Below are positions 1-64,000 of a stretch of 64,000 bases of DNA, in pieces. The notes below the pieces were generated by a model. That model was not told the origin of the DNA. It saw nothing but the letters and a program-made list of their open reading frames with translations, and made no database searches. Position 1 is the first letter of the stretch; every line of letters starts with the position of its first letter. The position numbers and the translations under genes are program-made. The stretch comes from Novipirellula artificiosorum (GTDB lineage: Bacteria; Planctomycetota; Planctomycetia; Pirellulales; Pirellulaceae), in NCBI RefSeq assembly GCF_007860135.1, contig NZ_SJPV01000001.1, positions 668,939-732,938 on the forward strand, given 5' to 3'.

Positions 1-2131
1 GAAACGCGTCGAGGGCCAAATCAACCGACATCATCGTCTGCAAGTGCGTCTCAAGTGTCTCGGCTCGTGTTTGGAACCTCAACTGACGCGGCAAGACGCC
101 GCACGAGGCAAACTCACGTCGATAGCGGTCTTGGACCGAACGGATGGAATATCGATCCCCATACTTGAAGAGGACACTCGCTTGGGGAGCCTTTTTCAGA
201 ATCGTCGCATACGCGGCGATCGCGGTGGGCGAAATCTTCGCGATGTTGTTGAAGACGCCAAGCAGCGGCGCGCCGCGAGACGCGACGGATACGTTTGCCA
301 CTTCCGGATAGGGACGCCAAGCCAAATGTGCATGGTCAAGCCAAATGAGTTGTTCACCGTAAAGTGACTCGGCGGTGCCGGGAGGATCGGCAAAACGATC
401 CGTAAGGTGATAATCGATCGTTTGAAGCGCCGTGGTGTTGGGATAGCCCAAGAACGATACTTGGACCGGGGCCACCCGCTTCGATAACACTCGCAAACGA
501 TTGCCGCCACCGGTATAGCCACCCAATTCAATCAAGACATCGAGTTGATCCTGTCGAATCGCCTGGGCAACCGCTTCGTCTTCCATGGCTTGAATGAGTA
601 CAAACCGATCGACCGCTTGCTCGGTCGCTTTTGTGATTTCATCGAATTGTTCACTGTCGTGATAGACCGTGACATGAAAAAGGTCGCGGTCATGGGATTC
701 GAGGATCGGTAAAATGATTTTGCCAACCGGATGCGTATAGAAATCTGCCGCCAAATAGCCAATGCGGATCTTCTCGTTTACCGCTCTCTGGCGTTTCGCA
801 AGCGGAACGGGACGTTCCGTAAAGCGAATCCCCAATCGAAAGTGCTCTTTCGAAATCTCGGCTGCCGTGTAGCGATCGGAATAGTTCATGTACAAAAGAC
901 AATTTGCGGCCGCAACCGAGTCCCCACGATCCAGCCGCAGCAATTCGCGGCAATACGTCAAGGATTCATCAATTTCGCCGATCAATGCCGACAAGGCAGA
1001 GAGCTGAAACAAGTTATCGCGATGACTCGGACGCAGTTCCAGCACGCGCCGTCGGAGCGGAAGCGAATCCACTTTGCGCCCCGCCTTTTCCAATGTGGTA
1101 CAGGCCACCAACAACAGATGGCTCTCCGAGTCGGATGACAACCGTTGCTCGGCATCACAGCACAAGGCCAACAACAAATCGACCGCTTCGTCGACACAAC
1201 CGATCCACCGCAGCGCTTCGGCGAGCCGCAGTTGGCTGGCCATGTCCACTGGATCGTCTTGGACCGCCGACCGCCACCGAACCACCTCCGCATCCCAATC
1301 CTTGGCTTTGGTTTTCCTCTCCTTTTTCTGTTCGGGTTCGCTGTTACCCTCTGCCAAAACCCGGCGACGAAGCGGTTCGGGGATGGGATAGCCAAGCATG
1401 TCAAGCGTGGCATGAAAATCTTCATTCTTCCGTAGGTCCGCCCAAATCTTTCGACTTACCGGACTGCGCTCGTTGAAACGAATCTCCTTGCGTTCAACAC
1501 GTACCGAATCACCCGTCATGTTCGTGTACTGGTGCCATTTCTGTTGCCAGTCCGGGTCGTAGGCGATCGCAAGCGTTCGGCAGACATCGGCCAGTGTCGC
1601 TTGTGGATCTTCGAGAAAATCTTCGTAGCGAAACCAAGGCATCTGCTGGACCGATTCGGCAAAGGCTCGCGTGCCGCGCCAAAAAGCCGCCTCATCCCAG
1701 GCATCGCCAAGCGCCTTCATTTCTCTGCACTGAAGATACTGATCAAGCGGATGCCGCACGGTCGCACAACGCTTTTCCTGTTCCGTGATCACGTCCTCCC
1801 ACGAAAACCGAAGCCTCGGTTTTGAAACAAAGGGGAAACCCACAAAATCCAGATGCGACCAGTCGCGAACCACCAGACTTAACCGTCGCTTTTCGGCGCG
1901 GCCCGCAATCATCGCCAACGCCTTCGCAAACCCGTCCACCTCGTCGCTTTCGAGTTCGCGAATCTCAGCCGCGTCCACCAAGCCATACCACTCGGCCGCC
2001 TGGCGTAGCGGATGAAAATGGCGCGTCCCCAGCGGGTGAATCTCGCTCAGAAAACAGACCCCCTTCATCGAAGCCAAGCAACGTGAGATCAGCGTCCCGC
2101 CCGAACCGGCAAGGTGATGCAGAAGAGGCAT
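1..2131 (-). CDS. Sulfotransferase-like / SPINDLY-type O-GlcNAc transferase fusion, C-terminus off the window
   Basis: My own reading of the minus strand gives one uninterrupted frame of 710 codons that runs off the left edge. Residues about 1-245 resemble a P-loop sulfotransferase: HHLAGSGGTLISRCL near the start fits the PAPS-binding loop and ATVRHPLDQYL near residue 120 fits the 3'-phosphate motif. Residues about 265-430 are TPR-like. From about 454 the frame is recognisably SPINDLY/OGT (Glyco_transf_41): RIGYLAADFYTHPVG, then LDVLIELGGYTGG, VQVSFLGYPNTT and IDYHLTDRFADPPG. SPINDLY-family proteins move GlcNAc or fucose onto Ser/Thr. The ATG is preceded in frame by TGA, so the sulfotransferase part is not a mis-extended start. 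It begins 35 bp after the ankyrin gene and is probably co-transcribed with it. The end of the catalytic domain is not visible. Confidence 0.82.
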   Translation of the reverse strand, partial: MPLLHHLAGSGGTLISRCLASMKGVCFLSEIHPLGTRHFHPLRQAAEWYGLVDAAEIRELESDEVDGFAKALAMIAGRAEKRRLSLVVRDWSHLDFVGFPFVSKPRLRFSWEDVITEQEKRCATVRHPLDQYLQCREMKALGDAWDEAAFWRGTRAFAESVQQMPWFRYEDFLEDPQATLADVCRTLAIAYDPDWQQKWHQYTNMTGDSVRVERKEIRFNERSPVSRKIWADLRKNEDFHATLDMLGYPIPEPLRRRVLAEGNSEPEQKKERKTKAKDWDAEVVRWRSAVQDDPVDMASQLRLAEALRWIGCVDEAVDLLLALCCDAEQRLSSDSESHLLLVACTTLEKAGRKVDSLPLRRRVLELRPSHRDNLFQLSALSALIGEIDESLTYCRELLRLDRGDSVAAANCLLYMNYSDRYTAAEISKEHFRLGIRFTERPVPLAKRQRAVNEKIRIGYLAADFYTHPVGKIILPILESHDRDLFHVTVYHDSEQFDEITKATEQAVDRFVLIQAMEDEAVAQAIRQDQLDVLIELGGYTGGGNRLRVLSKRVAPVQVSFLGYPNTTALQTIDYHLTDRFADPPGTAESLYGEQLIWLDHAHLAWRPYPEVANVSVASRGAPLLGVFNNIAKISPTAIAAYATILKKAPQASVLFKYGDRYSIRSVQDRYRREFASCGVLPRQLRFQTRAETLETHLQTMMSVDLALDAF

Positions 2132-2166
2132 GGCGGGTCGATTTCAGTAGGGCGCGTTCTCTTGGT

Positions 2167-3165
2167 CTATTTCAATTCGTTGCCGCCAGTCGGTGGCTGC
2201 GGTTTGGACTCGTTGGCGTGATTCGCCCCCTGCAATTCTTCCACCTTCTCCGTGCCGATCGTTCCAACGGGATGCTGATCAAGCCACTCCACCAATTCGG
2301 TGTATTCCTTGACCAAGTCACTCGCAATAAAATAGACGTCCATGCTGGGGGCCGCGAGCTTCCGCTTCTTGTAGTAGTCCAGCTTTTGAATCGCGATCTC
2401 ACGCACCGTTTTTCCGTCCCGATCCGGGATATCGGGACTTGCTCCTGCTTTCAGGATCTTGAGCACCGCGGCCACCCTGCTGTGTTTAACACCCTCATGA
2501 CATGCGGTTTCCCTTAACCTATGACGTCGATCCAGTTCAACGCCCGCCGCGAGCAAAGCATCAAGTGCCTCCATTGAGTTCATTCCTGGCGGCGAAAAGT
2601 AGGAATGGAGCAAAGTCTGACCATCGGCGTCCAGGTCAAACGGGTCATTGCATTGAGGGAACGCAGCTAAGAAGTAATCGCTTTTGCGGTGTCGCAGTGC
2701 CAAACGCAAAACGGTATCTCCAGGAAGGAAGGGCATAAAGTGGACAGTACGCAGTCCATCTCGACAGTCGCTCGCTAGTTTCTTATCGACGTCAGCGCCG
2801 TGTTGAACGAGAACTTTAAAGATCGGCAGATCGCCAACAATATAGGCCCACATCAGTGGTGTCACACCAAACTTCCCCGCCTGATTCAGATCGAATCCCT
2901 CCTTAAGCATCTTCTCGATCTTAGACGTATCCCGCCTAGAGATAGCTTCACAAAAATCAAGTTGCTTACCGGGTCCAAAGAACATACTGGCCTGAAACCC
3001 TTCCACTTTTGCAATCGTGCCCCACTCTTCGGGAAAACGCAAACGGGCCCCTCCTTGTCCTGAATGCCCGCGACGCTCCGACGGCGACTCCACCGCCATT
3101 GAAGCTGGGAATTTAAAAAGAACAATTGCATACAGGACTATCCAGCAGACGCTACATCTTTTCAT
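2167..3165 (-). CDS. Secreted ankyrin-repeat protein
   Basis: This 332-residue protein starts with a signal-peptide-like stretch (MKRCSVCWIVLYAIVLF, likely cleavage near residue 24), so it should act outside the cytoplasm. Ankyrin-like units follow: LDFCEAISRRDTSKIEKML, then FGVTPLMWAYIVGDLPIFKV with LVQHGADVDKK, a diverged unit around DGQTLLHSYF, then ACHEGVKHSRVAAVLKIL with AGASPD. The C-terminal 60 residues are charged and lack repeats. Ankyrin repeats are protein-binding scaffolds; no enzyme motif is visible. The gene lies 84 bp downstream of the giant lipase-domain gene and 35 bp upstream of the SPINDLY fusion, all on the minus strand. A binding or inhibitory partner for the neighbouring secreted protein is possible but is only inferred from position. 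Confidence 0.8.
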   Translation of the reverse strand: MKRCSVCWIVLYAIVLFKFPASMAVESPSERRGHSGQGGARLRFPEEWGTIAKVEGFQASMFFGPGKQLDFCEAISRRDTSKIEKMLKEGFDLNQAGKFGVTPLMWAYIVGDLPIFKVLVQHGADVDKKLASDCRDGLRTVHFMPFLPGDTVLRLALRHRKSDYFLAAFPQCNDPFDLDADGQTLLHSYFSPPGMNSMEALDALLAAGVELDRRHRLRETACHEGVKHSRVAAVLKILKAGASPDIPDRDGKTVREIAIQKLDYYKKRKLAAPSMDVYFIASDLVKEYTELVEWLDQHPVGTIGTEKVEELQGANHANESKPQPPTGGNELK

Positions 3166-3249
3166 TGTGTAGGAACCTTTGTTTTGGGCACAAGAACGGA
3201 CGTCGGTCGGTTGGCAGGTACCAGAAAGAACGACATTGCGCAGCAGTGA

Positions 3250-6200
3250 CTATCTGCCGAAATAGACATCCCATTGACTGCTGTGAAGTAAACCATAGTA
3301 AATGGAGGGAAAGCGATGAGACTCAACAAGCTTGCCAAATGCGTCGGTCGCACCGTCTGCCGTTGCGTAAAAAATCGCTGCCACAAGGTCTTGTAGCGTC
3401 TTCTCATCAATTGGGTCGGAGAGGTCGAGGCCTGATATCGCTTGCCCCAAGGTCTCAACTAAACGAAGCTCATTGGGCGACAGCTCGTAGAGTCCCTCCA
3501 AGGTAACGGGAATTCCAACCGCAGTGGGTGCGAAGCTGGCACGTCTTTGCAGGAATGTCAACACATCGGGTGCATGCCATCGACCCTCGGAATCCGCGCC
3601 AATCCAATTGACGTTATAAGCTGTGATCTTCTCACCATCGGAGTCGTAGGCGGCCAGCGCATTATCAGAAAAATCCTCTGGAAATCCCACGCTGCCACCT
3701 ATTTCCTCAAACGTATGTCGCTGAACTCCAGATGCATTGAACGTGTCGGCATGGATGCCAGATCCTAGGGCTGCCGCGCTCGCCAGCCCTCCCCCAAGTG
3801 ACTGGCCTGTGGTGATAAAGCCGTCCAATTCATGAACCTGTGATAACAAGTAGGTCAACCAAATCGAATGGTAGTGTTGAGCCTCACCTGAGACCAGCAA
3901 TTGGGTAAGGTTTGTTAGCCAATCTCGCAAATCCTCCGTGCCCGCAAATGAAAGAACATATCGCCCCGAAACATGGTCCCGGTACAAGGCTACTTGAAGA
4001 CCTGGCACCCCGATCGGTGGGCTCCCTATGGCTGGTACTTTTGAGAAGAGTGTTCCTAGAACGTAGTCGATATCCTTTTGCTTTAGGTCCTTCTCGATGA
4101 GTTCCCTGACCTCCTCTTCCGTCAATCGTTTCATCACGTATTCGGTTGCGTCGATTGGCAAGGCGCCCCCGGGACCGGCGCTTCCTGGCTTGGGATCTTT
4201 GTAGCCATAGACAAGTTGTGCCGCGAAGGCGCTGCGCAGTTCGGGCTTGGATTGAACCGTCGGGTAGAACGAGTTGGGCTCGACCACCATCCACTTGACG
4301 TCATCGTAGAGATTGTCAACGCCATAGCCAATCAAATGGGCTCGTAACCGTGTGTCTGGCTTGCCATAGTCGTCGACTCCCAAATGCGAAACCGAGCCAA
4401 CGAGCGAGTAGTGATCCTTCCGAACACTCGTGGCTTCGAGATACAACTCAATCTCTCCTGTCGCACCGTCATAACCTAATTCGCTCAGTCTGTAGATTCG
4501 GTTCATCGATACCCGGTTGCCGCCATCTGCAACGTCGTCCGGGTTGGGCCCAAACATCGATTTGTCGGTGTTCCAGACTCGAATGGTTCCCGATTCCGGC
4601 CCCGCATCGATCTCTTCGAAGCTGAGGCTGTAGGATACTGGGGCGAGTCCAACCGGAAGCGTGATTCGAACGGGCGTGAACTGTGCCGCCCCCACCTGCA
4701 GCATTTTGCCAATGCCATAGTCGTTCGCTTCAAGGTACTCTTCCCATTCCGATCCTTCTGGGAATGCGAAACCGTCGTTGTTATCGCTGTCAATGTCCAC
4801 ATCGATTCCGCCCACGTTGACCGCCACTTCGCCGCCGAAGACCAAGCCGGTGTCGGCGTCGGCACCCAAGGAAGCATTGTCACGCCAATCGAGCGTGATG
4901 GTGGTGGAAAACAGCGAAATGCCTTCGACCCATACCGTTTCTTGACCCGCATAGGCCACGCCGCCACCCCATTCGCGCATCCGATCATCCTGGCCGCTTT
5001 CAAACGGAAGGATCAATGCCGCTTTGTCCGCCGACGTCCAGACCCGAATGCTCTGCAGATCGTAGCGAAACTCAAACCTACCGTCGGTAGCATTCATGGA
5101 TTCGGAAAGCAGAGCCTCGAGGGACAATTCTCGAAGATCAGGATCGACAAAACCACGATCGAAAAGGTCATCGCTACCATCTTGATTGTCGTCATTGTTG
5201 TTCAAAGTGACGTCAAGCTTGTCAAAGGCGTAGCCAATCTCACCTGTATCATCATCTTTCAGCGTGAGCTCTACGGGATAAATTGAATCCAATCCCGACT
5301 CCAACTCTTTCTTGGCTTCCAGAGTCGTTACGAATGGCCACATTGCCTCATAAGAGAAGAGACCAGTCTCGGTCGTGCCTTGTTCTCCCCATTTCACCTC
5401 GAGGCTGTGAGAATCAAAATGACCTGGATCGACGAAGTCGGCCCTAACAATCCCCTCATCGTTGCCCTGATCGCTTCTGCCAAACGAAAGGGTTGGTCTC
5501 GAGTCAAATCGCGGGATCACATTCAGAACCGTCGCAGAGGCTGTTTGGGTTTCACCAAAATCAAACTCGAGATTGATCGTGTCTTGCGGCGTGTGATTTG
5601 CGTTGTACCAAGGCCCATCGTCGCAAATAAAGAACCAGGAGGAAAAGATCTCGCTGTGACCGGCTGGGTCCAAAGACGGCCTACGGAAGTAATCGAGATC
5701 ATAGAACACGGTTTCTCCGTTATCGTCAAAGTTACCGTCAAAGTTGGTGTCGGCCCGAAGGATCAGATCGGGGGGTGGCAGCAGTTGGCCATTTTTTCGA
5801 GGCCCGTCGATCTCAACGGTGACTTCCAACGATTCGCCTTCATGGACCCGATCGCCCTGCGGACTGCTGACTCCGCCACTGTAAGCGCCAAAGGTGTAAC
5901 CCTTGATGTAGAACTTCGTAGCCGACGTCTGCCCGCCTGACACCGAGCTATCACTCCCACCGGTGTCACCGCCTGACGTGTAACCACCGCCCGTGTTGGC
6001 GCCCGTGCTACCGTCGATCGCAACGCCTGTTCCGGTCCCGAAAGAAGTCGGTGAGATCGCTTGGGTTCCGCCACCCGAACTCCCGCCTGCATCCGATCCA
6101 CTGCCCGAACCGGTATCACCACCACTCGTGTCACCACCGACTCCGGTCCCAGCCCCCGTAACCTCTCCCGTGTCTCCGCTTGACGCACCACCTGACTCAC

Positions 6201-7110
6201 CCCCGGAATCTCCCTCCGACGCACCCCAACTGGATCCATCGATCGATCCGTCGCCGGAATCGTCACCCGAGACCCCCGAACTTCCATCCCAACTACTTCC
6301 ATCCCAACTACTTCCATCCCAACTACTTCCATCCCAGCTACTTCCATCCCAGCTACTTCCATCCCAGCTGCTTCCATCCCAGCCGCTTCCGTCCCAGGTG
6401 CTTCCGTCCCAGGTGCCTTGGTCCCAGGTGCCAGAACCCGCACCGGAATCACCTCCACAACCATCCCCCGAACCTTCGTCCCAAATGCCACCCGAGTCGG
6501 CGCCCGAGGCACCTTCCGAACTGCCGTTCCAAGTCCCCGTACCGGAGCCTTCATTCCAGATACCGCCGGAGTCTCCGCCAGAGTTACCGTCCGAACTGGA
6601 TTCGGACTCACCGCCGGTGACCACACAATAGTCGAGCCGACAATCGAAGGCTGAGGCCGCCTGAGCAGCCGCTGTCGCTGCTTGCGCCGCACGATCCGCT
6701 TCGATCGCTGCAATCGCCGCATCGAAATCGTTTCCATCCAGTTGGTTGTCTTGATTGAGATCAGCCGCTGGAATTTGCGAGAGACTCCATCCGGCCTCGA
6801 TCGCATTGGCGATCCGTAGCGCATCCGCGGGTGTCAGCTCGCCATCATTGTTGAGATCGGGAAGCCCCGCCCCGGCAATCTCCGCTGCAATCGTTGCTCC
6901 GGCCGTGTATTGCAAGGAAGCATCTGCAAACGAATCACCGGCCAACAATTCCCTTGCGTGCAGATGCTCCATTCGCAATTGTCTTTGCGGCCGCAGTTGC
7001 CGCCAAAGCGGTTCGCCCATCCGGTAAGAAACTGCATCCTGCGGTAGGACAGCTCCCAGAGACCGCAAGGACATGGTGACTCGTTTCCATGTTGCGTGAG
7101 ATTCAGGCAT
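3250..7110 (-). CDS. Giant secreted protein: dockerin-like repeats, WDGSS repeats, C-terminal class-3 lipase domain
   Basis: The frame extends to a TTG at 7191, but that codon lies inside a good -35 box. The ATG at 7110 has GGAG six bases upstream, giving 1286 residues. Near residue 47 is MEHLHARELLAGD, a degenerate form of the planctomycete LEP-R-LLA motif of exported proteins. Residues about 83-135 contain paired calcium-loop dockerin-like repeats (DLNNDGELTPADAL, DLNQDNQLDGNDF). About 160-400 is Gly/Ser/Asp-rich with tandem WDGSS units. A beta-rich middle of unknown fold follows, including acidic stretches such as DNNDDNQDGSDDLFD. Residues about 1040-1120 match class-3 lipases: VLSFAGTEDLRDWLTNL and the nucleophile elbow GQSLGGG (Ser about 1104). 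It is probably a cell-surface or secreted esterase/lipase; the substrate is unknown. About 180 residues follow the elbow. Confidence 0.8.
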   Translation of the reverse strand: MPESHATWKRVTMSLRSLGAVLPQDAVSYRMGEPLWRQLRPQRQLRMEHLHARELLAGDSFADASLQYTAGATIAAEIAGAGLPDLNNDGELTPADALRIANAIEAGWSLSQIPAADLNQDNQLDGNDFDAAIAAIEADRAAQAATAAAQAASAFDCRLDYCVVTGGESESSSDGNSGGDSGGIWNEGSGTGTWNGSSEGASGADSGGIWDEGSGDGCGGDSGAGSGTWDQGTWDGSTWDGSGWDGSSWDGSSWDGSSWDGSSWDGSSWDGSSWDGSSGVSGDDSGDGSIDGSSWGASEGDSGGESGGASSGDTGEVTGAGTGVGGDTSGGDTGSGSGSDAGGSSGGGTQAISPTSFGTGTGVAIDGSTGANTGGGYTSGGDTGGSDSSVSGGQTSATKFYIKGYTFGAYSGGVSSPQGDRVHEGESLEVTVEIDGPRKNGQLLPPPDLILRADTNFDGNFDDNGETVFYDLDYFRRPSLDPAGHSEIFSSWFFICDDGPWYNANHTPQDTINLEFDFGETQTASATVLNVIPRFDSRPTLSFGRSDQGNDEGIVRADFVDPGHFDSHSLEVKWGEQGTTETGLFSYEAMWPFVTTLEAKKELESGLDSIYPVELTLKDDDTGEIGYAFDKLDVTLNNNDDNQDGSDDLFDRGFVDPDLRELSLEALLSESMNATDGRFEFRYDLQSIRVWTSADKAALILPFESGQDDRMREWGGGVAYAGQETVWVEGISLFSTTITLDWRDNASLGADADTGLVFGGEVAVNVGGIDVDIDSDNNDGFAFPEGSEWEEYLEANDYGIGKMLQVGAAQFTPVRITLPVGLAPVSYSLSFEEIDAGPESGTIRVWNTDKSMFGPNPDDVADGGNRVSMNRIYRLSELGYDGATGEIELYLEATSVRKDHYSLVGSVSHLGVDDYGKPDTRLRAHLIGYGVDNLYDDVKWMVVEPNSFYPTVQSKPELRSAFAAQLVYGYKDPKPGSAGPGGALPIDATEYVMKRLTEEEVRELIEKDLKQKDIDYVLGTLFSKVPAIGSPPIGVPGLQVALYRDHVSGRYVLSFAGTEDLRDWLTNLTQLLVSGEAQHYHSIWLTYLLSQVHELDGFITTGQSLGGGLASAAALGSGIHADTFNASGVQRHTFEEIGGSVGFPEDFSDNALAAYDSDGEKITAYNVNWIGADSEGRWHAPDVLTFLQRRASFAPTAVGIPVTLEGLYELSPNELRLVETLGQAISGLDLSDPIDEKTLQDLVAAIFYATADGATDAFGKLVESHRFPSIYYGLLHSSQWDVYFGR
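6280..6430. repeat. 15-bp tandem repeat encoding WDGSS units
   Basis: About nine head-to-tail copies of a 15-bp unit (acttccatcccaact and close variants) lie inside the giant lipase gene. In the minus-strand frame each unit encodes Trp-Asp-Gly-Ser-Ser. Copies diverge towards 6430, where units read WDGST and then WDQGT. As a multiple of three, copy number can change without a frameshift, so repeat length may vary between strains. The unit has no spacers, so this is not a CRISPR array. Confidence 0.9.
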
Positions 7111-7163
7111 CGAACGCTCCACAAAGAGAAGAGGAGATGGCTTGTGCGATTGCCCCAGCCGTG

Positions 7164-7191
7164 AATTTACGAGTCCCCGGTCAGACGTCAA
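7164..7191 (-). promoter_or_regulatory. Sigma-70-like promoter of the giant lipase gene
   Basis: On the minus strand TTGACG (7186-7191) and TAAATT (7164-7169) are separated by 16 bases. Transcription would start near 7157, about 47 bases before the ATG at 7110. The -35 box overlaps the alternative TTG start at 7191, which argues for the shorter protein. The rest of the 7111-7456 gap shows no other gene or strong element. Confidence 0.5.
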
Positions 7192-7456
7192 GAAAAAAAC
7201 AGAGCGTTCGTTGCAATTTTCAAAAAACTATCATTTGGCAGCGTTCACCTAACGTTCCTGAACACTCGCGACGCATCTTATTGCTTTCCTTCATTTTCTC
7301 CGACGCATCCGACAGATTTCTTCCAGCGGGTGAAAGCCATCGGTCAGCCGTGGAGACGCAAATAACGCACACCCTCCCACCAGAGGTAACAAATACTTCT
7401 ACTGACAATGGGGTCCAGCTGGACAGCGCCACTTTATGAGCGGCAACCAGGATCCA

Positions 7457-8335
7457 TCACGGAGCGTCCCGGGCCTTGAACTCGATGCAATCGAGCGATT
7501 CGATCGGGATCTTGCATTCATCGAACAGATCATGAACACCCATCACTTCCCGGTCGGTGATTCGAACGGAGTGAAGTGTGAGGCTACAACCGCCCGAAAA
7601 AATCACGTTCACTTGCCTCGACTGTTTTTGACTGTCTCGGGTCACAACGAGTGGGGCGTTAGGAACAGGAATCCGTTCGATCCTGGCAATCGTCTGGCGT
7701 GCGATCTGCTTCTCAGCGGAAAGCACTCGAATCCGAAGCTTTTCCGAGTCCAGAGAGACAAATTCTCCACGCAGCACATCTCCCGAAATGGAAAAGCAGA
7801 GCACCGATGAAGGATCTTCGTTGCTCAAACCAACGCCATGCAATAGGCGTTGCTGCTCGTCTCGGCTCAAGGCCGCAGCAGGCAGGGCCATCTGAAAGAA
7901 AACACTTTGGATCGATGCGTTTTCGACGAAGGTTGCTGCCGTCTGCGGAGAGCGAAAGGTTACCCCCTCGTCATCCATCTGCTCGATGCTTCCAGCAAGG
8001 AAGTCTCCTCCAACCAGCGAAAGCCCCTGCGAGGGTGTTTCCTTTTCGATGCGATTTCGAACGAGGCGATTGAGATAATCGATCGATTCGATACGACGCA
8101 GCTTGTCCAAGTCGTAGCTGTCACTCCCCTGCGATTCACTGTCTCGGAATCGAATCGGCGCCGAGGTCGAATCCGCTTCGATTTGTCCTTGGACCTCCGT
8201 GCCATCATGAAAGGTCAAACGAAGAATAGGTGATTCAGCCTCCGCGTGCGTGCCCACAAACCCCAGTAGGATTGCGAGGGTGAGCAACAGCAATGTCGAA
8301 CCTGTTTTTGCGATCGTCAAACCTCTACCTCTCAT
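7457..8335 (-). CDS. Secreted hypothetical protein, last gene of the DUF4175 operon
   Basis: This 292-residue protein has a clear signal peptide: a TLLLLTLAILLGFVGTHAEAE hydrophobic core preceded by basic residues, with cleavage expected after THAEA. The mature part looks all-beta with repeated short segments of the form FHDGTEVQGQI, LVGGDFLAGSIEQM and ISGDVLRGEFVSLD. These resemble tandem small barrel units that ask how much of something is held or exposed, but no named family or catalytic motif is recognised. Its start overlaps the end of the upstream gene by 11 bases, so it is translationally coupled to the prenyltransferase-repeat and DUF4175-like genes and probably works with them at the envelope. 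It could be a planctomycete-specific family. Confidence 0.75.
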   Translation of the reverse strand: MRGRGLTIAKTGSTLLLLTLAILLGFVGTHAEAESPILRLTFHDGTEVQGQIEADSTSAPIRFRDSESQGSDSYDLDKLRRIESIDYLNRLVRNRIEKETPSQGLSLVGGDFLAGSIEQMDDEGVTFRSPQTAATFVENASIQSVFFQMALPAAALSRDEQQRLLHGVGLSNEDPSSVLCFSISGDVLRGEFVSLDSEKLRIRVLSAEKQIARQTIARIERIPVPNAPLVVTRDSQKQSRQVNVIFSGGCSLTLHSVRITDREVMGVHDLFDECKIPIESLDCIEFKARDAP

Positions 8336-9365
8336 AGATGGGCAACAGCCGATAGTTCACCGCTAAGGCCAAGAGCGACAGCGACGTGGAGTTGGCGGTA
8401 CCGAGATCCCCTCGAAAGCTGCCGTCGTCATTCTGCTGCCGCTGAAGGGTGCGGATCAAGCCTTGGTTCCATTCTCCCCAAGCAGCCGTGTCCGCCTGAA
8501 ACAGAGCCTGTGCTTGATAGTAGCGAGCATACTCCATCCATCCTGAGCGCTGACTCAAATGGTTTCGCACATATTTCTCGGTTGCCTGGTACTGGGGCAA
8601 GTCCTTACGACGCGAGATAGAAAAGACAAGGCACGTGATGGCAGACCGCGAGATCGACTCGCCAAAACCATCGAGGCCTCCCGCGTAGGCAACGGCGCCA
8701 TCGTCGGAAGTCATGCCGATGAAATAGTCAATGACTCGATTGATCGCCTCGTCGGGAACTTCGATACCTGCATTGCGAGCTGCGAGCAATCCCATCAACA
8801 CCGCTCCGCTCACCGATGTGTCTGCATCCTTGGCCCCGGGCGAATACCGCCATCCTCCGCGTGTATTGTTTTTCTGAGAGGTGATCGCGCAGCGGACGCC
8901 CAGTTCCAACGCTTGTCCAATCCCGGTCCGATCCGCCTGACTCGCTCCTTGCCACAGTTGGTTCTCATCGACACTGCCATAGGCCTCGGCCAAGGCAAGC
9001 AGCGCGAACCCGTGGTGGTACATACTGCTGCCCATGTAGCCGCTCTCGGAGTCTTGAGTTGCGAGGATATTCCGGACCGCCTTGCCAACTGCGATGTGGT
9101 ATTTACCAAAATTGGGATCTTCACCAGACGAGAGCAACGACAGCAGCCCCAACGCTGTGGTCCCCGCCCCAGGTTCTCCGCCGTCGTTCCAATCACCGCT
9201 GTCGGACTGGGTTCGAACCAAGAAACTCAACCCACGGTCCATCATTTCCCGGACGTCACGAGAAACTTCGTTGCCTTCGAATGTTTGCCCCAAGCAGGAT
9301 ACCGATGGTAATAAAGCCAGGATAAATAGCAGGAGCCTTACAGCTGTCGAATCTTGTCTTCTCAT
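8325..9365 (-). CDS. Secreted prenyltransferase/squalene-oxidase repeat protein
   Basis: This 346-residue protein begins with a signal peptide (VRLLLFILALLPSVSCLGQ). The body is an alpha-alpha toroid of the terpenoid cyclase/protein prenyltransferase type, seen as repeated helical units with the QSDSGDWNDGG, QDSESGYMGSS, NNTRGGWRYSPGA and QQNDDGSFRGD turns (the QW-like Gly-Trp/Phe motifs). No DxDD or zinc-binding prenyltransferase set is apparent, so it is probably a binding or structural toroid rather than a cyclase. Its start shares an ATGA overlap with the DUF4175-like gene, and its end overlaps the next gene by 11 bases, making a tight operon. Planctomycetes commonly place such toroid genes beside DUF4175-type membrane proteins; that is recalled, not checked here. 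Confidence 0.82.
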   Translation of the reverse strand: MRRQDSTAVRLLLFILALLPSVSCLGQTFEGNEVSRDVREMMDRGLSFLVRTQSDSGDWNDGGEPGAGTTALGLLSLLSSGEDPNFGKYHIAVGKAVRNILATQDSESGYMGSSMYHHGFALLALAEAYGSVDENQLWQGASQADRTGIGQALELGVRCAITSQKNNTRGGWRYSPGAKDADTSVSGAVLMGLLAARNAGIEVPDEAINRVIDYFIGMTSDDGAVAYAGGLDGFGESISRSAITCLVFSISRRKDLPQYQATEKYVRNHLSQRSGWMEYARYYQAQALFQADTAAWGEWNQGLIRTLQRQQNDDGSFRGDLGTANSTSLSLLALAVNYRLLPIYER

Positions 9366-12300
9366 TGACTCTCCTCCACGCGACGGAAGTACTCCTCCAA
9401 TCCAGCTCGAAACTCTTCGGGCAGCACCTGACCTGTCTTCCCGGTTGTTTGCAAGGTCTCTGACTCACGCAGCTGTTCGTTCTCGTTCACCCCAAGGCCT
9501 AACAGCGCCAATGCCGCCTCGGCACCACTCCCCTGCCCTCCCCCGCTCGGATCGGATCCCGCCTCGCCGCCACCCTGCGGGTCCACTCGTTTTGACCGCA
9601 GCAGCAATTCGATCGCTTCGGATTCTGCGGCGATGGCTTCATCAGCCGTGTTGGGAGATTGCAAGATACTTGCGGCCTCGTTCATCGTCTGTGCGACCAT
9701 CAACATCAAATTGATATCGTTCTCGTATCGAAGTGCTCCGTCAGGAATCGATTCCAACTCCGAGACGACCGACTCGATTCGCACTCGCAGTTCGGTTTGC
9801 GTTTGGCCCAAGCGCACCGCTTCGGTCTGATACTCGATCGCTTGCAACGCCGATTTCGCTTGTTCAGTCGTTCGGGTTTCGTCTCGCAAGTTGACTTCTT
9901 GTTCCAAGATTCGCAGCACCTCCAAAATCACACTCGGCGGCAAAGAGGCGTTCTCTTTGGGACCGGGATCGGACTCACCCTGGGGAGACTCCACCAATTC
10001 ATCGGCCCAGCGGTCCAAGGTGTGGCACCAATAATCCGCTTGAGCAATCGATAGACCTGGTTCGGTTGTGATGCGAGATTGAAGTCGATCAAGTGCTGGC
10101 AAGACCTCTTCGCGATCCATTTCGTCGAGCACGATTCCAAACAAGACCATTTGCTTCCGTTTGTAAAACGCTCGCATGTCATCGATCGTTGTCGAGAGTT
10201 GCTCACCAAGATCCGTTTGCAAGCGACCAATCATTGCCAGATACTCACGGTCTGTGGAATTCTGATGCAGATCCTTTCCAAATAGTTGTTCGATTCGATC
10301 GGCAAGCCGGTTGGCGATCGATTCTTGGATCCGCGATGCCGCCTTTAACCGTTTCACAAAGGTACTTCCTTCGAGTTTGACCAGCGTCGCGTTCATCTCT
10401 TTTGAGAGTTTCTTGAACTCCGTCAACAGCTCGTTTTGTTCGTCGATGGCTTCCTCAAGCAGCGAGGGTTCTGATTCGCCGCTGTCTGAGGAAGCTTTCG
10501 ATATCGCCACGGTGGTTGCGGCAAGCCCCAGTCGGTTTTTCGAATCGCTCTCGTCTGTGGTGAGATCAACGTTTCCGTCGCTCGATGGGCTGCGCAATCG
10601 CTGCGAAGATTCCTGGTCAACAACACTTGGAAATTCGCTGTCTTTCGTTTCTTTGTCAAGTTCGGATGGCGACAAAGACGTGGGTTCCGAATTCGACTTC
10701 AACCGGTTTTCACCGACCAGGCTCGCGTCGCTTTGCTGTTGAACGTCCGACGCCATCGCACGGGATGCTTTCTCCAACAGATCCGCGACCGTCGGCATCC
10801 GCTGGGTCGATATCTCTTGAAGCGTTTGAATCATTTCAGCCATGCTTTGGATCGATTCAGCGCCGACCTCCGCGTTGCGTGCAGCCTGACTCAGCAAGGT
10901 CTTTCCTGCCTTGGTCAATTCGCTCAAACGTCTCGCGTTCGCTGTTTCGGCAGCCGCCTGTTCCCTTAGCGCGTCTTGCAGTGCCCTGTCAATCGCCCCC
11001 TCTCGGGTCTGTTCCCGCAACTCCTTATTCCGCTGATGCAAGCTCATTTCGCGGTCGCGGACATCCAGAGCCGATTGCTGCCAAACCAATAACCGACCGG
11101 CGATCCATTTAGCGTGTTGTGACGGATTCAAGATGGTCAACCGATAGGGAACGCTGTAGGAGCGTTCGCGGTCCAACCGATAATCTTCTGCCCACAATCT
11201 CAGCTCTACCGCACGGGCGGGAAGTCCGAGCGACTTCGCCGTGAACGTCACCGGAACCTGCAGCGACGACGCATCGGGAGCTCCAGACGCAATCGTTCGT
11301 TCGTCCAAGTACGGGGTGTTGGGCTGCTGATCACTCGCTTGCCAAACGACGCCAATGCGTTTGACGCCAAAATCGTCGCTGGCGATTGCTTCGATGTGAA
11401 AGGGTTCGCTATCAAGCAAGACCGTATCGCTTGGCCACTTGCTGGCGACGACCGAGGGAGGTTGATCCGCAACCGATTGGATCGAGAGAGAAAACGGTTG
11501 GCGTCCAGAAAGCCCCAAGGTGTCTCGCCATTGAATTGACTTTTCAACCGGCTCATCGCCAACAGTGAATGGATCGGATGCAATCACCGCATCGCTCACT
11601 CGAGTCGTGACTTCGTCAATCGACGCCGCCGAAAGAGACCGCGACGCCGTCGCATGGAGAGACACTTCGCTGCCACCGACAACACTCAAGATTCCACTGC
11701 GCAGGTCCTTCTCGATCGGCTCGGGTAACTGCAAATAGGGAGGCAACCGGACCGTTGCAGAAACGGTCGTCAATTCGGGTCGCAATGTAGGATGAAGTTC
11801 AATCGATTGTTTGTAGTCGCCGATGGCCAAGTGCATCACCGTGGTGTCGAGCGTTGCCGGAAGCTCGAACGCGTAACGATTGCCCACACGCGTACTGGAC
11901 GCGATGGCTGACGAACCCTCCGAAAGTGTCGCGCTGGCCGGTTTCCAATGGCTTTGGTCGTCCAGACGAATCGTCCGAGTGGATCGTTCACCATGCGGCA
12001 CGATCCACGTGGATGCAATGGGCTGCACCCAGGTAAAGGTGTAACGAGGAATCGATCGCCATGGGGCCAGCATGCGGGCCCATGCGTTACGGGCTGCGGG
12101 CCGAGCCACCAAGAAGGCGGTGGCAACCAAGACGGTCGCGAGAACAAGCCAAACCCCGTAGATGCCCGTTCGTGAGGGAGGGGCCGCATTGTTTAGGTCG
12201 ACGTTCGCCGCCGCCGCCGCGACCTGGTTCATCGCCGCTGCACAAAGCCTCGGCGACCTGGCTTGTTCGGTTTCACTTTGAGTCAATTCGATTACGCCAA

Positions 12301-12631
12301 GCAATCGGTCACCAATATCGGCTTGGCGGCGTCGCAGCAATTCGGCAAGCTGATCAAATCGCCGATGCTGCCAGACCCAGCGGTGCATCGCCCAGGGAAC
12401 GGACAAGCAGACCACGAGAACCACCAACCCAATCGCGAGACGGATCGTCGCAGGCGTGTCCCCTAACCGGTCAGCCACAAACACGGTCAAGAAGGCCGCC
12501 AAGACGACGAGGACGGCCAAACAGACCGCCTCGGTCATTTTGGTCCACCAAACCTGCCTTCGAAATGCAGTCAATTGGTCCCGCAAGCCCGGTGGGACGC
12601 TCAGTCGGACGGGCGTTTTGGGGGAGGGCAT
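9362..12631 (-). CDS. DUF4175-like large membrane protein with coiled coils
   Basis: This 1089-residue protein starts at an ATG. It has two adjacent N-terminal membrane helices (around residues 33-55 and 65-85) and a third around 158-178 (GVWLVLATVLVATAFLVA). The middle is a long extracytoplasmic region with Ig-like beta segments. From about residue 520 it becomes helical and highly charged, with long coiled-coil segments (RNKELREQTREGAIDRALQ and onward) and a Ser/Asp-rich linker. The C-terminus carries a Gly-rich patch (VDPQGGGEAGSDPSGGGQGS). This architecture matches the DUF4175-like proteins of planctomycetes. It leads the operon that continues at 9365 and 8335. The MoxR ATPase and DUF58 genes often found with this family are not upstream here; a divergent flavoprotein gene is. 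Confidence 0.75.
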   Translation of the reverse strand: MPSPKTPVRLSVPPGLRDQLTAFRRQVWWTKMTEAVCLAVLVVLAAFLTVFVADRLGDTPATIRLAIGLVVLVVCLSVPWAMHRWVWQHRRFDQLAELLRRRQADIGDRLLGVIELTQSETEQARSPRLCAAAMNQVAAAAANVDLNNAAPPSRTGIYGVWLVLATVLVATAFLVARPAARNAWARMLAPWRSIPRYTFTWVQPIASTWIVPHGERSTRTIRLDDQSHWKPASATLSEGSSAIASSTRVGNRYAFELPATLDTTVMHLAIGDYKQSIELHPTLRPELTTVSATVRLPPYLQLPEPIEKDLRSGILSVVGGSEVSLHATASRSLSAASIDEVTTRVSDAVIASDPFTVGDEPVEKSIQWRDTLGLSGRQPFSLSIQSVADQPPSVVASKWPSDTVLLDSEPFHIEAIASDDFGVKRIGVVWQASDQQPNTPYLDERTIASGAPDASSLQVPVTFTAKSLGLPARAVELRLWAEDYRLDRERSYSVPYRLTILNPSQHAKWIAGRLLVWQQSALDVRDREMSLHQRNKELREQTREGAIDRALQDALREQAAAETANARRLSELTKAGKTLLSQAARNAEVGAESIQSMAEMIQTLQEISTQRMPTVADLLEKASRAMASDVQQQSDASLVGENRLKSNSEPTSLSPSELDKETKDSEFPSVVDQESSQRLRSPSSDGNVDLTTDESDSKNRLGLAATTVAISKASSDSGESEPSLLEEAIDEQNELLTEFKKLSKEMNATLVKLEGSTFVKRLKAASRIQESIANRLADRIEQLFGKDLHQNSTDREYLAMIGRLQTDLGEQLSTTIDDMRAFYKRKQMVLFGIVLDEMDREEVLPALDRLQSRITTEPGLSIAQADYWCHTLDRWADELVESPQGESDPGPKENASLPPSVILEVLRILEQEVNLRDETRTTEQAKSALQAIEYQTEAVRLGQTQTELRVRIESVVSELESIPDGALRYENDINLMLMVAQTMNEAASILQSPNTADEAIAAESEAIELLLRSKRVDPQGGGEAGSDPSGGGQGSGAEAALALLGLGVNENEQLRESETLQTTGKTGQVLPEEFRAGLEEYFRRVEESQ

Positions 12632-12757
12632 GTGCTGGGAGTGAGGGTTCGAGGTTGACGTTTTCGAGCCGCTGGCGGATGCTAGTGTGTCGAGGCGATA
12701 TTTCGTTGCGATTTTCGCTGCGTGAATCTAACCTGAACTGTGCGGCGAAAGGAGCCC

Positions 12758-13657
12758 ATGTACCCCATTGTCGAAACCAGGGAACTTGCCACGGACGTCA
12801 AATTGTTCCGTATTCTTGCCCCTCGCGTAGCCAAGAAACGCAAGGCGGGCCAGTTCGTGATTGTCCGGATTGACGAACATGGTGAACGAATCCCACTTAC
12901 CATCGCTGACTCGGACGACCAAGGCAATATCACGATTATCGTCCAAGGCGTCGGGAAAACAACCAAGTGGCTCAATACGCTGAGAACGGGCGATTCCCTT
13001 CTTGATGTCGTCGGTCCCTTGGGCGAAGAATCCGAGATCGGCGACTTTGGGACGGTTGTTGTGATTGGGGGCGGGGTCGGAACGGCGATTGCCTACCCCA
13101 CGGCCGTGGCCATGAAACAAGCGGGCAGCCGCGTGATCAGCATCCTCGGCGCTCGCAACAAAGAATTGCTGATCCTCGAAGACGAACTTCGAGCGACCAG
13201 TGATGAATTATGCATCATGACCGATGACGGCAGCTACGGCGAAAAGGGCTTCGTCACCCAGAAACTTCAACAGCTGATCGACCGCGGCGAGCCCATCGCT
13301 CGCGTGTTGGCGATCGGCCCCATCCCGATGATGAAAGCGGTTGCCGAAGTCACTCGTGATCTCGGAATCAAAACGATCGTTAGCCTCAACCCCATCATGG
13401 TCGACGGAACCGGCATGTGTGGCGGATGCCGAGTTTTGGTCGGTGGCAAGAGCAAATTTGCTTGCGTGGATGGGCCCGAGTTCGATGCGCACGAGGTCGA
13501 CTTTGACATCTTGATACAACGCAACAGCTTGTACAAAACTCAAGAAAAGAAATCGCTCGAACGCTTCGAAGCCGACAAGTGCGAGAACAAGAAGTCAAAA
13601 TCCGCATGCCGGTTGGAACACGATCATCCCGAGGTCGGTCCAAAAGTGGGAACGTAA
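12758..13657 (+). CDS. nfnA: NfnA-like FAD/NAD-binding subunit with C-terminal iron-sulfur motif
   Basis: The frame opens at a GTG (12740), but the ATG at 12758 has AAAGGAG four bases upstream and gives the normal N-terminus of 299 residues. The order is FAD-binding barrel (AGQFVIVRIDEHGERIPLTI near residue 30), NAD-binding domain (VVVIGGGVGTAIAYPTA near 100) and a C-terminal GTGMCGGCRV...FACVDGPEFD motif for a [2Fe-2S] cluster. This is the small subunit of NADH-dependent ferredoxin:NADP oxidoreductase (NfnA) or the equivalent sulfide dehydrogenase/glutamate synthase subunit. The large subunit follows 124 bp downstream on the same strand. Nfn enzymes bifurcate electrons among NADH, NADPH and ferredoxin in the cytoplasm. 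An aerobe may use the pair differently, so the physiological electron partners remain open. Confidence 0.82.
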   Translation: MYPIVETRELATDVKLFRILAPRVAKKRKAGQFVIVRIDEHGERIPLTIADSDDQGNITIIVQGVGKTTKWLNTLRTGDSLLDVVGPLGEESEIGDFGTVVVIGGGVGTAIAYPTAVAMKQAGSRVISILGARNKELLILEDELRATSDELCIMTDDGSYGEKGFVTQKLQQLIDRGEPIARVLAIGPIPMMKAVAEVTRDLGIKTIVSLNPIMVDGTGMCGGCRVLVGGKSKFACVDGPEFDAHEVDFDILIQRNSLYKTQEKKSLERFEADKCENKKSKSACRLEHDHPEVGPKVGT

Positions 13658-13781
13658 CCGACCGTCAACGTCGGTGCTCTGACCGTCCAGAAGGCTGCTT
13701 GCGAATTCCTGCTGGCACGCATCCGCTGACGCTTTCACCTCCCTGATCACTCTTTCCACACCCCAATCACTTTTCCAATCC

Positions 13782-15212
13782 ATGGCCGAACCGCTACCTC
13801 CCAAAGAACGTGTCAAAATTCCTCGCCAAGGGATGCCCGAACAAGACGCGCACCAGCGTGCTCGCAACTTCAAAGAAGTCAATCTCGGTTTGGAAGTCGT
13901 CGCAGCGGAATCGGAAGCCCAACGATGCTTGTCCTGCGCCGATCCCAAGTGCGTTCAAGGATGCCCGGTTGGCGTCAAGATTCGTGACTTCGTTGAACTG
14001 GTCCTCGATGGCGAATACCTCAAGGCGGCAGCAAAAATCCGAGAAGACAATGTGTTGCCGGCGGTGACCGGTCGCGTCTGCCCTCAGGAGAAACAATGCG
14101 AAGGCGCGTGCATCATGGGCAGGCGATTCAGTTCGCTTGCGATCGGCAATCTGGAACGCTTCGTCGCCGACTATGAACTGCAAACCGGTGAGGTTGGATT
14201 GCCCGAGCGAGCTCCGGCCACGGGCAAAAAGGTCGCCATCGTCGGTAGCGGACCGGCGGGGCTCAGCTGTGCCGGTGATCTCGCTCTCAACGGCCACGAT
14301 GTCACTGTCTTCGAAGCACTGCATGAGATTGGCGGCGTCCTGGTTTATGGTATCCCAGAGTTTCGATTGCCGAAAGCGATTGTCCGGGGCGAAATCGAAA
14401 ACATGAAGAAGATGGGAATCGATTTTCAAACGAATGTCGTGATTGGAAAATCGGTCACGATCGATGAGTTATTCCAAGAAGAAGACTTCGACGCCGTGTT
14501 TATCGCTACCGGAGCTGGCTTGCCGCAGTTCTTGAACATTCCTGGTGAGCATCTTGGCGGGGTCTACTCAGCCAATGAGTTCTTGACGCGAGTCAATTTA
14601 ATGAAGGCGTATGACGAAGAGAACTATGACGAACCCGTTTACAAGTGTCGCGATCGAAACGTCGCGGTCATCGGCGGCGGCAATACCGCCATGGACTCTG
14701 TGCGATCCGCGATGCGTCTCGGTGCCGAGCACGCCTACATTGTCTACCGACGCGGTGAAGAAGAAATGCCTGCCCGAGCCGAGGAGGTTCATCATGCGAA
14801 GGACGAAGGCGTCGAGTTCTTAAACCTGCACAATCCCACCGAATTCATCGGCGATGAACAAGGTATCTTGAAGGCGGTCAAGCTGATCAAGATGGAACTG
14901 GGTGAACCCGATGAATCGGGACGTCGCCGCCCTCAGCCAATCGAAGGCAGTGAGTTCGAAATGCCGCTCGACGTCGCCATCATCGCCGTCGGCACCGGAG
15001 CCAATCCCTTGGTTCAATCGACCACTCCCGACATGGCCACCAACAAATGGGGGTACATCATCGCCGATGAAAACACGCTCCGGACCACGAAGCGAGGCGT
15101 CTTCGCAGGTGGTGATATCGTCAGCGGAGCGGCGACCGTCATCCTGGCGATGGGTGCGGGGCGAACCGCAGCCAAGTCGATCAACGAGTATTTGGCAACC
15201 GGCGAATGGTAA
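13782..15212 (+). CDS. nfnB: NfnB-like / NADPH-dependent glutamate synthase small-chain-type oxidoreductase
   Basis: At 476 residues this has the family's usual length. The N-terminal domain carries iron-sulfur cysteines (CLSCADPKCVQGCPV near residue 48, CPQEKQCEGAC near 105). The first dinucleotide fold is VAIVGSGPAGLSCAGDLA near 150, followed by GGVLVYGIPEFRLPK, typical of the GltD/NfnB family. The second is VAVIGGGNTAMD near 295, and GVFAGGDIVSGAATV lies near the C-terminus for FAD. The gene follows NfnA directly and encodes its expected partner: FAD and [4Fe-4S] clusters with an NADPH site. No glutamate synthase large subunit is nearby, which favours Nfn-type transhydrogenation over glutamate synthesis. 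The start is ATG without an obvious Shine-Dalgarno. Confidence 0.85.
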   Translation: MAEPLPPKERVKIPRQGMPEQDAHQRARNFKEVNLGLEVVAAESEAQRCLSCADPKCVQGCPVGVKIRDFVELVLDGEYLKAAAKIREDNVLPAVTGRVCPQEKQCEGACIMGRRFSSLAIGNLERFVADYELQTGEVGLPERAPATGKKVAIVGSGPAGLSCAGDLALNGHDVTVFEALHEIGGVLVYGIPEFRLPKAIVRGEIENMKKMGIDFQTNVVIGKSVTIDELFQEEDFDAVFIATGAGLPQFLNIPGEHLGGVYSANEFLTRVNLMKAYDEENYDEPVYKCRDRNVAVIGGGNTAMDSVRSAMRLGAEHAYIVYRRGEEEMPARAEEVHHAKDEGVEFLNLHNPTEFIGDEQGILKAVKLIKMELGEPDESGRRRPQPIEGSEFEMPLDVAIIAVGTGANPLVQSTTPDMATNKWGYIIADENTLRTTKRGVFAGGDIVSGAATVILAMGAGRTAAKSINEYLATGEW

Positions 15213-15345
15213 CAAACAGGATCCGGCTGGCACGATCGAAACGGGGCGTGGATGCGGAGCAGACTTCCATCCCTTATACTAGATGCTTCATGCGAACTTC
15301 AAACTGCCCCGCCCTGCCCCACCCTGCTTTGCTAGGAATACCATC

Positions 15346-15933
15346 ATGCTGAGTCGATTCTTTTCGCTTGCTCTGATCGTCTGTGGACTCGTCCCCTGTG
15401 CCTCCGCAGAAGGTCCAGACGTTTTGTTCGACGGGAAAACGCTCGATCGATTTGACGTGATTGGCTGTGAAGCCACGGTGAAAGACGGTGCGATTTTCCT
15501 CCAAGCCGGCAATGGACTGATCCAAACAAAGAATCGTTATCAGGATTTTGTGTTCGATTTCGAATGGAAAGCACTCGACGAAAAGATGTGGGACTCGGGT
15601 GTCTACTTTCGCTACGACTCCGTCCCAGCGGGTCGGCCCTGGCCTGCAAACTATCAGGTGAACCTTCGCAAAGGGCAAGAAGGAAACCTGGGTGGATTCG
15701 ATTCTGGCACGAATTCCGTTGCCACGAAACCAGGCCAGTGGAATCGATTCGAGTTGACGGTGCGCGGCGACAACGCATCGCTGAAAGTCAACGGGAAGCC
15801 GTCGTGGTCGGTCGATGGAATCACACAGCCCGAAGGTTACATCGCCCTCCAAGCAGAAGTCCCTGGGGGAGGCCAGTTCTTGTTTCGCAAGGTCCGCGTG
15901 ACCAAGCTTGATGCGGAATCGGGCGGACAATAG
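15346..15933 (+). CDS. Secreted DUF1080 (3-keto-disaccharide hydrolase-like) protein
   Basis: The longer frame from 15283 would put 21 residues ahead of a textbook signal peptide, so the ATG at 15346 is preferred (AGGA nine bases upstream); this gives 195 residues. The signal peptide is MLSRFFSLALIVCGLVPCASA. The mature part matches the DUF1080 jelly-roll: PDVLFDGKTLDRFD, then KDGAIFLQAGNGLIQT, YQDFVFDFEWK, WDSGVYFR and a C-terminal YIALQAEVPGGGQFLFRKVRV. Members with known activity act on 3-keto-glycosides or bind glycans, and the family is greatly expanded in planctomycetes. It converges with the aldo/keto reductase gene 54 bp away. A periplasmic role in carbohydrate use is inferred from the family. 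Confidence 0.85.
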   Translation: MLSRFFSLALIVCGLVPCASAEGPDVLFDGKTLDRFDVIGCEATVKDGAIFLQAGNGLIQTKNRYQDFVFDFEWKALDEKMWDSGVYFRYDSVPAGRPWPANYQVNLRKGQEGNLGGFDSGTNSVATKPGQWNRFELTVRGDNASLKVNGKPSWSVDGITQPEGYIALQAEVPGGGQFLFRKVRVTKLDAESGGQ

Positions 15934-15979
15934 AGGTCATCGAACGTACGACGTCGTGGTCGACTCACTATCGCACACA

Positions 15980-16005
15980 CTTGGCGATCATTTTTTGATC
16001 GCAAG
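15980..16005. terminator. Hairpin at the convergent 3' ends of the DUF1080 and aldo/keto reductase genes
   Basis: Arms cttggcgatca (15980-15990) and tgatcgcaag (15996-16005) pair with one bulged base around a T-rich loop. It overlaps the last codons of the reductase and lies between two convergent genes, where a bidirectional terminator would be expected. There is no clean U-run after the stem, so this is a weak call. Confidence 0.35.
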
Positions 16006-16896
16006 TCGCACGCGTGCTGCGATTTCGGCTCGCAGATCTTCGGACAGCGGGCCTGCTTTGGCGGCGGCGATATTCTCTGTCAAGTGTTGGTCATTGCACG
16101 TTCCCACGATAGTCGTGGTAACACCGGGGTGCGAAAGCGTGTAACGCAAAATCAGCTGAGCACGAGACATCCCCGTCGGCAAAACTTGATCCAGTTTCGC
16201 TTGCGACCAAACGTCATTCAAAGCCGGACGTTGGATTTCCGCATCGGGGCCACCTTGGGCAACACCGCCACGCACGATCACCGCAGCACCGATCTCCGCC
16301 GCTTGCTGGATGCAATCACCATGCTCAGGGGCCAAGCACGAATACGGAATTTGAAAGGTGTCAAAGACCTCAAGCTCGATCAGCGATTTCAGCTCCGGCA
16401 ATTTGCTGGAAACACCGATGCATTTCACCAAGCCTTGATCGCGAAAGGATGCCAACTGGTCGATCAAACCTTGGCGAACCAGCGTGTCGGCATCACCACC
16501 ATGAAACTGCAAGACGTCGATGTAGTCGGTCCTCATTCGTTCGAGTGAGGTATGCAGATTCCGTTTGATGACCTCTTTATCCCAAACGTGATCGATCTGA
16601 AGGTGATCCTCGTGCTGGGTGTAGACGCAGCCACATTTGGTGGCCAGCACATACTCACTGCGTCGCGAACGGAGATAGCGCCCGATACGCTCTTCACAGA
16701 TTCCGTAATCCGGCGAGGTATCGATAAAGTTAATACCGCTGTCGAGCACGAGGTTCAAAAAACGTTCAGCATCGGATTCATCGACCACCCGAACGCCCCA
16801 CGTACGCGGGCCGCGCAACCCCATGCTGCCGTAGCCAAGCTGAGTAACGTGAAGGCCGGTGTGACCAAGCGGTCGAGTGGGAAGCATGATCGTCAT
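15988..16896 (-). CDS. Aldo/keto reductase
   Basis: This 302-residue protein has the family's usual length and the AKR catalytic tetrad in order: Asp59 and Tyr64 (FIDTSPDYGICEERIG), Lys87 (YVLATKCG) and His132 (DVLQFHGGD). The N-terminus LPTRPLGHTGLHVTQLGYGSMG is the usual beta-hairpin cap and the C-terminal PGVTTTIVGTCNDQHLTEN is the NADPH-binding segment. No signal peptide is visible, so it is cytoplasmic. The start overlaps the end of the GH16 gene by four bases, so the two are translationally coupled. That suggests a role in processing sugars released by the GH16 enzyme, but the substrate cannot be read from sequence. Confidence 0.9.
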   Translation of the reverse strand: MTIMLPTRPLGHTGLHVTQLGYGSMGLRGPRTWGVRVVDESDAERFLNLVLDSGINFIDTSPDYGICEERIGRYLRSRRSEYVLATKCGCVYTQHEDHLQIDHVWDKEVIKRNLHTSLERMRTDYIDVLQFHGGDADTLVRQGLIDQLASFRDQGLVKCIGVSSKLPELKSLIELEVFDTFQIPYSCLAPEHGDCIQQAAEIGAAVIVRGGVAQGGPDAEIQRPALNDVWSQAKLDQVLPTGMSRAQLILRYTLSHPGVTTTIVGTCNDQHLTENIAAAKAGPLSEDLRAEIAARVRLAIKK

Positions 16897-17948
16897 GGCG
16901 TTTCGTGTTCATCCATCGAGCGGACGTAGCGTGTGATGTTTGTGGGCACGTCGGGATCCTTCAACGTCGTGAACGCTTCGTGCCAATCGCTGTCGGTATG
17001 CGAATTCTTCCAAGCACGGACATAGTCGATGCGGAAGGTGCTCGGCAAGTCCTTATCCTCGGGCATGCCAAGCCAATCCCCCATGGTTTCTGAATCGAAG
17101 ATCAGTCTGAGCGGAGCGTGCCAATGCGTATTCTTCATCCGCCGCACCGGCACACCGTCGACGTAGTAAACCAATTGCTCGGCATCCCACAACAGCCCAA
17201 AAACGTGGAAGTCGTCGGCAAATTGAAATGGCGCGGTCCAGGTGCCACCCTCATTCCAATGCCGTCGTCCATCCGCAGGAGTTTCAAAGATATGCGCGTT
17301 CATGTGGTAAGCGTTCTCGTGGCCGATCGCTTTGCCGCCAAGCTCGAAGACGTCGATTTCCGATCGATATCGTTTCCCTGTTTTTCGGTCTCTCATTTGG
17401 CTGGCAAACCAAAACGAGCTTGAACCGCCAGAGTTCATCGCTTGCGAACGAACCTCAAAGTAGCCGTACCGGACCAACGCCTTTGAGACCACACTCGCCG
17501 ATGAATAGCTATGAAACGCCTCGTCGGGTCCGTGAAAGCGTTCCCGTGGCAGCGTGTCATCCCGCCGCATCACAAGCTGCAAGTTTCCGTCTTTAACATG
17601 GACGTTTTGACCTTCGCCGAGAAATCGCGACGGAGCGCGACCGTACCAGGTTGGGTTATGGTCCCACCACTGTTCGCTTCGCAGCGCAGCGCCCGAAAAC
17701 TCGTCCCACAACGGCTCGAACTTCGTCCAATTCGCAGCGTTCTTTTGGTCGGACAGTGGCATCTCGTCGCTGATTCGATCCACTGGGGGCGTCAACGGTC
17801 CCGTCAACGTCCAGTTCTCCGTGGGCGCAGAAGCTTCATTCTCAAGCCGAGGTGGCGCCGCCGAAGCACGAGTCAGCACAAATGGAGACACAAGAAGGAG
17901 GCAAGCAAACAGAGCGGAACCATACAGCGGTGTCGATAGCATCGTCAT
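16893..17948 (-). CDS. Secreted GH16 galactan hydrolase (carrageenase/agarase/porphyranase-like)
   Basis: The frame can be extended to a GTG at 18029, but the signal peptide begins at the ATG at 17948 (MTMLSTPLYGSALFACLLLVSPF, cleavage after ASAA), giving 351 residues. The GH16 catalytic motif is SEIDVFELGG, with nucleophile Glu197, Asp199 and acid/base Glu202. The E-x-D-x-x-E form is that of laminarinases, carrageenases and agarases. Flanking DEFSGAALRSEQW, GYFEVRSQAMNSGGSSSFWF and VDGVPVRRM fit the jelly-roll. GH16 enzymes cleave beta-1,3 or beta-1,4 glucans and galactans outside the cell by retention. The exact substrate is not assignable; the overall look suggests marine red-algal galactans. 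An aldo/keto reductase is coupled downstream. Confidence 0.87.
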   Translation of the reverse strand: MTMLSTPLYGSALFACLLLVSPFVLTRASAAPPRLENEASAPTENWTLTGPLTPPVDRISDEMPLSDQKNAANWTKFEPLWDEFSGAALRSEQWWDHNPTWYGRAPSRFLGEGQNVHVKDGNLQLVMRRDDTLPRERFHGPDEAFHSYSSASVVSKALVRYGYFEVRSQAMNSGGSSSFWFASQMRDRKTGKRYRSEIDVFELGGKAIGHENAYHMNAHIFETPADGRRHWNEGGTWTAPFQFADDFHVFGLLWDAEQLVYYVDGVPVRRMKNTHWHAPLRLIFDSETMGDWLGMPEDKDLPSTFRIDYVRAWKNSHTDSDWHEAFTTLKDPDVPTNITRYVRSMDEHETP

Positions 17949-18145
17949 TTTCTCGGTGGGTTGTTGAGCGTGCAACAAAGGGTAGGTGGGGACAACGATT
18001 ATAACGAAGCCGTCGCTCCCCACCAGCACGTGACTTCGACTTAGCAGCCGTGCACTTTAAAGGTCCTTTGGCCCAGCGGTCAAACACAAGTGCTCGAAGA
18101 AGTCGAATTGAACCAGATGCTCGTGATCGAAGAACCAAGTGGGCG

Positions 18146-21100
18146 CTAAGGTCGTCCAAGCGAAAAGGCTTCGGCGCTACCTTCGACGATCAGGTAGTCA
18201 TCGCCACCGAAGAGATTCCCAAAGAGTTCGCGTTTCCCCGAGGGCCACTGAACCACCACGTCTTTGGCTTCGTTTGAAGGCCCGAGTCCGAAGCGAAGAC
18301 ACCGCTCGTTGGAACCGTGGTAGCCGTTGCCGCCAAGAAGTTGTGCAACCAGCGGTTTTCCCGCAACCTCGATCGTAACCGTTGCACCAATCGCATCGGG
18401 TTGCCCGGACGTACTCTTCAGGAACAGCGTGATCGATGAGTTGTCGGTTTCGGACTCATTGATCAATAGCGACACCGGATCGAAAAGATGAGTGACCGAA
18501 GCGTCCACGAGCCCATCTCGATTGATATCAACGTTGATCAGGCTTCGCCCGAGCCGCTCCGTCGAAAAATACTCACCCAAGGAGGAGGCATCCAGTCGAT
18601 TCCAACGACCGCTCGTCGATCGATGAAAGAGATGCATCGGCATGCGATAGGCATCGCCATTTTTGCGATAGTCATCGATGTGGCCATTGGCAAGCATCAA
18701 TTCCAGCGTCCCATCGTTATCGGCGTCGAACCACTGTGTCCCAAACGCCAACATGTCCATCGAAGGATCCGCCAACCCGACTCGCGACGAAAGATCCACC
18801 CACATCCCGGGACTGACCTGTTCATAGTACGTGTTGTATTCGCCGAGAAAATGGGTCAGAAACAAGTCGAAATCTCCGTCCGCATCGGGGTCACCGACAG
18901 CAATTCCCATCGAGGCCTGTGACAACGATTGACGGTTCACCGCCAGCCCTCGAATCACCGCCTGCTCTCGCAATCGAAACTCGGAATCGGCCGACTTGGT
19001 TGACGACCAGAAATGATTGGCGGTCATGTCGTTGCCGACATAGACATCGATTCCCGGGATCTCGTCGAGTTGCCCGACGACAAGTCCAAGACCGTGGCCA
19101 TATTCATGCTTGCCAAGCCAATCGCTGGTGACCTCGGTAAAATGCCCTTCGGAATCGCCTCGCCAAACGCGATCCGCCTGAGCGGGGAACGACGTTGGCA
19201 TGCACGAGTAGGGCAAGTGGTCGTCCTTATCAAGACAAGGAACCGTGATGGCATCGTTCCCGCTGCAATAGCCAACTTCGAACAGGTCGACAAAACCATC
19301 TTGGTCAATATCTGCAAATGCTACCGACGTGGTCCACGTGCTGCCACGCAGTCCCACTTCCTCTGTCACGTCGGTGAAGGTGCCGTCGCCATTGTTTTGG
19401 AACAAACGGTTTCTTCCAATGCTTGCGGCTAGCAAATCTGGAAAGCCATCGCTATTGACGTCTGCAACCGCCACCCCCTGAGAGTACCCGGTGTCGCCGA
19501 CGCCAGCCCAGGGCGTCACCTCCTGGAAACGTCCTGCTCGATTGCGAAACAACCGGTTCGGCAGCGAGTCGTTTTGCATCGGCGTGCCGTCTTGGTTGGT
19601 GTAGTAAAGGTCGGACCATCCATCCAAATCAAAATCGATCGCAGCCGAAGCGCCTCCGCCACTTTGGTAGATCCAAAGCCCCGATTCTCCACGGTCCGCT
19701 TTGCCGATCTCACAGGTGTGATTCAATCCACGATCCGTTGCCTGATCCGAAAACCGGATCATGGAATGGAACTGCTTCCCTTTGGATTGCGAGGCAAGAC
19801 TTCGCTGCGCGTTCCAATCGAGTTTCGGCAAGCTACCAAGATCCATTTTTCTCGCGATCAGAGAATCGGGATCTTGCCAAGGGGTTTTCGCCGACATTCC
19901 GCCTCGAATCTCGGCATAGACCTCTGCAAGGGTGGGATCCCGCTCGGCCGTCATACGCGACGCCGCGCGCAACCAAGCTGCCGCTTCCCAGCTGCGACCG
20001 AGTCCGTGCAATTGCTTTGCCACTTGAACCGTAATCTTCTGCGAGTTGTACTGCTTGGGGTTCAACAAATCGACCGTATCCCGCATCGAGGTGATCTGGC
20101 CGGCTCGCTCCGCCACGACGCGTGAAGGTTTCTGCATGCCCAACTCGGCCAATCCCGCCGCTAACCGATTCAACGCTTCGCCGTTGTTCTCGTCCAGCAG
20201 CGCCGCTTGCCAATACGCACGGGTCGCCTGCTCAATGTTGCCATGGTTTTCCGACCAGATCCCAGCGGCGATCCAGTACTGGGGTTGTTGTTCCATCTGT
20301 TCCGGCAGCGACGCCATCCACTCGGCCATCGCCGCCTCGTCGCCGAGTTCCGCGAGCGCACGACCATAGTGCGCATAAGCCGCCTGAAACTCCGGATACT
20401 TCTCGACGACCGGCTCAAGCAACTCAGCGACGGTCTTCCAATTCGCTTGATAGGCTTCGCCTCGAGCGGTTGCGAACTGAGGGCGTAGGTCGTCGGGATA
20501 GTGCTGTTGCGCGTATTCAATGATCGCCTTGTCATTTTGCGGCCGAGTCATATCCGACAGCATGACCAATTCATTGACGCCCCCATGGGATCGCATGACC
20601 AGCCACTGCAAATGGGGTCCCGCCTCGCGTTGCAGGCCTAGCGAGGCATACAACCCAGCGAGGTTGGTCCGGATCGCCGGATCCTTTGGATGGAACTTAA
20701 CCGCCGACTCGAGTACCTTTAGCGCATCATAAGGTCGCCCTAGCGTCATCCACGTGTGACCCAATTTATCCAATCGTGTGTTGGACGGAATCGAGGAAAA
20801 ATCGATCGCCTCTTGGTAGAAACTGACGGCGGCATCCAGGTCCCGCGTGGCAACGGCGTGATCACCCGCCAATTCCAAAAGACTGGCGTCCTCGGGCTCG
20901 ATCATCAAGGCCTTTCGAATCCACTGTTCCGCCGAAGCGACGTCGCCACGGCGCAGCGCCTCGCTTGCCGATCGCTTCATCGCATCACTGCTGAGGATCA
21001 CTTTGTGCGGCTTGGTGACCGGAGCCGATGCCACCGAAGGCGGCTCCTCCTCGGCACCGTCCCGCTGACAACCCACGATGCACACCACCGCCACGACGTA

Positions 21101-21220
21101 GCCCAGCAGCAGAAATCGTGTCAGTGCAGCAAACCCAAATCGTGAATTGACCAGGGCGATTTGGGCGCAGCGAGAACAACGCGGGTGTCCGTCCAGCGAT
21201 TGATCACGCATAAATCCCAT
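18146..21220 (-). CDS. TPR + FG-GAP/VCBS + ASPIC/UnbV lipoprotein-like protein
   Basis: This 1024-residue protein starts at an ATG with an unusually long, Cys-containing leader before a hydrophobic segment and a lipobox (VCIVGC near residue 50), so it is probably an exported lipoprotein; a later start is possible. TPR units cover residues about 75-430. FG-GAP/VCBS calcium-binding propeller repeats follow from about 500 (FDLDGWSDLYYTNQDG, VADVNSDGFPDLLAAS, FADIDQDGFVDLF, DPDADGDFDLFLTHF, FDADNDGTLELMLA). The C-terminal 100 residues are ASPIC/UnbV-like (QPDAIGATVTIEVAGK, LGGNGYHGSNERCLRFGLG). Such proteins are abundant in planctomycetes and acidobacteria, with no defined activity. The start overlaps the preceding gene's 3' end by 17 bases, so they are likely co-translated. 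Confidence 0.85.
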   Translation of the reverse strand: MGFMRDQSLDGHPRCSRCAQIALVNSRFGFAALTRFLLLGYVVAVVCIVGCQRDGAEEEPPSVASAPVTKPHKVILSSDAMKRSASEALRRGDVASAEQWIRKALMIEPEDASLLELAGDHAVATRDLDAAVSFYQEAIDFSSIPSNTRLDKLGHTWMTLGRPYDALKVLESAVKFHPKDPAIRTNLAGLYASLGLQREAGPHLQWLVMRSHGGVNELVMLSDMTRPQNDKAIIEYAQQHYPDDLRPQFATARGEAYQANWKTVAELLEPVVEKYPEFQAAYAHYGRALAELGDEAAMAEWMASLPEQMEQQPQYWIAAGIWSENHGNIEQATRAYWQAALLDENNGEALNRLAAGLAELGMQKPSRVVAERAGQITSMRDTVDLLNPKQYNSQKITVQVAKQLHGLGRSWEAAAWLRAASRMTAERDPTLAEVYAEIRGGMSAKTPWQDPDSLIARKMDLGSLPKLDWNAQRSLASQSKGKQFHSMIRFSDQATDRGLNHTCEIGKADRGESGLWIYQSGGGASAAIDFDLDGWSDLYYTNQDGTPMQNDSLPNRLFRNRAGRFQEVTPWAGVGDTGYSQGVAVADVNSDGFPDLLAASIGRNRLFQNNGDGTFTDVTEEVGLRGSTWTTSVAFADIDQDGFVDLFEVGYCSGNDAITVPCLDKDDHLPYSCMPTSFPAQADRVWRGDSEGHFTEVTSDWLGKHEYGHGLGLVVGQLDEIPGIDVYVGNDMTANHFWSSTKSADSEFRLREQAVIRGLAVNRQSLSQASMGIAVGDPDADGDFDLFLTHFLGEYNTYYEQVSPGMWVDLSSRVGLADPSMDMLAFGTQWFDADNDGTLELMLANGHIDDYRKNGDAYRMPMHLFHRSTSGRWNRLDASSLGEYFSTERLGRSLINVDINRDGLVDASVTHLFDPVSLLINESETDNSSITLFLKSTSGQPDAIGATVTIEVAGKPLVAQLLGGNGYHGSNERCLRFGLGPSNEAKDVVVQWPSGKRELFGNLFGGDDYLIVEGSAEAFSLGRP

Positions 21221-23294
21221 GGACCTTCCGCGAATGGAGTCTCGACGTCTTACTCACTTGCTTCTCGATCTTCACTTGACGCGGCCCGGCTGTGGATCGA
21301 TTTGCGTGGCACTTTCCGGCATCGGCTTTCTCCTGGTTCGAAAACAGGCTATAGCGATCGACAAGGGTTTCCGCGATCACAAGTTCACTCCCCCCGGCAA
21401 GCCCTCGGACTGCCTTTTGACGAAACTCTGGGACATCAAGCAGTTGCAACAAGAGCGAAAAAACCAAGGGATCCTTCCCGCTGATCAGTGCATCGATTGC
21501 GCTACGTCGCACCGCGAGCTCCACCTCCGCATTGGTTGCAATTTCACGCAGTTTTGGAAAGAGGGATGCGTCGCCAAACTTGACGGTGAGGAATTGTGCT
21601 TGGCTGCGCACCGCGGCATCCGTGCTGGCCGCCAACGATTCATAGACCGCCGGCCACTGCGGAGGCATCTTCAAACGGCCTTGTGTTTTGATCGCGGTTG
21701 TGATTTCTACGAGCATCCCTTTCTGGGCGTCGAGGTTGTCCACCTCACCCAGCGCAATCAAAAGGGTGTTGATCGCCGTCGGATCGGCAGCGGCGCGTCG
21801 ATAAATGTACTGACGCACGATCGGAATCTCGGATTGCATGGCCAAAGCCAACGAGCGGGTCGTGTCATCCCGCACCAAAGGTTCCGTCGCGTACCAAAGC
21901 ATCAGCGGCAGATTGTGGTCCGCCACGTCGACGGCATGACTCAGCAGGTGTTCCAGAATTGTCCAGCGGTCATCGAGCGGTAGACGCTGCAGCAAACTGG
22001 CGAGTGCCAAGCGAACGACGGGCGACGGATCGGAAGCAGCCAAGTCGGCAAGCGCATCGAGATCGTCCGCTTTCCCATCGGGTGCATCGAGCTGAACCGC
22101 CCATGCCCGCAAGTATTCCGATTCATCCCCTTGTTCTTGGCGAAGACGATCACGATGGACGGGCGATAAAAGACCGCATGCCTGCAAGGTCCAAATCGCT
22201 CTCAAACGAAGCGGCACCGCAGCATCGCTAAAGGCGATTTGCTCCAGCGATGCGGTCAACGACGAGCGGTCCTGCAACTTGCTTGATCGCTGTTGCAGAA
22301 TCTTCCGAGCCATCCGCGCGAACCACTCATGCTTATGCAAATGAAGTGCGACAAGTGAATCGTTCGATTCCTTCGATAGATCGACTGGGCGGGTCTTCGC
22401 TTCGCCATAGCTGATCCGATAAACACGACCATTGGTCCGATCCCAACTCTCTTGATCGGCACGGTGACATGCGTTCTTGTCGTACCAATCGATCAGGTAG
22501 ACCGTGCCGTCCAGAGCGTATTTTAGATTGATGCCACGGAACCATTGGTCATTGGCAAACAGAAAATCGTGGCCGTGCGAAGCGAGATAGCCACTGCCTC
22601 TGCGATGAAGGATGTCGTTATTGATCCGATTGCCATGAATATTGTCCATCAAAATGGAACCTCGATACGAATCGGGCCAATTGTCGCCCAAGTAAATCAT
22701 GGCTCCACAATGAGCATGCCCTCCACCAGCGGCTGCGGTATCGTCATGCCGCGCCGCGTCATTGCGTCCGCCCCACCATGCATGATCGCTAATCTTGCCA
22801 ACGTAGTGAGCGCTATCCGGCCGATCATCGCCATCTCGATCGGGAAGGAACATCAAGTAAGGAGCGGCACCCACCCAGACGCCACCGAACCCAAGCTCCA
22901 TGCCGCTGACCAAATTCAATCCTTCGACGAATACCTTGCGAGCATCGAACAAGCCGTCTTGGTCGGTGTCTTCGAGGATTACGATTCGATCTTCGCCCTG
23001 GCCTTGGGGAGCCCGAACCGGATACGTGTGGGCCTCGGCAATCCGAAGCCGCCCGCGAGCATCAAAGGCCATTGCGATCGGCTGGTGCACCATCGGTTCC
23101 CCAGCAGCCAGTTGTACCTGAAAGCCGTCCGGAACCGTCATCGCTGCCGCGGCGGCTTGGGGCAACAGGCCTGCATTTTCGGGGAGCCCCGCTGACGTTG
23201 GCTTGGCAACCGCGTCGGGCTCGATTGCAACGGCCGACAAAAGGGAAAATGCGCCCCAAAAAACGCTGAGAAGAAGCAATCTGACAAGCTGCAT
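21204..23294 (-). CDS. PVC-type membrane-bound dehydrogenase, apparently shortened
   Basis: This 696-residue secreted protein has signal peptide MQLVRLLLLSVFWGAFSLLSAVA. The first 160 residues are the PVC-type dehydrogenase propeller start (VPDGFQVQLAAGEPMVHQP, DARGRLRIAEAHTYPV, VWVGAAPYLMFLPDRDGDD). Family members, as I recall them, continue with about 100-130 residues of propeller before the AHYVG...AWWG block; here DRPDS joins AHYVGKISDHAWWGG directly near 22812. The helical HEAT-like part is present to about residue 655, then the protein ends in an unrelated-looking basic tail instead of the usual further repeats and CxxCH cytochrome domain. Both losses keep the frame open. It could be a degenerating copy or a real short variant. 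The next gene overlaps its end by 17 bases. Confidence 0.7.
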   Translation of the reverse strand: MQLVRLLLLSVFWGAFSLLSAVAIEPDAVAKPTSAGLPENAGLLPQAAAAAMTVPDGFQVQLAAGEPMVHQPIAMAFDARGRLRIAEAHTYPVRAPQGQGEDRIVILEDTDQDGLFDARKVFVEGLNLVSGMELGFGGVWVGAAPYLMFLPDRDGDDRPDSAHYVGKISDHAWWGGRNDAARHDDTAAAGGGHAHCGAMIYLGDNWPDSYRGSILMDNIHGNRINNDILHRRGSGYLASHGHDFLFANDQWFRGINLKYALDGTVYLIDWYDKNACHRADQESWDRTNGRVYRISYGEAKTRPVDLSKESNDSLVALHLHKHEWFARMARKILQQRSSKLQDRSSLTASLEQIAFSDAAVPLRLRAIWTLQACGLLSPVHRDRLRQEQGDESEYLRAWAVQLDAPDGKADDLDALADLAASDPSPVVRLALASLLQRLPLDDRWTILEHLLSHAVDVADHNLPLMLWYATEPLVRDDTTRSLALAMQSEIPIVRQYIYRRAAADPTAINTLLIALGEVDNLDAQKGMLVEITTAIKTQGRLKMPPQWPAVYESLAASTDAAVRSQAQFLTVKFGDASLFPKLREIATNAEVELAVRRSAIDALISGKDPLVFSLLLQLLDVPEFRQKAVRGLAGGSELVIAETLVDRYSLFSNQEKADAGKCHANRSTAGPRQVKIEKQVSKTSRLHSRKVHGIYA

Positions 23295-23377
23295 GAGTGA
23301 GCCTATTCGAAGAAGCGATGAGTCAACCAGCGGGTGCTGGTTGATTATAACTCAACGCATCGCAATCGGCACATTGG

Positions 23378-25000
23378 CTAGGACAACCAGCTGGGCATCT
23401 CACCGACCGCAGGCAAGTCGATCGTTTTGACTCGCGTGACCGCGTCGATGCTCTCGATTTCCGCCAACGCTTCGGCGGGTACCTCACCATCGAGACTCAA
23501 CACGCCAATCGAAGGCCCACCGGGCGCGTTGCCTTCGCGACCGACAGCCATTTGAGCGATGTTGACCCCATGGCTGCCGAAGATCGTTCCGACGCGGCCG
23601 ATGATGCCCGGGACGTCGTTGTGGGCGAAAACCAACAGTTTGCCATCCAGAAACGACTCCAGCCGGTATCCATCAAGCATGATCAATCGTGGCATGTTCT
23701 GGCCCAACACCGCACCGCCTGCGGTTACCGTTCGACCACCACCGGATACCTTGACCGTGATGCTCGAAGAAAACGCGCCTTTTTCGTGGCGTTTTTCTTC
23801 GCTCAACTCGATTCCTCTCTCGCGAACGAGCATTTCCGAATTCACGATGTTCGCATCGTCGACAATTCGCTCAAGCAGACCGGCACAGAGTGCATTGTTC
23901 ACAACGCGAGTGTCCTTCGACGCGATCTCACCACGATACGTGATCGACACCTGATCGATTCCGCCACCGTGCCATTGGGCCGCCAGCAATCCAATTCGAT
24001 GAGCCACATTCAAGTAGCCGCGAAGCTCTTCGAGGGTTTTGGGGTCGAGCGAGGCGACATTGACGCTATGGCGAATCTCACCGGTCTTCAAGTACTTGAT
24101 CAACAAGTGGATGCCTTCGACCGCAACCTGAGTTTGCGCTTCCTCGGTACTCGCACCGAGGTGCGGGGTGCAGACGACATTGGGCATGCCGAAGAGTGGA
24201 TTGTCGGTGCAGGGTTCCTTCTCGTAGACATCCAGCGCCACGCCTCCAAGTTTTCCACTGTTCAGTCCTTCGACGAGAGCATTGATGTCGTAGATGCCAC
24301 CGCGAGCGGCGTTGACCACGCGAAGTCCTGGTTTGACCTTTTCGAGTTGGGCGTGACCGATCAACCCTTTGGTTTCAGGCGTCAGCGGTGTGTGAACGGT
24401 CAGGTAGTCGATTTGTGGCAACATCTCATCGACCGTCGCGACTCGATTGACCCCAATCGCAGCTGCCTGTTCATCGGTCAAGAACGGGTCGAACGCGATG
24501 ACATTCATCTCGAACGCGATCGCCCGCGATGCGATTTCGCGGCCGATTCGTCCCATACCGACGATGCCCAGCGTCTTGCCGGCGACTTGTTTGCCCATGA
24601 ACTTTTTGCGGTCCCAACGTCCTTCGACCAGACTCTGGCTTGCTGCGGGGATGTTACGGCTGAGCGCTAACATCAAAGCAAAGGCATGTTCGGCCGTGCT
24701 GACCGTGTTTCCAGCCGGCGTGTTCATCACGACGATGCCACGACGAGTCGAAGCGGCTTTGTCAATGTTGTCCGTTCCCACTCCGGCGCGAACCAGCGCA
24801 CGCATGCGGGTGTTACCTTCAAGAGATTCGGCGGTGATCTTTACGCCGCTACGTAAAATGGCGCCATCGAATTCGTTCAACGCCGAACGAAGGGCTTCGC
24901 CCGACAATCCGGTACGAACTTCGTATTCGATGTTCGCTTCCGCTTCGAGGATGTCGATGCCTTCTTGGGCGATGTCGTCAAGAACAAGGATACGGTGCAT
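23378..25000 (-). CDS. serA: D-3-phosphoglycerate dehydrogenase
   Basis: The frame extends to 25072, but family N-termini match MHRILVLDDIAQEGIDIL, so the ATG at 25000 is chosen (540 residues, the long bacterial type). The NAD-binding domain has GKTLGIVGMGRIGREIASRA near residue 140. The active-site region includes NAARGGIYD, EP and the catalytic His in PHLGASTEEAQ near 280. An intervening domain (about 320-450) and a C-terminal ACT domain (AHNDVPGIIGRVGTIFGSHGVN) follow; ACT usually senses serine. The enzyme oxidises 3-phosphoglycerate to 3-phosphohydroxypyruvate, the first step of serine synthesis, in the cytoplasm. serC lies 104 bp upstream on the same strand, so the first two serine steps form one unit. 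Confidence 0.95.
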   Translation of the reverse strand: MHRILVLDDIAQEGIDILEAEANIEYEVRTGLSGEALRSALNEFDGAILRSGVKITAESLEGNTRMRALVRAGVGTDNIDKAASTRRGIVVMNTPAGNTVSTAEHAFALMLALSRNIPAASQSLVEGRWDRKKFMGKQVAGKTLGIVGMGRIGREIASRAIAFEMNVIAFDPFLTDEQAAAIGVNRVATVDEMLPQIDYLTVHTPLTPETKGLIGHAQLEKVKPGLRVVNAARGGIYDINALVEGLNSGKLGGVALDVYEKEPCTDNPLFGMPNVVCTPHLGASTEEAQTQVAVEGIHLLIKYLKTGEIRHSVNVASLDPKTLEELRGYLNVAHRIGLLAAQWHGGGIDQVSITYRGEIASKDTRVVNNALCAGLLERIVDDANIVNSEMLVRERGIELSEEKRHEKGAFSSSITVKVSGGGRTVTAGGAVLGQNMPRLIMLDGYRLESFLDGKLLVFAHNDVPGIIGRVGTIFGSHGVNIAQMAVGREGNAPGGPSIGVLSLDGEVPAEALAEIESIDAVTRVKTIDLPAVGEMPSWLS

Positions 25001-25104
25001 GGTTTCGGTTTGGATAGAAATGACGGTGGATGTTGAAAGGCCTGCCCCTCGGGGCAATGCGAAAAAAATCATTGCTGCAAATGTTCGTCGTCAGCAATCA
25101 AGAA

Positions 25105-26232
25105 CTAACCGTTCTTGCTGGCAAAATCGGTCATAAAACTCGCCAAGGCTTCGACCCCCTCACGAGGCATTGCGTTATAGATGCTGGCACGAATACCACC
25201 GATGCTGCGGTGGCCTTTTAGCGAAGCCAACTCGTTCGCCGCGGCTTCCTTCACGAATTTGCCAAGCAACTCATCGCTCGGCAAATTAAACGTCACATTC
25301 ATCTTCGACCGATACTCCGCTTTGGCGTGGCCTAAGTAGAACTCGCGATGGGAATCGATCACATCGTACAACCTTTTGGCTTTCTGCTCGTTGATCTTCT
25401 GCATCGCTTCGAGCCCACCGATGTCATCGGCCAACCAACGGGCAACTTTGCCGAGTGCCCACACGGCGAAGGTCGGTGGCGTGTTCCACATCGAATCGTT
25501 GTCGGCATGGTTCTTATAGGTCATGTAGCCCGCCAAATCGGCCGGCGCATGATCCAACAGGTCGCGGCGAATGATCACCACCGTCACTCCCGCAGGTCCA
25601 GCGTTCTTTTGAGCACAAGCGTACAAGATGCCGTACTTGTTGATTTCAAGCGGCCGCGACAGCAGATCGCTGGATGCGTCACAGACCAAGGGTACGCCTG
25701 CCGGACAGGCGGGTTCTTCACCGAACTGGACCCCTTGGATCGTTTCGTTGCTGCAGTGATAGAGATACGCCGCATCCTCGCGAACCTTGTAATCACTTGG
25801 ACTTGGTACGTGATCGTAATTCGAATCCTTCGCATCGTAGATCACTTCAACGTTGCCTTCTTTCTTGGCTTCGCCAAGCGCCTTCTTGGCCCATGATCCG
25901 GTAACGAGGTATTGAGCGGTCTTGCCATTGCCGCGGATCAGGTTGGCCGGAATCATCGAGAACTGCAAAGCGGCGCCGCCTTGCAGAAAAAGCACCGCAT
26001 AATCGTCACTGATGCCATACAGAGCTCGAATCGTGCCTTCCGCATCGTGTAAAATATCGGTGAACACTTGACCGCGGTGACTCAGTTCCATTAGCGAGGC
26101 ACCGGCACCGGGCAAGCAGAGCAATTCTTCCTGCAACTGTTTCAGTACCGGAGCGGGCATCGCAGCTGGGCCAGCCGAGAAATTAAAGACGCGGCCGGTG
26201 ATTGCATTGGAATCGGTCGCTGTAGCATTCAT
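25105..26232 (-). CDS. serC: Phosphoserine aminotransferase
   Basis: The ATG at 26232 (AAGGAAAG about ten bases upstream) begins MNATATDSN and gives 375 residues, the family's usual size; the longer frame to 26379 adds a Ser/Arg-rich tail that overlaps the putA start. The N-terminal RVFNFSAGPAAMPAPVL is the SerC signature. GASLMELSHRG binds phosphate, and YACAQKNAGPAGVTVVII holds the PLP-binding lysine. VKEAAANELASLKGHRSIGGIRASIYNAMP is the family C-terminus (here in pieces). It transaminates 3-phosphohydroxypyruvate with glutamate to phosphoserine. serA follows 104 bp downstream. It diverges from putA with 129 bp between the start codons, which must hold both promoters. Confidence 0.95.
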   Translation of the reverse strand: MNATATDSNAITGRVFNFSAGPAAMPAPVLKQLQEELLCLPGAGASLMELSHRGQVFTDILHDAEGTIRALYGISDDYAVLFLQGGAALQFSMIPANLIRGNGKTAQYLVTGSWAKKALGEAKKEGNVEVIYDAKDSNYDHVPSPSDYKVREDAAYLYHCSNETIQGVQFGEEPACPAGVPLVCDASSDLLSRPLEINKYGILYACAQKNAGPAGVTVVIIRRDLLDHAPADLAGYMTYKNHADNDSMWNTPPTFAVWALGKVARWLADDIGGLEAMQKINEQKAKRLYDVIDSHREFYLGHAKAEYRSKMNVTFNLPSDELLGKFVKEAAANELASLKGHRSIGGIRASIYNAMPREGVEALASFMTDFASKNG

Positions 26233-26361
26233 CGTTTGCGTGCTTTCCTTCGTAAGTTTTCGCCCAGCCAAACGGGAAAACGATCGGCGGAGCGCTGGAA
26301 TGTGAGAGATGGATGAAGAGGATTCTATGCTTCGGGGATTAAGTACGAAAGGTTGCCTGAA

Positions 26362-29300
26362 ATGAATCGTTCTTGGCAAAACGGATCACTTGCAGACCGA
26401 ACCATTGCAATGGCCGCCAAACTGCTGGAAAAAGCGATTCAGCTCCAGACCCCCCAAGAGCGGAGGCAACAGTCGGAATTCGACCGGATGGTCAGTAATC
26501 CGGAAGATAAGGCGACGCTCGTCGAAATGACCGACCAGGCCTTCCGCACCCACTCGCCCGCCCGCGTCGCCGACCAATTGACCCACTTATTGGACGTCCA
26601 AGGCATCCCCCGATTTTTTAGTCCCATCGAACAAGCGATGTTGCGCGGATTCCAATCGTTCGGCGAATACTTGCCGGGCGTGGCGGTACCAATGGTCAAA
26701 GAGAAGATGCGGCGAGAAACGGCGAACGTCATCCTGCCGGCCGAACCCGACCTGCTCGCCGAACACCTGCAAGCCCGTCAAAGCCACGGTGTTCAAATGA
26801 ACGTCAACCTGCTCGGTGAAGCCATCTTGGGCGAAGCCGAAGCGAGGCGACGGATCGAGCAGTGCTACAAAGCACTGCGGATGCCCGAGTTGGAGTGCTT
26901 GTCGATCAAGATTTCGACCCTCTACAGCCAAATCTCGCCGCTTGCCCGCGATCATTCGATCGCGAAGGTTTCCGATCGATTGGAATCACTTTACCGTATC
27001 GCGATGAGCGAAAGTGACCCCGAAGCCGGCATCGAGAAGTTCGTCTACCTTGACATGGAGGAATATCGCGACCTGTATCTGACGGCCGATATTTTGTGTG
27101 ACACGCTCGACCGCGAAGGGATGGACTCTGTGCATGCCGGTATCGCGTTGCAGGCCTATATCCCCGATTCATTGGGGGTCTTGCAACGGCTGATCGCTTG
27201 GTCGAAAACTCGTGTGGCGTCCGGCAGTCAACCGATTACGATTCGCTTGGTTAAAGGCGCCAATTTGGAAATGGAGCGAGTCGATGCATCGATCCGAGGC
27301 ATTCCAAGCGCGACCTACTGCGTCAAACACGAAACCGATGCGAACTTCAAACGAATGCTGCGTCTATTGATCGACGCGGCATCCGCCGGCAGCCTTCGTG
27401 TCGGAGTCGCGTCCCATAACCTGTTTGATGTCGCGCTCGCTCTGATTTGGGCTGACGAACAAAATGCGATGGCAAACGTGCAGTTTGAGATGCTCGAAGG
27501 AATGGCGAACCATCAGCGCCGCGCCATCTCTGCCGAGGACATCGACATGGTCCTCTACGCACCCGCCTGTTTTCGTGATGGGTTCCTCAACGCGATCGGC
27601 TACCTGATCCGACGACTTGATGAGAACACGGGGCCCGAGAATTTCTTACGACATACCTATCGGCTGACGCCCGATAGCGACGATTTCCGAATGCTGAGCG
27701 ATGGCTTTCGCAAATCGCTCGAGGCGATGGAAACGGTCAGTGGTGAACCGAGGCGAGCCGGTTTGGTTCGAGGCGTGGGACAAGACGTTTCGTCGAAGAA
27801 CTTGCTCGGAGGCAACCCAAAAGCCGAACTCGAACGGTTCGTGAATGAGCCGGATACGGATTGGTCGTTGCCTGGGAATGCAGAGTGGATCGAAGCGGTG
27901 ATGAAGACCAAGAAGGGCCAGTGCGTCGATTTACCGCAGACGAACATTTCTAAGCAAGCGGACGTTGCGACTTGCTTTGACCCGTCTCAGCCCGACGTCC
28001 CCGTTTGCCGCTACGTTCCTGCAACGATTCCCGAGGTCCACGCAGCCGTGGACCGAGCCGTCAACGACGAATCAGACTGGGCCAACACGACGATCGAACA
28101 TCGACACGCGTTGCTCCAGCAAACCGCCCAAAATCTGCGAGATCGGCGTGGCGAACTGATCGCGGTGATGGTCGCCGATGGTGGAAAAACCGTAAGCGAA
28201 GCCGATCCCGAAGTGAGCGAAGCGATTGATTTTTGCGAATTCTACCCGCTCTCGGTCAACATTTGGCGGAACCACCCCACCATTCGTTTGCGTCCTCGCG
28301 GTGTCGTAGCCGTTGTGTCGCCATGGAATTTCCCCTTGGCGATTCCGTGCGGGGGGATCGCCGCGTCGCTGGCTGCTGGGAATCGCGTGATCCTGAAGCC
28401 GGCCTCGCAAACCGTCTTGACCGCATGGGAATTGTGTCGAGCGTTTTGGGACGCCGGGGTTCCCGAATCCGTCCTGCAGTGCGTGCCGTGCAGCGGTCAG
28501 ACGGCTGAGGCGGGATTGATCAAGAATCCAAGCATCGACACCGTCATTTTGACCGGCGGCACGACCACCGCCAAGCGGATGTTGACGGCTCGCCCCGACT
28601 TGCACTTGCTGGCCGAAACCGGCGGAAAAAACGCCACGATCGTGACCGCCATGGCGGATCGTGAGTTGGCCGTCAAACATGTCGTTCAATCGGCGTTTGG
28701 ACACAGCGGACAAAAGTGTAGCGCCACCTCGCTGCTGCTGCTCGAGGACGAAGTGTTCCATGACAAACGTTTTCGCGACCTGTTGGCCGACGCCGTCGAG
28801 AGCATTCGCGTCGGTTCAAGTTGGGACTTGTCGACTCGGATGGGGCCGCTGATCACGAAGCCTCGAGCCGAGCTCAACCGTGGGCTGAAATCGCTGGAAG
28901 AGGACGAGTCCTGGCTCGTCGTTCCCGAGCACGTCGTCGCCAACCCGAACCTGTACCGGCCTGGCGTGAAATGGAACATTCGCCCCGGCAGCTTCACCCA
29001 TTTGACAGAACTGTTCGGACCCGTCCTTGGCGTGATGCGGTTTTCGCGACTCGAGGAGGCGATCGCCATCATCCGTTCCACCGGCTATGGTCTGACAAGC
29101 GGCATCGAAAGTCTTGACGAGCGCGAAATCGAATTGTGGCGAGAAACGATCCACGCCGGCAATCTCTACATCAACCGACCAACGACCGGCGCCATCGTGC
29201 TGCGGCAACCGTTTGGCGGAGTCGGCCTGAGCGCTTATGGTCCCGGTGTCAAAGCGGGAGGCCCGCACTACGTGTTGGCTCTCATGAATGTCGAGAATCG

Positions 29301-29937
29301 CTCAGAGACTCATCCGTCCAACCTTCCCACGGCGTCGAATCCGTTTTGCCAATGGCTCGATCATTCGGAGGCGGTCGATTTGCTTGACGCCGAATCACTC
29401 GTCGCGATTCGTATGGCCTGCCAATCGCAGTTGCTTGCGAACGAGCAAGAGTTTGCGCAACAGCACGATACCTTCAAACTTGTCGGTCAGGACAACCTAC
29501 GACGATACCGTAGCACCGACGCGATGAACCTTCGTTTTGATGCAAACGACTCACTGCGAGATGCCCTCATCAGCGTGTCCGCCGCGATCGCCGTGAACAC
29601 GCAACTCACCTTGTCACTCGATCCGACTGTCGCAGCGGAAGTGACGTCGACCTTCAACTCGGTTGCCGACGTCTTTCCAGGACTGATTCATCCCGTCGAG
29701 GAAACGCAAACGGAATTGGCCCTTCGCATGGCGGACGGAAACGTCGGCCGCTTGAGACGGTTAGGCTCGTCGACGTCGCCGGAGATCGACAAAGCGAGTG
29801 CCGAAGACTTCGTGACCGTCGTACGTGAACCGGTTGTCATCGACGGGCGCATTGAATGCTTACGTTACTTGGACGAACAATCCATTTCGCATGACTACCA
29901 CCGCTACGGCAACCTCGGCCGACGCAGCATCGATTGA
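26362..29937 (+). CDS. putA: Bifunctional proline dehydrogenase / delta-1-pyrroline-5-carboxylate dehydrogenase
   Basis: The ATG at 26362 is preferred over an upstream TTG and gives 1191 residues. The FAD-dependent proline dehydrogenase barrel occupies about 90-470 (QMNVNLLGEAILGEAEA, LSIKISTLYSQI, ITIRLVKGANLEMER, FEMLEGM). The aldehyde dehydrogenase domain spans about 560-1010, with GVVAVVSPWNFPLAIPCGG, LAETGGKNA and catalytic Cys786 in HSGQKCSATS. A further C-terminal domain (about 1025-1191) resembles the extra ALDH-like domain of long PutA proteins. There is no N-terminal DNA-binding ribbon-helix-helix, so it should be an enzyme and not a repressor. It oxidises proline to glutamate, channelling P5C between sites. 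It is divergent from serC. Confidence 0.94.
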   Translation: MNRSWQNGSLADRTIAMAAKLLEKAIQLQTPQERRQQSEFDRMVSNPEDKATLVEMTDQAFRTHSPARVADQLTHLLDVQGIPRFFSPIEQAMLRGFQSFGEYLPGVAVPMVKEKMRRETANVILPAEPDLLAEHLQARQSHGVQMNVNLLGEAILGEAEARRRIEQCYKALRMPELECLSIKISTLYSQISPLARDHSIAKVSDRLESLYRIAMSESDPEAGIEKFVYLDMEEYRDLYLTADILCDTLDREGMDSVHAGIALQAYIPDSLGVLQRLIAWSKTRVASGSQPITIRLVKGANLEMERVDASIRGIPSATYCVKHETDANFKRMLRLLIDAASAGSLRVGVASHNLFDVALALIWADEQNAMANVQFEMLEGMANHQRRAISAEDIDMVLYAPACFRDGFLNAIGYLIRRLDENTGPENFLRHTYRLTPDSDDFRMLSDGFRKSLEAMETVSGEPRRAGLVRGVGQDVSSKNLLGGNPKAELERFVNEPDTDWSLPGNAEWIEAVMKTKKGQCVDLPQTNISKQADVATCFDPSQPDVPVCRYVPATIPEVHAAVDRAVNDESDWANTTIEHRHALLQQTAQNLRDRRGELIAVMVADGGKTVSEADPEVSEAIDFCEFYPLSVNIWRNHPTIRLRPRGVVAVVSPWNFPLAIPCGGIAASLAAGNRVILKPASQTVLTAWELCRAFWDAGVPESVLQCVPCSGQTAEAGLIKNPSIDTVILTGGTTTAKRMLTARPDLHLLAETGGKNATIVTAMADRELAVKHVVQSAFGHSGQKCSATSLLLLEDEVFHDKRFRDLLADAVESIRVGSSWDLSTRMGPLITKPRAELNRGLKSLEEDESWLVVPEHVVANPNLYRPGVKWNIRPGSFTHLTELFGPVLGVMRFSRLEEAIAIIRSTGYGLTSGIESLDEREIELWRETIHAGNLYINRPTTGAIVLRQPFGGVGLSAYGPGVKAGGPHYVLALMNVENRSETHPSNLPTASNPFCQWLDHSEAVDLLDAESLVAIRMACQSQLLANEQEFAQQHDTFKLVGQDNLRRYRSTDAMNLRFDANDSLRDALISVSAAIAVNTQLTLSLDPTVAAEVTSTFNSVADVFPGLIHPVEETQTELALRMADGNVGRLRRLGSSTSPEIDKASAEDFVTVVREPVVIDGRIECLRYLDEQSISHDYHRYGNLGRRSID

Positions 29938-29957
29938 GTCAAAAACAGACTGTGCAC

Positions 29958-30028
29958 GTTGGAGTCTTAGGCTTTAGCCGATTCAGCAAGGATCCAGCAC
30001 GCAATCGGCGAAAGCCTACCACTCCAAC
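29958..30028. repeat. Large inverted repeat between convergent putA and the YacP-like gene
   Basis: Arms of 26 bases (29958-29983 and 30003-30028) are inverted copies with about three mismatches, around a 19-base loop. The arm core is TAGGCTTT flanked by GTTGGAGT and GCCGATT. It fills most of the 103-bp gap between two convergent genes, where it could act as a bidirectional terminator or be an interspersed REP-like element. No U-run follows it. Confidence 0.7.
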
Positions 30029-30040
30029 GAATCATCCGGG

Positions 30041-30574
30041 TTAGGGCTCGAACCCAAATTCTCGCAGCCAGCGTTCCACTTCCTCCTGCGGCATCCCCCC
30101 ACTGGGCTTGCCACTGCCCTGCCCTGCCCTCTCTTCGCTAGCCGATTCAACGACGATCGCGAGCTGCGGCTTTCCCTCGAGCAACGCGTCGAGCCACGGC
30201 TGCGAATCGAAAGCAATCGCGCCGCGCCGTTTGGCAGCATTCTGAATTCGATGATCCGCCGACACAATCGCCAATTGTTTCGGCGCCGTATGCTGCGTGA
30301 TCAACTCCTCAATCAGATCGTCCGCTTCCACTTGCTCCACGGCGAATCGAACCTCCATGCCGCCGACCGTGTATTGGTGGGCTCGGTTTCGCGGTGGACA
30401 GCGAGCATCGAAGACAACACAAGTCCGTTGCCGAACGGATTCTGGCAAATGTTCGCACAGTCGTCGGATCAACCGCTTTCGTTCAACCTGCAACCAATCG
30501 GCATCAGGCGAGCGCCCTGGTCCGGCAACGGGCGCAATGACATTGTATCCGTCGACGATCAGCAACAGGGACAT
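30041..30574 (-). CDS. YacP-like NYN-domain nuclease
   Basis: The ATG at 30574 begins MSLLLIVDGYNVIAPV, the standard NYN start with the first metal-binding Asp; the longer frame to 30667 adds a Cys-rich tail. The protein is 177 residues. CVVFDARCPPRNRAHQ, EADDLIEELITQH and LAIVSADHRIQNAAKRRGA supply further acidic residues of the PIN-like fold (DGYN, EADD, SADH). YacP/Rae1 proteins are ribosome-associated or rRNA-directed endoribonucleases in Firmicutes, so RNA cleavage is expected, but the role here is inferred. A Gly/Ser-rich linker precedes a short C-terminal helix. It lies 95 bp after the FHA gene and is likely in the kinase-FHA operon. Confidence 0.82.
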   Translation of the reverse strand: MSLLLIVDGYNVIAPVAGPGRSPDADWLQVERKRLIRRLCEHLPESVRQRTCVVFDARCPPRNRAHQYTVGGMEVRFAVEQVEADDLIEELITQHTAPKQLAIVSADHRIQNAAKRRGAIAFDSQPWLDALLEGKPQLAIVVESASEERAGQGSGKPSGGMPQEEVERWLREFGFEP

Positions 30575-30669
30575 CTTGAATTCGGTGGAGCAGAAGGCGA
30601 AAACAGGTAAAAACGCATTCTCGCATCTTTCTGCTGCGGTGCATCCCCCTTGCCGACCCGCGGCCAAAG

Positions 30670-31467
30670 TCAGTCAATTTCGCTGAGGATTCGCGTCGGC
30701 GGTCCCGCATTAAAACGATAAACCGAGTAGCCCAAGAATCCGAGCACGCACAGCGTCAACAAGACCGCACCCATCCACTTTAACGATCCATCGTTTCGAA
30801 ATCGAGCGAGTGATGGCAGCGATCGGCTGCTGGCGGACTTGCTGCTTCGGCGCGGTTCGGCCCGCCTCTGCTTCATTGCAGCCGACCTTTGATCCCTTTG
30901 CTTGGCTGCGGGTCTCTCCTTCGCGATCGGCTCATCGGGTTCGACGAGCGTATCAACCAACTGCGCATCTTCGGCAAGTTCGGCCGCTGCCGCCCGCATC
31001 GCTTGACTGCGAATGCGTGAATAACGTTCGTCACGCGCGGCCGCATCTGCGGACTCCAATAGCCCTGCTACGTCTAACTCCTGCCAGGCGTCGCCTTGAA
31101 GCATCGAAGTGGACGGTGTTTTTTCATGCCCCCGGTCGTCTTCGTCCGTCGCCGCAGCAACGGACCTGCGCTGGAGCGACACCTCAAAAGCAACCTTGCC
31201 GCAGCGAAGCGAGTCGGCGTCGGTCAACTCGATCCACTGCCCTGGTGCGATTCGTTGGCCATTGATTCGGGTGCCGCTCGCGCTATTCAGATCGAGCACT
31301 CGCAGTTCGGTCTCGGTATGATGCAGCAAGCAGTGCCGGCGACTGACGGATCGGCTTTTCGGCCGAATCTGACATTCCGCGTGACGCCCAATCATGTAGT
31401 AACCGAGTTGCATCGACGCGGTGACACCGGCTTGGCTGCCGGCTGCAAGGACCAGCTGAACGATCAT
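30670..31467 (-). CDS. FHA-domain membrane protein
   Basis: The ATG at 31467 lies just after the kinase stop codon and starts at the FHA domain (MIVQLVLAAGSQAGV); an upstream GTG at 31533 would overlap the kinase. The protein is 265 residues. The FHA core is GYYMIGRHAECQIRP, SRSVSRRHCLL, LDLNSASGTRINGQRI, with the Arg and Ser/Asn phosphothreonine-contact residues present. The middle is charged and Ala-rich, then WMGAVLLTLCVLGFLGYSVY is a single membrane helix close to the C-terminus, leaving the FHA domain probably cytoplasmic. FHA domains bind phosphothreonine peptides. The Ser/Thr kinase ends 37 bp upstream on the same strand, so kinase and reader are probably partners. Confidence 0.88.
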   Translation of the reverse strand: MIVQLVLAAGSQAGVTASMQLGYYMIGRHAECQIRPKSRSVSRRHCLLHHTETELRVLDLNSASGTRINGQRIAPGQWIELTDADSLRCGKVAFEVSLQRRSVAAATDEDDRGHEKTPSTSMLQGDAWQELDVAGLLESADAAARDERYSRIRSQAMRAAAAELAEDAQLVDTLVEPDEPIAKERPAAKQRDQRSAAMKQRRAEPRRSSKSASSRSLPSLARFRNDGSLKWMGAVLLTLCVLGFLGYSVYRFNAGPPTRILSEID

Positions 31468-31504
31468 GGTGTCGACAACCCGGTCTTCATTCGAGGTTGC
31501 TGAT

Positions 31505-33004
31505 TTAGTTGGTAACAATGATAAACTGCCCACCTTGACTGTCCTCCATTTTCTTTATTTTCTGAGGTACGATGTCTTTCGGGGAACTCGCAAGCGTAAA
31601 AATCGACATCCCGACGACGACCAACAAAGCGGTCACGGCGACAGCGAGTCCGACGCCTAGCAAAAGCATCTGTTTGGAATCCGAAGAGGCCCCCGCCTTC
31701 GCCTTCAAAGAACCACCACTGCGGTCCGACAAACGATTGGGCGTTGGTTGATACGCCATCACCACCTTGCTGATGTCGATTGGCGGTAAGCTGCCAAAGT
31801 CGAGCTCCTCCACTTCGGCTGCCACCGTTACCTGACCATCGGACGAAAGAGAGGTATCGTCAATGGTGGCTTGATACAACGACTCGTCGACGACCCGCTC
31901 CCCTGCCGGTGCGATTCGTTCAAACTGCTGCCGCGAAGGTGTCCCCATTCCCAACCGACTCGACAAGCGATCAAGTTGAGCTTGCAAATCGACCGCTGAT
32001 TTGGGTCGATCTTCAGGACGTTTTGCCAACATACGGCTGACCAACTCGGCAATCGCTGCCGGACAATCCTGTCGCAAAGAGCGGACATCGGGTGGAGTCG
32101 CTGTTTGGTGCTTGGCCAATCGTTGAGCCACACTTTCACCGGTGAAGGGAGGTCGCCCCGTCAGCAAATAGAACCACGTGCAGCCCAGCGAGTAGATGTC
32201 GGCTCTTGCATCGACGTTCTTGCTATTGACCGCTTGTTCCGGGGCGACGAAATCTGCGGTTCCTATCAATCGACCGCTGCCGAGTTCGTCGTCGACTCCC
32301 ATCCATCCGATCCGGGCCAAGCCCATGTCGCTGATCTTCACGACACCGTCGCTACGCAACAGCAAATTCGAGGGTTTGATATCACGATGAATGATCCCAC
32401 GGTCATGAGCGTGAGCAAGTCCGCCGGTGGCTTGCCGAATCACGTCGAGCGCCAACGGAATGCTCATCACTCCGTCTCGAGTGACGGCATGTTGCAAGTC
32501 CACACCATCAATGTACTCCATGACGATAAAAACCTTGCCACCTGCTTGAGAGAAGTCATAGGCGCGAACGATGTTCAAATGATCAAGCTGGGCGGAGGCT
32601 CGCGCTTCCTCTTTAAATCGTTCAATACGTCGTTTGTCTCGGAGCGATTCGGGAGGCAAGATTTTCAGAGCCATCAATCGCTTCATCACATGATGTTCGC
32701 CCAGATAAACAACCCCCATGCCTCCTTTGCCCAGAGGTCGCAGCAACCGGTAGCTACCGAGATAGAAGCCACGGCACTTGCCAGCAAGAAGCTTATTCGC
32801 TTGCCAACGCGTTAGCAGTTCGGCACCCACCAACCCATCGGCCAATCGCTCCGCTGTGAAGGTCGCATTCTCGGCCATCATCGAAGCAACCACCTTCTTG
32901 ATGTCCTCGATCTGAACCAAGCTTGCAGAAAGACAACGACGCACGAGCGACCGCGTCGGTTCATCGAGCGTGGGTTGAGCGGCAGTGATCACGTTTCCAT
33001 TCAT
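31505..33004 (-). CDS. PknB-type Ser/Thr protein kinase with a C-terminal membrane helix
   Basis: The ATG at 33004 is chosen over a TTG at 33088; the protein has 499 residues. A helical region of about 75 residues, typical of planctomycete kinases, precedes the kinase domain (about 85-350). Motifs are the glycine loop LGKGGMGVVYLGE, ALKILPPE (ATP Lys), the catalytic loop HRDIKPSNLLL, DMGLA (a DFG variant) and the APEQ substrate segment. Near residues 445-470 MLLLGVGLAVAVTALLVVVGM is a single membrane helix; only about 25 residues lie outside, so no large sensor domain exists. The linker has Thr/Ser sites likely for autophosphorylation. An FHA gene follows 37 bp downstream. Confidence 0.92.
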   Translation of the reverse strand: MNGNVITAAQPTLDEPTRSLVRRCLSASLVQIEDIKKVVASMMAENATFTAERLADGLVGAELLTRWQANKLLAGKCRGFYLGSYRLLRPLGKGGMGVVYLGEHHVMKRLMALKILPPESLRDKRRIERFKEEARASAQLDHLNIVRAYDFSQAGGKVFIVMEYIDGVDLQHAVTRDGVMSIPLALDVIRQATGGLAHAHDRGIIHRDIKPSNLLLRSDGVVKISDMGLARIGWMGVDDELGSGRLIGTADFVAPEQAVNSKNVDARADIYSLGCTWFYLLTGRPPFTGESVAQRLAKHQTATPPDVRSLRQDCPAAIAELVSRMLAKRPEDRPKSAVDLQAQLDRLSSRLGMGTPSRQQFERIAPAGERVVDESLYQATIDDTSLSSDGQVTVAAEVEELDFGSLPPIDISKVVMAYQPTPNRLSDRSGGSLKAKAGASSDSKQMLLLGVGLAVAVTALLVVVGMSIFTLASSPKDIVPQKIKKMEDSQGGQFIIVTN

Positions 33005-33341
33005 GATTGAGGGATCGGGCAAACGAGTGAACAAGGGACTCGAAGCAGACGGCTGAATACTCCATGTTTTAACGACCCGACAAGCCAAGCCGATGAAGAA
33101 ACGGTGAAGACGGCGCGCAGTTGTTGTTTGTCCGAAAGCGAAAACGATGCAAGGGGCGTTTCACCACCCAACGGTGAGAGTGCTCATGAATGCTTCTTGA
33201 AATCTTCACAAGGACCGCGTCGTTCGGCAGCAGCCTGCAGGTGCACTACGAACGTCCGGGTGGGCGATTTACCGAAATTTGCCCAGTTAATCTTGGACTG
33301 AGCGGCAAGGCGCTAGCCGCTCATGAAGTGGCGCGGTCCAG
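33005..33341. other. Intergenic stretch upstream of the kinase gene, with a short hairpin
   Basis: This 337-bp gap lies between the truA stop and the kinase start. Only the inverted repeat at 33299-33323 stands out; no RNA gene, coding frame with a recognised product, or convincing promoter was found. Confidence 0.5.
33299..33323. repeat. Short hairpin after truA
   Basis: Perfect 8-base arms (tgagcggc at 33299-33306, gccgctca at 33316-33323) flank a 9-base loop, 20 bp past the truA stop. It may terminate truA transcription or be one copy of an interspersed palindromic repeat. No U-run follows. Confidence 0.6.
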
Positions 33342-34109
33342 CTAAGCAAACGGCCGATAATCGACTCGCTGCAGAAACAATCCTTGCGGCGGCGCGGTAG
33401 GGCCGGCCGCGTCACGATCTCGTGCGGCCAGCACGTCGGCAATCCATGAAGGATCGTGCTTACCTTTGCCGACCTCGATCAGGGTCCCAACAATGTTGCG
33501 AACCATGTTGTAGAGAAAACCATCGGCTTCGATTTCGATCACAATCCGCTCTCCGTGGTGAAGGGAAGTGGACTCACGCAGCAGATCACACGCACGAACC
33601 GTCCGGACCGTCGTCTTACGAGGACTTCGTGAGCCTTGAAAACTGCTGAAGTCGTGTTGACCGACAAAGGATTCGCAGGCAGCCGCAATCGCATCGAGAT
33701 GGATGTCGCCATGAATCTGCCAGCAGTAGCGATAATCGAAAACACTTCGCGTACCACCGATCTGTAACTGATAGCGATAGCGTTTACCAACAGCATCCGC
33801 GATCGCATGAAAATCATCGGGAGCATCGACACACTCGAGCACGACGATGGTCGGTGGCAAATGGACATTCATCGCATTCGCCAGGTCCGCCGCGGTCGCT
33901 CGCCAATTGGGTGTACGGAAGCTGGCGACCTGAGCGAGCGCATGAACTCCTGAATCGGTCCGACCGCTGCCCGTTACCGCCACGCGCTGACCCGTCAACT
34001 TCACCAATGCCCGTTCGAGCATGCCTTGGATGGTCGTTCGCCGTGGCTGAATTTGCCAACCGGCGAAATCAACTCCGTCATAGGCGACAGTGATCTTGAA
34101 CGTGCGCAC
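33342..34109 (-). CDS. truA: tRNA pseudouridine(38-40) synthase
   Basis: The 255-residue protein starts at a GTG at 34109, where RTFKITVAYDGVDFAGWQIQP is the TruA N-terminus. The catalytic aspartate is Asp52 in GSGRTDSGVHALAQ. VGKRYRYQL, FSSFQGSR, FLYNMVRNIVGTLIEVG and the C-terminal GPTAPPQGLFL are all conserved family blocks. The enzyme isomerises uridines 38-40 in the anticodon arm of tRNAs in the cytoplasm and needs no cofactor. It lies 76 bp downstream of asd on the same strand; that gap holds part of an interspersed repeat. A short hairpin follows its stop. Confidence 0.95.
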   Translation of the reverse strand: MRTFKITVAYDGVDFAGWQIQPRRTTIQGMLERALVKLTGQRVAVTGSGRTDSGVHALAQVASFRTPNWRATAADLANAMNVHLPPTIVVLECVDAPDDFHAIADAVGKRYRYQLQIGGTRSVFDYRYCWQIHGDIHLDAIAAACESFVGQHDFSSFQGSRSPRKTTVRTVRACDLLRESTSLHHGERIVIEIEADGFLYNMVRNIVGTLIEVGKGKHDPSWIADVLAARDRDAAGPTAPPQGLFLQRVDYRPFA

Positions 34110-34157
34110 GATCGTTGGGGTTCAATGTTGCGGTGTTTTCAAAAAAATTGCCAAGGG

Positions 34158-34190
34158 AGCTCGCTTCGCCTGCGGCCGTGCCGCACTACG
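34158..34190. repeat. Diverged copy of the 40-kb interspersed repeat, overlapping the asd stop
   Basis: This 33-bp stretch (agctcgcttcgcctgcggcc then gtgccgcactacg) matches the end of the 111-bp repeat unit at 40050-40290 with about five differences. Its final CTAC contains the minus-strand TAG stop of asd, as the repeat at 40.3 kb does for leuA. Confidence 0.6.
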
Positions 34191-35190
34191 ATCGTTTCAT
34201 TAAGAGCTCTGCGATTTGAACCGCGTTCGTCGCAGCACCTTTACGCAGATTATCGCTAACACACCAAAAAGCGATCCCGCTCGAGCTGCTGATGTCTTTG
34301 CGAATCCGACCCACAAACACATCGTCCTTGCCGTCGCAATCGCGTGGCATCGGGTACCGTTTGTTCGACAAATCGTCGACGACCGTGATGCCGTCAAATG
34401 CTTGAAACAAATTTGTTGCCTCTTCAACGGACAACGGTTTTTCCGTTTCCACTAAAATCGACTCACTATGTCCCGTGGCAACCGGCACTCGCACACAGGT
34501 CGGGCAAACCTGGATCTGATTGTCACCAAAGATTTTCTGAGTTTCGTACACCATCTTCATTTCTTCGCTGGTGTAGCCTTCGTACTTCTCCGATCCGATC
34601 TGAGGAATCAGGTTAAAACCAATCGGGTGCTGGAACGTTTTTGGCGGATGTGTCTTCCCGACAAGCGCACTGCGGACACTGTCGTTCAATTCCTCGCTTC
34701 CTGGCAAACCCGCACCGCTGGTTGCTTGGTACGTACTGACGACCACGCGTTTCACTCTCGCAGCACGATGCAGGGGAGCGAGTGCGACGACCATTTGCGT
34801 CGTGCTACAGTTGGGACTTGCCAAAATGCCTTCGTGCTTTTCAGCCGCTTCGGGATTCACTTCGGGGATGATCAAGGGAACCTTAGGATCCATCCGCCAA
34901 TACCCACTTTCGTCCACGACGATCGCACCTTCTTGGACCGCATAGGGCACAAATTCGGCTGCAATTTCATCGGGCGTGCTGCCGATGACCAAATCGACAT
35001 TCTTGAACGCCCCCGGGGCAAGCAACTCGACTTGGATCACCTCGCCGTTGTAGCGGACCTCCTTGCCCACCGAACGCTCCGAGGCGAGGAGTTTGAGCTT
35101 TTTGAACGGCAGATTGCGTTTCTGCAATTGCTCGAGAACGATTCGTCCAACGGCACCGGTAGCACCAACGACTGCGAGAGTCTCGTACAC
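34186..35190 (-). CDS. asd: Aspartate-semialdehyde dehydrogenase
   Basis: The 334-residue protein starts at a GTG at 35190 with YETLAVVGATGAVGRIVLEQL, the NADP-binding fold. The catalytic Cys128 lies in LASPNCSTTQM, and GSEELNDSVRS, NLIPQIG and RVPVATGHSE are family blocks. It reduces aspartyl phosphate to aspartate semialdehyde, the branch point to lysine, threonine, methionine and cell-wall precursors. Length and motifs are those of the USG-1/archaeal-like bacterial group. truA follows. The last codons and the TAG stop lie inside a short interspersed repeat, so the extreme C-terminus (MKRS) may have been set by its insertion. Confidence 0.95.
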   Translation of the reverse strand: MYETLAVVGATGAVGRIVLEQLQKRNLPFKKLKLLASERSVGKEVRYNGEVIQVELLAPGAFKNVDLVIGSTPDEIAAEFVPYAVQEGAIVVDESGYWRMDPKVPLIIPEVNPEAAEKHEGILASPNCSTTQMVVALAPLHRAARVKRVVVSTYQATSGAGLPGSEELNDSVRSALVGKTHPPKTFQHPIGFNLIPQIGSEKYEGYTSEEMKMVYETQKIFGDNQIQVCPTCVRVPVATGHSESILVETEKPLSVEEATNLFQAFDGITVVDDLSNKRYPMPRDCDGKDDVFVGRIRKDISSSSGIAFWCVSDNLRKGAATNAVQIAELLMKRS

Positions 35191-35256
35191 AGAAGTTATT
35201 CCGAAAGAATGTGTTGAAATGAAAAGTGAAGCATGGAGTTCAGGAGAACACCCGAA

Positions 35257-36465
35257 CTACTTCTTCAATTCTTTGATCGCTGCGGGGAGCTCTGGATCCA
35301 CCAGCCCCCAGCCGCCACGACCGCCCATGATGCGGGATTCTACATCGTCAACCACTTCTTCGGCATTGGGTTCCCAAAACTTTTTGATCAGCTCCGTGTC
35401 GAGCGGTTGATAAGAGCGGACGATGCGGAAGCCCACACCACGACCGTCCTCACTGGTGAACCACCACGGACTGCGCGGGAAGTTGGGGTCGTCTTCCTTC
35501 CAAGGAGCATCATCGGAGGCCATTCGCGCCGCACTTCGCAATTGCTCAGCATCCATCAAGAAGCTGCCGCCACGCACCACACACTCGGACGACGTGCTCG
35601 GCCAATTGACGACGTCAATCGCACGAAGCGGCGCTTTATCGGCAAAGGCTTGATACCCATCTGGGGTGTGCTGGTTGATCGTCCACTCCGCAGCGTTCCC
35701 ATGCATGTCGTACAGCCCAAACGGGTTTGGCTCCTTACTTGCCACCGCACCAAGGCCGTCGTCGGCGTTGTCAAAAAACCACGCGTAGTCGTCAATCTCG
35801 TCGACCGAGTCGCCCCAACTGTAGGCCGTTGTGGTTCCACCGCGTGCCGCGTATTCCCACTCGGCTTCTGTCGGCAATCGCAACTGTTGGCCGCTGACAC
35901 GGCTGAGCCATTTGCTGAACTGCTGGGCAGAGTACTGTGTGATCGTCACCGCTGGTTGATCGTCGTCCTCGCCATATTCGTAGGTGAAGCTCGGGTCGTA
36001 CAATTCGGTCGGCGCCGTGATTGCATCGACTTTGTTGGAATCATCCACCGGCCGAACTCCACTGGCTTCGAACTCCTTGAAGATCGAATAAAGCTTCATG
36101 TACTCGCGATACTGCCCCCAAGTGGTTTCGGTTTTGGCCACCCACATCGGATCCACGTTGACCTCGATCTGCGGGCCTTCATCGTCATTTCGATCCGCTT
36201 CGTCTTCGGGGCTACCCAGCTTGAACGTCCCAGCGGGGACCGGCACCATGTCGATCGTGACGTCGGTACCGGGAATGACCAAGCTGTAAGGGACCATGAA
36301 CCCGCCTTCGACTTCGACAGCGGCGCCTTCGGCGGGCTTTTCCTTGGCGATTCCGATCGAAGCCGCATCGGGGGCGTCCGCCCAAACGGTCGACGCGGTC
36401 CAGGAAACACAGAGAGCAAAACCAAGACTGAAGGAAACAGCCGGTCGGTTGTGGAGGTACATCAT
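35257..36465 (-). CDS. Secreted formylglycine-generating-enzyme-like (SUMF1) protein
   Basis: This 402-residue protein has a signal peptide (SFSLGFALCVSWTASTVWA). The FGE/SUMF1 domain begins at VPAGTFKLGSPEDEADRNDD and runs through TTWGQYREYM, FSKWLSRVSGQQLRLPTEAEWEYAARGG, LYDMHGNAAEWT, VVRGGSFLMDAEQLRSA and VGFRIVR. True FGEs oxidise a sulfatase cysteine and use copper-binding Cys residues; I see CVVRGGSF but no clear second catalytic Cys, so a binding or other role is possible. The C-terminal 50 residues are an added helix. Planctomycetes encode many sulfatases and FGE-like proteins; no sulfatase is in this window. It is 67 bp upstream of asd. Confidence 0.85.
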   Translation of the reverse strand: MMYLHNRPAVSFSLGFALCVSWTASTVWADAPDAASIGIAKEKPAEGAAVEVEGGFMVPYSLVIPGTDVTIDMVPVPAGTFKLGSPEDEADRNDDEGPQIEVNVDPMWVAKTETTWGQYREYMKLYSIFKEFEASGVRPVDDSNKVDAITAPTELYDPSFTYEYGEDDDQPAVTITQYSAQQFSKWLSRVSGQQLRLPTEAEWEYAARGGTTTAYSWGDSVDEIDDYAWFFDNADDGLGAVASKEPNPFGLYDMHGNAAEWTINQHTPDGYQAFADKAPLRAIDVVNWPSTSSECVVRGGSFLMDAEQLRSAARMASDDAPWKEDDPNFPRSPWWFTSEDGRGVGFRIVRSYQPLDTELIKKFWEPNAEEVVDDVESRIMGGRGGWGLVDPELPAAIKELKK

Positions 36466-36661
36466 GCGAAATGCTTGGGGTGGGGAGTTCTGAATCAGGT
36501 TGGGGTTTCTGCGATTGCGTTGGAACCAACACGCAACGACGTGAACTCCAACAAGGATTGTCAGCCCCTATGGTAGCCAGAGATGCTTTTCATGCAATTG
36601 GCGAAAAACACCCTCCCGTAGCGGCATTTGGAAGCAGCGGGCTGCAAATTGCGGCGAGCGT

Positions 36662-38065
36662 TCAGAATCCGGGGCGAGTTCCGAGGCGAACGGGCAACGT
36701 CATCTTCTGGTCATCACGGTAAATCTCGAGTTCGACGACCGTGTTGGCCACCGAATCGCCGATCATCCGCATCAAATGGCCGACATCCGCGACCGCTTGA
36801 CGGTTCACGCGGAGAATCAAATCGCCTGCTTTCAACCCCGCCACCGATGCCGGTGACTCCCCGTCGGTCACCGTGCTGATCACCGCTCCCCGCACCCGCG
36901 CGTCGTCCCCGATCAATTGGTTGTCGGCAACATCGGTCAATCCAACGCCCAACCATCCGCGTTCGACCTTTCCCGTTGCCTTTAAACGCTCGTAAACTTG
37001 ATGCACCACGTTGCTGGGGATCGAAAAGCTGACCCCCTGGTACGTTTCGCCGACGATCGCAGTATTGATTCCCACCAAACGGCCACGGGCATCGACCAAC
37101 GGACCACCACTATTGCCTGGATTCACCGCCACATCACTCTGCATGAAATCTTGGTACTGGGTACTGGCACGGACCATGCGATGCTTGCCGCTCAAAATCC
37201 CAAACGTCACGGTACGGTCAAGCCCAAAGGGGCTGCCGACCGCCCAAACCGGCGAACCGACGCGACATCGATCGCTGTCGCCCCAAGCAATGGGCATCAA
37301 CCGATCCGCTTGAATCTTCAATACCGCAACATCGGTCAAAGCATCGGTTCCGACAACCGTCGCAGGGGTCCGACGACCATCACTCAGCGTCACGGTGATC
37401 CCTTCGCCATCCGCAATGACATGTCGATTGGTCACCAAGTAACCCGCCTCGTCAATAATCACACCACTGCCTTGGTCCGCAACCATCGATGCGTCCGAAC
37501 GCGTGAATCTTGCGACCGCTGAATGATGCGTGTCAAGCTTTCGAGCCACTTCAATGTGAACCACACTGGGGCCGACTGCTGCCGTGACCATCTGATAGGC
37601 TTGGCTCAAACTATCGAGCGATACGTTTTTCAGCCCTTCGTTCCCCGTATCGTATTCGGCACGAAGCTCGCCACGATGCCATGCATAGCGAATCTCTTCG
37701 ACAATCTGAGGCACCGCAAAACGAGCAGCGGCCAACATCACCGCCATCGTCGCTAACAACATCAAACTTTGAACAATGGGATCAGGCTGACGCGTTCTTT
37801 GGGGCGGTTCCGCAGGCCCGTCGCTCTCCTCGCTCGAAACCTCCGCCTCGATCGCCCTGTTCGCGTCTGCGGATCGCGTGTCTTCTTGACCCACGAACGA
37901 TTCCACGACGGGTGGAGCCACGATCGCGTGGACCAATCGTTGCTCACTCTCGCCGTGCTCATCAGCATCGGCCGAGTCAAAACGCAGTTCTCGAAACTCG
38001 TTGACGTAGTTGCTGTCGTCCAGCGGATCATCAACCGAGTCCGGGCGATCATTTGAGAACTTCAA
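36662..38065 (-). CDS. Membrane-anchored HtrA/DegP-type serine protease with PDZ domain
   Basis: The protein begins at a TTG (38065) with GGAG eight bases upstream; no usable ATG occurs until the protease domain, giving 467 residues. An acidic cytoplasmic region of about 95 residues is followed by a membrane helix (about 98-120, VQSLMLLATMAVMLAAARFA). The trypsin-like domain carries the triad His215 (VTNRHVIADG), Asp245 (TDVAVLKI) and Ser319 (NPGNSGGPL). A single PDZ domain follows (WLGVGLTDVADNQ, SPASVAGLKAGDLILRVN). HtrA proteases degrade misfolded envelope proteins and act in stress signalling. The long acidic N-terminal tail is unusual and may bind cytoplasmic partners. Confidence 0.9.
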   Translation of the reverse strand: MKFSNDRPDSVDDPLDDSNYVNEFRELRFDSADADEHGESEQRLVHAIVAPPVVESFVGQEDTRSADANRAIEAEVSSEESDGPAEPPQRTRQPDPIVQSLMLLATMAVMLAAARFAVPQIVEEIRYAWHRGELRAEYDTGNEGLKNVSLDSLSQAYQMVTAAVGPSVVHIEVARKLDTHHSAVARFTRSDASMVADQGSGVIIDEAGYLVTNRHVIADGEGITVTLSDGRRTPATVVGTDALTDVAVLKIQADRLMPIAWGDSDRCRVGSPVWAVGSPFGLDRTVTFGILSGKHRMVRASTQYQDFMQSDVAVNPGNSGGPLVDARGRLVGINTAIVGETYQGVSFSIPSNVVHQVYERLKATGKVERGWLGVGLTDVADNQLIGDDARVRGAVISTVTDGESPASVAGLKAGDLILRVNRQAVADVGHLMRMIGDSVANTVVELEIYRDDQKMTLPVRLGTRPGF

Positions 38066-38388
38066 AACGCAAACTCCAAACGCATCGAAACGGGGTACCG
38101 TGGTGCGGTTCCATTGTAGAGCGTTGGCATCCCAAGGGTGAAATGTTTTTGCCCCCTATCGCCTCAGAAAAAGGGTGACCATTCGGCATAATCGCTTCCT
38201 TGAGACTGCCTTGCTTCGACTTTGACACTTTCTCATTCGTTCCAGGTTGCCAATTCTAAGGCAGAAAAGAACACCGCAATGTAAACACACGTATACACGT
38301 GGAGCAAAAAATGGAAATTCGTTGTATGCTGTGTTCGCCCATTTTCTGAACACCCTTTCCCAGACAAAGATCCCCATCAGCGCGAACC
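38066..38388. other. Divergent intergenic region between htrA-like and uronate-isomerase-like genes
   Basis: The 323-bp gap must hold promoters for both genes. A perfect TTGACA lies at 38222-38227 (plus) but without a good -10 at normal spacing. A small inverted repeat, cacgt-atac-acgtg, lies near 38288 and could be an operator. No gene or RNA was recognised. Confidence 0.4.
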
Positions 38389-40047
38389 ATGTCTCACCCC
38401 GCACACGAAACCATTTATCAGTCGCTTCAATCGATCGAATTGATCGATCCTCACACCCACATTAACCCGCACGCTCCTGCTTCTCGGACCTTGGCGGACC
38501 TGCTTGGCTATCACTATTACACAGAATTGTCCCATTCGGCGGGCATGCCCAAGGACCAGATTGAGGAAACGGGGATCGCCCCAAAGGAATTGGTTCGCCG
38601 GTTGGTTGAGAATCTGCAGCCCATTGAGAACACGTCTCAATACCGATGGCTGATCGCGATCTGCCAAAAGTTCTTTGATTTTCCGTTCGATCGCATCGAC
38701 ACGTCCAACTGGGAAGAACTCTACGACCGATCCGAACAAGTGATGTCAGCGGCCGATTGGTCGCAAACCGTGCTCAAACAAAGTAACGTTCGATCCGTCT
38801 TTTTGACGAACGACTTCGATGACGAATTGGCTGGCTTCGATACCGAAACCTACATCCCTTGCCTCCGAACGGACGATCTGGTTTTCAAATTCCATCAACG
38901 GGAAACCCGTGATCGACTGGAACGTTCAAGTGGCGTTTCGCTAACGGGATCGCTCAGCAGTTTACGCAAAGCACTTCGGCAACGGTTTGAACATTTCACC
39001 GCCAACGGCGCTCGCGCTTGTGCGATTTCGTTACCTCCAAGCTTTGAACCGATCATCGTGAATGAGGGCCGAGCGACGAACTCCCTTTCCGCCATGCTCC
39101 AGCAAAGCGAGTCAGCCGATGAGTCACAGAAGTCTGCGTTCTCGCGCACCGCATTTTGGATGATCGCCGAATTATGTGACGAGTTTCAGTTACCGTTCGA
39201 TTTGATGATCGGCGTCAATCGAGGTGTCTATGCGGACGGTGTCTACCAGGGCCAAGACCTTTATGACAGTCGCGTTTCGCTGATCCAATATCGCCAATTG
39301 TTCAACACCTTTAAGGACGTCACGTTCCCCATCTCGGTGCTGGCAAGCGTGACGAACCAGGAATTGGTTAGTTATGCATGGATTTTCCCCAACGTGATCA
39401 CGAACGGTCATTGGTGGTACAGCAACACACCTTCGTTCATCCAACGAGATGCCTTGGCGCGTTTGGAAGCGGTGCCGGCGACCAAACAGATCGGATACTA
39501 CAGCGACGCCTATAAGTTGGAGTTCGTCTGGCCCAAGTTCGACATGTATCGACAAGTGTTGGCCGACGTTCTGGCAGAACATTTTGTCGGTCGCAACGGA
39601 TGGAGCGAAGAACGCGCCATCGAGCTCGGCTACCGCATCCTGCGAGGCAACGTCGAAGAGATTTTTCTGAAACGTCCCATGACTCCAATGGCCATCGAAA
39701 TCCACGATGCTGCCGAACTCGATCCGCTGCCCAGCGAAGACGAAATCCAAATCGTCGAAGTCGCCGATGTGGAACTCGTCGACGATTCACCAGAAAACAC
39801 GCCTCCCGACGCGACGGCGATCGATGCACAAGCCGATGCAGAGCCGCTCGCGCTCGGAGAATCGCTTGGCGAGACGGGCGACGACGATGCTCGCATCACG
39901 CCGCTCCGCGATGAGGGGACCTTCGAACCCAGTGAGGAGACGCTGCAACTTCATCCCGATCCAATCACCGGCGAACTGCGTATGCAAACGTCCGACGAAT
40001 CGGACGATGAGACGCGTCTCTTGGACGATTTCGGGAAAGAAAAGTAG
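38389..40047 (+). CDS. Glucuronate/uronate isomerase-like amidohydrolase with acidic C-terminal tail
   Basis: This 552-residue protein is of the UxaC-like amidohydrolase type: the metal-binding start is LIDPHTHINPHAPASRTLADL, followed by FPISVLASVTNQELVSYAWIFPNVITNGHWWYSNT and a C-terminal YRQVLADVLAEHFVGRNGW block typical of the family. Family members isomerise glucuronate or galacturonate to keto acids in the cytoplasm. Core similarity appears to end near residue 440; the last 110 residues are a strongly acidic, Glu/Asp-rich tail with no recognised domain. No other uronate pathway genes are nearby, so true substrate is open. The stop lies two bases before a tandem repeat. Confidence 0.75.
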   Translation: MSHPAHETIYQSLQSIELIDPHTHINPHAPASRTLADLLGYHYYTELSHSAGMPKDQIEETGIAPKELVRRLVENLQPIENTSQYRWLIAICQKFFDFPFDRIDTSNWEELYDRSEQVMSAADWSQTVLKQSNVRSVFLTNDFDDELAGFDTETYIPCLRTDDLVFKFHQRETRDRLERSSGVSLTGSLSSLRKALRQRFEHFTANGARACAISLPPSFEPIIVNEGRATNSLSAMLQQSESADESQKSAFSRTAFWMIAELCDEFQLPFDLMIGVNRGVYADGVYQGQDLYDSRVSLIQYRQLFNTFKDVTFPISVLASVTNQELVSYAWIFPNVITNGHWWYSNTPSFIQRDALARLEAVPATKQIGYYSDAYKLEFVWPKFDMYRQVLADVLAEHFVGRNGWSEERAIELGYRILRGNVEEIFLKRPMTPMAIEIHDAAELDPLPSEDEIQIVEVADVELVDDSPENTPPDATAIDAQADAEPLALGESLGETGDDDARITPLRDEGTFEPSEETLQLHPDPITGELRMQTSDESDDETRLLDDFGKEK

Positions 40048-40049
40048 CC

Positions 40050-40290
40050 GCGGTCGCACCGCACTACCTCCGTTATCGCTGAATTTGATGTTATTTGGTA
40101 ACGATTCCAGCGACCAACGGGAGCGGGCTAACGGAATTCGAGCGGTAGCTCGCTTCGCTTGCGGTCGCACCGCCCTACCTCCGTTATCGCTGAATTTGAT
40201 GTTATTTGGTAACGATTCCAGCGACCAACGGGAGCGGGCTAATGGAATTCGAGCGGTAGCTCGCTTCGCTCGCGGTCGCACCGCCCTACG
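40050..40290. repeat. 111-bp tandem repeat (two copies plus a 19-bp partial)
   Basis: Units at 40050-40160 and 40161-40271 differ at only about three positions; a partial third begins at 40272. The unit starts gcggtcgcaccgccctacc and ends agctcgcttcgct. It lies exactly between the stop codons of the convergent uronate-isomerase-like and leuA genes, and the CTAC at its end supplies leuA's TAG. The GCGGT/ACCGC ends could base-pair. Confidence 0.9.
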
Positions 40291-41860
40291 TTTTTTCGCC
40301 GATGATTCGGTTGATTGCGTTTAACATCGCCAAAATCGTGCTTTCGACGCTGTCGGTACTGACACCCACACCGCGATAACTACGGCCTTTGTGTTCGACT
40401 TCTAAGTTGACTTCGCCAATCGCGTCGCGGCCGAGCGTGGCGCTGCGCACCGAGAAGTCTTTGCAGATCAGTTCGATTCCCGTGATTTTTTCGACCGCCC
40501 AAAAAGCGGCATCGATGGGCCCATCGCCCTGCTCCACTTTCTCGGTGTGCTCGGTGTCACCATGTCGAAGCGTGACCTGTACCGAAGGTGTGCGTCCCGT
40601 GCCGCTGGTGACTTGATACTCCTCCAATGCCCATTCCTGGTCCATTGCACCACTGATTTGATTCTGAACTAAGGCGATGATGTCGCCGTCGTAGATTTCT
40701 TTCTTCTTATCAGCAAGATGTTTGAATTGCTCAAAAACCGACTGCAACTGCTCGCTCGTCAAGGTGAACCCGAGCGTCCTCGCTCGGTCGGCCAATGCAG
40801 CGCGGCCACTATGTTTCCCCAACACCAAATCCGTTTTTGCAAAACCGACTTCCTCCGGCAACATAATCTCGTAGGTGCTGCGCTCTTTCAGCATGCCATC
40901 TTGGTGAATCCCCGATTCATGCGCGAAGGCATTGCGTCCCACAATCGCCTTGTTGCGTTGAACCTGCAAACCGGTCGTCTTGCTCACCAAACGGCTGGTC
41001 GGAACCAACCGCTTGGTCACAATTCGGGTTTCACAATGGTAATAATCACGCCGTGTCTGTAAGGCCATCACCACTTCTTCGAGTCCCGCGTTGCCGGCAC
41101 GTTCGCCAATTCCATTGATCGTGCATTCGATCTGGCCCGCACCTGCCGCCACAGCCGACAAACTGTTGGCGACCGCCATACCAAGATCGTTGTGACAATG
41201 CGTGCTTAAGATCGCCTTGTCCATGTTCGGAACGCGCTGCCGCAGCATGGTGAAGCGTTCAAAAATTTCATTCGGAGTCGTGTAGCCAACGGTGTCGGGC
41301 ACATTGATGGTTGTCGCCCCCGCTTCGATTGCGGCCTCGACAACTCGGCACAGAAAATCATGCTCGGTTCGACAACCGTCTTCGGGGGAAAACTCAACGT
41401 CATCGCAGTACTTTGCCGCTCGGCGAACCCCCGCCACCGCTCGTTCGACAATCTCATCCGGTGTCATCCGAAGTTTGAACTCACGATGAATCGCACTGGT
41501 CGCCAAGAAGACATGGATCCGAGCCTGGGGCGCATGCTTGACCGCTTCCCAGGCCGCGTCGATGTCTTTGTCACTGCAACGAGCCAAGCCACAAATCGTC
41601 GAGCCGCGGACCGTCATCGCGATTTGCTTCACCGATTCAAAATCACCGGGCGACGCGATCGGGAATCCGGCTTCAATGACGTCCACCCCCAGCTCGGTCA
41701 GGGCCTGAGCGACCTCCAACTTTTCGGCCAAGTTCATGCTCGCACCCGGCGATTGCTCGCCGTCGCGCAAGGTCGTATCGAAGATACGGATCCTCCGTGA
41801 CTCGGGTACGGTGGTCGCCGGTTCCTTGGCGTTTTCGTTCTCTTGGCTGGACTGTGGCAT
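40286..41860 (-). CDS. leuA: 2-isopropylmalate synthase
   Basis: The ATG at 41860 (AAAGGGG about nine bases upstream) begins MPQSSQEN and gives 524 residues; the longer frame to 41995 runs through the attenuator. The HMGL-like catalytic domain begins RIRIFDTTLRDGEQSPGASMN and contains DVIEAGFPIASPGDFE and the metal-binding STHCHNDLGMAVANSL with GAGQIECTINGIGERAGNA. The C-terminal LeuA dimer domain (from about residue 400) is the leucine-feedback site. The enzyme condenses acetyl-CoA with 2-oxoisovalerate to start leucine synthesis. A promoter, leucine leader ORF and terminator lie upstream, so leucine attenuation is predicted. The TAG stop lies within an adjacent repeat. Confidence 0.95.
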   Translation of the reverse strand: MPQSSQENENAKEPATTVPESRRIRIFDTTLRDGEQSPGASMNLAEKLEVAQALTELGVDVIEAGFPIASPGDFESVKQIAMTVRGSTICGLARCSDKDIDAAWEAVKHAPQARIHVFLATSAIHREFKLRMTPDEIVERAVAGVRRAAKYCDDVEFSPEDGCRTEHDFLCRVVEAAIEAGATTINVPDTVGYTTPNEIFERFTMLRQRVPNMDKAILSTHCHNDLGMAVANSLSAVAAGAGQIECTINGIGERAGNAGLEEVVMALQTRRDYYHCETRIVTKRLVPTSRLVSKTTGLQVQRNKAIVGRNAFAHESGIHQDGMLKERSTYEIMLPEEVGFAKTDLVLGKHSGRAALADRARTLGFTLTSEQLQSVFEQFKHLADKKKEIYDGDIIALVQNQISGAMDQEWALEEYQVTSGTGRTPSVQVTLRHGDTEHTEKVEQGDGPIDAAFWAVEKITGIELICKDFSVRSATLGRDAIGEVNLEVEHKGRSYRGVGVSTDSVESTILAMLNAINRIIGEKT

Positions 41861-41905
41861 CGCTTGATACCCCTTTCGAAAAATAAGTTGGTGAACACAA
41901 ACCAT

Positions 41906-41937
41906 AAAAAAACCCGAGTCGCTTGGCGACTCGGGTT
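41906..41937 (-). terminator. Rho-independent terminator / attenuator hairpin in the leuA leader
   Basis: In the minus-strand transcript an 11-bp perfect GC-rich stem (41927-41937 with 41911-41921, arm AACCCGAGTCG) with a 5-base loop is followed by a run of seven Us (41906-41912). It ends about 45 bases before the leuA ATG and lies after the leuA promoter, so it acts on leuA itself as well as on flhB read-through. No convincing antiterminator was found by eye. Confidence 0.85.
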
Positions 41938-41984
41938 GCATGTCTTTTTCGTAATTGACCGCTTTTTGCGGACCAAACAGACCC

Positions 41985-42047
41985 TCATCCCCCACCGTCG
42001 CAACGGAGTAATCGCGAATTCGCTAGGAGATTTCGAGGGTTGTTCAT
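41985..42047 (-). CDS. Putative leuA leader peptide
   Basis: This 20-codon frame (MNNPRNLLANSRLL, then RCDGGG, stop TGA) holds two Leu-Leu pairs using CTC-CTA and TTA-CTC codons. It begins immediately after the predicted promoter: the start ATG is seven to eight bases from the -10, so the message may be leaderless. It ends about 48 bases before the terminator hairpin. This is the geometry of a leucine attenuation leader (compare leuL of enterobacteria), in which scarce charged tRNA-Leu stalls the ribosome and prevents termination. A frame this short can occur by chance; the four leucines in 20 codons, all in adjacent pairs, and its position are what support it. Confidence 0.6.
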   Translation of the reverse strand: MNNPRNLLANSRLLRCDGGG

Positions 42048-42054
42048 CGGCGTC

Positions 42055-42084
42055 ATCTTAAAGCAGACCCTCTTACCGAGTCAA
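42055..42084 (-). promoter_or_regulatory. Sigma-70-like promoter of leuA
   Basis: On the minus strand TTGACT (42079-42084) and TAAGAT (42055-42060) are 18 bases apart. Transcription should begin near 42047, at the leader ATG. This gives leuA its own start between flhB (stop at 42223) and the attenuator. The remainder of 42061-42222 shows no gene. Confidence 0.65.
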
Positions 42085-42222
42085 CGGTTCGGGCATTTTC
42101 GTTCCCAAATCGAATTTCCCACCCGTTTGCCTCATCGCGAGTCGATCAGCGGTTCGATGACCTTGTAAACACCATGTGCCAAACTTTGCCGGTTATGCCG
42201 ATCGCTTGGTAATTGGCAGCAT

Positions 42223-43299
42223 TTAGGCGGCCTTGGGAACGCTTTTACCCTGAAGCTGGTAAACGTACCGTAGCACTTCCGCGACGGCTTGATACTGCTC
42301 TGCCGGAATCGATTCGCCGATTTCGACCGTTTTATAGAGAACTTGTGCCAACGGTTTTCGCTCAACCACCGGAATGCTATTTTCGAGTGCGAGTCGACGG
42401 ATTTTCTGGGCGACCGTGCCCGCTCCCTTGGCCAAAACAATCGGCGCCGGCATGGTCATCGGGTCGTACTGGATCGCAATCGCAAGCTCGGTGGGATTCG
42501 TCACCACCACATCCGCCTTCGGCACTTCCGAGCTGATTCGCTGCATCATCATTTGTCGTTGTACCTGACGACGTCGTGCCGCGACCTGAGGATCTCCTTC
42601 GGTCTCCTTCATCTCGTCTCGCATCTCCTGATCGGTCATCATCAAGTCCTGCTCGAACTTCCATTTCTGAAACGCGTATTCCAAGATCGCCAAAACAAAA
42701 AGTGCCCCTCCAATCCAAACGCAAATGCCAATCAGAGAGCGAAATAACGTGCTGGCGATCTGTGGAACCGACATGGCCGCCAGCCCGAGAATCGGATTTT
42801 GGTAGTGCCGAATACCATAGTAGGCAACGGCGATAATGACGCCCACTTTGAAAAGCCCGAAACCGATCCGAGCGAGCCCTTGCGTCGAGAGGATTCGCTT
42901 GGCTCCCGACATGGGGCTGATGTTGCTTAACTTGGGAAGGACCTTTTGGGGTGATAGCACGATGCCAGTTTGAGTCACATTGATCAAGATGGCCGCCACC
43001 ATCATAGCGATCAACATCGGCACCGCTGCAATCCCGAACCGAGCCGCAAAGTTGAGCAGCCAGTTGGAGGCGCCGTTGGTTTCCAAGGGAGCGAGTCGCG
43101 CGGTCGAAAGTGCATCGGCGATCGCGCCGGCAAGCGTTTCACATGCGGGGCCACCAAGCATCCACAGCGACGCCAGCGCCGACAACAGCAGTGCGGCACT
43201 GGTCAGGTCTTGGCTACGTACAACCTGTCCCTCTTCCCGGGCCTGCCGGCGCCGTTTCTCGGTTGCTGAGTGCTTCTTGTCGCCACTGCTATCTGCCAT
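42223..43299 (-). CDS. flhB: Flagellar export apparatus protein FlhB with an NPTE variant cleavage site
   Basis: This 358-residue protein has the FlhB layout: a basic N-terminus KKHSATEKRRRQAREEGQV, four membrane helices between about 33 and 215, and a cytoplasmic switch domain. The autocleavage motif, normally NPTH, here reads NPTE (Asn268-Pro-Thr-Glu271, in VVTNPTELAIAIQYDP). Asn-Pro cleavage may still occur, as the Asn and Pro are kept, but the His is lost. FlhB controls the switch from rod/hook to filament export. It lies 7 bp after fliR. The C-terminus is of normal length. Planctomycete swarmer cells use flagella, so function is plausible. Confidence 0.92.
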   Translation of the reverse strand: MADSSGDKKHSATEKRRRQAREEGQVVRSQDLTSAALLLSALASLWMLGGPACETLAGAIADALSTARLAPLETNGASNWLLNFAARFGIAAVPMLIAMMVAAILINVTQTGIVLSPQKVLPKLSNISPMSGAKRILSTQGLARIGFGLFKVGVIIAVAYYGIRHYQNPILGLAAMSVPQIASTLFRSLIGICVWIGGALFVLAILEYAFQKWKFEQDLMMTDQEMRDEMKETEGDPQVAARRRQVQRQMMMQRISSEVPKADVVVTNPTELAIAIQYDPMTMPAPIVLAKGAGTVAQKIRRLALENSIPVVERKPLAQVLYKTVEIGESIPAEQYQAVAEVLRYVYQLQGKSVPKAA

Positions 43300-43306
43300 G
43301 CTTCAT

Positions 43307-44101
43307 TCACCACAACCTGCTAATGCGTTCTGCAGCGGCGATCAATTCGTCTTGAAAGATCAAGCCCGCCGATCCGATGGTCAGGGTCGTGACCACCAAC
43401 AATGCCAATGCATTGATACTCAATCCAACCGCCAACACGTTAATTTGAGGTAACGTTCGGCTGATCAGCCCGGTCAACAAGTTGCTCATCAAGAGTGCCG
43501 CGACAACTGGCGCCGCCACCCGTACACCCGCAGTCATCCCGGCCGACAACTGATCAAGGATTAACGTCATCATCGAATCGGTAAAGACCACATTCCCAGC
43601 CGGGATCGCTTCAAAACTGTCGACCAAGATCCCCAAAATGATGCGGTGACCGCCAACCGCCAACATGACGGCGGTGACAAGCAGCCCAATCATCTTTGCC
43701 AACGTCGGCATGCTGCTGTGCGTGGTCGGATCCACCGAATGACCCAACTGCATTCCGCCCGTGCTGCTGATCATTTCTCCCGCCAACTGAAGCCCGGTCA
43801 CAATCAACTGAATGGTCGAACCAATCAGCAACCCGATCACACCTTCGCGAGCAATGGCAATCGCCAACTCGATCAAATTGTCAATGCGAGGCAAGGATTC
43901 GGGCGCGACATTCGCCGCAACCGGTGGAAGCAAAAGCAACGTCATCGCAATCGCAAGCAGCGCCCGGACTCGGCGGGGTACCCCCGCACTGATCGCCGGC
44001 ATCGACATCAACAGCGTGCTTAACCGCGTCAGCACAAGCACTCCAAGCACCAAGTGGTCAATCGCCCACTGGACCAACGTCTGGAAATCCGCTGGCTGCA
44101 T
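43307..44101 (-). CDS. fliR: Flagellar export apparatus protein FliR
   Basis: The protein of 264 residues has six or so membrane helices and the FliR blocks VLVLTRLSTLLMSMPAISAGVPRRVRALLAIAMTL and LLIGSTIQLIVTGLQLAGEMI (quoted in part by position 17-50 and 92-115). FliR sits in the core of the type III export gate with FliP and FliQ in the inner membrane. Its start codon shares one base with the stop of fliQ (TAATG), giving translational coupling. flhB follows after 7 bp. The order fliP-fliQ-fliR-flhB is the common one. Confidence 0.92.
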   Translation of the reverse strand: MQPADFQTLVQWAIDHLVLGVLVLTRLSTLLMSMPAISAGVPRRVRALLAIAMTLLLLPPVAANVAPESLPRIDNLIELAIAIAREGVIGLLIGSTIQLIVTGLQLAGEMISSTGGMQLGHSVDPTTHSSMPTLAKMIGLLVTAVMLAVGGHRIILGILVDSFEAIPAGNVVFTDSMMTLILDQLSAGMTAGVRVAAPVVAALLMSNLLTGLISRTLPQINVLAVGLSINALALLVVTTLTIGSAGLIFQDELIAAAERISRLW

Positions 44102-44367
44102 TACGGCGAACCTGCGTTTTCAAAAACCACTCGCGTGAACTCGACCATGCGATTGATCAGCCAAGGCATACAAGCAATCATGATCGCCGCCATCGACAAC
44201 AATTTCGGTACAAACGCGACGGTTTGATCTTGCACCTGCGTCAGCGCCTGCAGCAGTCCGATCGCCAATCCCGCAGCCATCCCCACCAGCAGCAGCGGTG
44301 CAGCAATGATCACCGCTGAAATCAACGTTTGACGGCACAGGTCCACGGCGGTGGATGCATCGATCAT
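44101..44367 (-). CDS. fliQ: Flagellar export apparatus protein FliQ
   Basis: The 88-residue protein has the length and two-helix hairpin of FliQ: AVDLCRQTLISAVIIAAPLLL, then LVGMAAGLAIGLLQALTQVQDQTVAFVPKLL (positions 25-55) and a C-terminal MACMPWLINRMVEFTR-like end. It packs around FliP/FliR in the export gate. It begins 13 bp after the end of fliP and its stop overlaps the fliR start by one base, so it is the second gene of the export operon. Confidence 0.92.
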   Translation of the reverse strand: MIDASTAVDLCRQTLISAVIIAAPLLLVGMAAGLAIGLLQALTQVQDQTVAFVPKLLSMAAIMIACMPWLINRMVEFTRVVFENAGSP

Positions 44368-44379
44368 AAAAGTCTACCT

Positions 44380-45345
44380 CTAACCCAATGTTCCAAAACT
44401 ATTCATTAACATCTCGACCACTAACCGCCATCCGTCCACGAGAACGAACAAGAGCAGCTTGAACGGTAACGAGATCACCGCTGGTGGCAACATCAACATC
44501 CCCATCGAAATCGTGACCGAGGCGACAACCAGATCGACAATCAAGAACGGTAAGTAAATCTGAAAGCCCATCAAGAAAGCGGTTTTCAGTTCACTTAAGA
44601 TGAAGGCGGGCAACAAGACACGAAGGGGGACATCCTCAAAGGTACTCGGCAACGGAGCATCGGGATCCATGTAGGTGTAGAACAGATGGACGTCTTCATG
44701 GTTGCCGGCGACATCGATTTGGTTCGACATGAATTCGCGAATCGGAATCGAGCCCGCATCGTAGGCCTCCTCCATCGACATTTCGACGTCTGGATCCGTG
44801 TAGGGCTTGATCGCGTCGTCATACACACGCGTCCAAACAGGCGTCATCACGAACAGCGTCATGAATAACGCAATACTGGTCATCACTTGGCTTGGTGGCA
44901 ACGATTGCAAACCAATCGCTTGACGCAGTAATCCGAGCACGATGATGATGCGAACGTAACAGGTGGTCATCAGCAACACGGCCGGCGCCATGCTGAGCAC
45001 GGTCAGCAGCAAAAGGACCTTCAAACTGCTCGTCAAGCCCTCGGGGCTGGTCCATTGCTCGGGGCCCCCGCCAAGCACGTCGAGTGTTTGAACAGGGATG
45101 CTCAGCGGTTCTTGCTGCACAAGAGAAGGCGCAGTCGAACCACCAGCTTGTTGTGCAGCAGCCTGGGGGGCATCAGCCATCCCGGCGCTCAGCAGTATCA
45201 GCAAGAGGGCAAGCAGACGTTTCAAGCCTCGGGTCGCTCCATCAACGCGGGGGCACTGTCGGTCAGAACACGCCTCGGACTTTAGGAAAAGTTTGGCATT
45301 GAATGAAAGATGGATTTGGTTCTTCGATGCCCAGAAAGGAGGCAT
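44380..45345 (-). CDS. fliP: Flagellar export apparatus protein FliP
   Basis: The 321-residue frame has an ATG start, but the first 35-40 residues before the hydrophobic segment (LKRLLALLLILLSAG) may be too long; a later alternative start is possible. FliP is normally made with a signal peptide, and the cleavable segment here ends near AAAQQA. Family blocks are SMAPAVLLMTTCYVRIIIVL, LRQAIGLQSLPPSQVMTSIALFMTLFVM and, near the C-terminus, FQIYLPFLIVDLVVASVTIS and MGMLMLPPAVISLPFKLLLF. FliP is the main ring subunit of the inner-membrane export gate. It leads the fliPQR-flhB operon; the upstream gap holds an inverted repeat. Confidence 0.92.
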   Translation of the reverse strand: MPPFWASKNQIHLSFNAKLFLKSEACSDRQCPRVDGATRGLKRLLALLLILLSAGMADAPQAAAQQAGGSTAPSLVQQEPLSIPVQTLDVLGGGPEQWTSPEGLTSSLKVLLLLTVLSMAPAVLLMTTCYVRIIIVLGLLRQAIGLQSLPPSQVMTSIALFMTLFVMTPVWTRVYDDAIKPYTDPDVEMSMEEAYDAGSIPIREFMSNQIDVAGNHEDVHLFYTYMDPDAPLPSTFEDVPLRVLLPAFILSELKTAFLMGFQIYLPFLIVDLVVASVTISMGMLMLPPAVISLPFKLLLFVLVDGWRLVVEMLMNSFGTLG

Positions 45346-45570
45346 TGCGAGGAAGATTCCCAGCCATCTCTGTTAGCTAGCAATGCGGTCCAAGCAAACT
45401 CCCTTGGCGATTTCATCCGGCGAAGGTCCCATTCCGTCGACCCACAAGGAAACACGCAAACGGTGTTCGCATCCTACCCATTAGTGGACATCGTGTTCCC
45501 CGAGAAGTAACCTAGTGGTGCATCCACTCGTATTCCGAATCAGCTTGAATTGCGAGTAGGCGTTCGAAGT

Positions 45571-45627
45571 AGGGCCGGTTCCTACCGGCCAAATCACCTG
45601 AGAGTGTGGCCGGTAGGAAACGGCCCT
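45571..45627. repeat. Inverted repeat in the fliP/GH2 divergent gap
   Basis: Arms of 20 bases (45571-45590 and 45608-45627; agggccggttcctaccggcc and its inverted copy) match at 19 of 20 positions around a 17-base loop. It is a strong hairpin in either strand, in the 319-bp gap between fliP and a divergent GH2 gene, about 38 bp before the GH2 start. Each arm itself contains an inverted GCCGGT/ACCGGC. It may be an interspersed REP-like element or a regulatory hairpin; the rest of the gap (45346-45664) shows nothing else. Confidence 0.75.
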
Positions 45628-45664
45628 TCCCGAAAATTGAGCTGCGGCGGAATACTAGGGAAAA

Positions 45665-48181
45665 ATGAGCGAGCGTCATTACCTTCGAACCTCTCCCCCC
45701 CTCCTCACCATGTCCATCAAAAATCGAACCCGCCTCCTGTTTTGCAGCTGCCTGAGTGCTGCCTTTTTCTTTCTCGCGAGCCCAACCTCACTGCATGCTC
45801 AAGGGTTCGGCCAGGCAACGCGGCTCAGCGATTGGCGTTTTCAGCTGGGCGACGTCCCCTATGGCGGCCGCGAACACCTCGATCATTCTGCTTGGCGAGA
45901 GGTCACCGTGCCTCACGACTGGAGCGTTGAACATGCGGCCAGGCCCGACTTGGCCAGCTGCACGGGGTACCTTCCCGGCGGTATCGCATGGTACCGCACC
46001 GACTTGGATCTTTCCGATCGAACGCAGATCGAGAACCAAGGCAAACGGTTCTACCTTTACTTTGGAGGCGTCTACAACAACAGCGAAGTCTTCATCAATG
46101 GAAAGTGGCTGAGCAAACGGCCCAATGGATATGTTTCTTACATGGTTGATCTGACCCCCTACGTGAAACCCGACGGAAAGAACGTGGTGGCCGTTCGCGT
46201 TGATCATAGCCAAAGTGCCGACTCGCGATGGTACACCGGGTCCGGCATCTATCGTGACGTATTTCTGGTCACCGCGAACCCGGTTCATATCGGCTTATGG
46301 GGCATTTATTACACCGCTTCGGTGACGGGCGATTTGGAAACCGGCCAAACGGCAACAATCGACGTGGAAACCAAGATTGAAAATCACACGGGGGCGTCGG
46401 TCACGGTCCAAGTTGCTCACGAGCTTCGCGATCCGTCCGGACAAACCGTCGCCACATCAAGCCAAACGATCGAGGTGGAGGCCGGCGACGATTCTCAGCA
46501 GCAGTTGACGGTCAAGAACCCGCAACTCTGGGAGATCGCCTCGCCCGATCTGTATCAGTTGCATACCAGCGTCCTGAGCGACGGCACGAAGATCGATGAA
46601 AGCACCACCTCGGTTGGCATTCGCAGCTTGACCTTCGATCCCGACAAAGGTTTCGCACTGAACGGGAAATGGACCAAGATCAAGGGCGTCTGTTTACATC
46701 ATGATGCTGGCGTGCTTGGAGCCGCGGTTCCCAAACAAGTTTGGCGCGATCGGCTGCTGCGACTCAAAGAGATTGGCTGTAATGGGATTCGGACCAGCCA
46801 CAATCCCCAGGCAACGGACCTGTACGATCTGTGCGACGAACTGGGGATGCTGGTGATGGACGAGGCTTTCGATGAATGGGAGTACCCAAAGAAGAAGTGG
46901 ATCGAAGGATGGAACGTCGGTACCCCCGGTTTCCAAGGATCGGCGGACTATTTTCGAACCTGGGGTAAGCAGGACCTCGAGTCGATGGTCCGGCGTGATC
47001 GCAACCATCCCTCGGTGATCATGTGGAGCATTGGTAACGAAGTCGATTACCCGAACGATCCCTATAGCCACCCCGTTTTGAGTGAGGAAGGCATCGGCCA
47101 GCCGCATATCGCCGGCTATCAGGAAAGTCAACCGCATGCCGATCGGCTTGGCGAGATTGCCAAAGAACTCGCCGCGGTCGTGCGCAGCTTGGATACATCG
47201 CGTCCCGTGACCGCAGCACTCGCCGGAGCGGTCATGTCCAACGAAACCGCATACCCCGATGCACTTGACGTGGTTGGCTACAACTACACCGAAGACCGTT
47301 ACGTCATGGATCACCAAAAGTACCCGCAGCGTGTGCTGTACGGCAGCGAGACCTCAAGCCGGCTCGATGCGTGGAAAGTGGTTGAGGATAACCCTTTCGT
47401 TTTTGGCCAGTTCATCTGGACCGGCATCGACTACCTTGGCGAAGCCCATCGTTGGCCGTCGCGTGGGTTCACCACGGGATTGATTGATCTCAGCAACCAA
47501 ATCAAACCCAACGGTCACTTCCGCAAATCGGTCTGGTGCGACGAACCGATGGCGTTCTTGGTCACACAGCGGCTGCGAGAATCGCGGTCAGAGCGGCGAC
47601 GTGGTTCCGGTCCGCTTTCACCACACTGGAACTGCCAAAACGACCAAAGCGTTCGTGTGATTTGCTATACCAATGGTGACGCCGCGGAGTTGTTTCTCAA
47701 TGGCCAGTCGCTTGGGGACCGACAACCGCTTGACCCAAAAACTCGCACCATCGAGTGGACGGTCCCCTATCAGCCGGGGCGTTTAGAAGTGGTTGTCGAT
47801 CGTAACGGTGAATCAATTGCGAAGCATCATTTGCAGACATCCGGTTTGCCGTATGCCGTCCGAGTCGACCATGTCTCGGGTACGCTTAAGGGTCGCCACG
47901 ACGTTGCTCTGGCCTACTTAAAAATCGTCGATTCAGAGGGCAATTTCGTCTATCTGTCGGACAACGAGATCACTTGCACGGTGCGAGGCAGTGGCAAGCT
48001 GATCGGTTTGGAGAACGGATCCAATAACGTGACGGAGGACTATACGGACCACCAACACCGCTGTAAGAACGGCCGTTTATTAGCCTACATCCAAGCAACC
48101 GAAGACACCGGCGAGATCCGCGTCGAATTCCATTCACCGCTGCTTGAATCCGAAACGCTCGATTTGACGATCGCAGAGTAA
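45665..48181 (+). CDS. Secreted GH2 glycoside hydrolase (beta-galactosidase-like)
   Basis: The 838-residue protein has a signal peptide; the first ATG (45665) gives a long n-region, and the ATG at 45710 (MSIKNRTRLLF) is an equally likely start. The N-terminal sugar-binding domain contains WREVTVPHDWSVEH and YYFGGVYNNSEVFINGK-like sequence, followed by an immunoglobulin-like domain. The TIM barrel has LKEIGCNGIRTSHNPQATDLYDLCDELGMLVMDEAFDEW (positions 365-405). Acid/base Glu is in SIGNEVDYP and the nucleophile Glu in LYGSETSSR. C-terminal beta domains follow. GH2 retaining enzymes remove terminal beta-linked galactose, glucuronate or mannose. The aglycone preference is not assignable. It acts outside the cytoplasm. 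Confidence 0.9.
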   Translation: MSERHYLRTSPPLLTMSIKNRTRLLFCSCLSAAFFFLASPTSLHAQGFGQATRLSDWRFQLGDVPYGGREHLDHSAWREVTVPHDWSVEHAARPDLASCTGYLPGGIAWYRTDLDLSDRTQIENQGKRFYLYFGGVYNNSEVFINGKWLSKRPNGYVSYMVDLTPYVKPDGKNVVAVRVDHSQSADSRWYTGSGIYRDVFLVTANPVHIGLWGIYYTASVTGDLETGQTATIDVETKIENHTGASVTVQVAHELRDPSGQTVATSSQTIEVEAGDDSQQQLTVKNPQLWEIASPDLYQLHTSVLSDGTKIDESTTSVGIRSLTFDPDKGFALNGKWTKIKGVCLHHDAGVLGAAVPKQVWRDRLLRLKEIGCNGIRTSHNPQATDLYDLCDELGMLVMDEAFDEWEYPKKKWIEGWNVGTPGFQGSADYFRTWGKQDLESMVRRDRNHPSVIMWSIGNEVDYPNDPYSHPVLSEEGIGQPHIAGYQESQPHADRLGEIAKELAAVVRSLDTSRPVTAALAGAVMSNETAYPDALDVVGYNYTEDRYVMDHQKYPQRVLYGSETSSRLDAWKVVEDNPFVFGQFIWTGIDYLGEAHRWPSRGFTTGLIDLSNQIKPNGHFRKSVWCDEPMAFLVTQRLRESRSERRRGSGPLSPHWNCQNDQSVRVICYTNGDAAELFLNGQSLGDRQPLDPKTRTIEWTVPYQPGRLEVVVDRNGESIAKHHLQTSGLPYAVRVDHVSGTLKGRHDVALAYLKIVDSEGNFVYLSDNEITCTVRGSGKLIGLENGSNNVTEDYTDHQHRCKNGRLLAYIQATEDTGEIRVEFHSPLLESETLDLTIAE

Positions 48182-48282
48182 GCCGAATTGGGGTTCGATT
48201 ACACTGGTCTCGATACAAGTCGCGATCATGGATTCTGGCTCCTCCGAAAAACGACAACTAAAAACCGGCACGACCTCTCGGA

Positions 48283-49305
48283 TTAGGGTGGCAGCTGATC
48301 CGGCATCGGTGGTGGAAGACTTCCCTGCCCACGTACCCAACCAATCAGCTTGTACCCGGCTTGTTGCCATCGCCGGAAAAACCAACGACTAATTTGGTAC
48401 GTTACGATCCCAGCAATCGCGTTGTTGAACAAAGTCTCTTTCCACATGTCAACGAAGATATCTTGGCCAGGATTGTACAACGTCAAATTAATGAGTTGGA
48501 GCATCGATTCAAAACCAACGGCGGCAAACAGAAGCAAGATCCCCCGTCTTCGGCCGCTATCGCACATCGAACAAGCAGCGCCCCACAGCACCATCAGACT
48601 CGTCGCTATCGAGCCGATATAGCTTAGGAACAACCACAAATCATTACCGGGGTATTGGATCATCATGGCGGAATCGAAAGTCGATTCGTAGATCCGCCGC
48701 ATGGCTTGATAAAGCGCAAGCACAATCGCAACCAACAGTGTCGTGAGAAACAGCCCCTTGATACTCCAGCCCTTGATCGAGGCAAAGGTCGCTTCGGCTG
48801 CCAAGTCCAACTGGGACCGATCCACCAACTGAAACTGCCAAAATTGCGACGGAATACACATCCCAATCAAGTACATCGGAATGATCAACGAGCCAAATGC
48901 CGCCCAAACGACCAGAGTCAGAGGCGAAGACTGAACAACGTGTACAACTCCCATCTGAGTCAGCAGGCCAACAATCGATAGAACGGTGAAAAAGCCTATC
49001 AGACGAACCAAGTGTGCCTTGGGCGATCGATTGGGAATCCGCCAATGCCACCAAACCGCAACTTGAAGTGCAATTGCGGTTGAAATCCCTTCCTGCGTCT
49101 TATCGAAACACTGCAATGCCGTCTGCAGGTTACCCGAATAGCCATACCAGCCGGTTAGAAACACCGCGCCGACGATTGCGGTGGCAACCGCGACGAGAAA
49201 CCAAACGCCAGTGGCGATGGCCGCGGTCACAAAGAAAATTCGTCGCCGATCGCCTGTTGCTGGCGTCGTGAGCTCGGTAAGTGATTCGATTGTCATGGGG
49301 TTCAT
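48283..49305 (-). CDS. Multi-pass membrane protein of unknown function
   Basis: This 340-residue protein has about seven hydrophobic helices: FFVTAAIATGVWFLVAVATA, TAIALQVAVWW, LIGFFTVLSIVGLLTQMG, LVVWAAFGSLIIPMYLI, GLFLTTLLVAIVLALY, LWLFLSYIGSIATSLMVLWG and ILLLFAAVGFESMLQLI. No transporter, kinase or protease motif is recognised. The C-terminus is basic then Pro-rich (PPPMPDQLPP). It converges with the GH2 gene, 101 bp away. The ATG at 49305 is one of two in frame nine bases apart; either may be used. No close family comes to mind. Confidence 0.65.
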   Translation of the reverse strand: MNPMTIESLTELTTPATGDRRRIFFVTAAIATGVWFLVAVATAIVGAVFLTGWYGYSGNLQTALQCFDKTQEGISTAIALQVAVWWHWRIPNRSPKAHLVRLIGFFTVLSIVGLLTQMGVVHVVQSSPLTLVVWAAFGSLIIPMYLIGMCIPSQFWQFQLVDRSQLDLAAEATFASIKGWSIKGLFLTTLLVAIVLALYQAMRRIYESTFDSAMMIQYPGNDLWLFLSYIGSIATSLMVLWGAACSMCDSGRRRGILLLFAAVGFESMLQLINLTLYNPGQDIFVDMWKETLFNNAIAGIVTYQISRWFFRRWQQAGYKLIGWVRGQGSLPPPMPDQLPP

Positions 49306-49578
49306 CCTAATCGATCGGCTAGACCGATTGATTCATGCGAGTGCAGTTCCACCACAAGAAGGTGTCCAATTCGGTAACCGGAGGGTGTATCGACCTGACA
49401 AACTTCGATGGTCTTTCCAAGAAACAATCGAACAAAGCGGGCTGCGCGTCGCGTACCATGGTTCAAGCCCTTCTTGGGATGGTCACAGAGTTCAAGAACT
49501 CACAGCCACTTTGGCCCGCTCGCGTTGGAGGCCCAAATCGTATCGTGTTCTTTCAATTCCAGCGTAACCGGTAATGCA

Positions 49579-49947
49579 ATGGCCAAGTGCGATCAGGGCT
49601 ACCGCTGCGAAGTCTGCGGGAAAGATGTGACCGCAATCGTCGACAGCGATCTGTATCTTCGTTTCGTGATTGGCGAACTCGATCCCGAGATCCTCCACAC
49701 GACCGCGGAGCGACACATTCGCTGCAATCCGGTGCTGGCCCAGTTTATTGATCACGCCGAATTCGATCCCTTGGTGGTCGACGGGGTGATGGGACGAGCC
49801 AACCTTGACAAGGAGTTTGTCCGCGAGCGGACCGACTTAGTGACCCGCGGATTCGAACGACTACGAGAGATCGCTATCGATGAACGCGATCGAGATGTAA
49901 CGACTTACCCCTTGGCGGAAGTGATCGCGCGGTATCGAGAAGCGTGA
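49579..49947 (+). CDS. Small cysteine-containing hypothetical protein
   Basis: The ATG at 49579 begins MAKCDQGYRCEVCGKDV and gives 122 residues; the longer frame from 49408 adds a Ser/Arg-rich tail without coding character. The CEVCGKDV pair near residue 10 with another Cys in ERHIRCNPV near 53 resembles a half zinc ribbon. The remainder is acidic and alpha-helical, with a repeated Arg/Glu pattern (VRERTDLVTRGFERLREIAI). No catalytic motif is visible. The gene stands alone, with the LplT-like transporter 149 bp downstream. I do not recognise a named family. Confidence 0.6.
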   Translation: MAKCDQGYRCEVCGKDVTAIVDSDLYLRFVIGELDPEILHTTAERHIRCNPVLAQFIDHAEFDPLVVDGVMGRANLDKEFVRERTDLVTRGFERLREIAIDERDRDVTTYPLAEVIARYREA

Positions 49948-50096
49948 GCCAAACCGGACAGGACCTTTGGCGAAGTCTTCCGCTCGAAAGGGGCTCTGTC
50001 ATGGGTAACCGCCCGTTGAGGCAGCGGTTGCAGACCATTTTCTGCTAAGATTCTGGTTTCTTATCCCGTTTCCGCTTCCGAAAGAGTCGATTCAGC

Positions 50097-51458
50097 GTGC
50101 AAAGTAACCTTTTCAAGCAAGGCTTTATGAGCCTCGTGGCGTCGCAGTTTTTCGGTGCCATGAACGACAATGTGCTCAAGGGCGTTTTGACATTCATGGT
50201 GATTGACGGCGCCTGGGCAGGCCAACTCGGCGCCGGAGGGCAAGGGATCGTTGGGATCTGTTTCACGATTCCGTTTATCGTGCTTTCGGGTTACGCCGGC
50301 CAGATTGCCGACCGCTACTCCAAACGGTCCGTGACCCTGTGGGTGAAGATCGCCGAAATTCCGATTGCGATTCTGGCGGGAATTGGTTTCTTTACGGGAA
50401 ACCTCTGGCTGACCCTTTTCGCGCTCATTGCACTGACTTGCCAGAGCTCCTTTTTTGGGCCCGCAAAATACGGCATGATTCCAGAACTCGTGGAAGGTTC
50501 GGACTTGAGCCGCGCGAACGGTACGATCAATATGATGACGAACGTCGCAGTGATCGTCGGCACGCTGTTAGCCGGTGCGGTCGCGGATGGATATAGCCCG
50601 CAGAACGGTTCACCAGGCATGCTTTGGATGCCAATCGTCGCGCTCACGGCGATCGCCATTGCAGGGCTGATTGCCGCTCGGTTCTTGACGCCGCTGCATC
50701 CAGGGGATCGCGACCTCAAATTTGATTTCAACCCCTTTACGACCTACGTCATGGCGATTCGCGAGATGGCGAAGACCCGACTCTTGATGGTGATGATGGC
50801 CTGGGGGTACTTCTACCTGCTCGCCGGAATCGCACTGTTCATCGTGCCCGAATACACGGTGGTGCTGGGGATCAACCGAAGTGAAGCAAGCGTTTTGATG
50901 GGGGTGCTTGGAGTTGCGATCGGCATCGGATGCGCCGTTGCAGGCCTGATTTCCGGGCACCATATCGAGCCACGACTGATTCCGATCGGAGCCGCGGGGT
51001 TGGTGGTCTTCTTTGCCTTGCTAGGCCTCGTCCCTCCGTCGCTTCCCGACATGGCACCGATGGTACGGGTTGCCTTCAGCAACGTTTCATTTTTCATTCT
51101 GGGTGCGGGGTTCTTCGCTGGCTTCTACATCATCCCGCTGCAAGCCTTGCTTCAAAAGCTGTCACCGGATGACGAGCGAGGACGTTTCTTGGGAACGGCG
51201 AATGCCGTTTCGTTTGCTTTCTTAACCTTGGCAGCCTTATTTTATTGGGCCATTCGGCCTGTCTTTGGTAACGCACCGCAAAACATCTTCTGGGTCAGTA
51301 GCGTGCTGATGGCAGCCGGTGCTGCCTTCTTCTTGTGGAAATTGCGTGGAACCGGCTTGGTGATCGGAAGCAAAGCGGATACCGACACGCCGAAGCCCAC
51401 TAGCCTGGAAGCCGACGAAACGGGGAACCCTTACCAGCCACCGATTCAAAACGAATAG
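50097..51458 (+). CDS. MFS transporter of the lysophospholipid transporter (LplT-like) type
   Basis: The 453-residue protein starts at a GTG (50097). QGFMSLVASQFFGAMNDNVLKG is the family N-terminus and IADRYSKRSVTLWVKIAEIPI carries the MFS loop 2-3 motif. ALTCQSSFFGPAKYGMIPELV with RANGTINMMTN is highly characteristic of the LplT/Aas MFS clade. About twelve membrane helices span to residue 425, then a short polar tail. LplT moves lysophospholipids across the inner membrane for re-acylation. Here no acyltransferase domain or gene follows, so a role in lysophospholipid recycling is inferred and another substrate is possible. It is convergent with draT, separated by a gene remnant. Confidence 0.8.
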   Translation: MQSNLFKQGFMSLVASQFFGAMNDNVLKGVLTFMVIDGAWAGQLGAGGQGIVGICFTIPFIVLSGYAGQIADRYSKRSVTLWVKIAEIPIAILAGIGFFTGNLWLTLFALIALTCQSSFFGPAKYGMIPELVEGSDLSRANGTINMMTNVAVIVGTLLAGAVADGYSPQNGSPGMLWMPIVALTAIAIAGLIAARFLTPLHPGDRDLKFDFNPFTTYVMAIREMAKTRLLMVMMAWGYFYLLAGIALFIVPEYTVVLGINRSEASVLMGVLGVAIGIGCAVAGLISGHHIEPRLIPIGAAGLVVFFALLGLVPPSLPDMAPMVRVAFSNVSFFILGAGFFAGFYIIPLQALLQKLSPDDERGRFLGTANAVSFAFLTLAALFYWAIRPVFGNAPQNIFWVSSVLMAAGAAFFLWKLRGTGLVIGSKADTDTPKPTSLEADETGNPYQPPIQNE

Positions 51459-51622
51459 CACTGAGTCGAGCGTGCCCCACGCATTCCAGCTTCACCCTTG
51501 GGATCGAAAACCCGATTTCCGTCGATCGTTCCTTCGCCGGCCACTGCGATATTTTTCAGTTTTTCGCCAACAATGAGTCCTCGGTTCCAACGGTTCTTTT
51601 TCCAATCGTCCGAAGTAAATCC

Positions 51623-51799
51623 TCGGTAGGCATCTTCGTTCGCCAGGCCGACGGAAAGTGGTTATTGCAAGAGTACCAATCGATGGGACAAGCGGCAACG
51701 TTCGAGTCGATCGCCGTTGTGGTTCCGCTGACCGACATCTACCGCAACATCAAGTTTAACGATCCTCTTTCCAGAGAGAGTCTCCGTCCCACTCAGTAG
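51623..51799 (+). pseudogene. Remnant of a Uma2-family nuclease C-terminus
   Basis: A plus-strand frame without a usable start reads SVGIFVRQADGKWLLQEYQS, then MGQAATFESIAVVVPLTDIY and RNIKF before a TAG at 51797. This matches the C-terminal strand-rich end of Uma2-like proteins (W-x-x-x-EY ... IPL-x-x-IY). The frame stays open upstream to about 51465 but without resemblance to the family or an ATG. It overlaps the draT stop by seven bases on the opposite strand. It fills most of the 334-bp gap between the transporter and draT and is probably a decayed gene fragment. Confidence 0.5.
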
Positions 51800-52596
51800 A
51801 TCATTTCGCGAACACGGAATTCGCCGCCGATCACAAGGTATTCGTGCTCGCCTCGTAAAATACTGTTCGGCAAGAGATCGCTAAAAAATATTATTTTCGA
51901 AATCGGTGCTTCAACTTCCCAAACTCGCGAGCCGAATTCCCAGGCGCACTCGCGATCCGTGGTAAACGAACTGAGATTATTGAGTCGCACACAACTGCGG
52001 CGGTCACCCTCTTGGCGAATGACGTCATATTCGCCCGCGTCGTAGGTACCGCGGTACAGTTTCAAATGCTCCGCATCGCGATAACGAAGGCGCAGTTCAT
52101 ATTGGCAGAACTCGTACAACAAATCGAACTGGGAATGGATCGAATTGGTACACGCCATACCTTTCATTCGGTCGACCGCGAATCGGTAATCGTCGTCGTC
52201 GCTGGTTCCAAGCAATCGGCCTCGATGATAGGTGGGCTGAAGTCCAAATCGACTGCGGACCCAATCTTTCAAGACGGCCCCTTCAATGGAATTGGAGTCA
52301 ACTCCCCAGCCATTGAAAAAGCGAATGTAGCTATTTCGCAGTCCGCGACGTGTGCTTCCCGAGTGCTGTTTCCACTCATGAAGTCGAAACTTAACGTTCA
52401 TGAACTCGTCTAAGATTCGGCCACGATCGTGTGGCTGCTCGACATCCGCAATCTTCTTAAAAAAAACCGCGTTCGCTTCACGCACTCCCGACAAACTCAA
52501 GGGCACCGGATGCTCGTTGTATTCTTCCGACGCAATCACCCATGGCGGTAGGTTGCAGAGGTTGACGACGGAATGCTGCGGCGTCGAAACTGGCAT
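51793..52596 (-). CDS. DraT-like NAD+-dinitrogen-reductase ADP-ribosyltransferase
   Basis: The 267-residue protein matches DraT along its length: LPPWVIASEEYNEHPVPL, then NSYIRFFNGWGVDSNSIEGA, VRSRFGLQPTYHRGRL, DLLYEFCQYELRLR and the catalytic end. ADP-ribosyltransferase residues are Arg182 in LKLYRGTYD, Ser210 in NNLSSFTTDRE and the Glu pair in EHEYLVIGGEF (Glu252/Glu259). DraT transfers ADP-ribose from NAD+ to an arginine of nitrogenase Fe protein. No nif gene is in the window and the usual partner, the DraG hydrolase, is replaced by a macrodomain-like gene 75 bp upstream on the same strand. The real target may therefore be another protein. Confidence 0.82.
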   Translation of the reverse strand: MPVSTPQHSVVNLCNLPPWVIASEEYNEHPVPLSLSGVREANAVFFKKIADVEQPHDRGRILDEFMNVKFRLHEWKQHSGSTRRGLRNSYIRFFNGWGVDSNSIEGAVLKDWVRSRFGLQPTYHRGRLLGTSDDDDYRFAVDRMKGMACTNSIHSQFDLLYEFCQYELRLRYRDAEHLKLYRGTYDAGEYDVIRQEGDRRSCVRLNNLSSFTTDRECAWEFGSRVWEVEAPISKIIFFSDLLPNSILRGEHEYLVIGGEFRVREMIY

Positions 52597-52671
52597 GACC
52601 GAATTACCCGATGCTGTAAAGGAGAGCCGAGGGCGGATTATAGCCGGTGCAATCGTGGAAAATCCATTGAC

Positions 52672-53673
52672 CTAGAAAGCTGTGCCAATTTGCCGCACCA
52701 AGTTAGCGACAAGCGGCTTTGAGGATCCATGAGAAACAATCACGACATCGAGACCACTGTCGTGGTGCTTCTGACAGGCTCGCTCAAGCGCGTCAACGAT
52801 CCATTGCTCCGGATTGCCGAAGGCGCCACCACCGAGCAGTGTCAAAAACAGCCGACTGCATCCGTAATGCTCTGCGTTCAGGATGCCAGCACAAAAAGTC
52901 GCTTCGTAGGCTGCCTCGAGGATCAGCCGAGCGAAATCGGCCCATTCGGCAGCTTCCTGGCGTCCGTAGGCGACCGGCAACGCGGAACAAAGGGCCTGAG
53001 AAACCCGGTGACCTGCACCCGGTAACGTGACAGCAGCGTTCCATTGCAATCCGATTCGCAGCGAACCCCGATACCGATCAAGTTGACATTCATCGGCTGC
53101 TTGAAGTTGCCGCGTGATCTCATTCAGCCCCCAATCGGTCGGCAACATGTAACCGTTCTCCATCGTCCAAAGCGATCCCTCGCGATTCCCAAGTCGCAGT
53201 CCAAGGTCCGCAGCACAGTCGATTTGATGATTTGCGGATTGCCCTGTCTCGTTACCGACAATTGCAAAGTAGTTGCGATAGATGGCTGCAGCACCACATG
53301 AGATCGCACAGGCAGGGCCCTGGGTCCAGTCGCGTTCGTAGATTCCGACACCGCGTTCCGGCGTCACCGAAGGGCTGGCCATCTCCAGCAGATTAAACTG
53401 GGATGCGACCTGAAACATCGCGTGTGCGTTCGCCGAATTCGCATGCAAATCGCGAGCGTTCGCGACCACTTCGGACAGTCTTAGTTTGCCGGTTGGGCGC
53501 CTCACTTGATCGACTCGCTGACGCAATTCCTCAAGCGTTGGCGTCTCGAGCATACCGAAAGCCATCCGTTTGCCGTCGAGTCGCACAATGCAATCGCCAT
53601 CTACCCTCAATTGCGAACGAACCTGGTCCGGCGATGCCTCGCGGAAGCCGGTCAGTTCATCAAACCAAGTCAT
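52672..53673 (-). CDS. Macrodomain-like protein, candidate ADP-ribose binder/hydrolase
   Basis: The 333-residue protein starts at an ATG (MTWFDELTGF). Recognisable blocks are MFQVASQFNLLEMASPSVTPE, DWTQGPACAISCGAAAIYRNYF, GSLWTMENGYMLP and LFLTLLGGGAFGNPEQWIVDA, then GLDVVIVSHGSS. The GGGAFGNP stretch followed by WI-x-x-A resembles the ADP-ribose phosphate loop (G-[VIA]-[FY]-G) of macrodomains, and no N-terminal signal is present, so it is cytoplasmic. The family looks conserved but I know no characterised member. It precedes draT by 75 bp and follows the secreted glycosidase-like gene by 35 bp, so removal or binding of ADP-ribose put on by DraT is the natural hypothesis. A fold assignment from eye alone is uncertain. 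Confidence 0.55.
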   Translation of the reverse strand: MTWFDELTGFREASPDQVRSQLRVDGDCIVRLDGKRMAFGMLETPTLEELRQRVDQVRRPTGKLRLSEVVANARDLHANSANAHAMFQVASQFNLLEMASPSVTPERGVGIYERDWTQGPACAISCGAAAIYRNYFAIVGNETGQSANHQIDCAADLGLRLGNREGSLWTMENGYMLPTDWGLNEITRQLQAADECQLDRYRGSLRIGLQWNAAVTLPGAGHRVSQALCSALPVAYGRQEAAEWADFARLILEAAYEATFCAGILNAEHYGCSRLFLTLLGGGAFGNPEQWIVDALERACQKHHDSGLDVVIVSHGSSKPLVANLVRQIGTAF

Positions 53674-53708
53674 CTCGTGATCCCGAATGGTTCTATCGTC
53701 AACACAAC

Positions 53709-55415
53709 TTAGAAATCGACGCGAATCAAATCGCCGAAATCATCGAGCAGCTCATACTTTTTTTCCCAAGGAGTGTACATCATTCCTCGGGCACCTTGGG
53801 TTCCTTTGACGATCTTGAACCAAAGGCGAACCTGCTCAAGATCATCCGCATCATAGTAACAGGACGCCAAAGTGCGAAAGCCTTGCCCGGAGAAGAACTT
53901 CATGCTTTCTTCTCGTGGTTCGTTGCCCCAAACGGCAAGGATCAAATCCTCTGGGACATGATTCCATGAACCATTAAAGTCGCCGTTGACGAGGTGATAA
54001 TCCGCATGGGCGTTGTGGTTGGGGTCGAGCATATCCGACCAAACATAGATCTCAACGCCTGGCATGTGTCGCCTTAAGATTTCCGTGATCTTGGTTAGAC
54101 ATTCGCCCAGCAACTCAGCCATGTCACGCCCCCCGCACGCCTGGCAAGTTCCGCCCATGCGGATTTCGTCAGCATTGAGGAACACCCGCTTTGGATGCAG
54201 GCGTTCGGCTAGCAACTTCGCTTCCTGCTCATAGATTTCGTAAAGCCTCGGTTCGGCCATGCAGATCGTGACCTGCGACGCGTTGATCACTTGCGAGTGA
54301 TACCAGCTCACCTGGAGCGTTTCCCCGAGCTTGATCCGAGACTCCGCAGGAATTCGGATGGAGGGCACGGGCCCGTCGGCGCGGTAAGGATTCAATTGGG
54401 GATCCTCGATGCGTTGAAAGTCCTCGCCTTCCACAAACTCAACCGTACCGTCTTCACACTTAACCGAAACCGGCGTTCCGGGACGACGCAACACATTAAG
54501 CGGTCCAATTTCCTCAATGGCCCAATCGTCCACCCACAACTTACCTGCAATGCCGCCCCACATGCCCGCGTAGACTCGTACGGAATCATGATCCAAACTA
54601 TTGAAGACCAACGTCAGTTTCTGCCAATCCCCCGTCGAGGAAAGCTGGAATTTTCTCGGTGCAATCGGGCGGTCGCCAACGAGGACTTGGACCATGAAGC
54701 TGTTCGTTGGTTTCAAATTCTCGGTCCTAACCCAGACACTCAGACGATAACAACGGTGGGGATGCAATTGGACCTGCTGCATCACGCGTCCGTGCCCATG
54801 GGGGTTTGCTGTGAAGTTTTCCAAACGCAGCGACGCGTCACCGGAATGCTTTACCGCCGTGTCAACAAAACTCACTTCGCCTGGTGCATCGTGGAACTGC
54901 CACCCTGCAAAACGGTTTCCCTGATACGCTTCGAAGTCGGCATTGCGGAATGCGACGTCGGGATCGGCAACAAGTTCGGCGGTCCCCTCTCGGACCATGA
55001 AGGGAGCATCGACCACCGGCACCCCTTCCGCGAGATTACGATCATGGACCAGCGCCGAACCTCCATAGCCAATCGAAAAAATGGCGGGTATCAACTCAAG
55101 TTCATGACGGTCGCATACAGCCTCAATTTGCTGAAGGCGCCGGAAGTAGCTGGGCGACTTCGTACTCAGCGAATCGAGCCCAAGTGACATGACCGCACCA
55201 TTGATCCCGTGCTCGGCGGCAGTCTCGAGAACTTTTGTCATCTCGTCGACATCCGAGTCGCGGCTGAGGTTCCAGCCAAACATCCAAACGAACCGGTCAG
55301 GAAGCGACTGCGCACGGCTCGATGAGGGAGCAAGCCAAACAAAAAACAGTAACAGGAAGGGGATGATTGGCGACCGAGCGAGATTGCCGCAAATCGAGTG
55401 ATGGAAGATCGCCAT
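53709..55415 (-). CDS. Secreted TIM-barrel glycosidase-like protein with a carbohydrate-binding insert
   Basis: The 568-residue protein has a signal peptide (IPFLLLFFVWLAPSSSRAQS). The barrel begins PDRFVWMFGWNLSRDSDVDEM and continues after an inserted beta domain (about 150-300; FADAYQGNRFAGWQ-like CBM sequence with SLRLENFTANPHGH and LWVDDWAIEEIG). Then PKRVFLNADEIRMGG carries an Asp-Glu pair as in GH20-type barrels, followed by ACGGRDMAELLGECL, IYVWSDMLDPNHNAH and WNHVPEDLILAVWG. A substrate-assisted hexosaminidase-like mechanism is possible, but the family is not certain. It is upstream of, and probably co-transcribed with, the macrodomain-like and draT genes. Confidence 0.65.
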   Translation of the reverse strand: MAIFHHSICGNLARSPIIPFLLLFFVWLAPSSSRAQSLPDRFVWMFGWNLSRDSDVDEMTKVLETAAEHGINGAVMSLGLDSLSTKSPSYFRRLQQIEAVCDRHELELIPAIFSIGYGGSALVHDRNLAEGVPVVDAPFMVREGTAELVADPDVAFRNADFEAYQGNRFAGWQFHDAPGEVSFVDTAVKHSGDASLRLENFTANPHGHGRVMQQVQLHPHRCYRLSVWVRTENLKPTNSFMVQVLVGDRPIAPRKFQLSSTGDWQKLTLVFNSLDHDSVRVYAGMWGGIAGKLWVDDWAIEEIGPLNVLRRPGTPVSVKCEDGTVEFVEGEDFQRIEDPQLNPYRADGPVPSIRIPAESRIKLGETLQVSWYHSQVINASQVTICMAEPRLYEIYEQEAKLLAERLHPKRVFLNADEIRMGGTCQACGGRDMAELLGECLTKITEILRRHMPGVEIYVWSDMLDPNHNAHADYHLVNGDFNGSWNHVPEDLILAVWGNEPREESMKFFSGQGFRTLASCYYDADDLEQVRLWFKIVKGTQGARGMMYTPWEKKYELLDDFGDLIRVDF

Positions 55416-55567
55416 GGCAAAGCCTCTTAAAGTTCACCTTTCCGCGCAACGTCGAAACCACGACGGGTCAAACACATCGCTGATCACGTCTTCCTGGTGC
55501 GGTTGACAACAGGCGGAAGCCGGACCCGCGAGAACAGGCATATCGGCGATTTGCTCTGCATCGCGGG

Positions 55568-56905
<1,338 letters not shown>

Positions 56906-57194
56906 TTATGCTCCATCGGACACACCGCCAGGAATTTCCTGACAGCAAGTCCCAGTGAAAAACGGAAAATTGGTGCATCAGTTATACGACGCAAAATGGG
57001 TTTGGAGTAGACGGGCAGCATCCATCGAGTCATCGTCCTCAGCGCCGATTCGCGTTTCACGAACGGGCACAAGTCGTCTGATTTGGCGAGATACCATCAA
57101 AGTAGGAAGCTGCTGAACCATTCTTCAAGTCAAATTGAGCCCCAAATCTACCTGAGCGTACGGTTCTCGTCTGCCAACTCTCACTCCCCGAAAC

Positions 57195-58559
57195 TCAAAG
57201 CGTCTTCAGATACTCCAGCACTGCCCACTTTTCCTGTTCGGTCAGCTGATCGGGGTAGTCGTGACCGGCACTACTTTTCCCGAAACGTCGGGTATCAAAA
57301 TAAGTGCGGCGAATCGCAACGTCCGGTTCGGTCAGTGGCACTTTTTCAACGACTTCAATTTCCAGTCCGACATGGGCTTGATCCATCTGCTGCGAAATCG
57401 GTCGCCAGACTTGGGGGCGCTGGGCCGGATGCAAAACGTGCCAAAGCGTCGGAACACTACCGTTGTGAAAGTACGGCGCGCTCGCCCAGACACCATCGAG
57501 CGGTGGTGCGACGTAACCGTCCGGATCGACAACCGTCGCCTGGCGCTGCAACGGACCTCTCTGGGCAAACCAACTTGCAGCATACTTCGCTCGCCCTTCG
57601 CTCGGCAGCGCAGTCAAGCGGACGGGATCGGTCCCGATCTCGGAAAGCGGTATTCGACGATTTGGATACTCACCCTGATCCCCATACGTCCCATGGCATT
57701 CCGCACAGCTTTGATCAAACAAATGCTTTCCACGGAGAGACAATTTCTCGTCGACACGCCCCTGATACTTCGGCGGTCGCAGGGACGCCATGTAAGCAAA
57801 GACATCTCGGAACTCATCCTCGTGTTCACGGAAGTACTCAGGACCGTTTTCGGGCACGAGCATGAACTGCATCAATCCGCGATGCCCTTTTTCTGCAAAT
57901 CCGTCGATGTAGAGATACGGTCGTTTATGAAAATACCACCATGGAGGTGCGTCCATGTCATGGTGCGTGAATTTCTCCGGCAACCGGTCGATCACGTTTA
58001 ACGCTTCGTCGCGAAATTGCATCAGCCCCATTCCGAAAACGACCGCGTTGGTGGTGCCATGCGTGGTCCCCAACGGCACCACGAGCGAGCCGATATCCAT
58101 GCGAGTCAGTGGTTCACCGAGGCGGAATTTGGTTCGCCGGATTTCCTCACTGAGCGTTTGCAAGCCAAACCGGTTATTCGGAGCCCCCGGCGTCGGGTCA
58201 CCGTAGACACTTCCGCCGTGACAGGCAAAACAGTTCATCGTCCAGCGACCCTCGGCATCGACAACGTACTGAAGCGGCTTCCCCGAATCGTCGTCCGGTC
58301 GAGGGGTTAGCCCGTAACGATCAAAAGCCATTTTTCGGCGCTGTTGCGTCGTTGCATTTTCCGCTTCTCGACATAGCGGTTCAGGCCACGCCTGCCAAAC
58401 TTCATCGAAGACGTGCTGATCAAAATCGCTCGGTAAGACGGGCGTTTCGGTAAGCAGTCGGTAGCCTCGCGCGGCGGCACCGCCCTGCTCTGCCCTGACC
58501 ATTGCCAGCGGAAGACAGGTGAGAACCATCAAAGCCGTCAGTCTATTTCGATACGTCAT
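57195..58559 (-). CDS. Exported di-heme c-type cytochrome (peroxidase/RoxA-like)
   Basis: This 454-residue protein has a signal peptide (LTALMVLTCLPLAMVRA) and two heme-binding motifs: CFACH near residue 110 and CAECH near 285. Spacing between them is that of the cytochrome-c peroxidase/RoxA group. The second domain has GVWASAPYFHNGSVPTLWHVL, the block that precedes the distal methionine or histidine in MauG-like proteins. TFSRG or peroxidase-specific residues could not be assigned. RoxA members are dioxygenases for polyisoprene; others are peroxidases. It would act in the periplasm as an electron-transfer or oxidation enzyme. Its 3' end is 292 bp upstream of thiC. Confidence 0.85.
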   Translation of the reverse strand: MTYRNRLTALMVLTCLPLAMVRAEQGGAAARGYRLLTETPVLPSDFDQHVFDEVWQAWPEPLCREAENATTQQRRKMAFDRYGLTPRPDDDSGKPLQYVVDAEGRWTMNCFACHGGSVYGDPTPGAPNNRFGLQTLSEEIRRTKFRLGEPLTRMDIGSLVVPLGTTHGTTNAVVFGMGLMQFRDEALNVIDRLPEKFTHHDMDAPPWWYFHKRPYLYIDGFAEKGHRGLMQFMLVPENGPEYFREHEDEFRDVFAYMASLRPPKYQGRVDEKLSLRGKHLFDQSCAECHGTYGDQGEYPNRRIPLSEIGTDPVRLTALPSEGRAKYAASWFAQRGPLQRQATVVDPDGYVAPPLDGVWASAPYFHNGSVPTLWHVLHPAQRPQVWRPISQQMDQAHVGLEIEVVEKVPLTEPDVAIRRTYFDTRRFGKSSAGHDYPDQLTEQEKWAVLEYLKTL

Positions 58560-58663
58560 GCTGGTATTTTACGCCAGTGACAATCGGGGCAAGACTTGGG
58601 CGCATTCCCGTTCCGCGACAAATCACTCCATCAGGCCGCCGTGACAGCGGACTGAACGGGAAA

Positions 58664-58870
58664 TCAATCGAGTGAAAAACCGATTTTTACGGTGACTTGC
58701 CAGTTATCAACTTTGCCGTCGATAATATTTCCACGCGTTTCGGTCACTTCAAACCAAGCGAGCCCACGGATGCTCTGTGAAGCTTGTTTGATCGCGCTTT
58801 CGACAGCTTCTTCGATCGAGATGGTGGAGGTACCGGTGATTTCGATTTTCTTGTAAATACGATTGGGCAT
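58664..58870 (-). CDS. Dodecin, flavin-binding
   Basis: The 68-residue protein matches dodecin: IYKKIEITGTSTISIEEAVE, then AIKQASQSIRGLAWFEVTE and DNWQVTVKIGFSLD. The Trp39 (LAWFE) stacks on the flavin in known structures and Gln in DNWQV contacts its edge. Dodecins form 12-mers that store or buffer riboflavin/FMN in the cytoplasm. It starts at an ATG, with an ICMT-like gene diverging 99 bp away, and lies 105 bp after the cytochrome gene start. Confidence 0.92.
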   Translation of the reverse strand: MPNRIYKKIEITGTSTISIEEAVESAIKQASQSIRGLAWFEVTETRGNIIDGKVDNWQVTVKIGFSLD

Positions 58871-58968
58871 GGCCTAGTCCTGTTCGACGGTGAAAATGGG
58901 GTCAGAAAACACACCCTTAATGTAGCGCGTTGCCACCCTGTTTGCCATACCACACCAACAAAACCGCC

Positions 58969-59406
58969 ATGCGACAAACTGCCCTAGTGATTGCTCAGTT
59001 TTTCCTTTCGGCTGCAATCGTCCTATCCGCGAACTGGCATCCACCGGACGGGTTGCCCGTCGCACTTTCGCTGCCAGGCGTTGGCATTGCCGTCTGGGCT
59101 TGGGTAACCATCGGGCTGCGAAATATCCGCATTCACCCATCGCCTACTGATCGAACCCAGCTTGCCACGTCCGGCCCCTATCATTTCATTCGGCACCCGA
59201 TGTATGCGGGTGTCTTGTGGATGACCGGCGCCCTGCTGTGGAGCAATCCGCAATGGTGGCGTGCCCTCGCTTGGGGCGTCTTATGGTTGGTGCTTTTTGG
59301 AAAAGCAACGATGGAAGAGCAAGCGATGGCTGAACAGTTCCCAGATTATGAAAATCTGCAAAAGCGAACGGGCATGCTGTGGCCACGGTTGGGTTCTCGA
59401 AAATGA
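58969..59406 (+). CDS. ICMT-like membrane methyltransferase
   Basis: The ATG at 58969 is preferred over a TTG at 58930, giving 145 residues. Helices are ALVIAQFFLSAAIVLSA, VALSLPGVGIAVWAWVTIG and RALAWGVLWLVLFGKATM. The family motif follows: GPYHFIRHPMYAGVLWMTGALL with EEQAMAEQFPDYENLQKRTG. This is the isoprenylcysteine carboxyl methyltransferase / phospholipid methyltransferase type, using SAM in the membrane. The substrate in bacteria is generally unknown. It diverges from dodecin. The 295 bp after it hold a weak GATCC/GGATC stem and no gene that I can support. Confidence 0.85.
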   Translation: MRQTALVIAQFFLSAAIVLSANWHPPDGLPVALSLPGVGIAVWAWVTIGLRNIRIHPSPTDRTQLATSGPYHFIRHPMYAGVLWMTGALLWSNPQWWRALAWGVLWLVLFGKATMEEQAMAEQFPDYENLQKRTGMLWPRLGSRK

Positions 59407-59701
59407 TTCATCCGCAGGATCCGCGAGTAAGATGGATCCGAAAAAGGATCATTGATGCGAAGGAGGGTCCCTTACCTCGAGGAACGTGCGAAAAATAAGT
59501 GGCGTAAGCTTCTCCGATACCAAAGTTGTTTTTCGATCGACCCTCGCCACGGCGCGGCCCTGGGCTTGGGAAGACAACGCCGTTGGCGTCAGGACATTCC
59601 TCAAGATCAAAACGTGGTAGTGGTCTGCGGTGCGTTCCGCCCGGAGAAGCCGGACGGAAGCCAACATAAACCGTTGATGACAAACGCCTCGTTGCTCCGC
59701 T

Positions 59702-60352
59702 TCAAACCCGCCTCTTGCGTTTGCGTCCTATTTCCATGATGCCAACCGAACCAGCCATCAAAACCGTGATCGACGAAGGTTCGGGCACTGCGGTAACATC
59801 GAACGAAATGCTTTGAAATCCGTACGAATCTTCGGCGGTAAAAACAAGAGTGGAACCTGACGCGAGATCAATTCGACCAGAGGGCGTCCAGGTATCCGTG
59901 CCCCCGTTGAAATCGGCAAGGCCATCAACGAGGACAAAGCTGGAACCACCAATGGTCACCAATGCCGAGTCCGAGGCTCCACCCGCCCCAATGAAATTAA
60001 CGTCGTTCAGTGCAACAACTAAGTCGGAAAACGAAACAGTAAACGTCAACGTTTCGCCCGCATCGAGTTCGCTTGCCTCGTCGCCATCGCCCGCTGTTAC
60101 CCCAGCTGAATCGACACCCGCTGTCGTCTTGTTCGCATTAAACGAGGATCCGGATGCCCCTGTGATGGTTGAACTCGTTGCCACGGACAACGTCAGTCCG
60201 GATAGCGTGGTCGAACCAGAAGCTTCGAGATCGTCAGCCGGCTCGTTGAGAACGTCCGCATCATCCAGCAGCAGGAACGGGACAACCGCCGCGTCTGAAC
60301 TGCTTGCGACGATCACTGCACCGCAAAAAGCGAGGAAACGAAGTTGGAACAT
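59702..60352 (-). CDS. PEP-CTERM sorted secreted protein
   Basis: The ATG at 60352 has GGAGGT nine bases upstream and begins a signal peptide (MFQLRFLAFCGAVIVASSSDA); the longer frame to 60442 overlaps the promoter. The protein is 216 residues, low in aromatic residues and rich in Ser, Thr, Asp and Gly, with a likely beta-sandwich (TFTVSFSDLVVAL, SGSTLVFTAEDSYG). The C-terminus is AVPEPSSITVLMAGSVGIM followed by a basic EIGRKRKRRV tail, the PEP-CTERM signal for exosortase sorting; the hydrophobic part is short and followed by a Glu. The function is unknown. Confidence 0.85.
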   Translation of the reverse strand: MFQLRFLAFCGAVIVASSSDAAVVPFLLLDDADVLNEPADDLEASGSTTLSGLTLSVATSSTITGASGSSFNANKTTAGVDSAGVTAGDGDEASELDAGETLTFTVSFSDLVVALNDVNFIGAGGASDSALVTIGGSSFVLVDGLADFNGGTDTWTPSGRIDLASGSTLVFTAEDSYGFQSISFDVTAVPEPSSITVLMAGSVGIMEIGRKRKRRV

Positions 60353-60420
60353 GGGGGAGTACCTCCAGAAGACGGGCAAAGAGCATACTTTTGTCCATAC
60401 ATGAACAACGACCTTCCCGA

Positions 60421-60449
60421 ATCGTAAAGAAATCGCCACCACAATTCAA
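60421..60449 (-). promoter_or_regulatory. Sigma-70-like promoter of the PEP-CTERM gene
   Basis: On the minus strand TTGAAT (60444-60449) and TACGAT (60421-60426) are 17 bases apart. Transcription would start about 60 bases before the ATG at 60352. It lies just past the stop of the GT39-like gene at 60458, so the PEP-CTERM gene can be expressed separately. Confidence 0.45.
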
Positions 60450-60457
60450 CTTTTTCG

Positions 60458-61984
60458 CTATTTTTCGGCTCCTGTTGGTACATCGGGCGAGTGAGCAACG
60501 GCCACGTTGCCGTAGTTTCGCAGCTGAACCTGTTCATCCACGTGACGTGCCAAGGCCGACACCGGATGACGGGTAAGCAGCAAGTTGGGAAAGCCACCTT
60601 CCTTTGTGACTTCAACCCATTTGCGGTGATTGCTGAGGACGACTCCCAGATCGCGACGAACGGCATAGGGCCCGTCGACCACGAAACGCAAATACTCGCC
60701 TTGTTCAAGACGCCGCGGAGAATCGAGGGATGCCGTCTCAATCAATCCAGGGTCAAGCCAAATCATTCCGTCACTGGCCACCGCTTCGTTGACAAAGCGA
60801 ATCGCGTCTCGCCAATTCTCACCGCGGTACACAAGCCATTGACCCCGCCATGCCTTTGCCAACGTCCCTTGGCCTGACATCACCATCGTCAACAAACCGA
60901 CCGCCACAAGTAGCAATGCCGAATCACGAAGCCGGGGACCGAACAAAACCAACAAACCACGCACTCCCTGCGTTGTCCCTGCACCAAACACCCAAGCGAT
61001 CAACGGCAAACATGCGACAAGGTATCGGCGATGCCAAATCGCAGCGACATGCCAATAGGAGACACACCAAAACAGCACGGTGCTGATCACCACAACCAAG
61101 GCGAACGCCCAGACCAACGAAGCATCGGAGCCAGGCTCTATTTGCTTTCGCGGACCACAACACCGAGTCAAGCTAGAGAAACCAAGCAATGTCAACGGAG
61201 CAATCAACGTGGCGTTCCAGGGCCAAAGGGAGAAGATCTCCGAAACCGACACTGCGGTCGCAAAACGGCTCCATAGTTGTCGGTTCTGCCATGTTTGCTG
61301 AATCCCGCTCGTAAAGAGCGATGCGGCGAGCAGCCCCCCCACCACGACCAACATCGCGTCACTTCGTTGCAGCTTCAACGTTGCTCGCCAATCGACCAGT
61401 GACCAACGAACCATGACCAGTAAAGGCAACCAGACGAGCACGCCAAGCGATGTGATTTGAAACGCTGCGGCCACGCCGATGGACAACCACAAAGCCACCC
61501 AATCCCTGCCGCGCCGGCCAAGGGACGGTGGCTGTCCCCATAGCCTTGCCGTCAACAAACATGCGATGGCCGCAAGGCAAATGACTGCCGCATACGGCCT
61601 CAACTCGGTACCAAAGAAGATCGAGTTGGATTCCACCGCCAAAAGCAGTCCTGCAAAAACCCCCGGCCAGACCACCTTGTAAGCTCGCTGCATGCCAAGA
61701 AACAAAAAGACGCAGCCGAGCGAAACCGCAATGACACTCGTCAACCGCATCATCACTTCGCTGGTCCCGAAAACCCGACTCCAAACCCAAAGCAGTTGAA
61801 AGTAAAGCGGTTGCTGATGCCCATCGCTGGCCCGCTCTGCGACCAGCATGAACGAGTCACTGACTGTCCAGGCGGTGTGCAACTCATCAACCCAGTAGCT
61901 TTCCGCGGTCGGAGCAAGACGGAGCATCAGACTAAAGCAACCGATTGCGATGGCGATCAGCACACAGCGCCGCGAACCTCTCAT
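60458..61984 (-). CDS. Membrane glycosyltransferase-like protein (GT39/ArnT type)
   Basis: The ATG at 61984 overlaps the ltaE stop as ATGA, favouring it over an ATG at 62008. The 508-residue protein has about ten membrane helices. The N-terminal SYWVDELHTAWTVSDSF has the Asp-Glu of the GT39/PMT/ArnT clan first loop; TELRPYAAVICLAA is a further conserved block, as in other dolichyl- or polyprenyl-phosphate-sugar transferases. The C-terminal 130 residues are periplasmic. It probably transfers a sugar from a lipid carrier to an envelope acceptor. The donor and acceptor cannot be inferred. Confidence 0.8.
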   Translation of the reverse strand: MRGSRRCVLIAIAIGCFSLMLRLAPTAESYWVDELHTAWTVSDSFMLVAERASDGHQQPLYFQLLWVWSRVFGTSEVMMRLTSVIAVSLGCVFLFLGMQRAYKVVWPGVFAGLLLAVESNSIFFGTELRPYAAVICLAAIACLLTARLWGQPPSLGRRGRDWVALWLSIGVAAAFQITSLGVLVWLPLLVMVRWSLVDWRATLKLQRSDAMLVVVGGLLAASLFTSGIQQTWQNRQLWSRFATAVSVSEIFSLWPWNATLIAPLTLLGFSSLTRCCGPRKQIEPGSDASLVWAFALVVVISTVLFWCVSYWHVAAIWHRRYLVACLPLIAWVFGAGTTQGVRGLLVLFGPRLRDSALLLVAVGLLTMVMSGQGTLAKAWRGQWLVYRGENWRDAIRFVNEAVASDGMIWLDPGLIETASLDSPRRLEQGEYLRFVVDGPYAVRRDLGVVLSNHRKWVEVTKEGGFPNLLLTRHPVSALARHVDEQVQLRNYGNVAVAHSPDVPTGAEK

Positions 61985-63012
61985 GCCAACGTCGCGATCA
62001 CTTGGCATGCACGATCGATTTTCTCGGCTCCGACGTCAAGATGCGTCACCAACCGAATCGCCTGAGGGCCAATTGCGAAACAACGAATCCCACGCTCCGC
62101 AAGCTTACCAACCACCTGCTCGGCTGTCCCTCGCTCTGGAGCGATTTCAATCGCGACAATGTTGGTGTCGATGTGGCCACCACGGATCGAAAAACCCGGC
62201 AAGCTCGTGAAAGCATCGCCAAGTTGTTTCGCATGCTTGTGATCTTCGACCAATCGCTCGCGATGATGTTCAAGAGCATAAACAGCCCCAGCGGCGATGA
62301 TACCGGCTTGACGCATCGCACCACCATACAATTTTCTCGCGCGGCGAGCTTCACGAACAAAATCGTTGCTACCGGCAAGCACCGAACCGACCGGCGCCCC
62401 TAACCCCTTACTGAAACAAACGCTCACGGAATCGAATGGCTCCGCCAATTCAGCCTCACTGATCCCCGTTGCCACTGACGCATTCCAAAGCCGAGCGCCA
62501 TCGAGATGGGTTGCCAGACCGCTTTGTTTTGCCCAATGACAGGAATCGACGATGCCGGCTTGAGGCAGAATACGTCCCCCAAGCCGGTTGTGCGTGTTTT
62601 CCAGACAGAGCAGTCGGGTACGGACGCAGTGGTCGTTTTCGGCGTTGACTCTTCCACAAAGGTGCTCCCGCTTGAGCAAACCATCCTGGCCTTGAATCGT
62701 TTTTGCGACCAGTCCGGAAAGTGCCGCGAATGCCCCCTGCTCATAGAAATAGAGATGGCAGTCCTGTTCGCAAATGAACTCGCTACCCCGATCACAGTGG
62801 ACACGAAGAGCGATTTGGTTGGTCATCGACCCGCTTGGCATGTAGACAGCGGCCTGTTTCCCCAACAATTCCGCAGTCCTTTCTTCCAGTCGCTGGACCG
62901 TCGGATCGACATCGATCACGGCATCACCGAGAACGGCTTCCGCAATCGCCTTTCGCATCGCAGGTGTGGGCTGAGTGACCGTGTCGCTACGTAAGTCAAT
63001 TTCTTCGGGCAT
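61981..63012 (-). CDS. ltaE: Low-specificity L-threonine aldolase
   Basis: The ATG at 63012 begins MPEEIDLRSDTVTQPTPAMR, the family N-terminus, giving 343 residues. PSGSMTNQIALRVH, LENTHNRLGGRILP and THLDGARLWNASVATG are conserved, and the PLP lysine is in SVCFSKGLGAPVGS. The enzyme cleaves threonine or allo-threonine to glycine and acetaldehyde in the cytoplasm. The membrane glycosyltransferase gene overlaps its stop, which seems a positional coupling and not a shared pathway. It diverges from hisD, with 83 bp between the starts. Confidence 0.93.
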   Translation of the reverse strand: MPEEIDLRSDTVTQPTPAMRKAIAEAVLGDAVIDVDPTVQRLEERTAELLGKQAAVYMPSGSMTNQIALRVHCDRGSEFICEQDCHLYFYEQGAFAALSGLVAKTIQGQDGLLKREHLCGRVNAENDHCVRTRLLCLENTHNRLGGRILPQAGIVDSCHWAKQSGLATHLDGARLWNASVATGISEAELAEPFDSVSVCFSKGLGAPVGSVLAGSNDFVREARRARKLYGGAMRQAGIIAAGAVYALEHHRERLVEDHKHAKQLGDAFTSLPGFSIRGGHIDTNIVAIEIAPERGTAEQVVGKLAERGIRCFAIGPQAIRLVTHLDVGAEKIDRACQVIATLA

Positions 63013-63095
63013 TGTCAACAATTCGTCCTGTTCGAGGCTAAACAAAACGCATTGTATCGGCTTATGATGTGGGCGTAACGAGGCCACCCCAAACC

Positions 63096-64000
63096 ATGCC
63101 TAAAACACCCCAGTCTCCATTGAATATTCAACGCGTCGACGCACGAAGCGGCTCCGCCGAAATTTTGCGTCAATTACGAGAAAAACTCAGCCCTTCGGGG
63201 GATGTCGTCAGTCCTCGCGGCCGTGCGCTTACCGAGCAGGTGTTTGGCAAGCCGCTGACGCCGGTCGAAGTGGTTCAAACGATCTGCCATGATGTGCAAA
63301 CCGAAGGCACCCCTGCCCTGCTCCGCTACCTGCGCTCGCTCGACAACGCCGATTTGTGCGCGGACCAGCTCCGCGTTCCGGCCGATGACTTGGCCCAAGC
63401 TCATGCCGGTGCCGATCCCGAGTTGATCGGATCGATCCGCCGGATTCGCGACAACGTCGCCGAATTCCAGACAGCGATCCTGCACCAAGACGTCACGATC
63501 GAGCCAAAACCAGGCGTACGTCTGACTCAGCGTTACGTACCGCTTCGCCGCATCGGCGTCTGTGTGCCTGGGGGGGCAGCCGCCTATCCGTCCACCGTCT
63601 TGATGACGGTCGTCCCCGCTCAAATCGCCGGCGTCAAGGAAATCGCGGTGGTCGCACCGCCAACGACGTTCGGTGCGTACAACACCGACATGTTAGCAAC
63701 GTGCCACGAACTTGGCGTCACCGAAGTCTATCGGATGGGCGGAGCCCAAGCGGTTGCTGCGTTGGCCTACGGATGTGATTGCGTTCCCGCAGTGGACAAA
63801 ATCGTTGGCCCGGGCAACCTCTTCGTGGCTCTGGCGAAGAAACTTGTTTTCGGCACCGTGGACATCGATTCGTTTGCAGGCCCAAGTGAAGTGATCATCG
63901 TGGCCGATGCGACCGCGCGAGCGGACTTCATCGCGGCCGACTTGTTGGCTCAAGCGGAGCATTCCCCTGGTTCCGCAATCCTCATCACTTGGGAAGAGTC
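63096..64000 (+). CDS. hisD: Histidinol dehydrogenase, truncated by the window edge
   Basis: From the ATG at 63096 the frame stays open for 301 codons to the right edge. The sequence contains RYVPLRRIGVCVPGGAAAYP, VYRMGGAQAVAALAYG, DKIVGPGNLFVALAKK, IDSFAGPSEVIIVAD and LLAQAEHSPG, all HisD signature blocks, including the Gln/His pair that binds zinc (AQAEH). The enzyme makes the last two oxidations from histidinol to histidine with NAD+. About 130 further residues lie beyond the window. It has no clear Shine-Dalgarno. ltaE is divergent. Confidence 0.95.
   Translation, partial: MPKTPQSPLNIQRVDARSGSAEILRQLREKLSPSGDVVSPRGRALTEQVFGKPLTPVEVVQTICHDVQTEGTPALLRYLRSLDNADLCADQLRVPADDLAQAHAGADPELIGSIRRIRDNVAEFQTAILHQDVTIEPKPGVRLTQRYVPLRRIGVCVPGGAAAYPSTVLMTVVPAQIAGVKEIAVVAPPTTFGAYNTDMLATCHELGVTEVYRMGGAQAVAALAYGCDCVPAVDKIVGPGNLFVALAKKLVFGTVDIDSFAGPSEVIIVADATARADFIAADLLAQAEHSPGSAILITWEE

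Follow-up and report, generated by a model that had tools for sequence, protein, structure and literature searches.

The closest described counterpart of the locus reported here is the DraT-DraG system of Rhodospirillum rubrum and Azospirillum, in which DraT (i.e., NAD+-dinitrogenase-reductase ADP-ribosyltransferase) modifies NifH under the control of PII proteins and a DraG-like hydrolase, usually encoded beside draT, makes the modification reversible. The arginine modified by DraT is Arg101 in R. rubrum, as given in the cited part of PMC7050489. Among planctomycetes, nitrogen fixation has been demonstrated in a cultured marine member, Crateriforma (PMC12628686), and draT goes unmentioned in the main text of that study. 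On the side of ADP-ribose removal, PARG depends on the glutamates of its QEE motif, and the DUF4804-class macrodomains, which are compared with PARG in the same source, cleave arginine-linked ADP-ribose (PMC10951314, sections cited). Stand-alone ADP-ribose-processing enzymes that lack a coupled transferase have also been proposed; the systems in the cited part of that work center on the ARG domain (PMC9503650).

The window, i.e., the whole stretch of 64,000 nucleotides of Novipirellula artificiosorum analyzed here (G000:C1:668939-732938), carries on its minus strand a draT gene (51793 to 52596; 267 aa) and a gene encoding a protein of 333 aa (52672 to 53673). A sequence-only reading of this stretch had proposed that the two constitute a reversible ADP-ribosylation system independent of nitrogenase. 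Its description of the layout was correct; the ORF coordinates place draT 75 bp downstream of the 333-aa gene on the same strand. The full-length DraT-like gene is likewise real: the product matches Pfam DRAT (PF07357) from end to end (profile positions 1 to 255 of 256; E = 4.5e-101; 337.8 bits against a cut-off of 25). The L.RG and SSF motifs are present in the window DraT and in all nine relatives (i.e., 10 of 10 aligned DraT sequences); by eye, an E.E motif is also found in all 10, GE.E in 9, and YRG in 7. We take the L.RG, SSF, and E.E motifs to be the R-S-E triad. Sequence searches returned many homologues of both the DraT and the 333-aa ORFs; thus, neither is a chance ORF. Among plasmids, draT was found in one record (Rhodobacter), and a pattern-limited search of viral contigs with a single-sequence query found none.

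Neither nif genes nor draG was seen within positions 46000 to 60000 of the window, the stretch that was read around the pair. The claim that the system operates without nitrogenase is nevertheless wrong, and the candidate "no nitrogenase" was rejected, since the same contig carries, from 37 kb past the window end, a cluster of nifB-N-E-K-D-H-A plus modABC. Curated cut-offs were passed by nifB, nifE, nifK, nifH, modA, and modB; nifD fell 1.5 bits short of its own cut-off and passed a subfamily model, nifA and modC were assigned by best match below the cut-off, and nifN, also below the cut-off, had the fused NifEN model as its best match. The nifH gene (C1:778009-778827; 459 bits against the cut-off of 394 for equivalog TIGR01287) is about 56 kb from draT. 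Its product carries GVGCAGRGIIT, which includes the CAGRG site, in the region of the DraT target arginine; we presume that CAGRG marks the site of Arg101. Since the target is encoded on the same contig, the new DraT target suggested by the sequence-only reading is not required. On the basis of the full-length profile match, the R-S-E-type motifs, and the presence in this genome of a NifH that has the target site, the protein resembles the DraT of R. rubrum and Azospirillum. The locus differs from the systems of those organisms in the distance between draT and nifH and in that no draG was found.

The latter statement, also made in the sequence-only reading, is borne out within the reach of two family searches of the genome. 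With the DraG model TIGR02662, the whole genome yielded only a 21.7-bit match of 40 residues within a fragment of 126 aa. With PF03747, it yielded the 126-aa fragment and two full-length proteins whose starts resemble export signals by eye. Among the genes whose presence elsewhere in the genome was to speak against the proposed system, nifHDK were thus found and draG was not. In a sample of 392 genomes of the phylum, eight encode DRAT, seven of these with nifH over the cut-off (the eighth, G304, is 72% complete). In all seven DRAT genomes other than the window genome, the gene after draT, in the same orientation, is DraG-like, with the profile matches 35 to 49 bases apart, and in four of the seven nifH comes next. 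None of these seven neighbors passes the curated DraG cut-off (99 to 121 bits against 337), so that they are named DraG by virtue of their position and similarity. The combination that defines a reversible DraT-DraG system (i.e., an encoded DraG-like hydrolase, usually beside draT) was therefore not found in the window genome, and the presence of draT and nif without draG raises the question of whether the modification is irreversible or is reversed by another enzyme.

The 333-aa neighbor had been guessed to be a macrodomain protein, and the predicted structure bears this out at the level of the fold. An AlphaFold2 model built from 42 aligned sequences was confident (pLDDT, 88.9; pTM, 0.91), and its best matches among solved structures were bacterial PARGs (VIA-align Z = 15.4 to 16.9), including those of Thermomonospora curvata (3sih) and Deinococcus radiodurans (5zde); the top match, 3sih, had a Z of 16.9 and an rmsd of 3.8 A over 238 aligned residues. 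Classical macrodomains ranked after the PARGs (Z of about 13). The model thus confirms a predicted macrodomain fold of PARG-like type, and the non-macrodomain fold that would have spoken against the reading was not obtained. At the sequence level, no model of Pfam, NCBIfam, PHROGs, or PADLOC matched the protein at an E value of 1 or below, and none of the Pfam families macro, PARG, and DUF4804 was detected among the 42 family members (for DUF4804, none at an E value of 5 or below). Searches of the PDB with the sequence and with its profile gave chance-level matches only, so the macrodomain kinship rests on the predicted fold.

Compared with bacterial PARGs, the protein lacks the motif GGGx(6-8)QEE (by eye) and shares 9 to 13% identity in the structural alignments, while its GGGAFGN loop resembles the GCGVFRN loop of PARG-family proteins. 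It has the macrodomain fold in common with the DUF4804 arginine-specific hydrolases; it differs from them in that neither motif given in the cited sections of PMC10951314 (i.e., the diphosphate loop and the catalytic loop) was seen by eye, no Pfam match was obtained, and no kinship was established. No DUF4804 structure was among the 50 structural matches listed, a result that excludes nothing. A QGP tripeptide at residues 118 to 120 is invariant in all 42 aligned family members and, judged by its spacing and helix position in the model, may fall where the QEE of PARG would; this placement comes from our own alignment and was not confirmed by hhalign. When the family was aligned with 11 PARG-family sequences, the local hhalign alignment joined only the C-terminal loop (probability, 43%) and the global alignment was unconvincing; neither PARG kinship nor the equivalence of QGP with QEE is thereby proved. 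The further invariant residues E97, D115, Q118, N134, E257, and N287 could form a putative alternative active site. A separate gene of the bacterial PARG family is found elsewhere in the same genome (G000:C3:368506-368943; PF10021, 128 bits).

The proposal of a conserved writer-eraser unit was not supported by the distribution of the two genes. In the phylum sample, the DRAT genomes (eight) and those with the macrodomain gene (10, by single-sequence search; seven of the 10 matches are weak, with E values of 1.4e-20 to 4.6e-9) overlap only in the window genome. In the taxonomic family of the window genome, the macrodomain gene or fragments of it occur in 97 of 241 genomes, some with fragments only; DRAT was detected in one of the 241, the window genome itself, and the remaining 96 of the 97 have no draT. 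By tblastn, no draT was found in the flanks (up to 6 kb, shorter on short contigs) of 80 other macrodomain loci from GTDB. An adjacent pair conserved across genomes was rejected on these grounds. When 50 macrodomain-bearing genomes from these 80 loci were searched whole, DRAT was found in two, both labeled Contendobacter, in which the two genes are not adjacent. Co-occurrence is thus largely absent, as the sequence-only reading had said would count against it, with the exception of three genomes in which both genes occur, side by side only in the window genome.

In both Contendobacter genomes, draT and a nifH-like gene are, by eye, arranged head to head (L184:5979-6968, L185:11848-12738, and L187). 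Seven DraG-like queries gave nothing significant on the two Contendobacter draT contigs (67,489 and 56,964 bases); in control loci, these queries do detect DraG-like genes that are more distant. In one of these genomes (G411), draT and the macrodomain gene share a contig, with 28 kb between them. Accordingly, none of the three genomes with both genes has a DraG-like gene beside draT, and the seven draT genomes with a DraG-like neighbor gave no macrodomain match in the single-sequence search. This hints at a complementary distribution of draG-like and macrodomain genes, but the genomes with both genes were reached via the macrodomain gene, two of the three belong to one genus, and the draG check in Contendobacter covered the draT contigs.

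The genes flanking the pair are shared with sister genomes. On one side is an MFS transporter gene (50097 to 51458, plus strand; Pfam MFS_1, 6.7e-27) that is present in both sisters (in L140, 88% identity across 445 aa; in L141, 82% across 461 aa), and on the other is a gene upstream of the pair encoding 568 aa (53709 to 55415, minus strand; no Pfam family) that is common with sister G582 (72% identity over 550 aa in L140). In G582, the order is MFS gene, Nudix gene, and conserved 568-aa gene, with neither draT nor the macrodomain gene; in G581, the MFS gene and thiC are on different contigs. The interval between the MFS gene and the conserved 568-aa gene is a variable slot, into which draT and the macrodomain gene may have arrived together or one after the other. 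In the sisters, the macrodomain gene is represented by fragments alone, at other genomic locations (G582:C1:8465966-8466400 and G581:C6:63519-63638), which suggests rapid gain and loss of this gene. The Nudix gene in the G582 slot (L140:2407-3009; Pfam NUDIX, 1e-7) belongs to a class that includes ADP-ribose hydrolases.

No promoter- or terminator-like site was reported inside the 75-bp gap (52597 to 52671, minus strand), where a lone TATAAT hexamer is visible by eye on the minus strand. In a scan for a nif-type promoter in positions 51401 to 57200, no strict sigma-54 site was found, only loose ones, and TGT-N10-ACA occurs in two places of the draT-region scan, both intragenic. The nif stretch (L010) itself has fewer such sites than expected by chance (1 seen, 4 expected), so the scan carries little weight. 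Sigma-70 sites (4 found versus 3.5 expected) and terminators (9 versus 6.6) were scanned as well.

The locus is most likely the known nitrogenase switch, found in an unusual context, and not a new system. Probably, the gene encodes an ordinary DraT for the NifH of the same genome, operating without draG and beside an independent accessory macrodomain gene. DraT would attach ADP-ribose to the conserved arginine of the NifH whose gene is 56 kb distant, and nitrogen fixation would stop when conditions turn; the assignment of this NifH as its substrate is inferred from the genome. The macrodomain protein would have an unrelated ADP-ribose-related job, its gene being an accessory occupant of the same variable slot, with no DraT neighbor in the other loci examined. 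Some observations count against this reading. Because both genes are missing from the G582 slot and share a strand with a spacing of 75 bp, they resemble a co-acquired pair, which speaks against independence. If the switch is reversible, the missing DraG leads one to expect another eraser, and the Contendobacter genomes, which carry the two genes and show no DraG-like gene on the contig with draT, also count against an ordinary switch.

These observations are where the principal rival finds its footing, namely that the macrodomain protein replaced DraG by non-homologous displacement and that a PARG-fold enzyme would remove ADP-ribose from the NifH arginine. The absence of a full-length DraG-like match with TIGR02662, the two exported-looking proteins and fragment that make up the PF03747 yield, and the occupation of the neighboring place by a DraG-like gene in all seven other draT loci of the phylum sample are consistent with it, as are the macrodomain gene on one of the two DraG-free Contendobacter contigs, the predicted PARG fold, and the precedent of DUF4804-class arginine specificity. 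Nevertheless, adjacency was seen in one genome only, and a single case of this kind, picked out post hoc, carries little evidential weight; moreover, the GGGx(6-8)QEE and DUF4804 motifs are missing, and nearly all family genomes with the macrodomain gene or a fragment do without draT. We consider displacement unlikely. There is a similarly small chance that the draT-macrodomain block would be a self-contained reversible nitrogenase switch with an eraser of a new hydrolase class, a solution that Contendobacter may share; if displacement were true, the eraser would differ from DraG in both fold and chemistry. Less probable still is that DraT is a one-way switch or a relic, with draG lost and modified NifH replaced by new synthesis. 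The failure of both family searches to recover draG and the lack of linkage between draT and nif fit this idea, but draT is full length and its motifs are conserved, which speaks against prolonged neutral decay. Least probable, and only slightly so at all, is that draG is present and was missed, either in an assembly gap or as a gene too divergent for the models. The assembly is in 66 contigs and the DraG-like neighbors elsewhere also score below the cut-off, but completeness is given as 100, and TIGR02662 does detect the DraG-like gene in each of the seven other DRAT genomes, with a fragment only here.

The macrodomain family may prove of greater interest than the draT locus, and its activity deserves an assay regardless of any link to DraT. 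In the open-access PMC literature, we found no paper on the DraT-macrodomain pair or on the 333-aa family. A first GTDB scan with the single 333-aa sequence as the query found nothing, though the family is common; the family occurs in at least 536 GTDB stretches, which include several from one genome and hence do not represent as many genomes. It is also present on 337 plasmid records (259 Klebsiella and 58 Escherichia), 288 of which were typed as conjugative. The family appears to be widespread, patchy, and often decaying. In a survey of mechanically called ORFs (three per side) at 84 loci, the largest cluster of recurrent neighbors comprised four loci. The absence of a recurrent neighbor in the loci examined is a likeness to the stand-alone enzymes of PMC9503650; the difference is that those described in its cited part center on the ARG domain and not on this macrodomain family. 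The family is strongly conserved in records from many phyla, without a Pfam model. Six viral-contig loci carry members, and two pairs among them look alike. On a Citrobacter plasmid (L017:5698-7515), a family member follows traI and a small ORF and precedes a repA regulatory gene.
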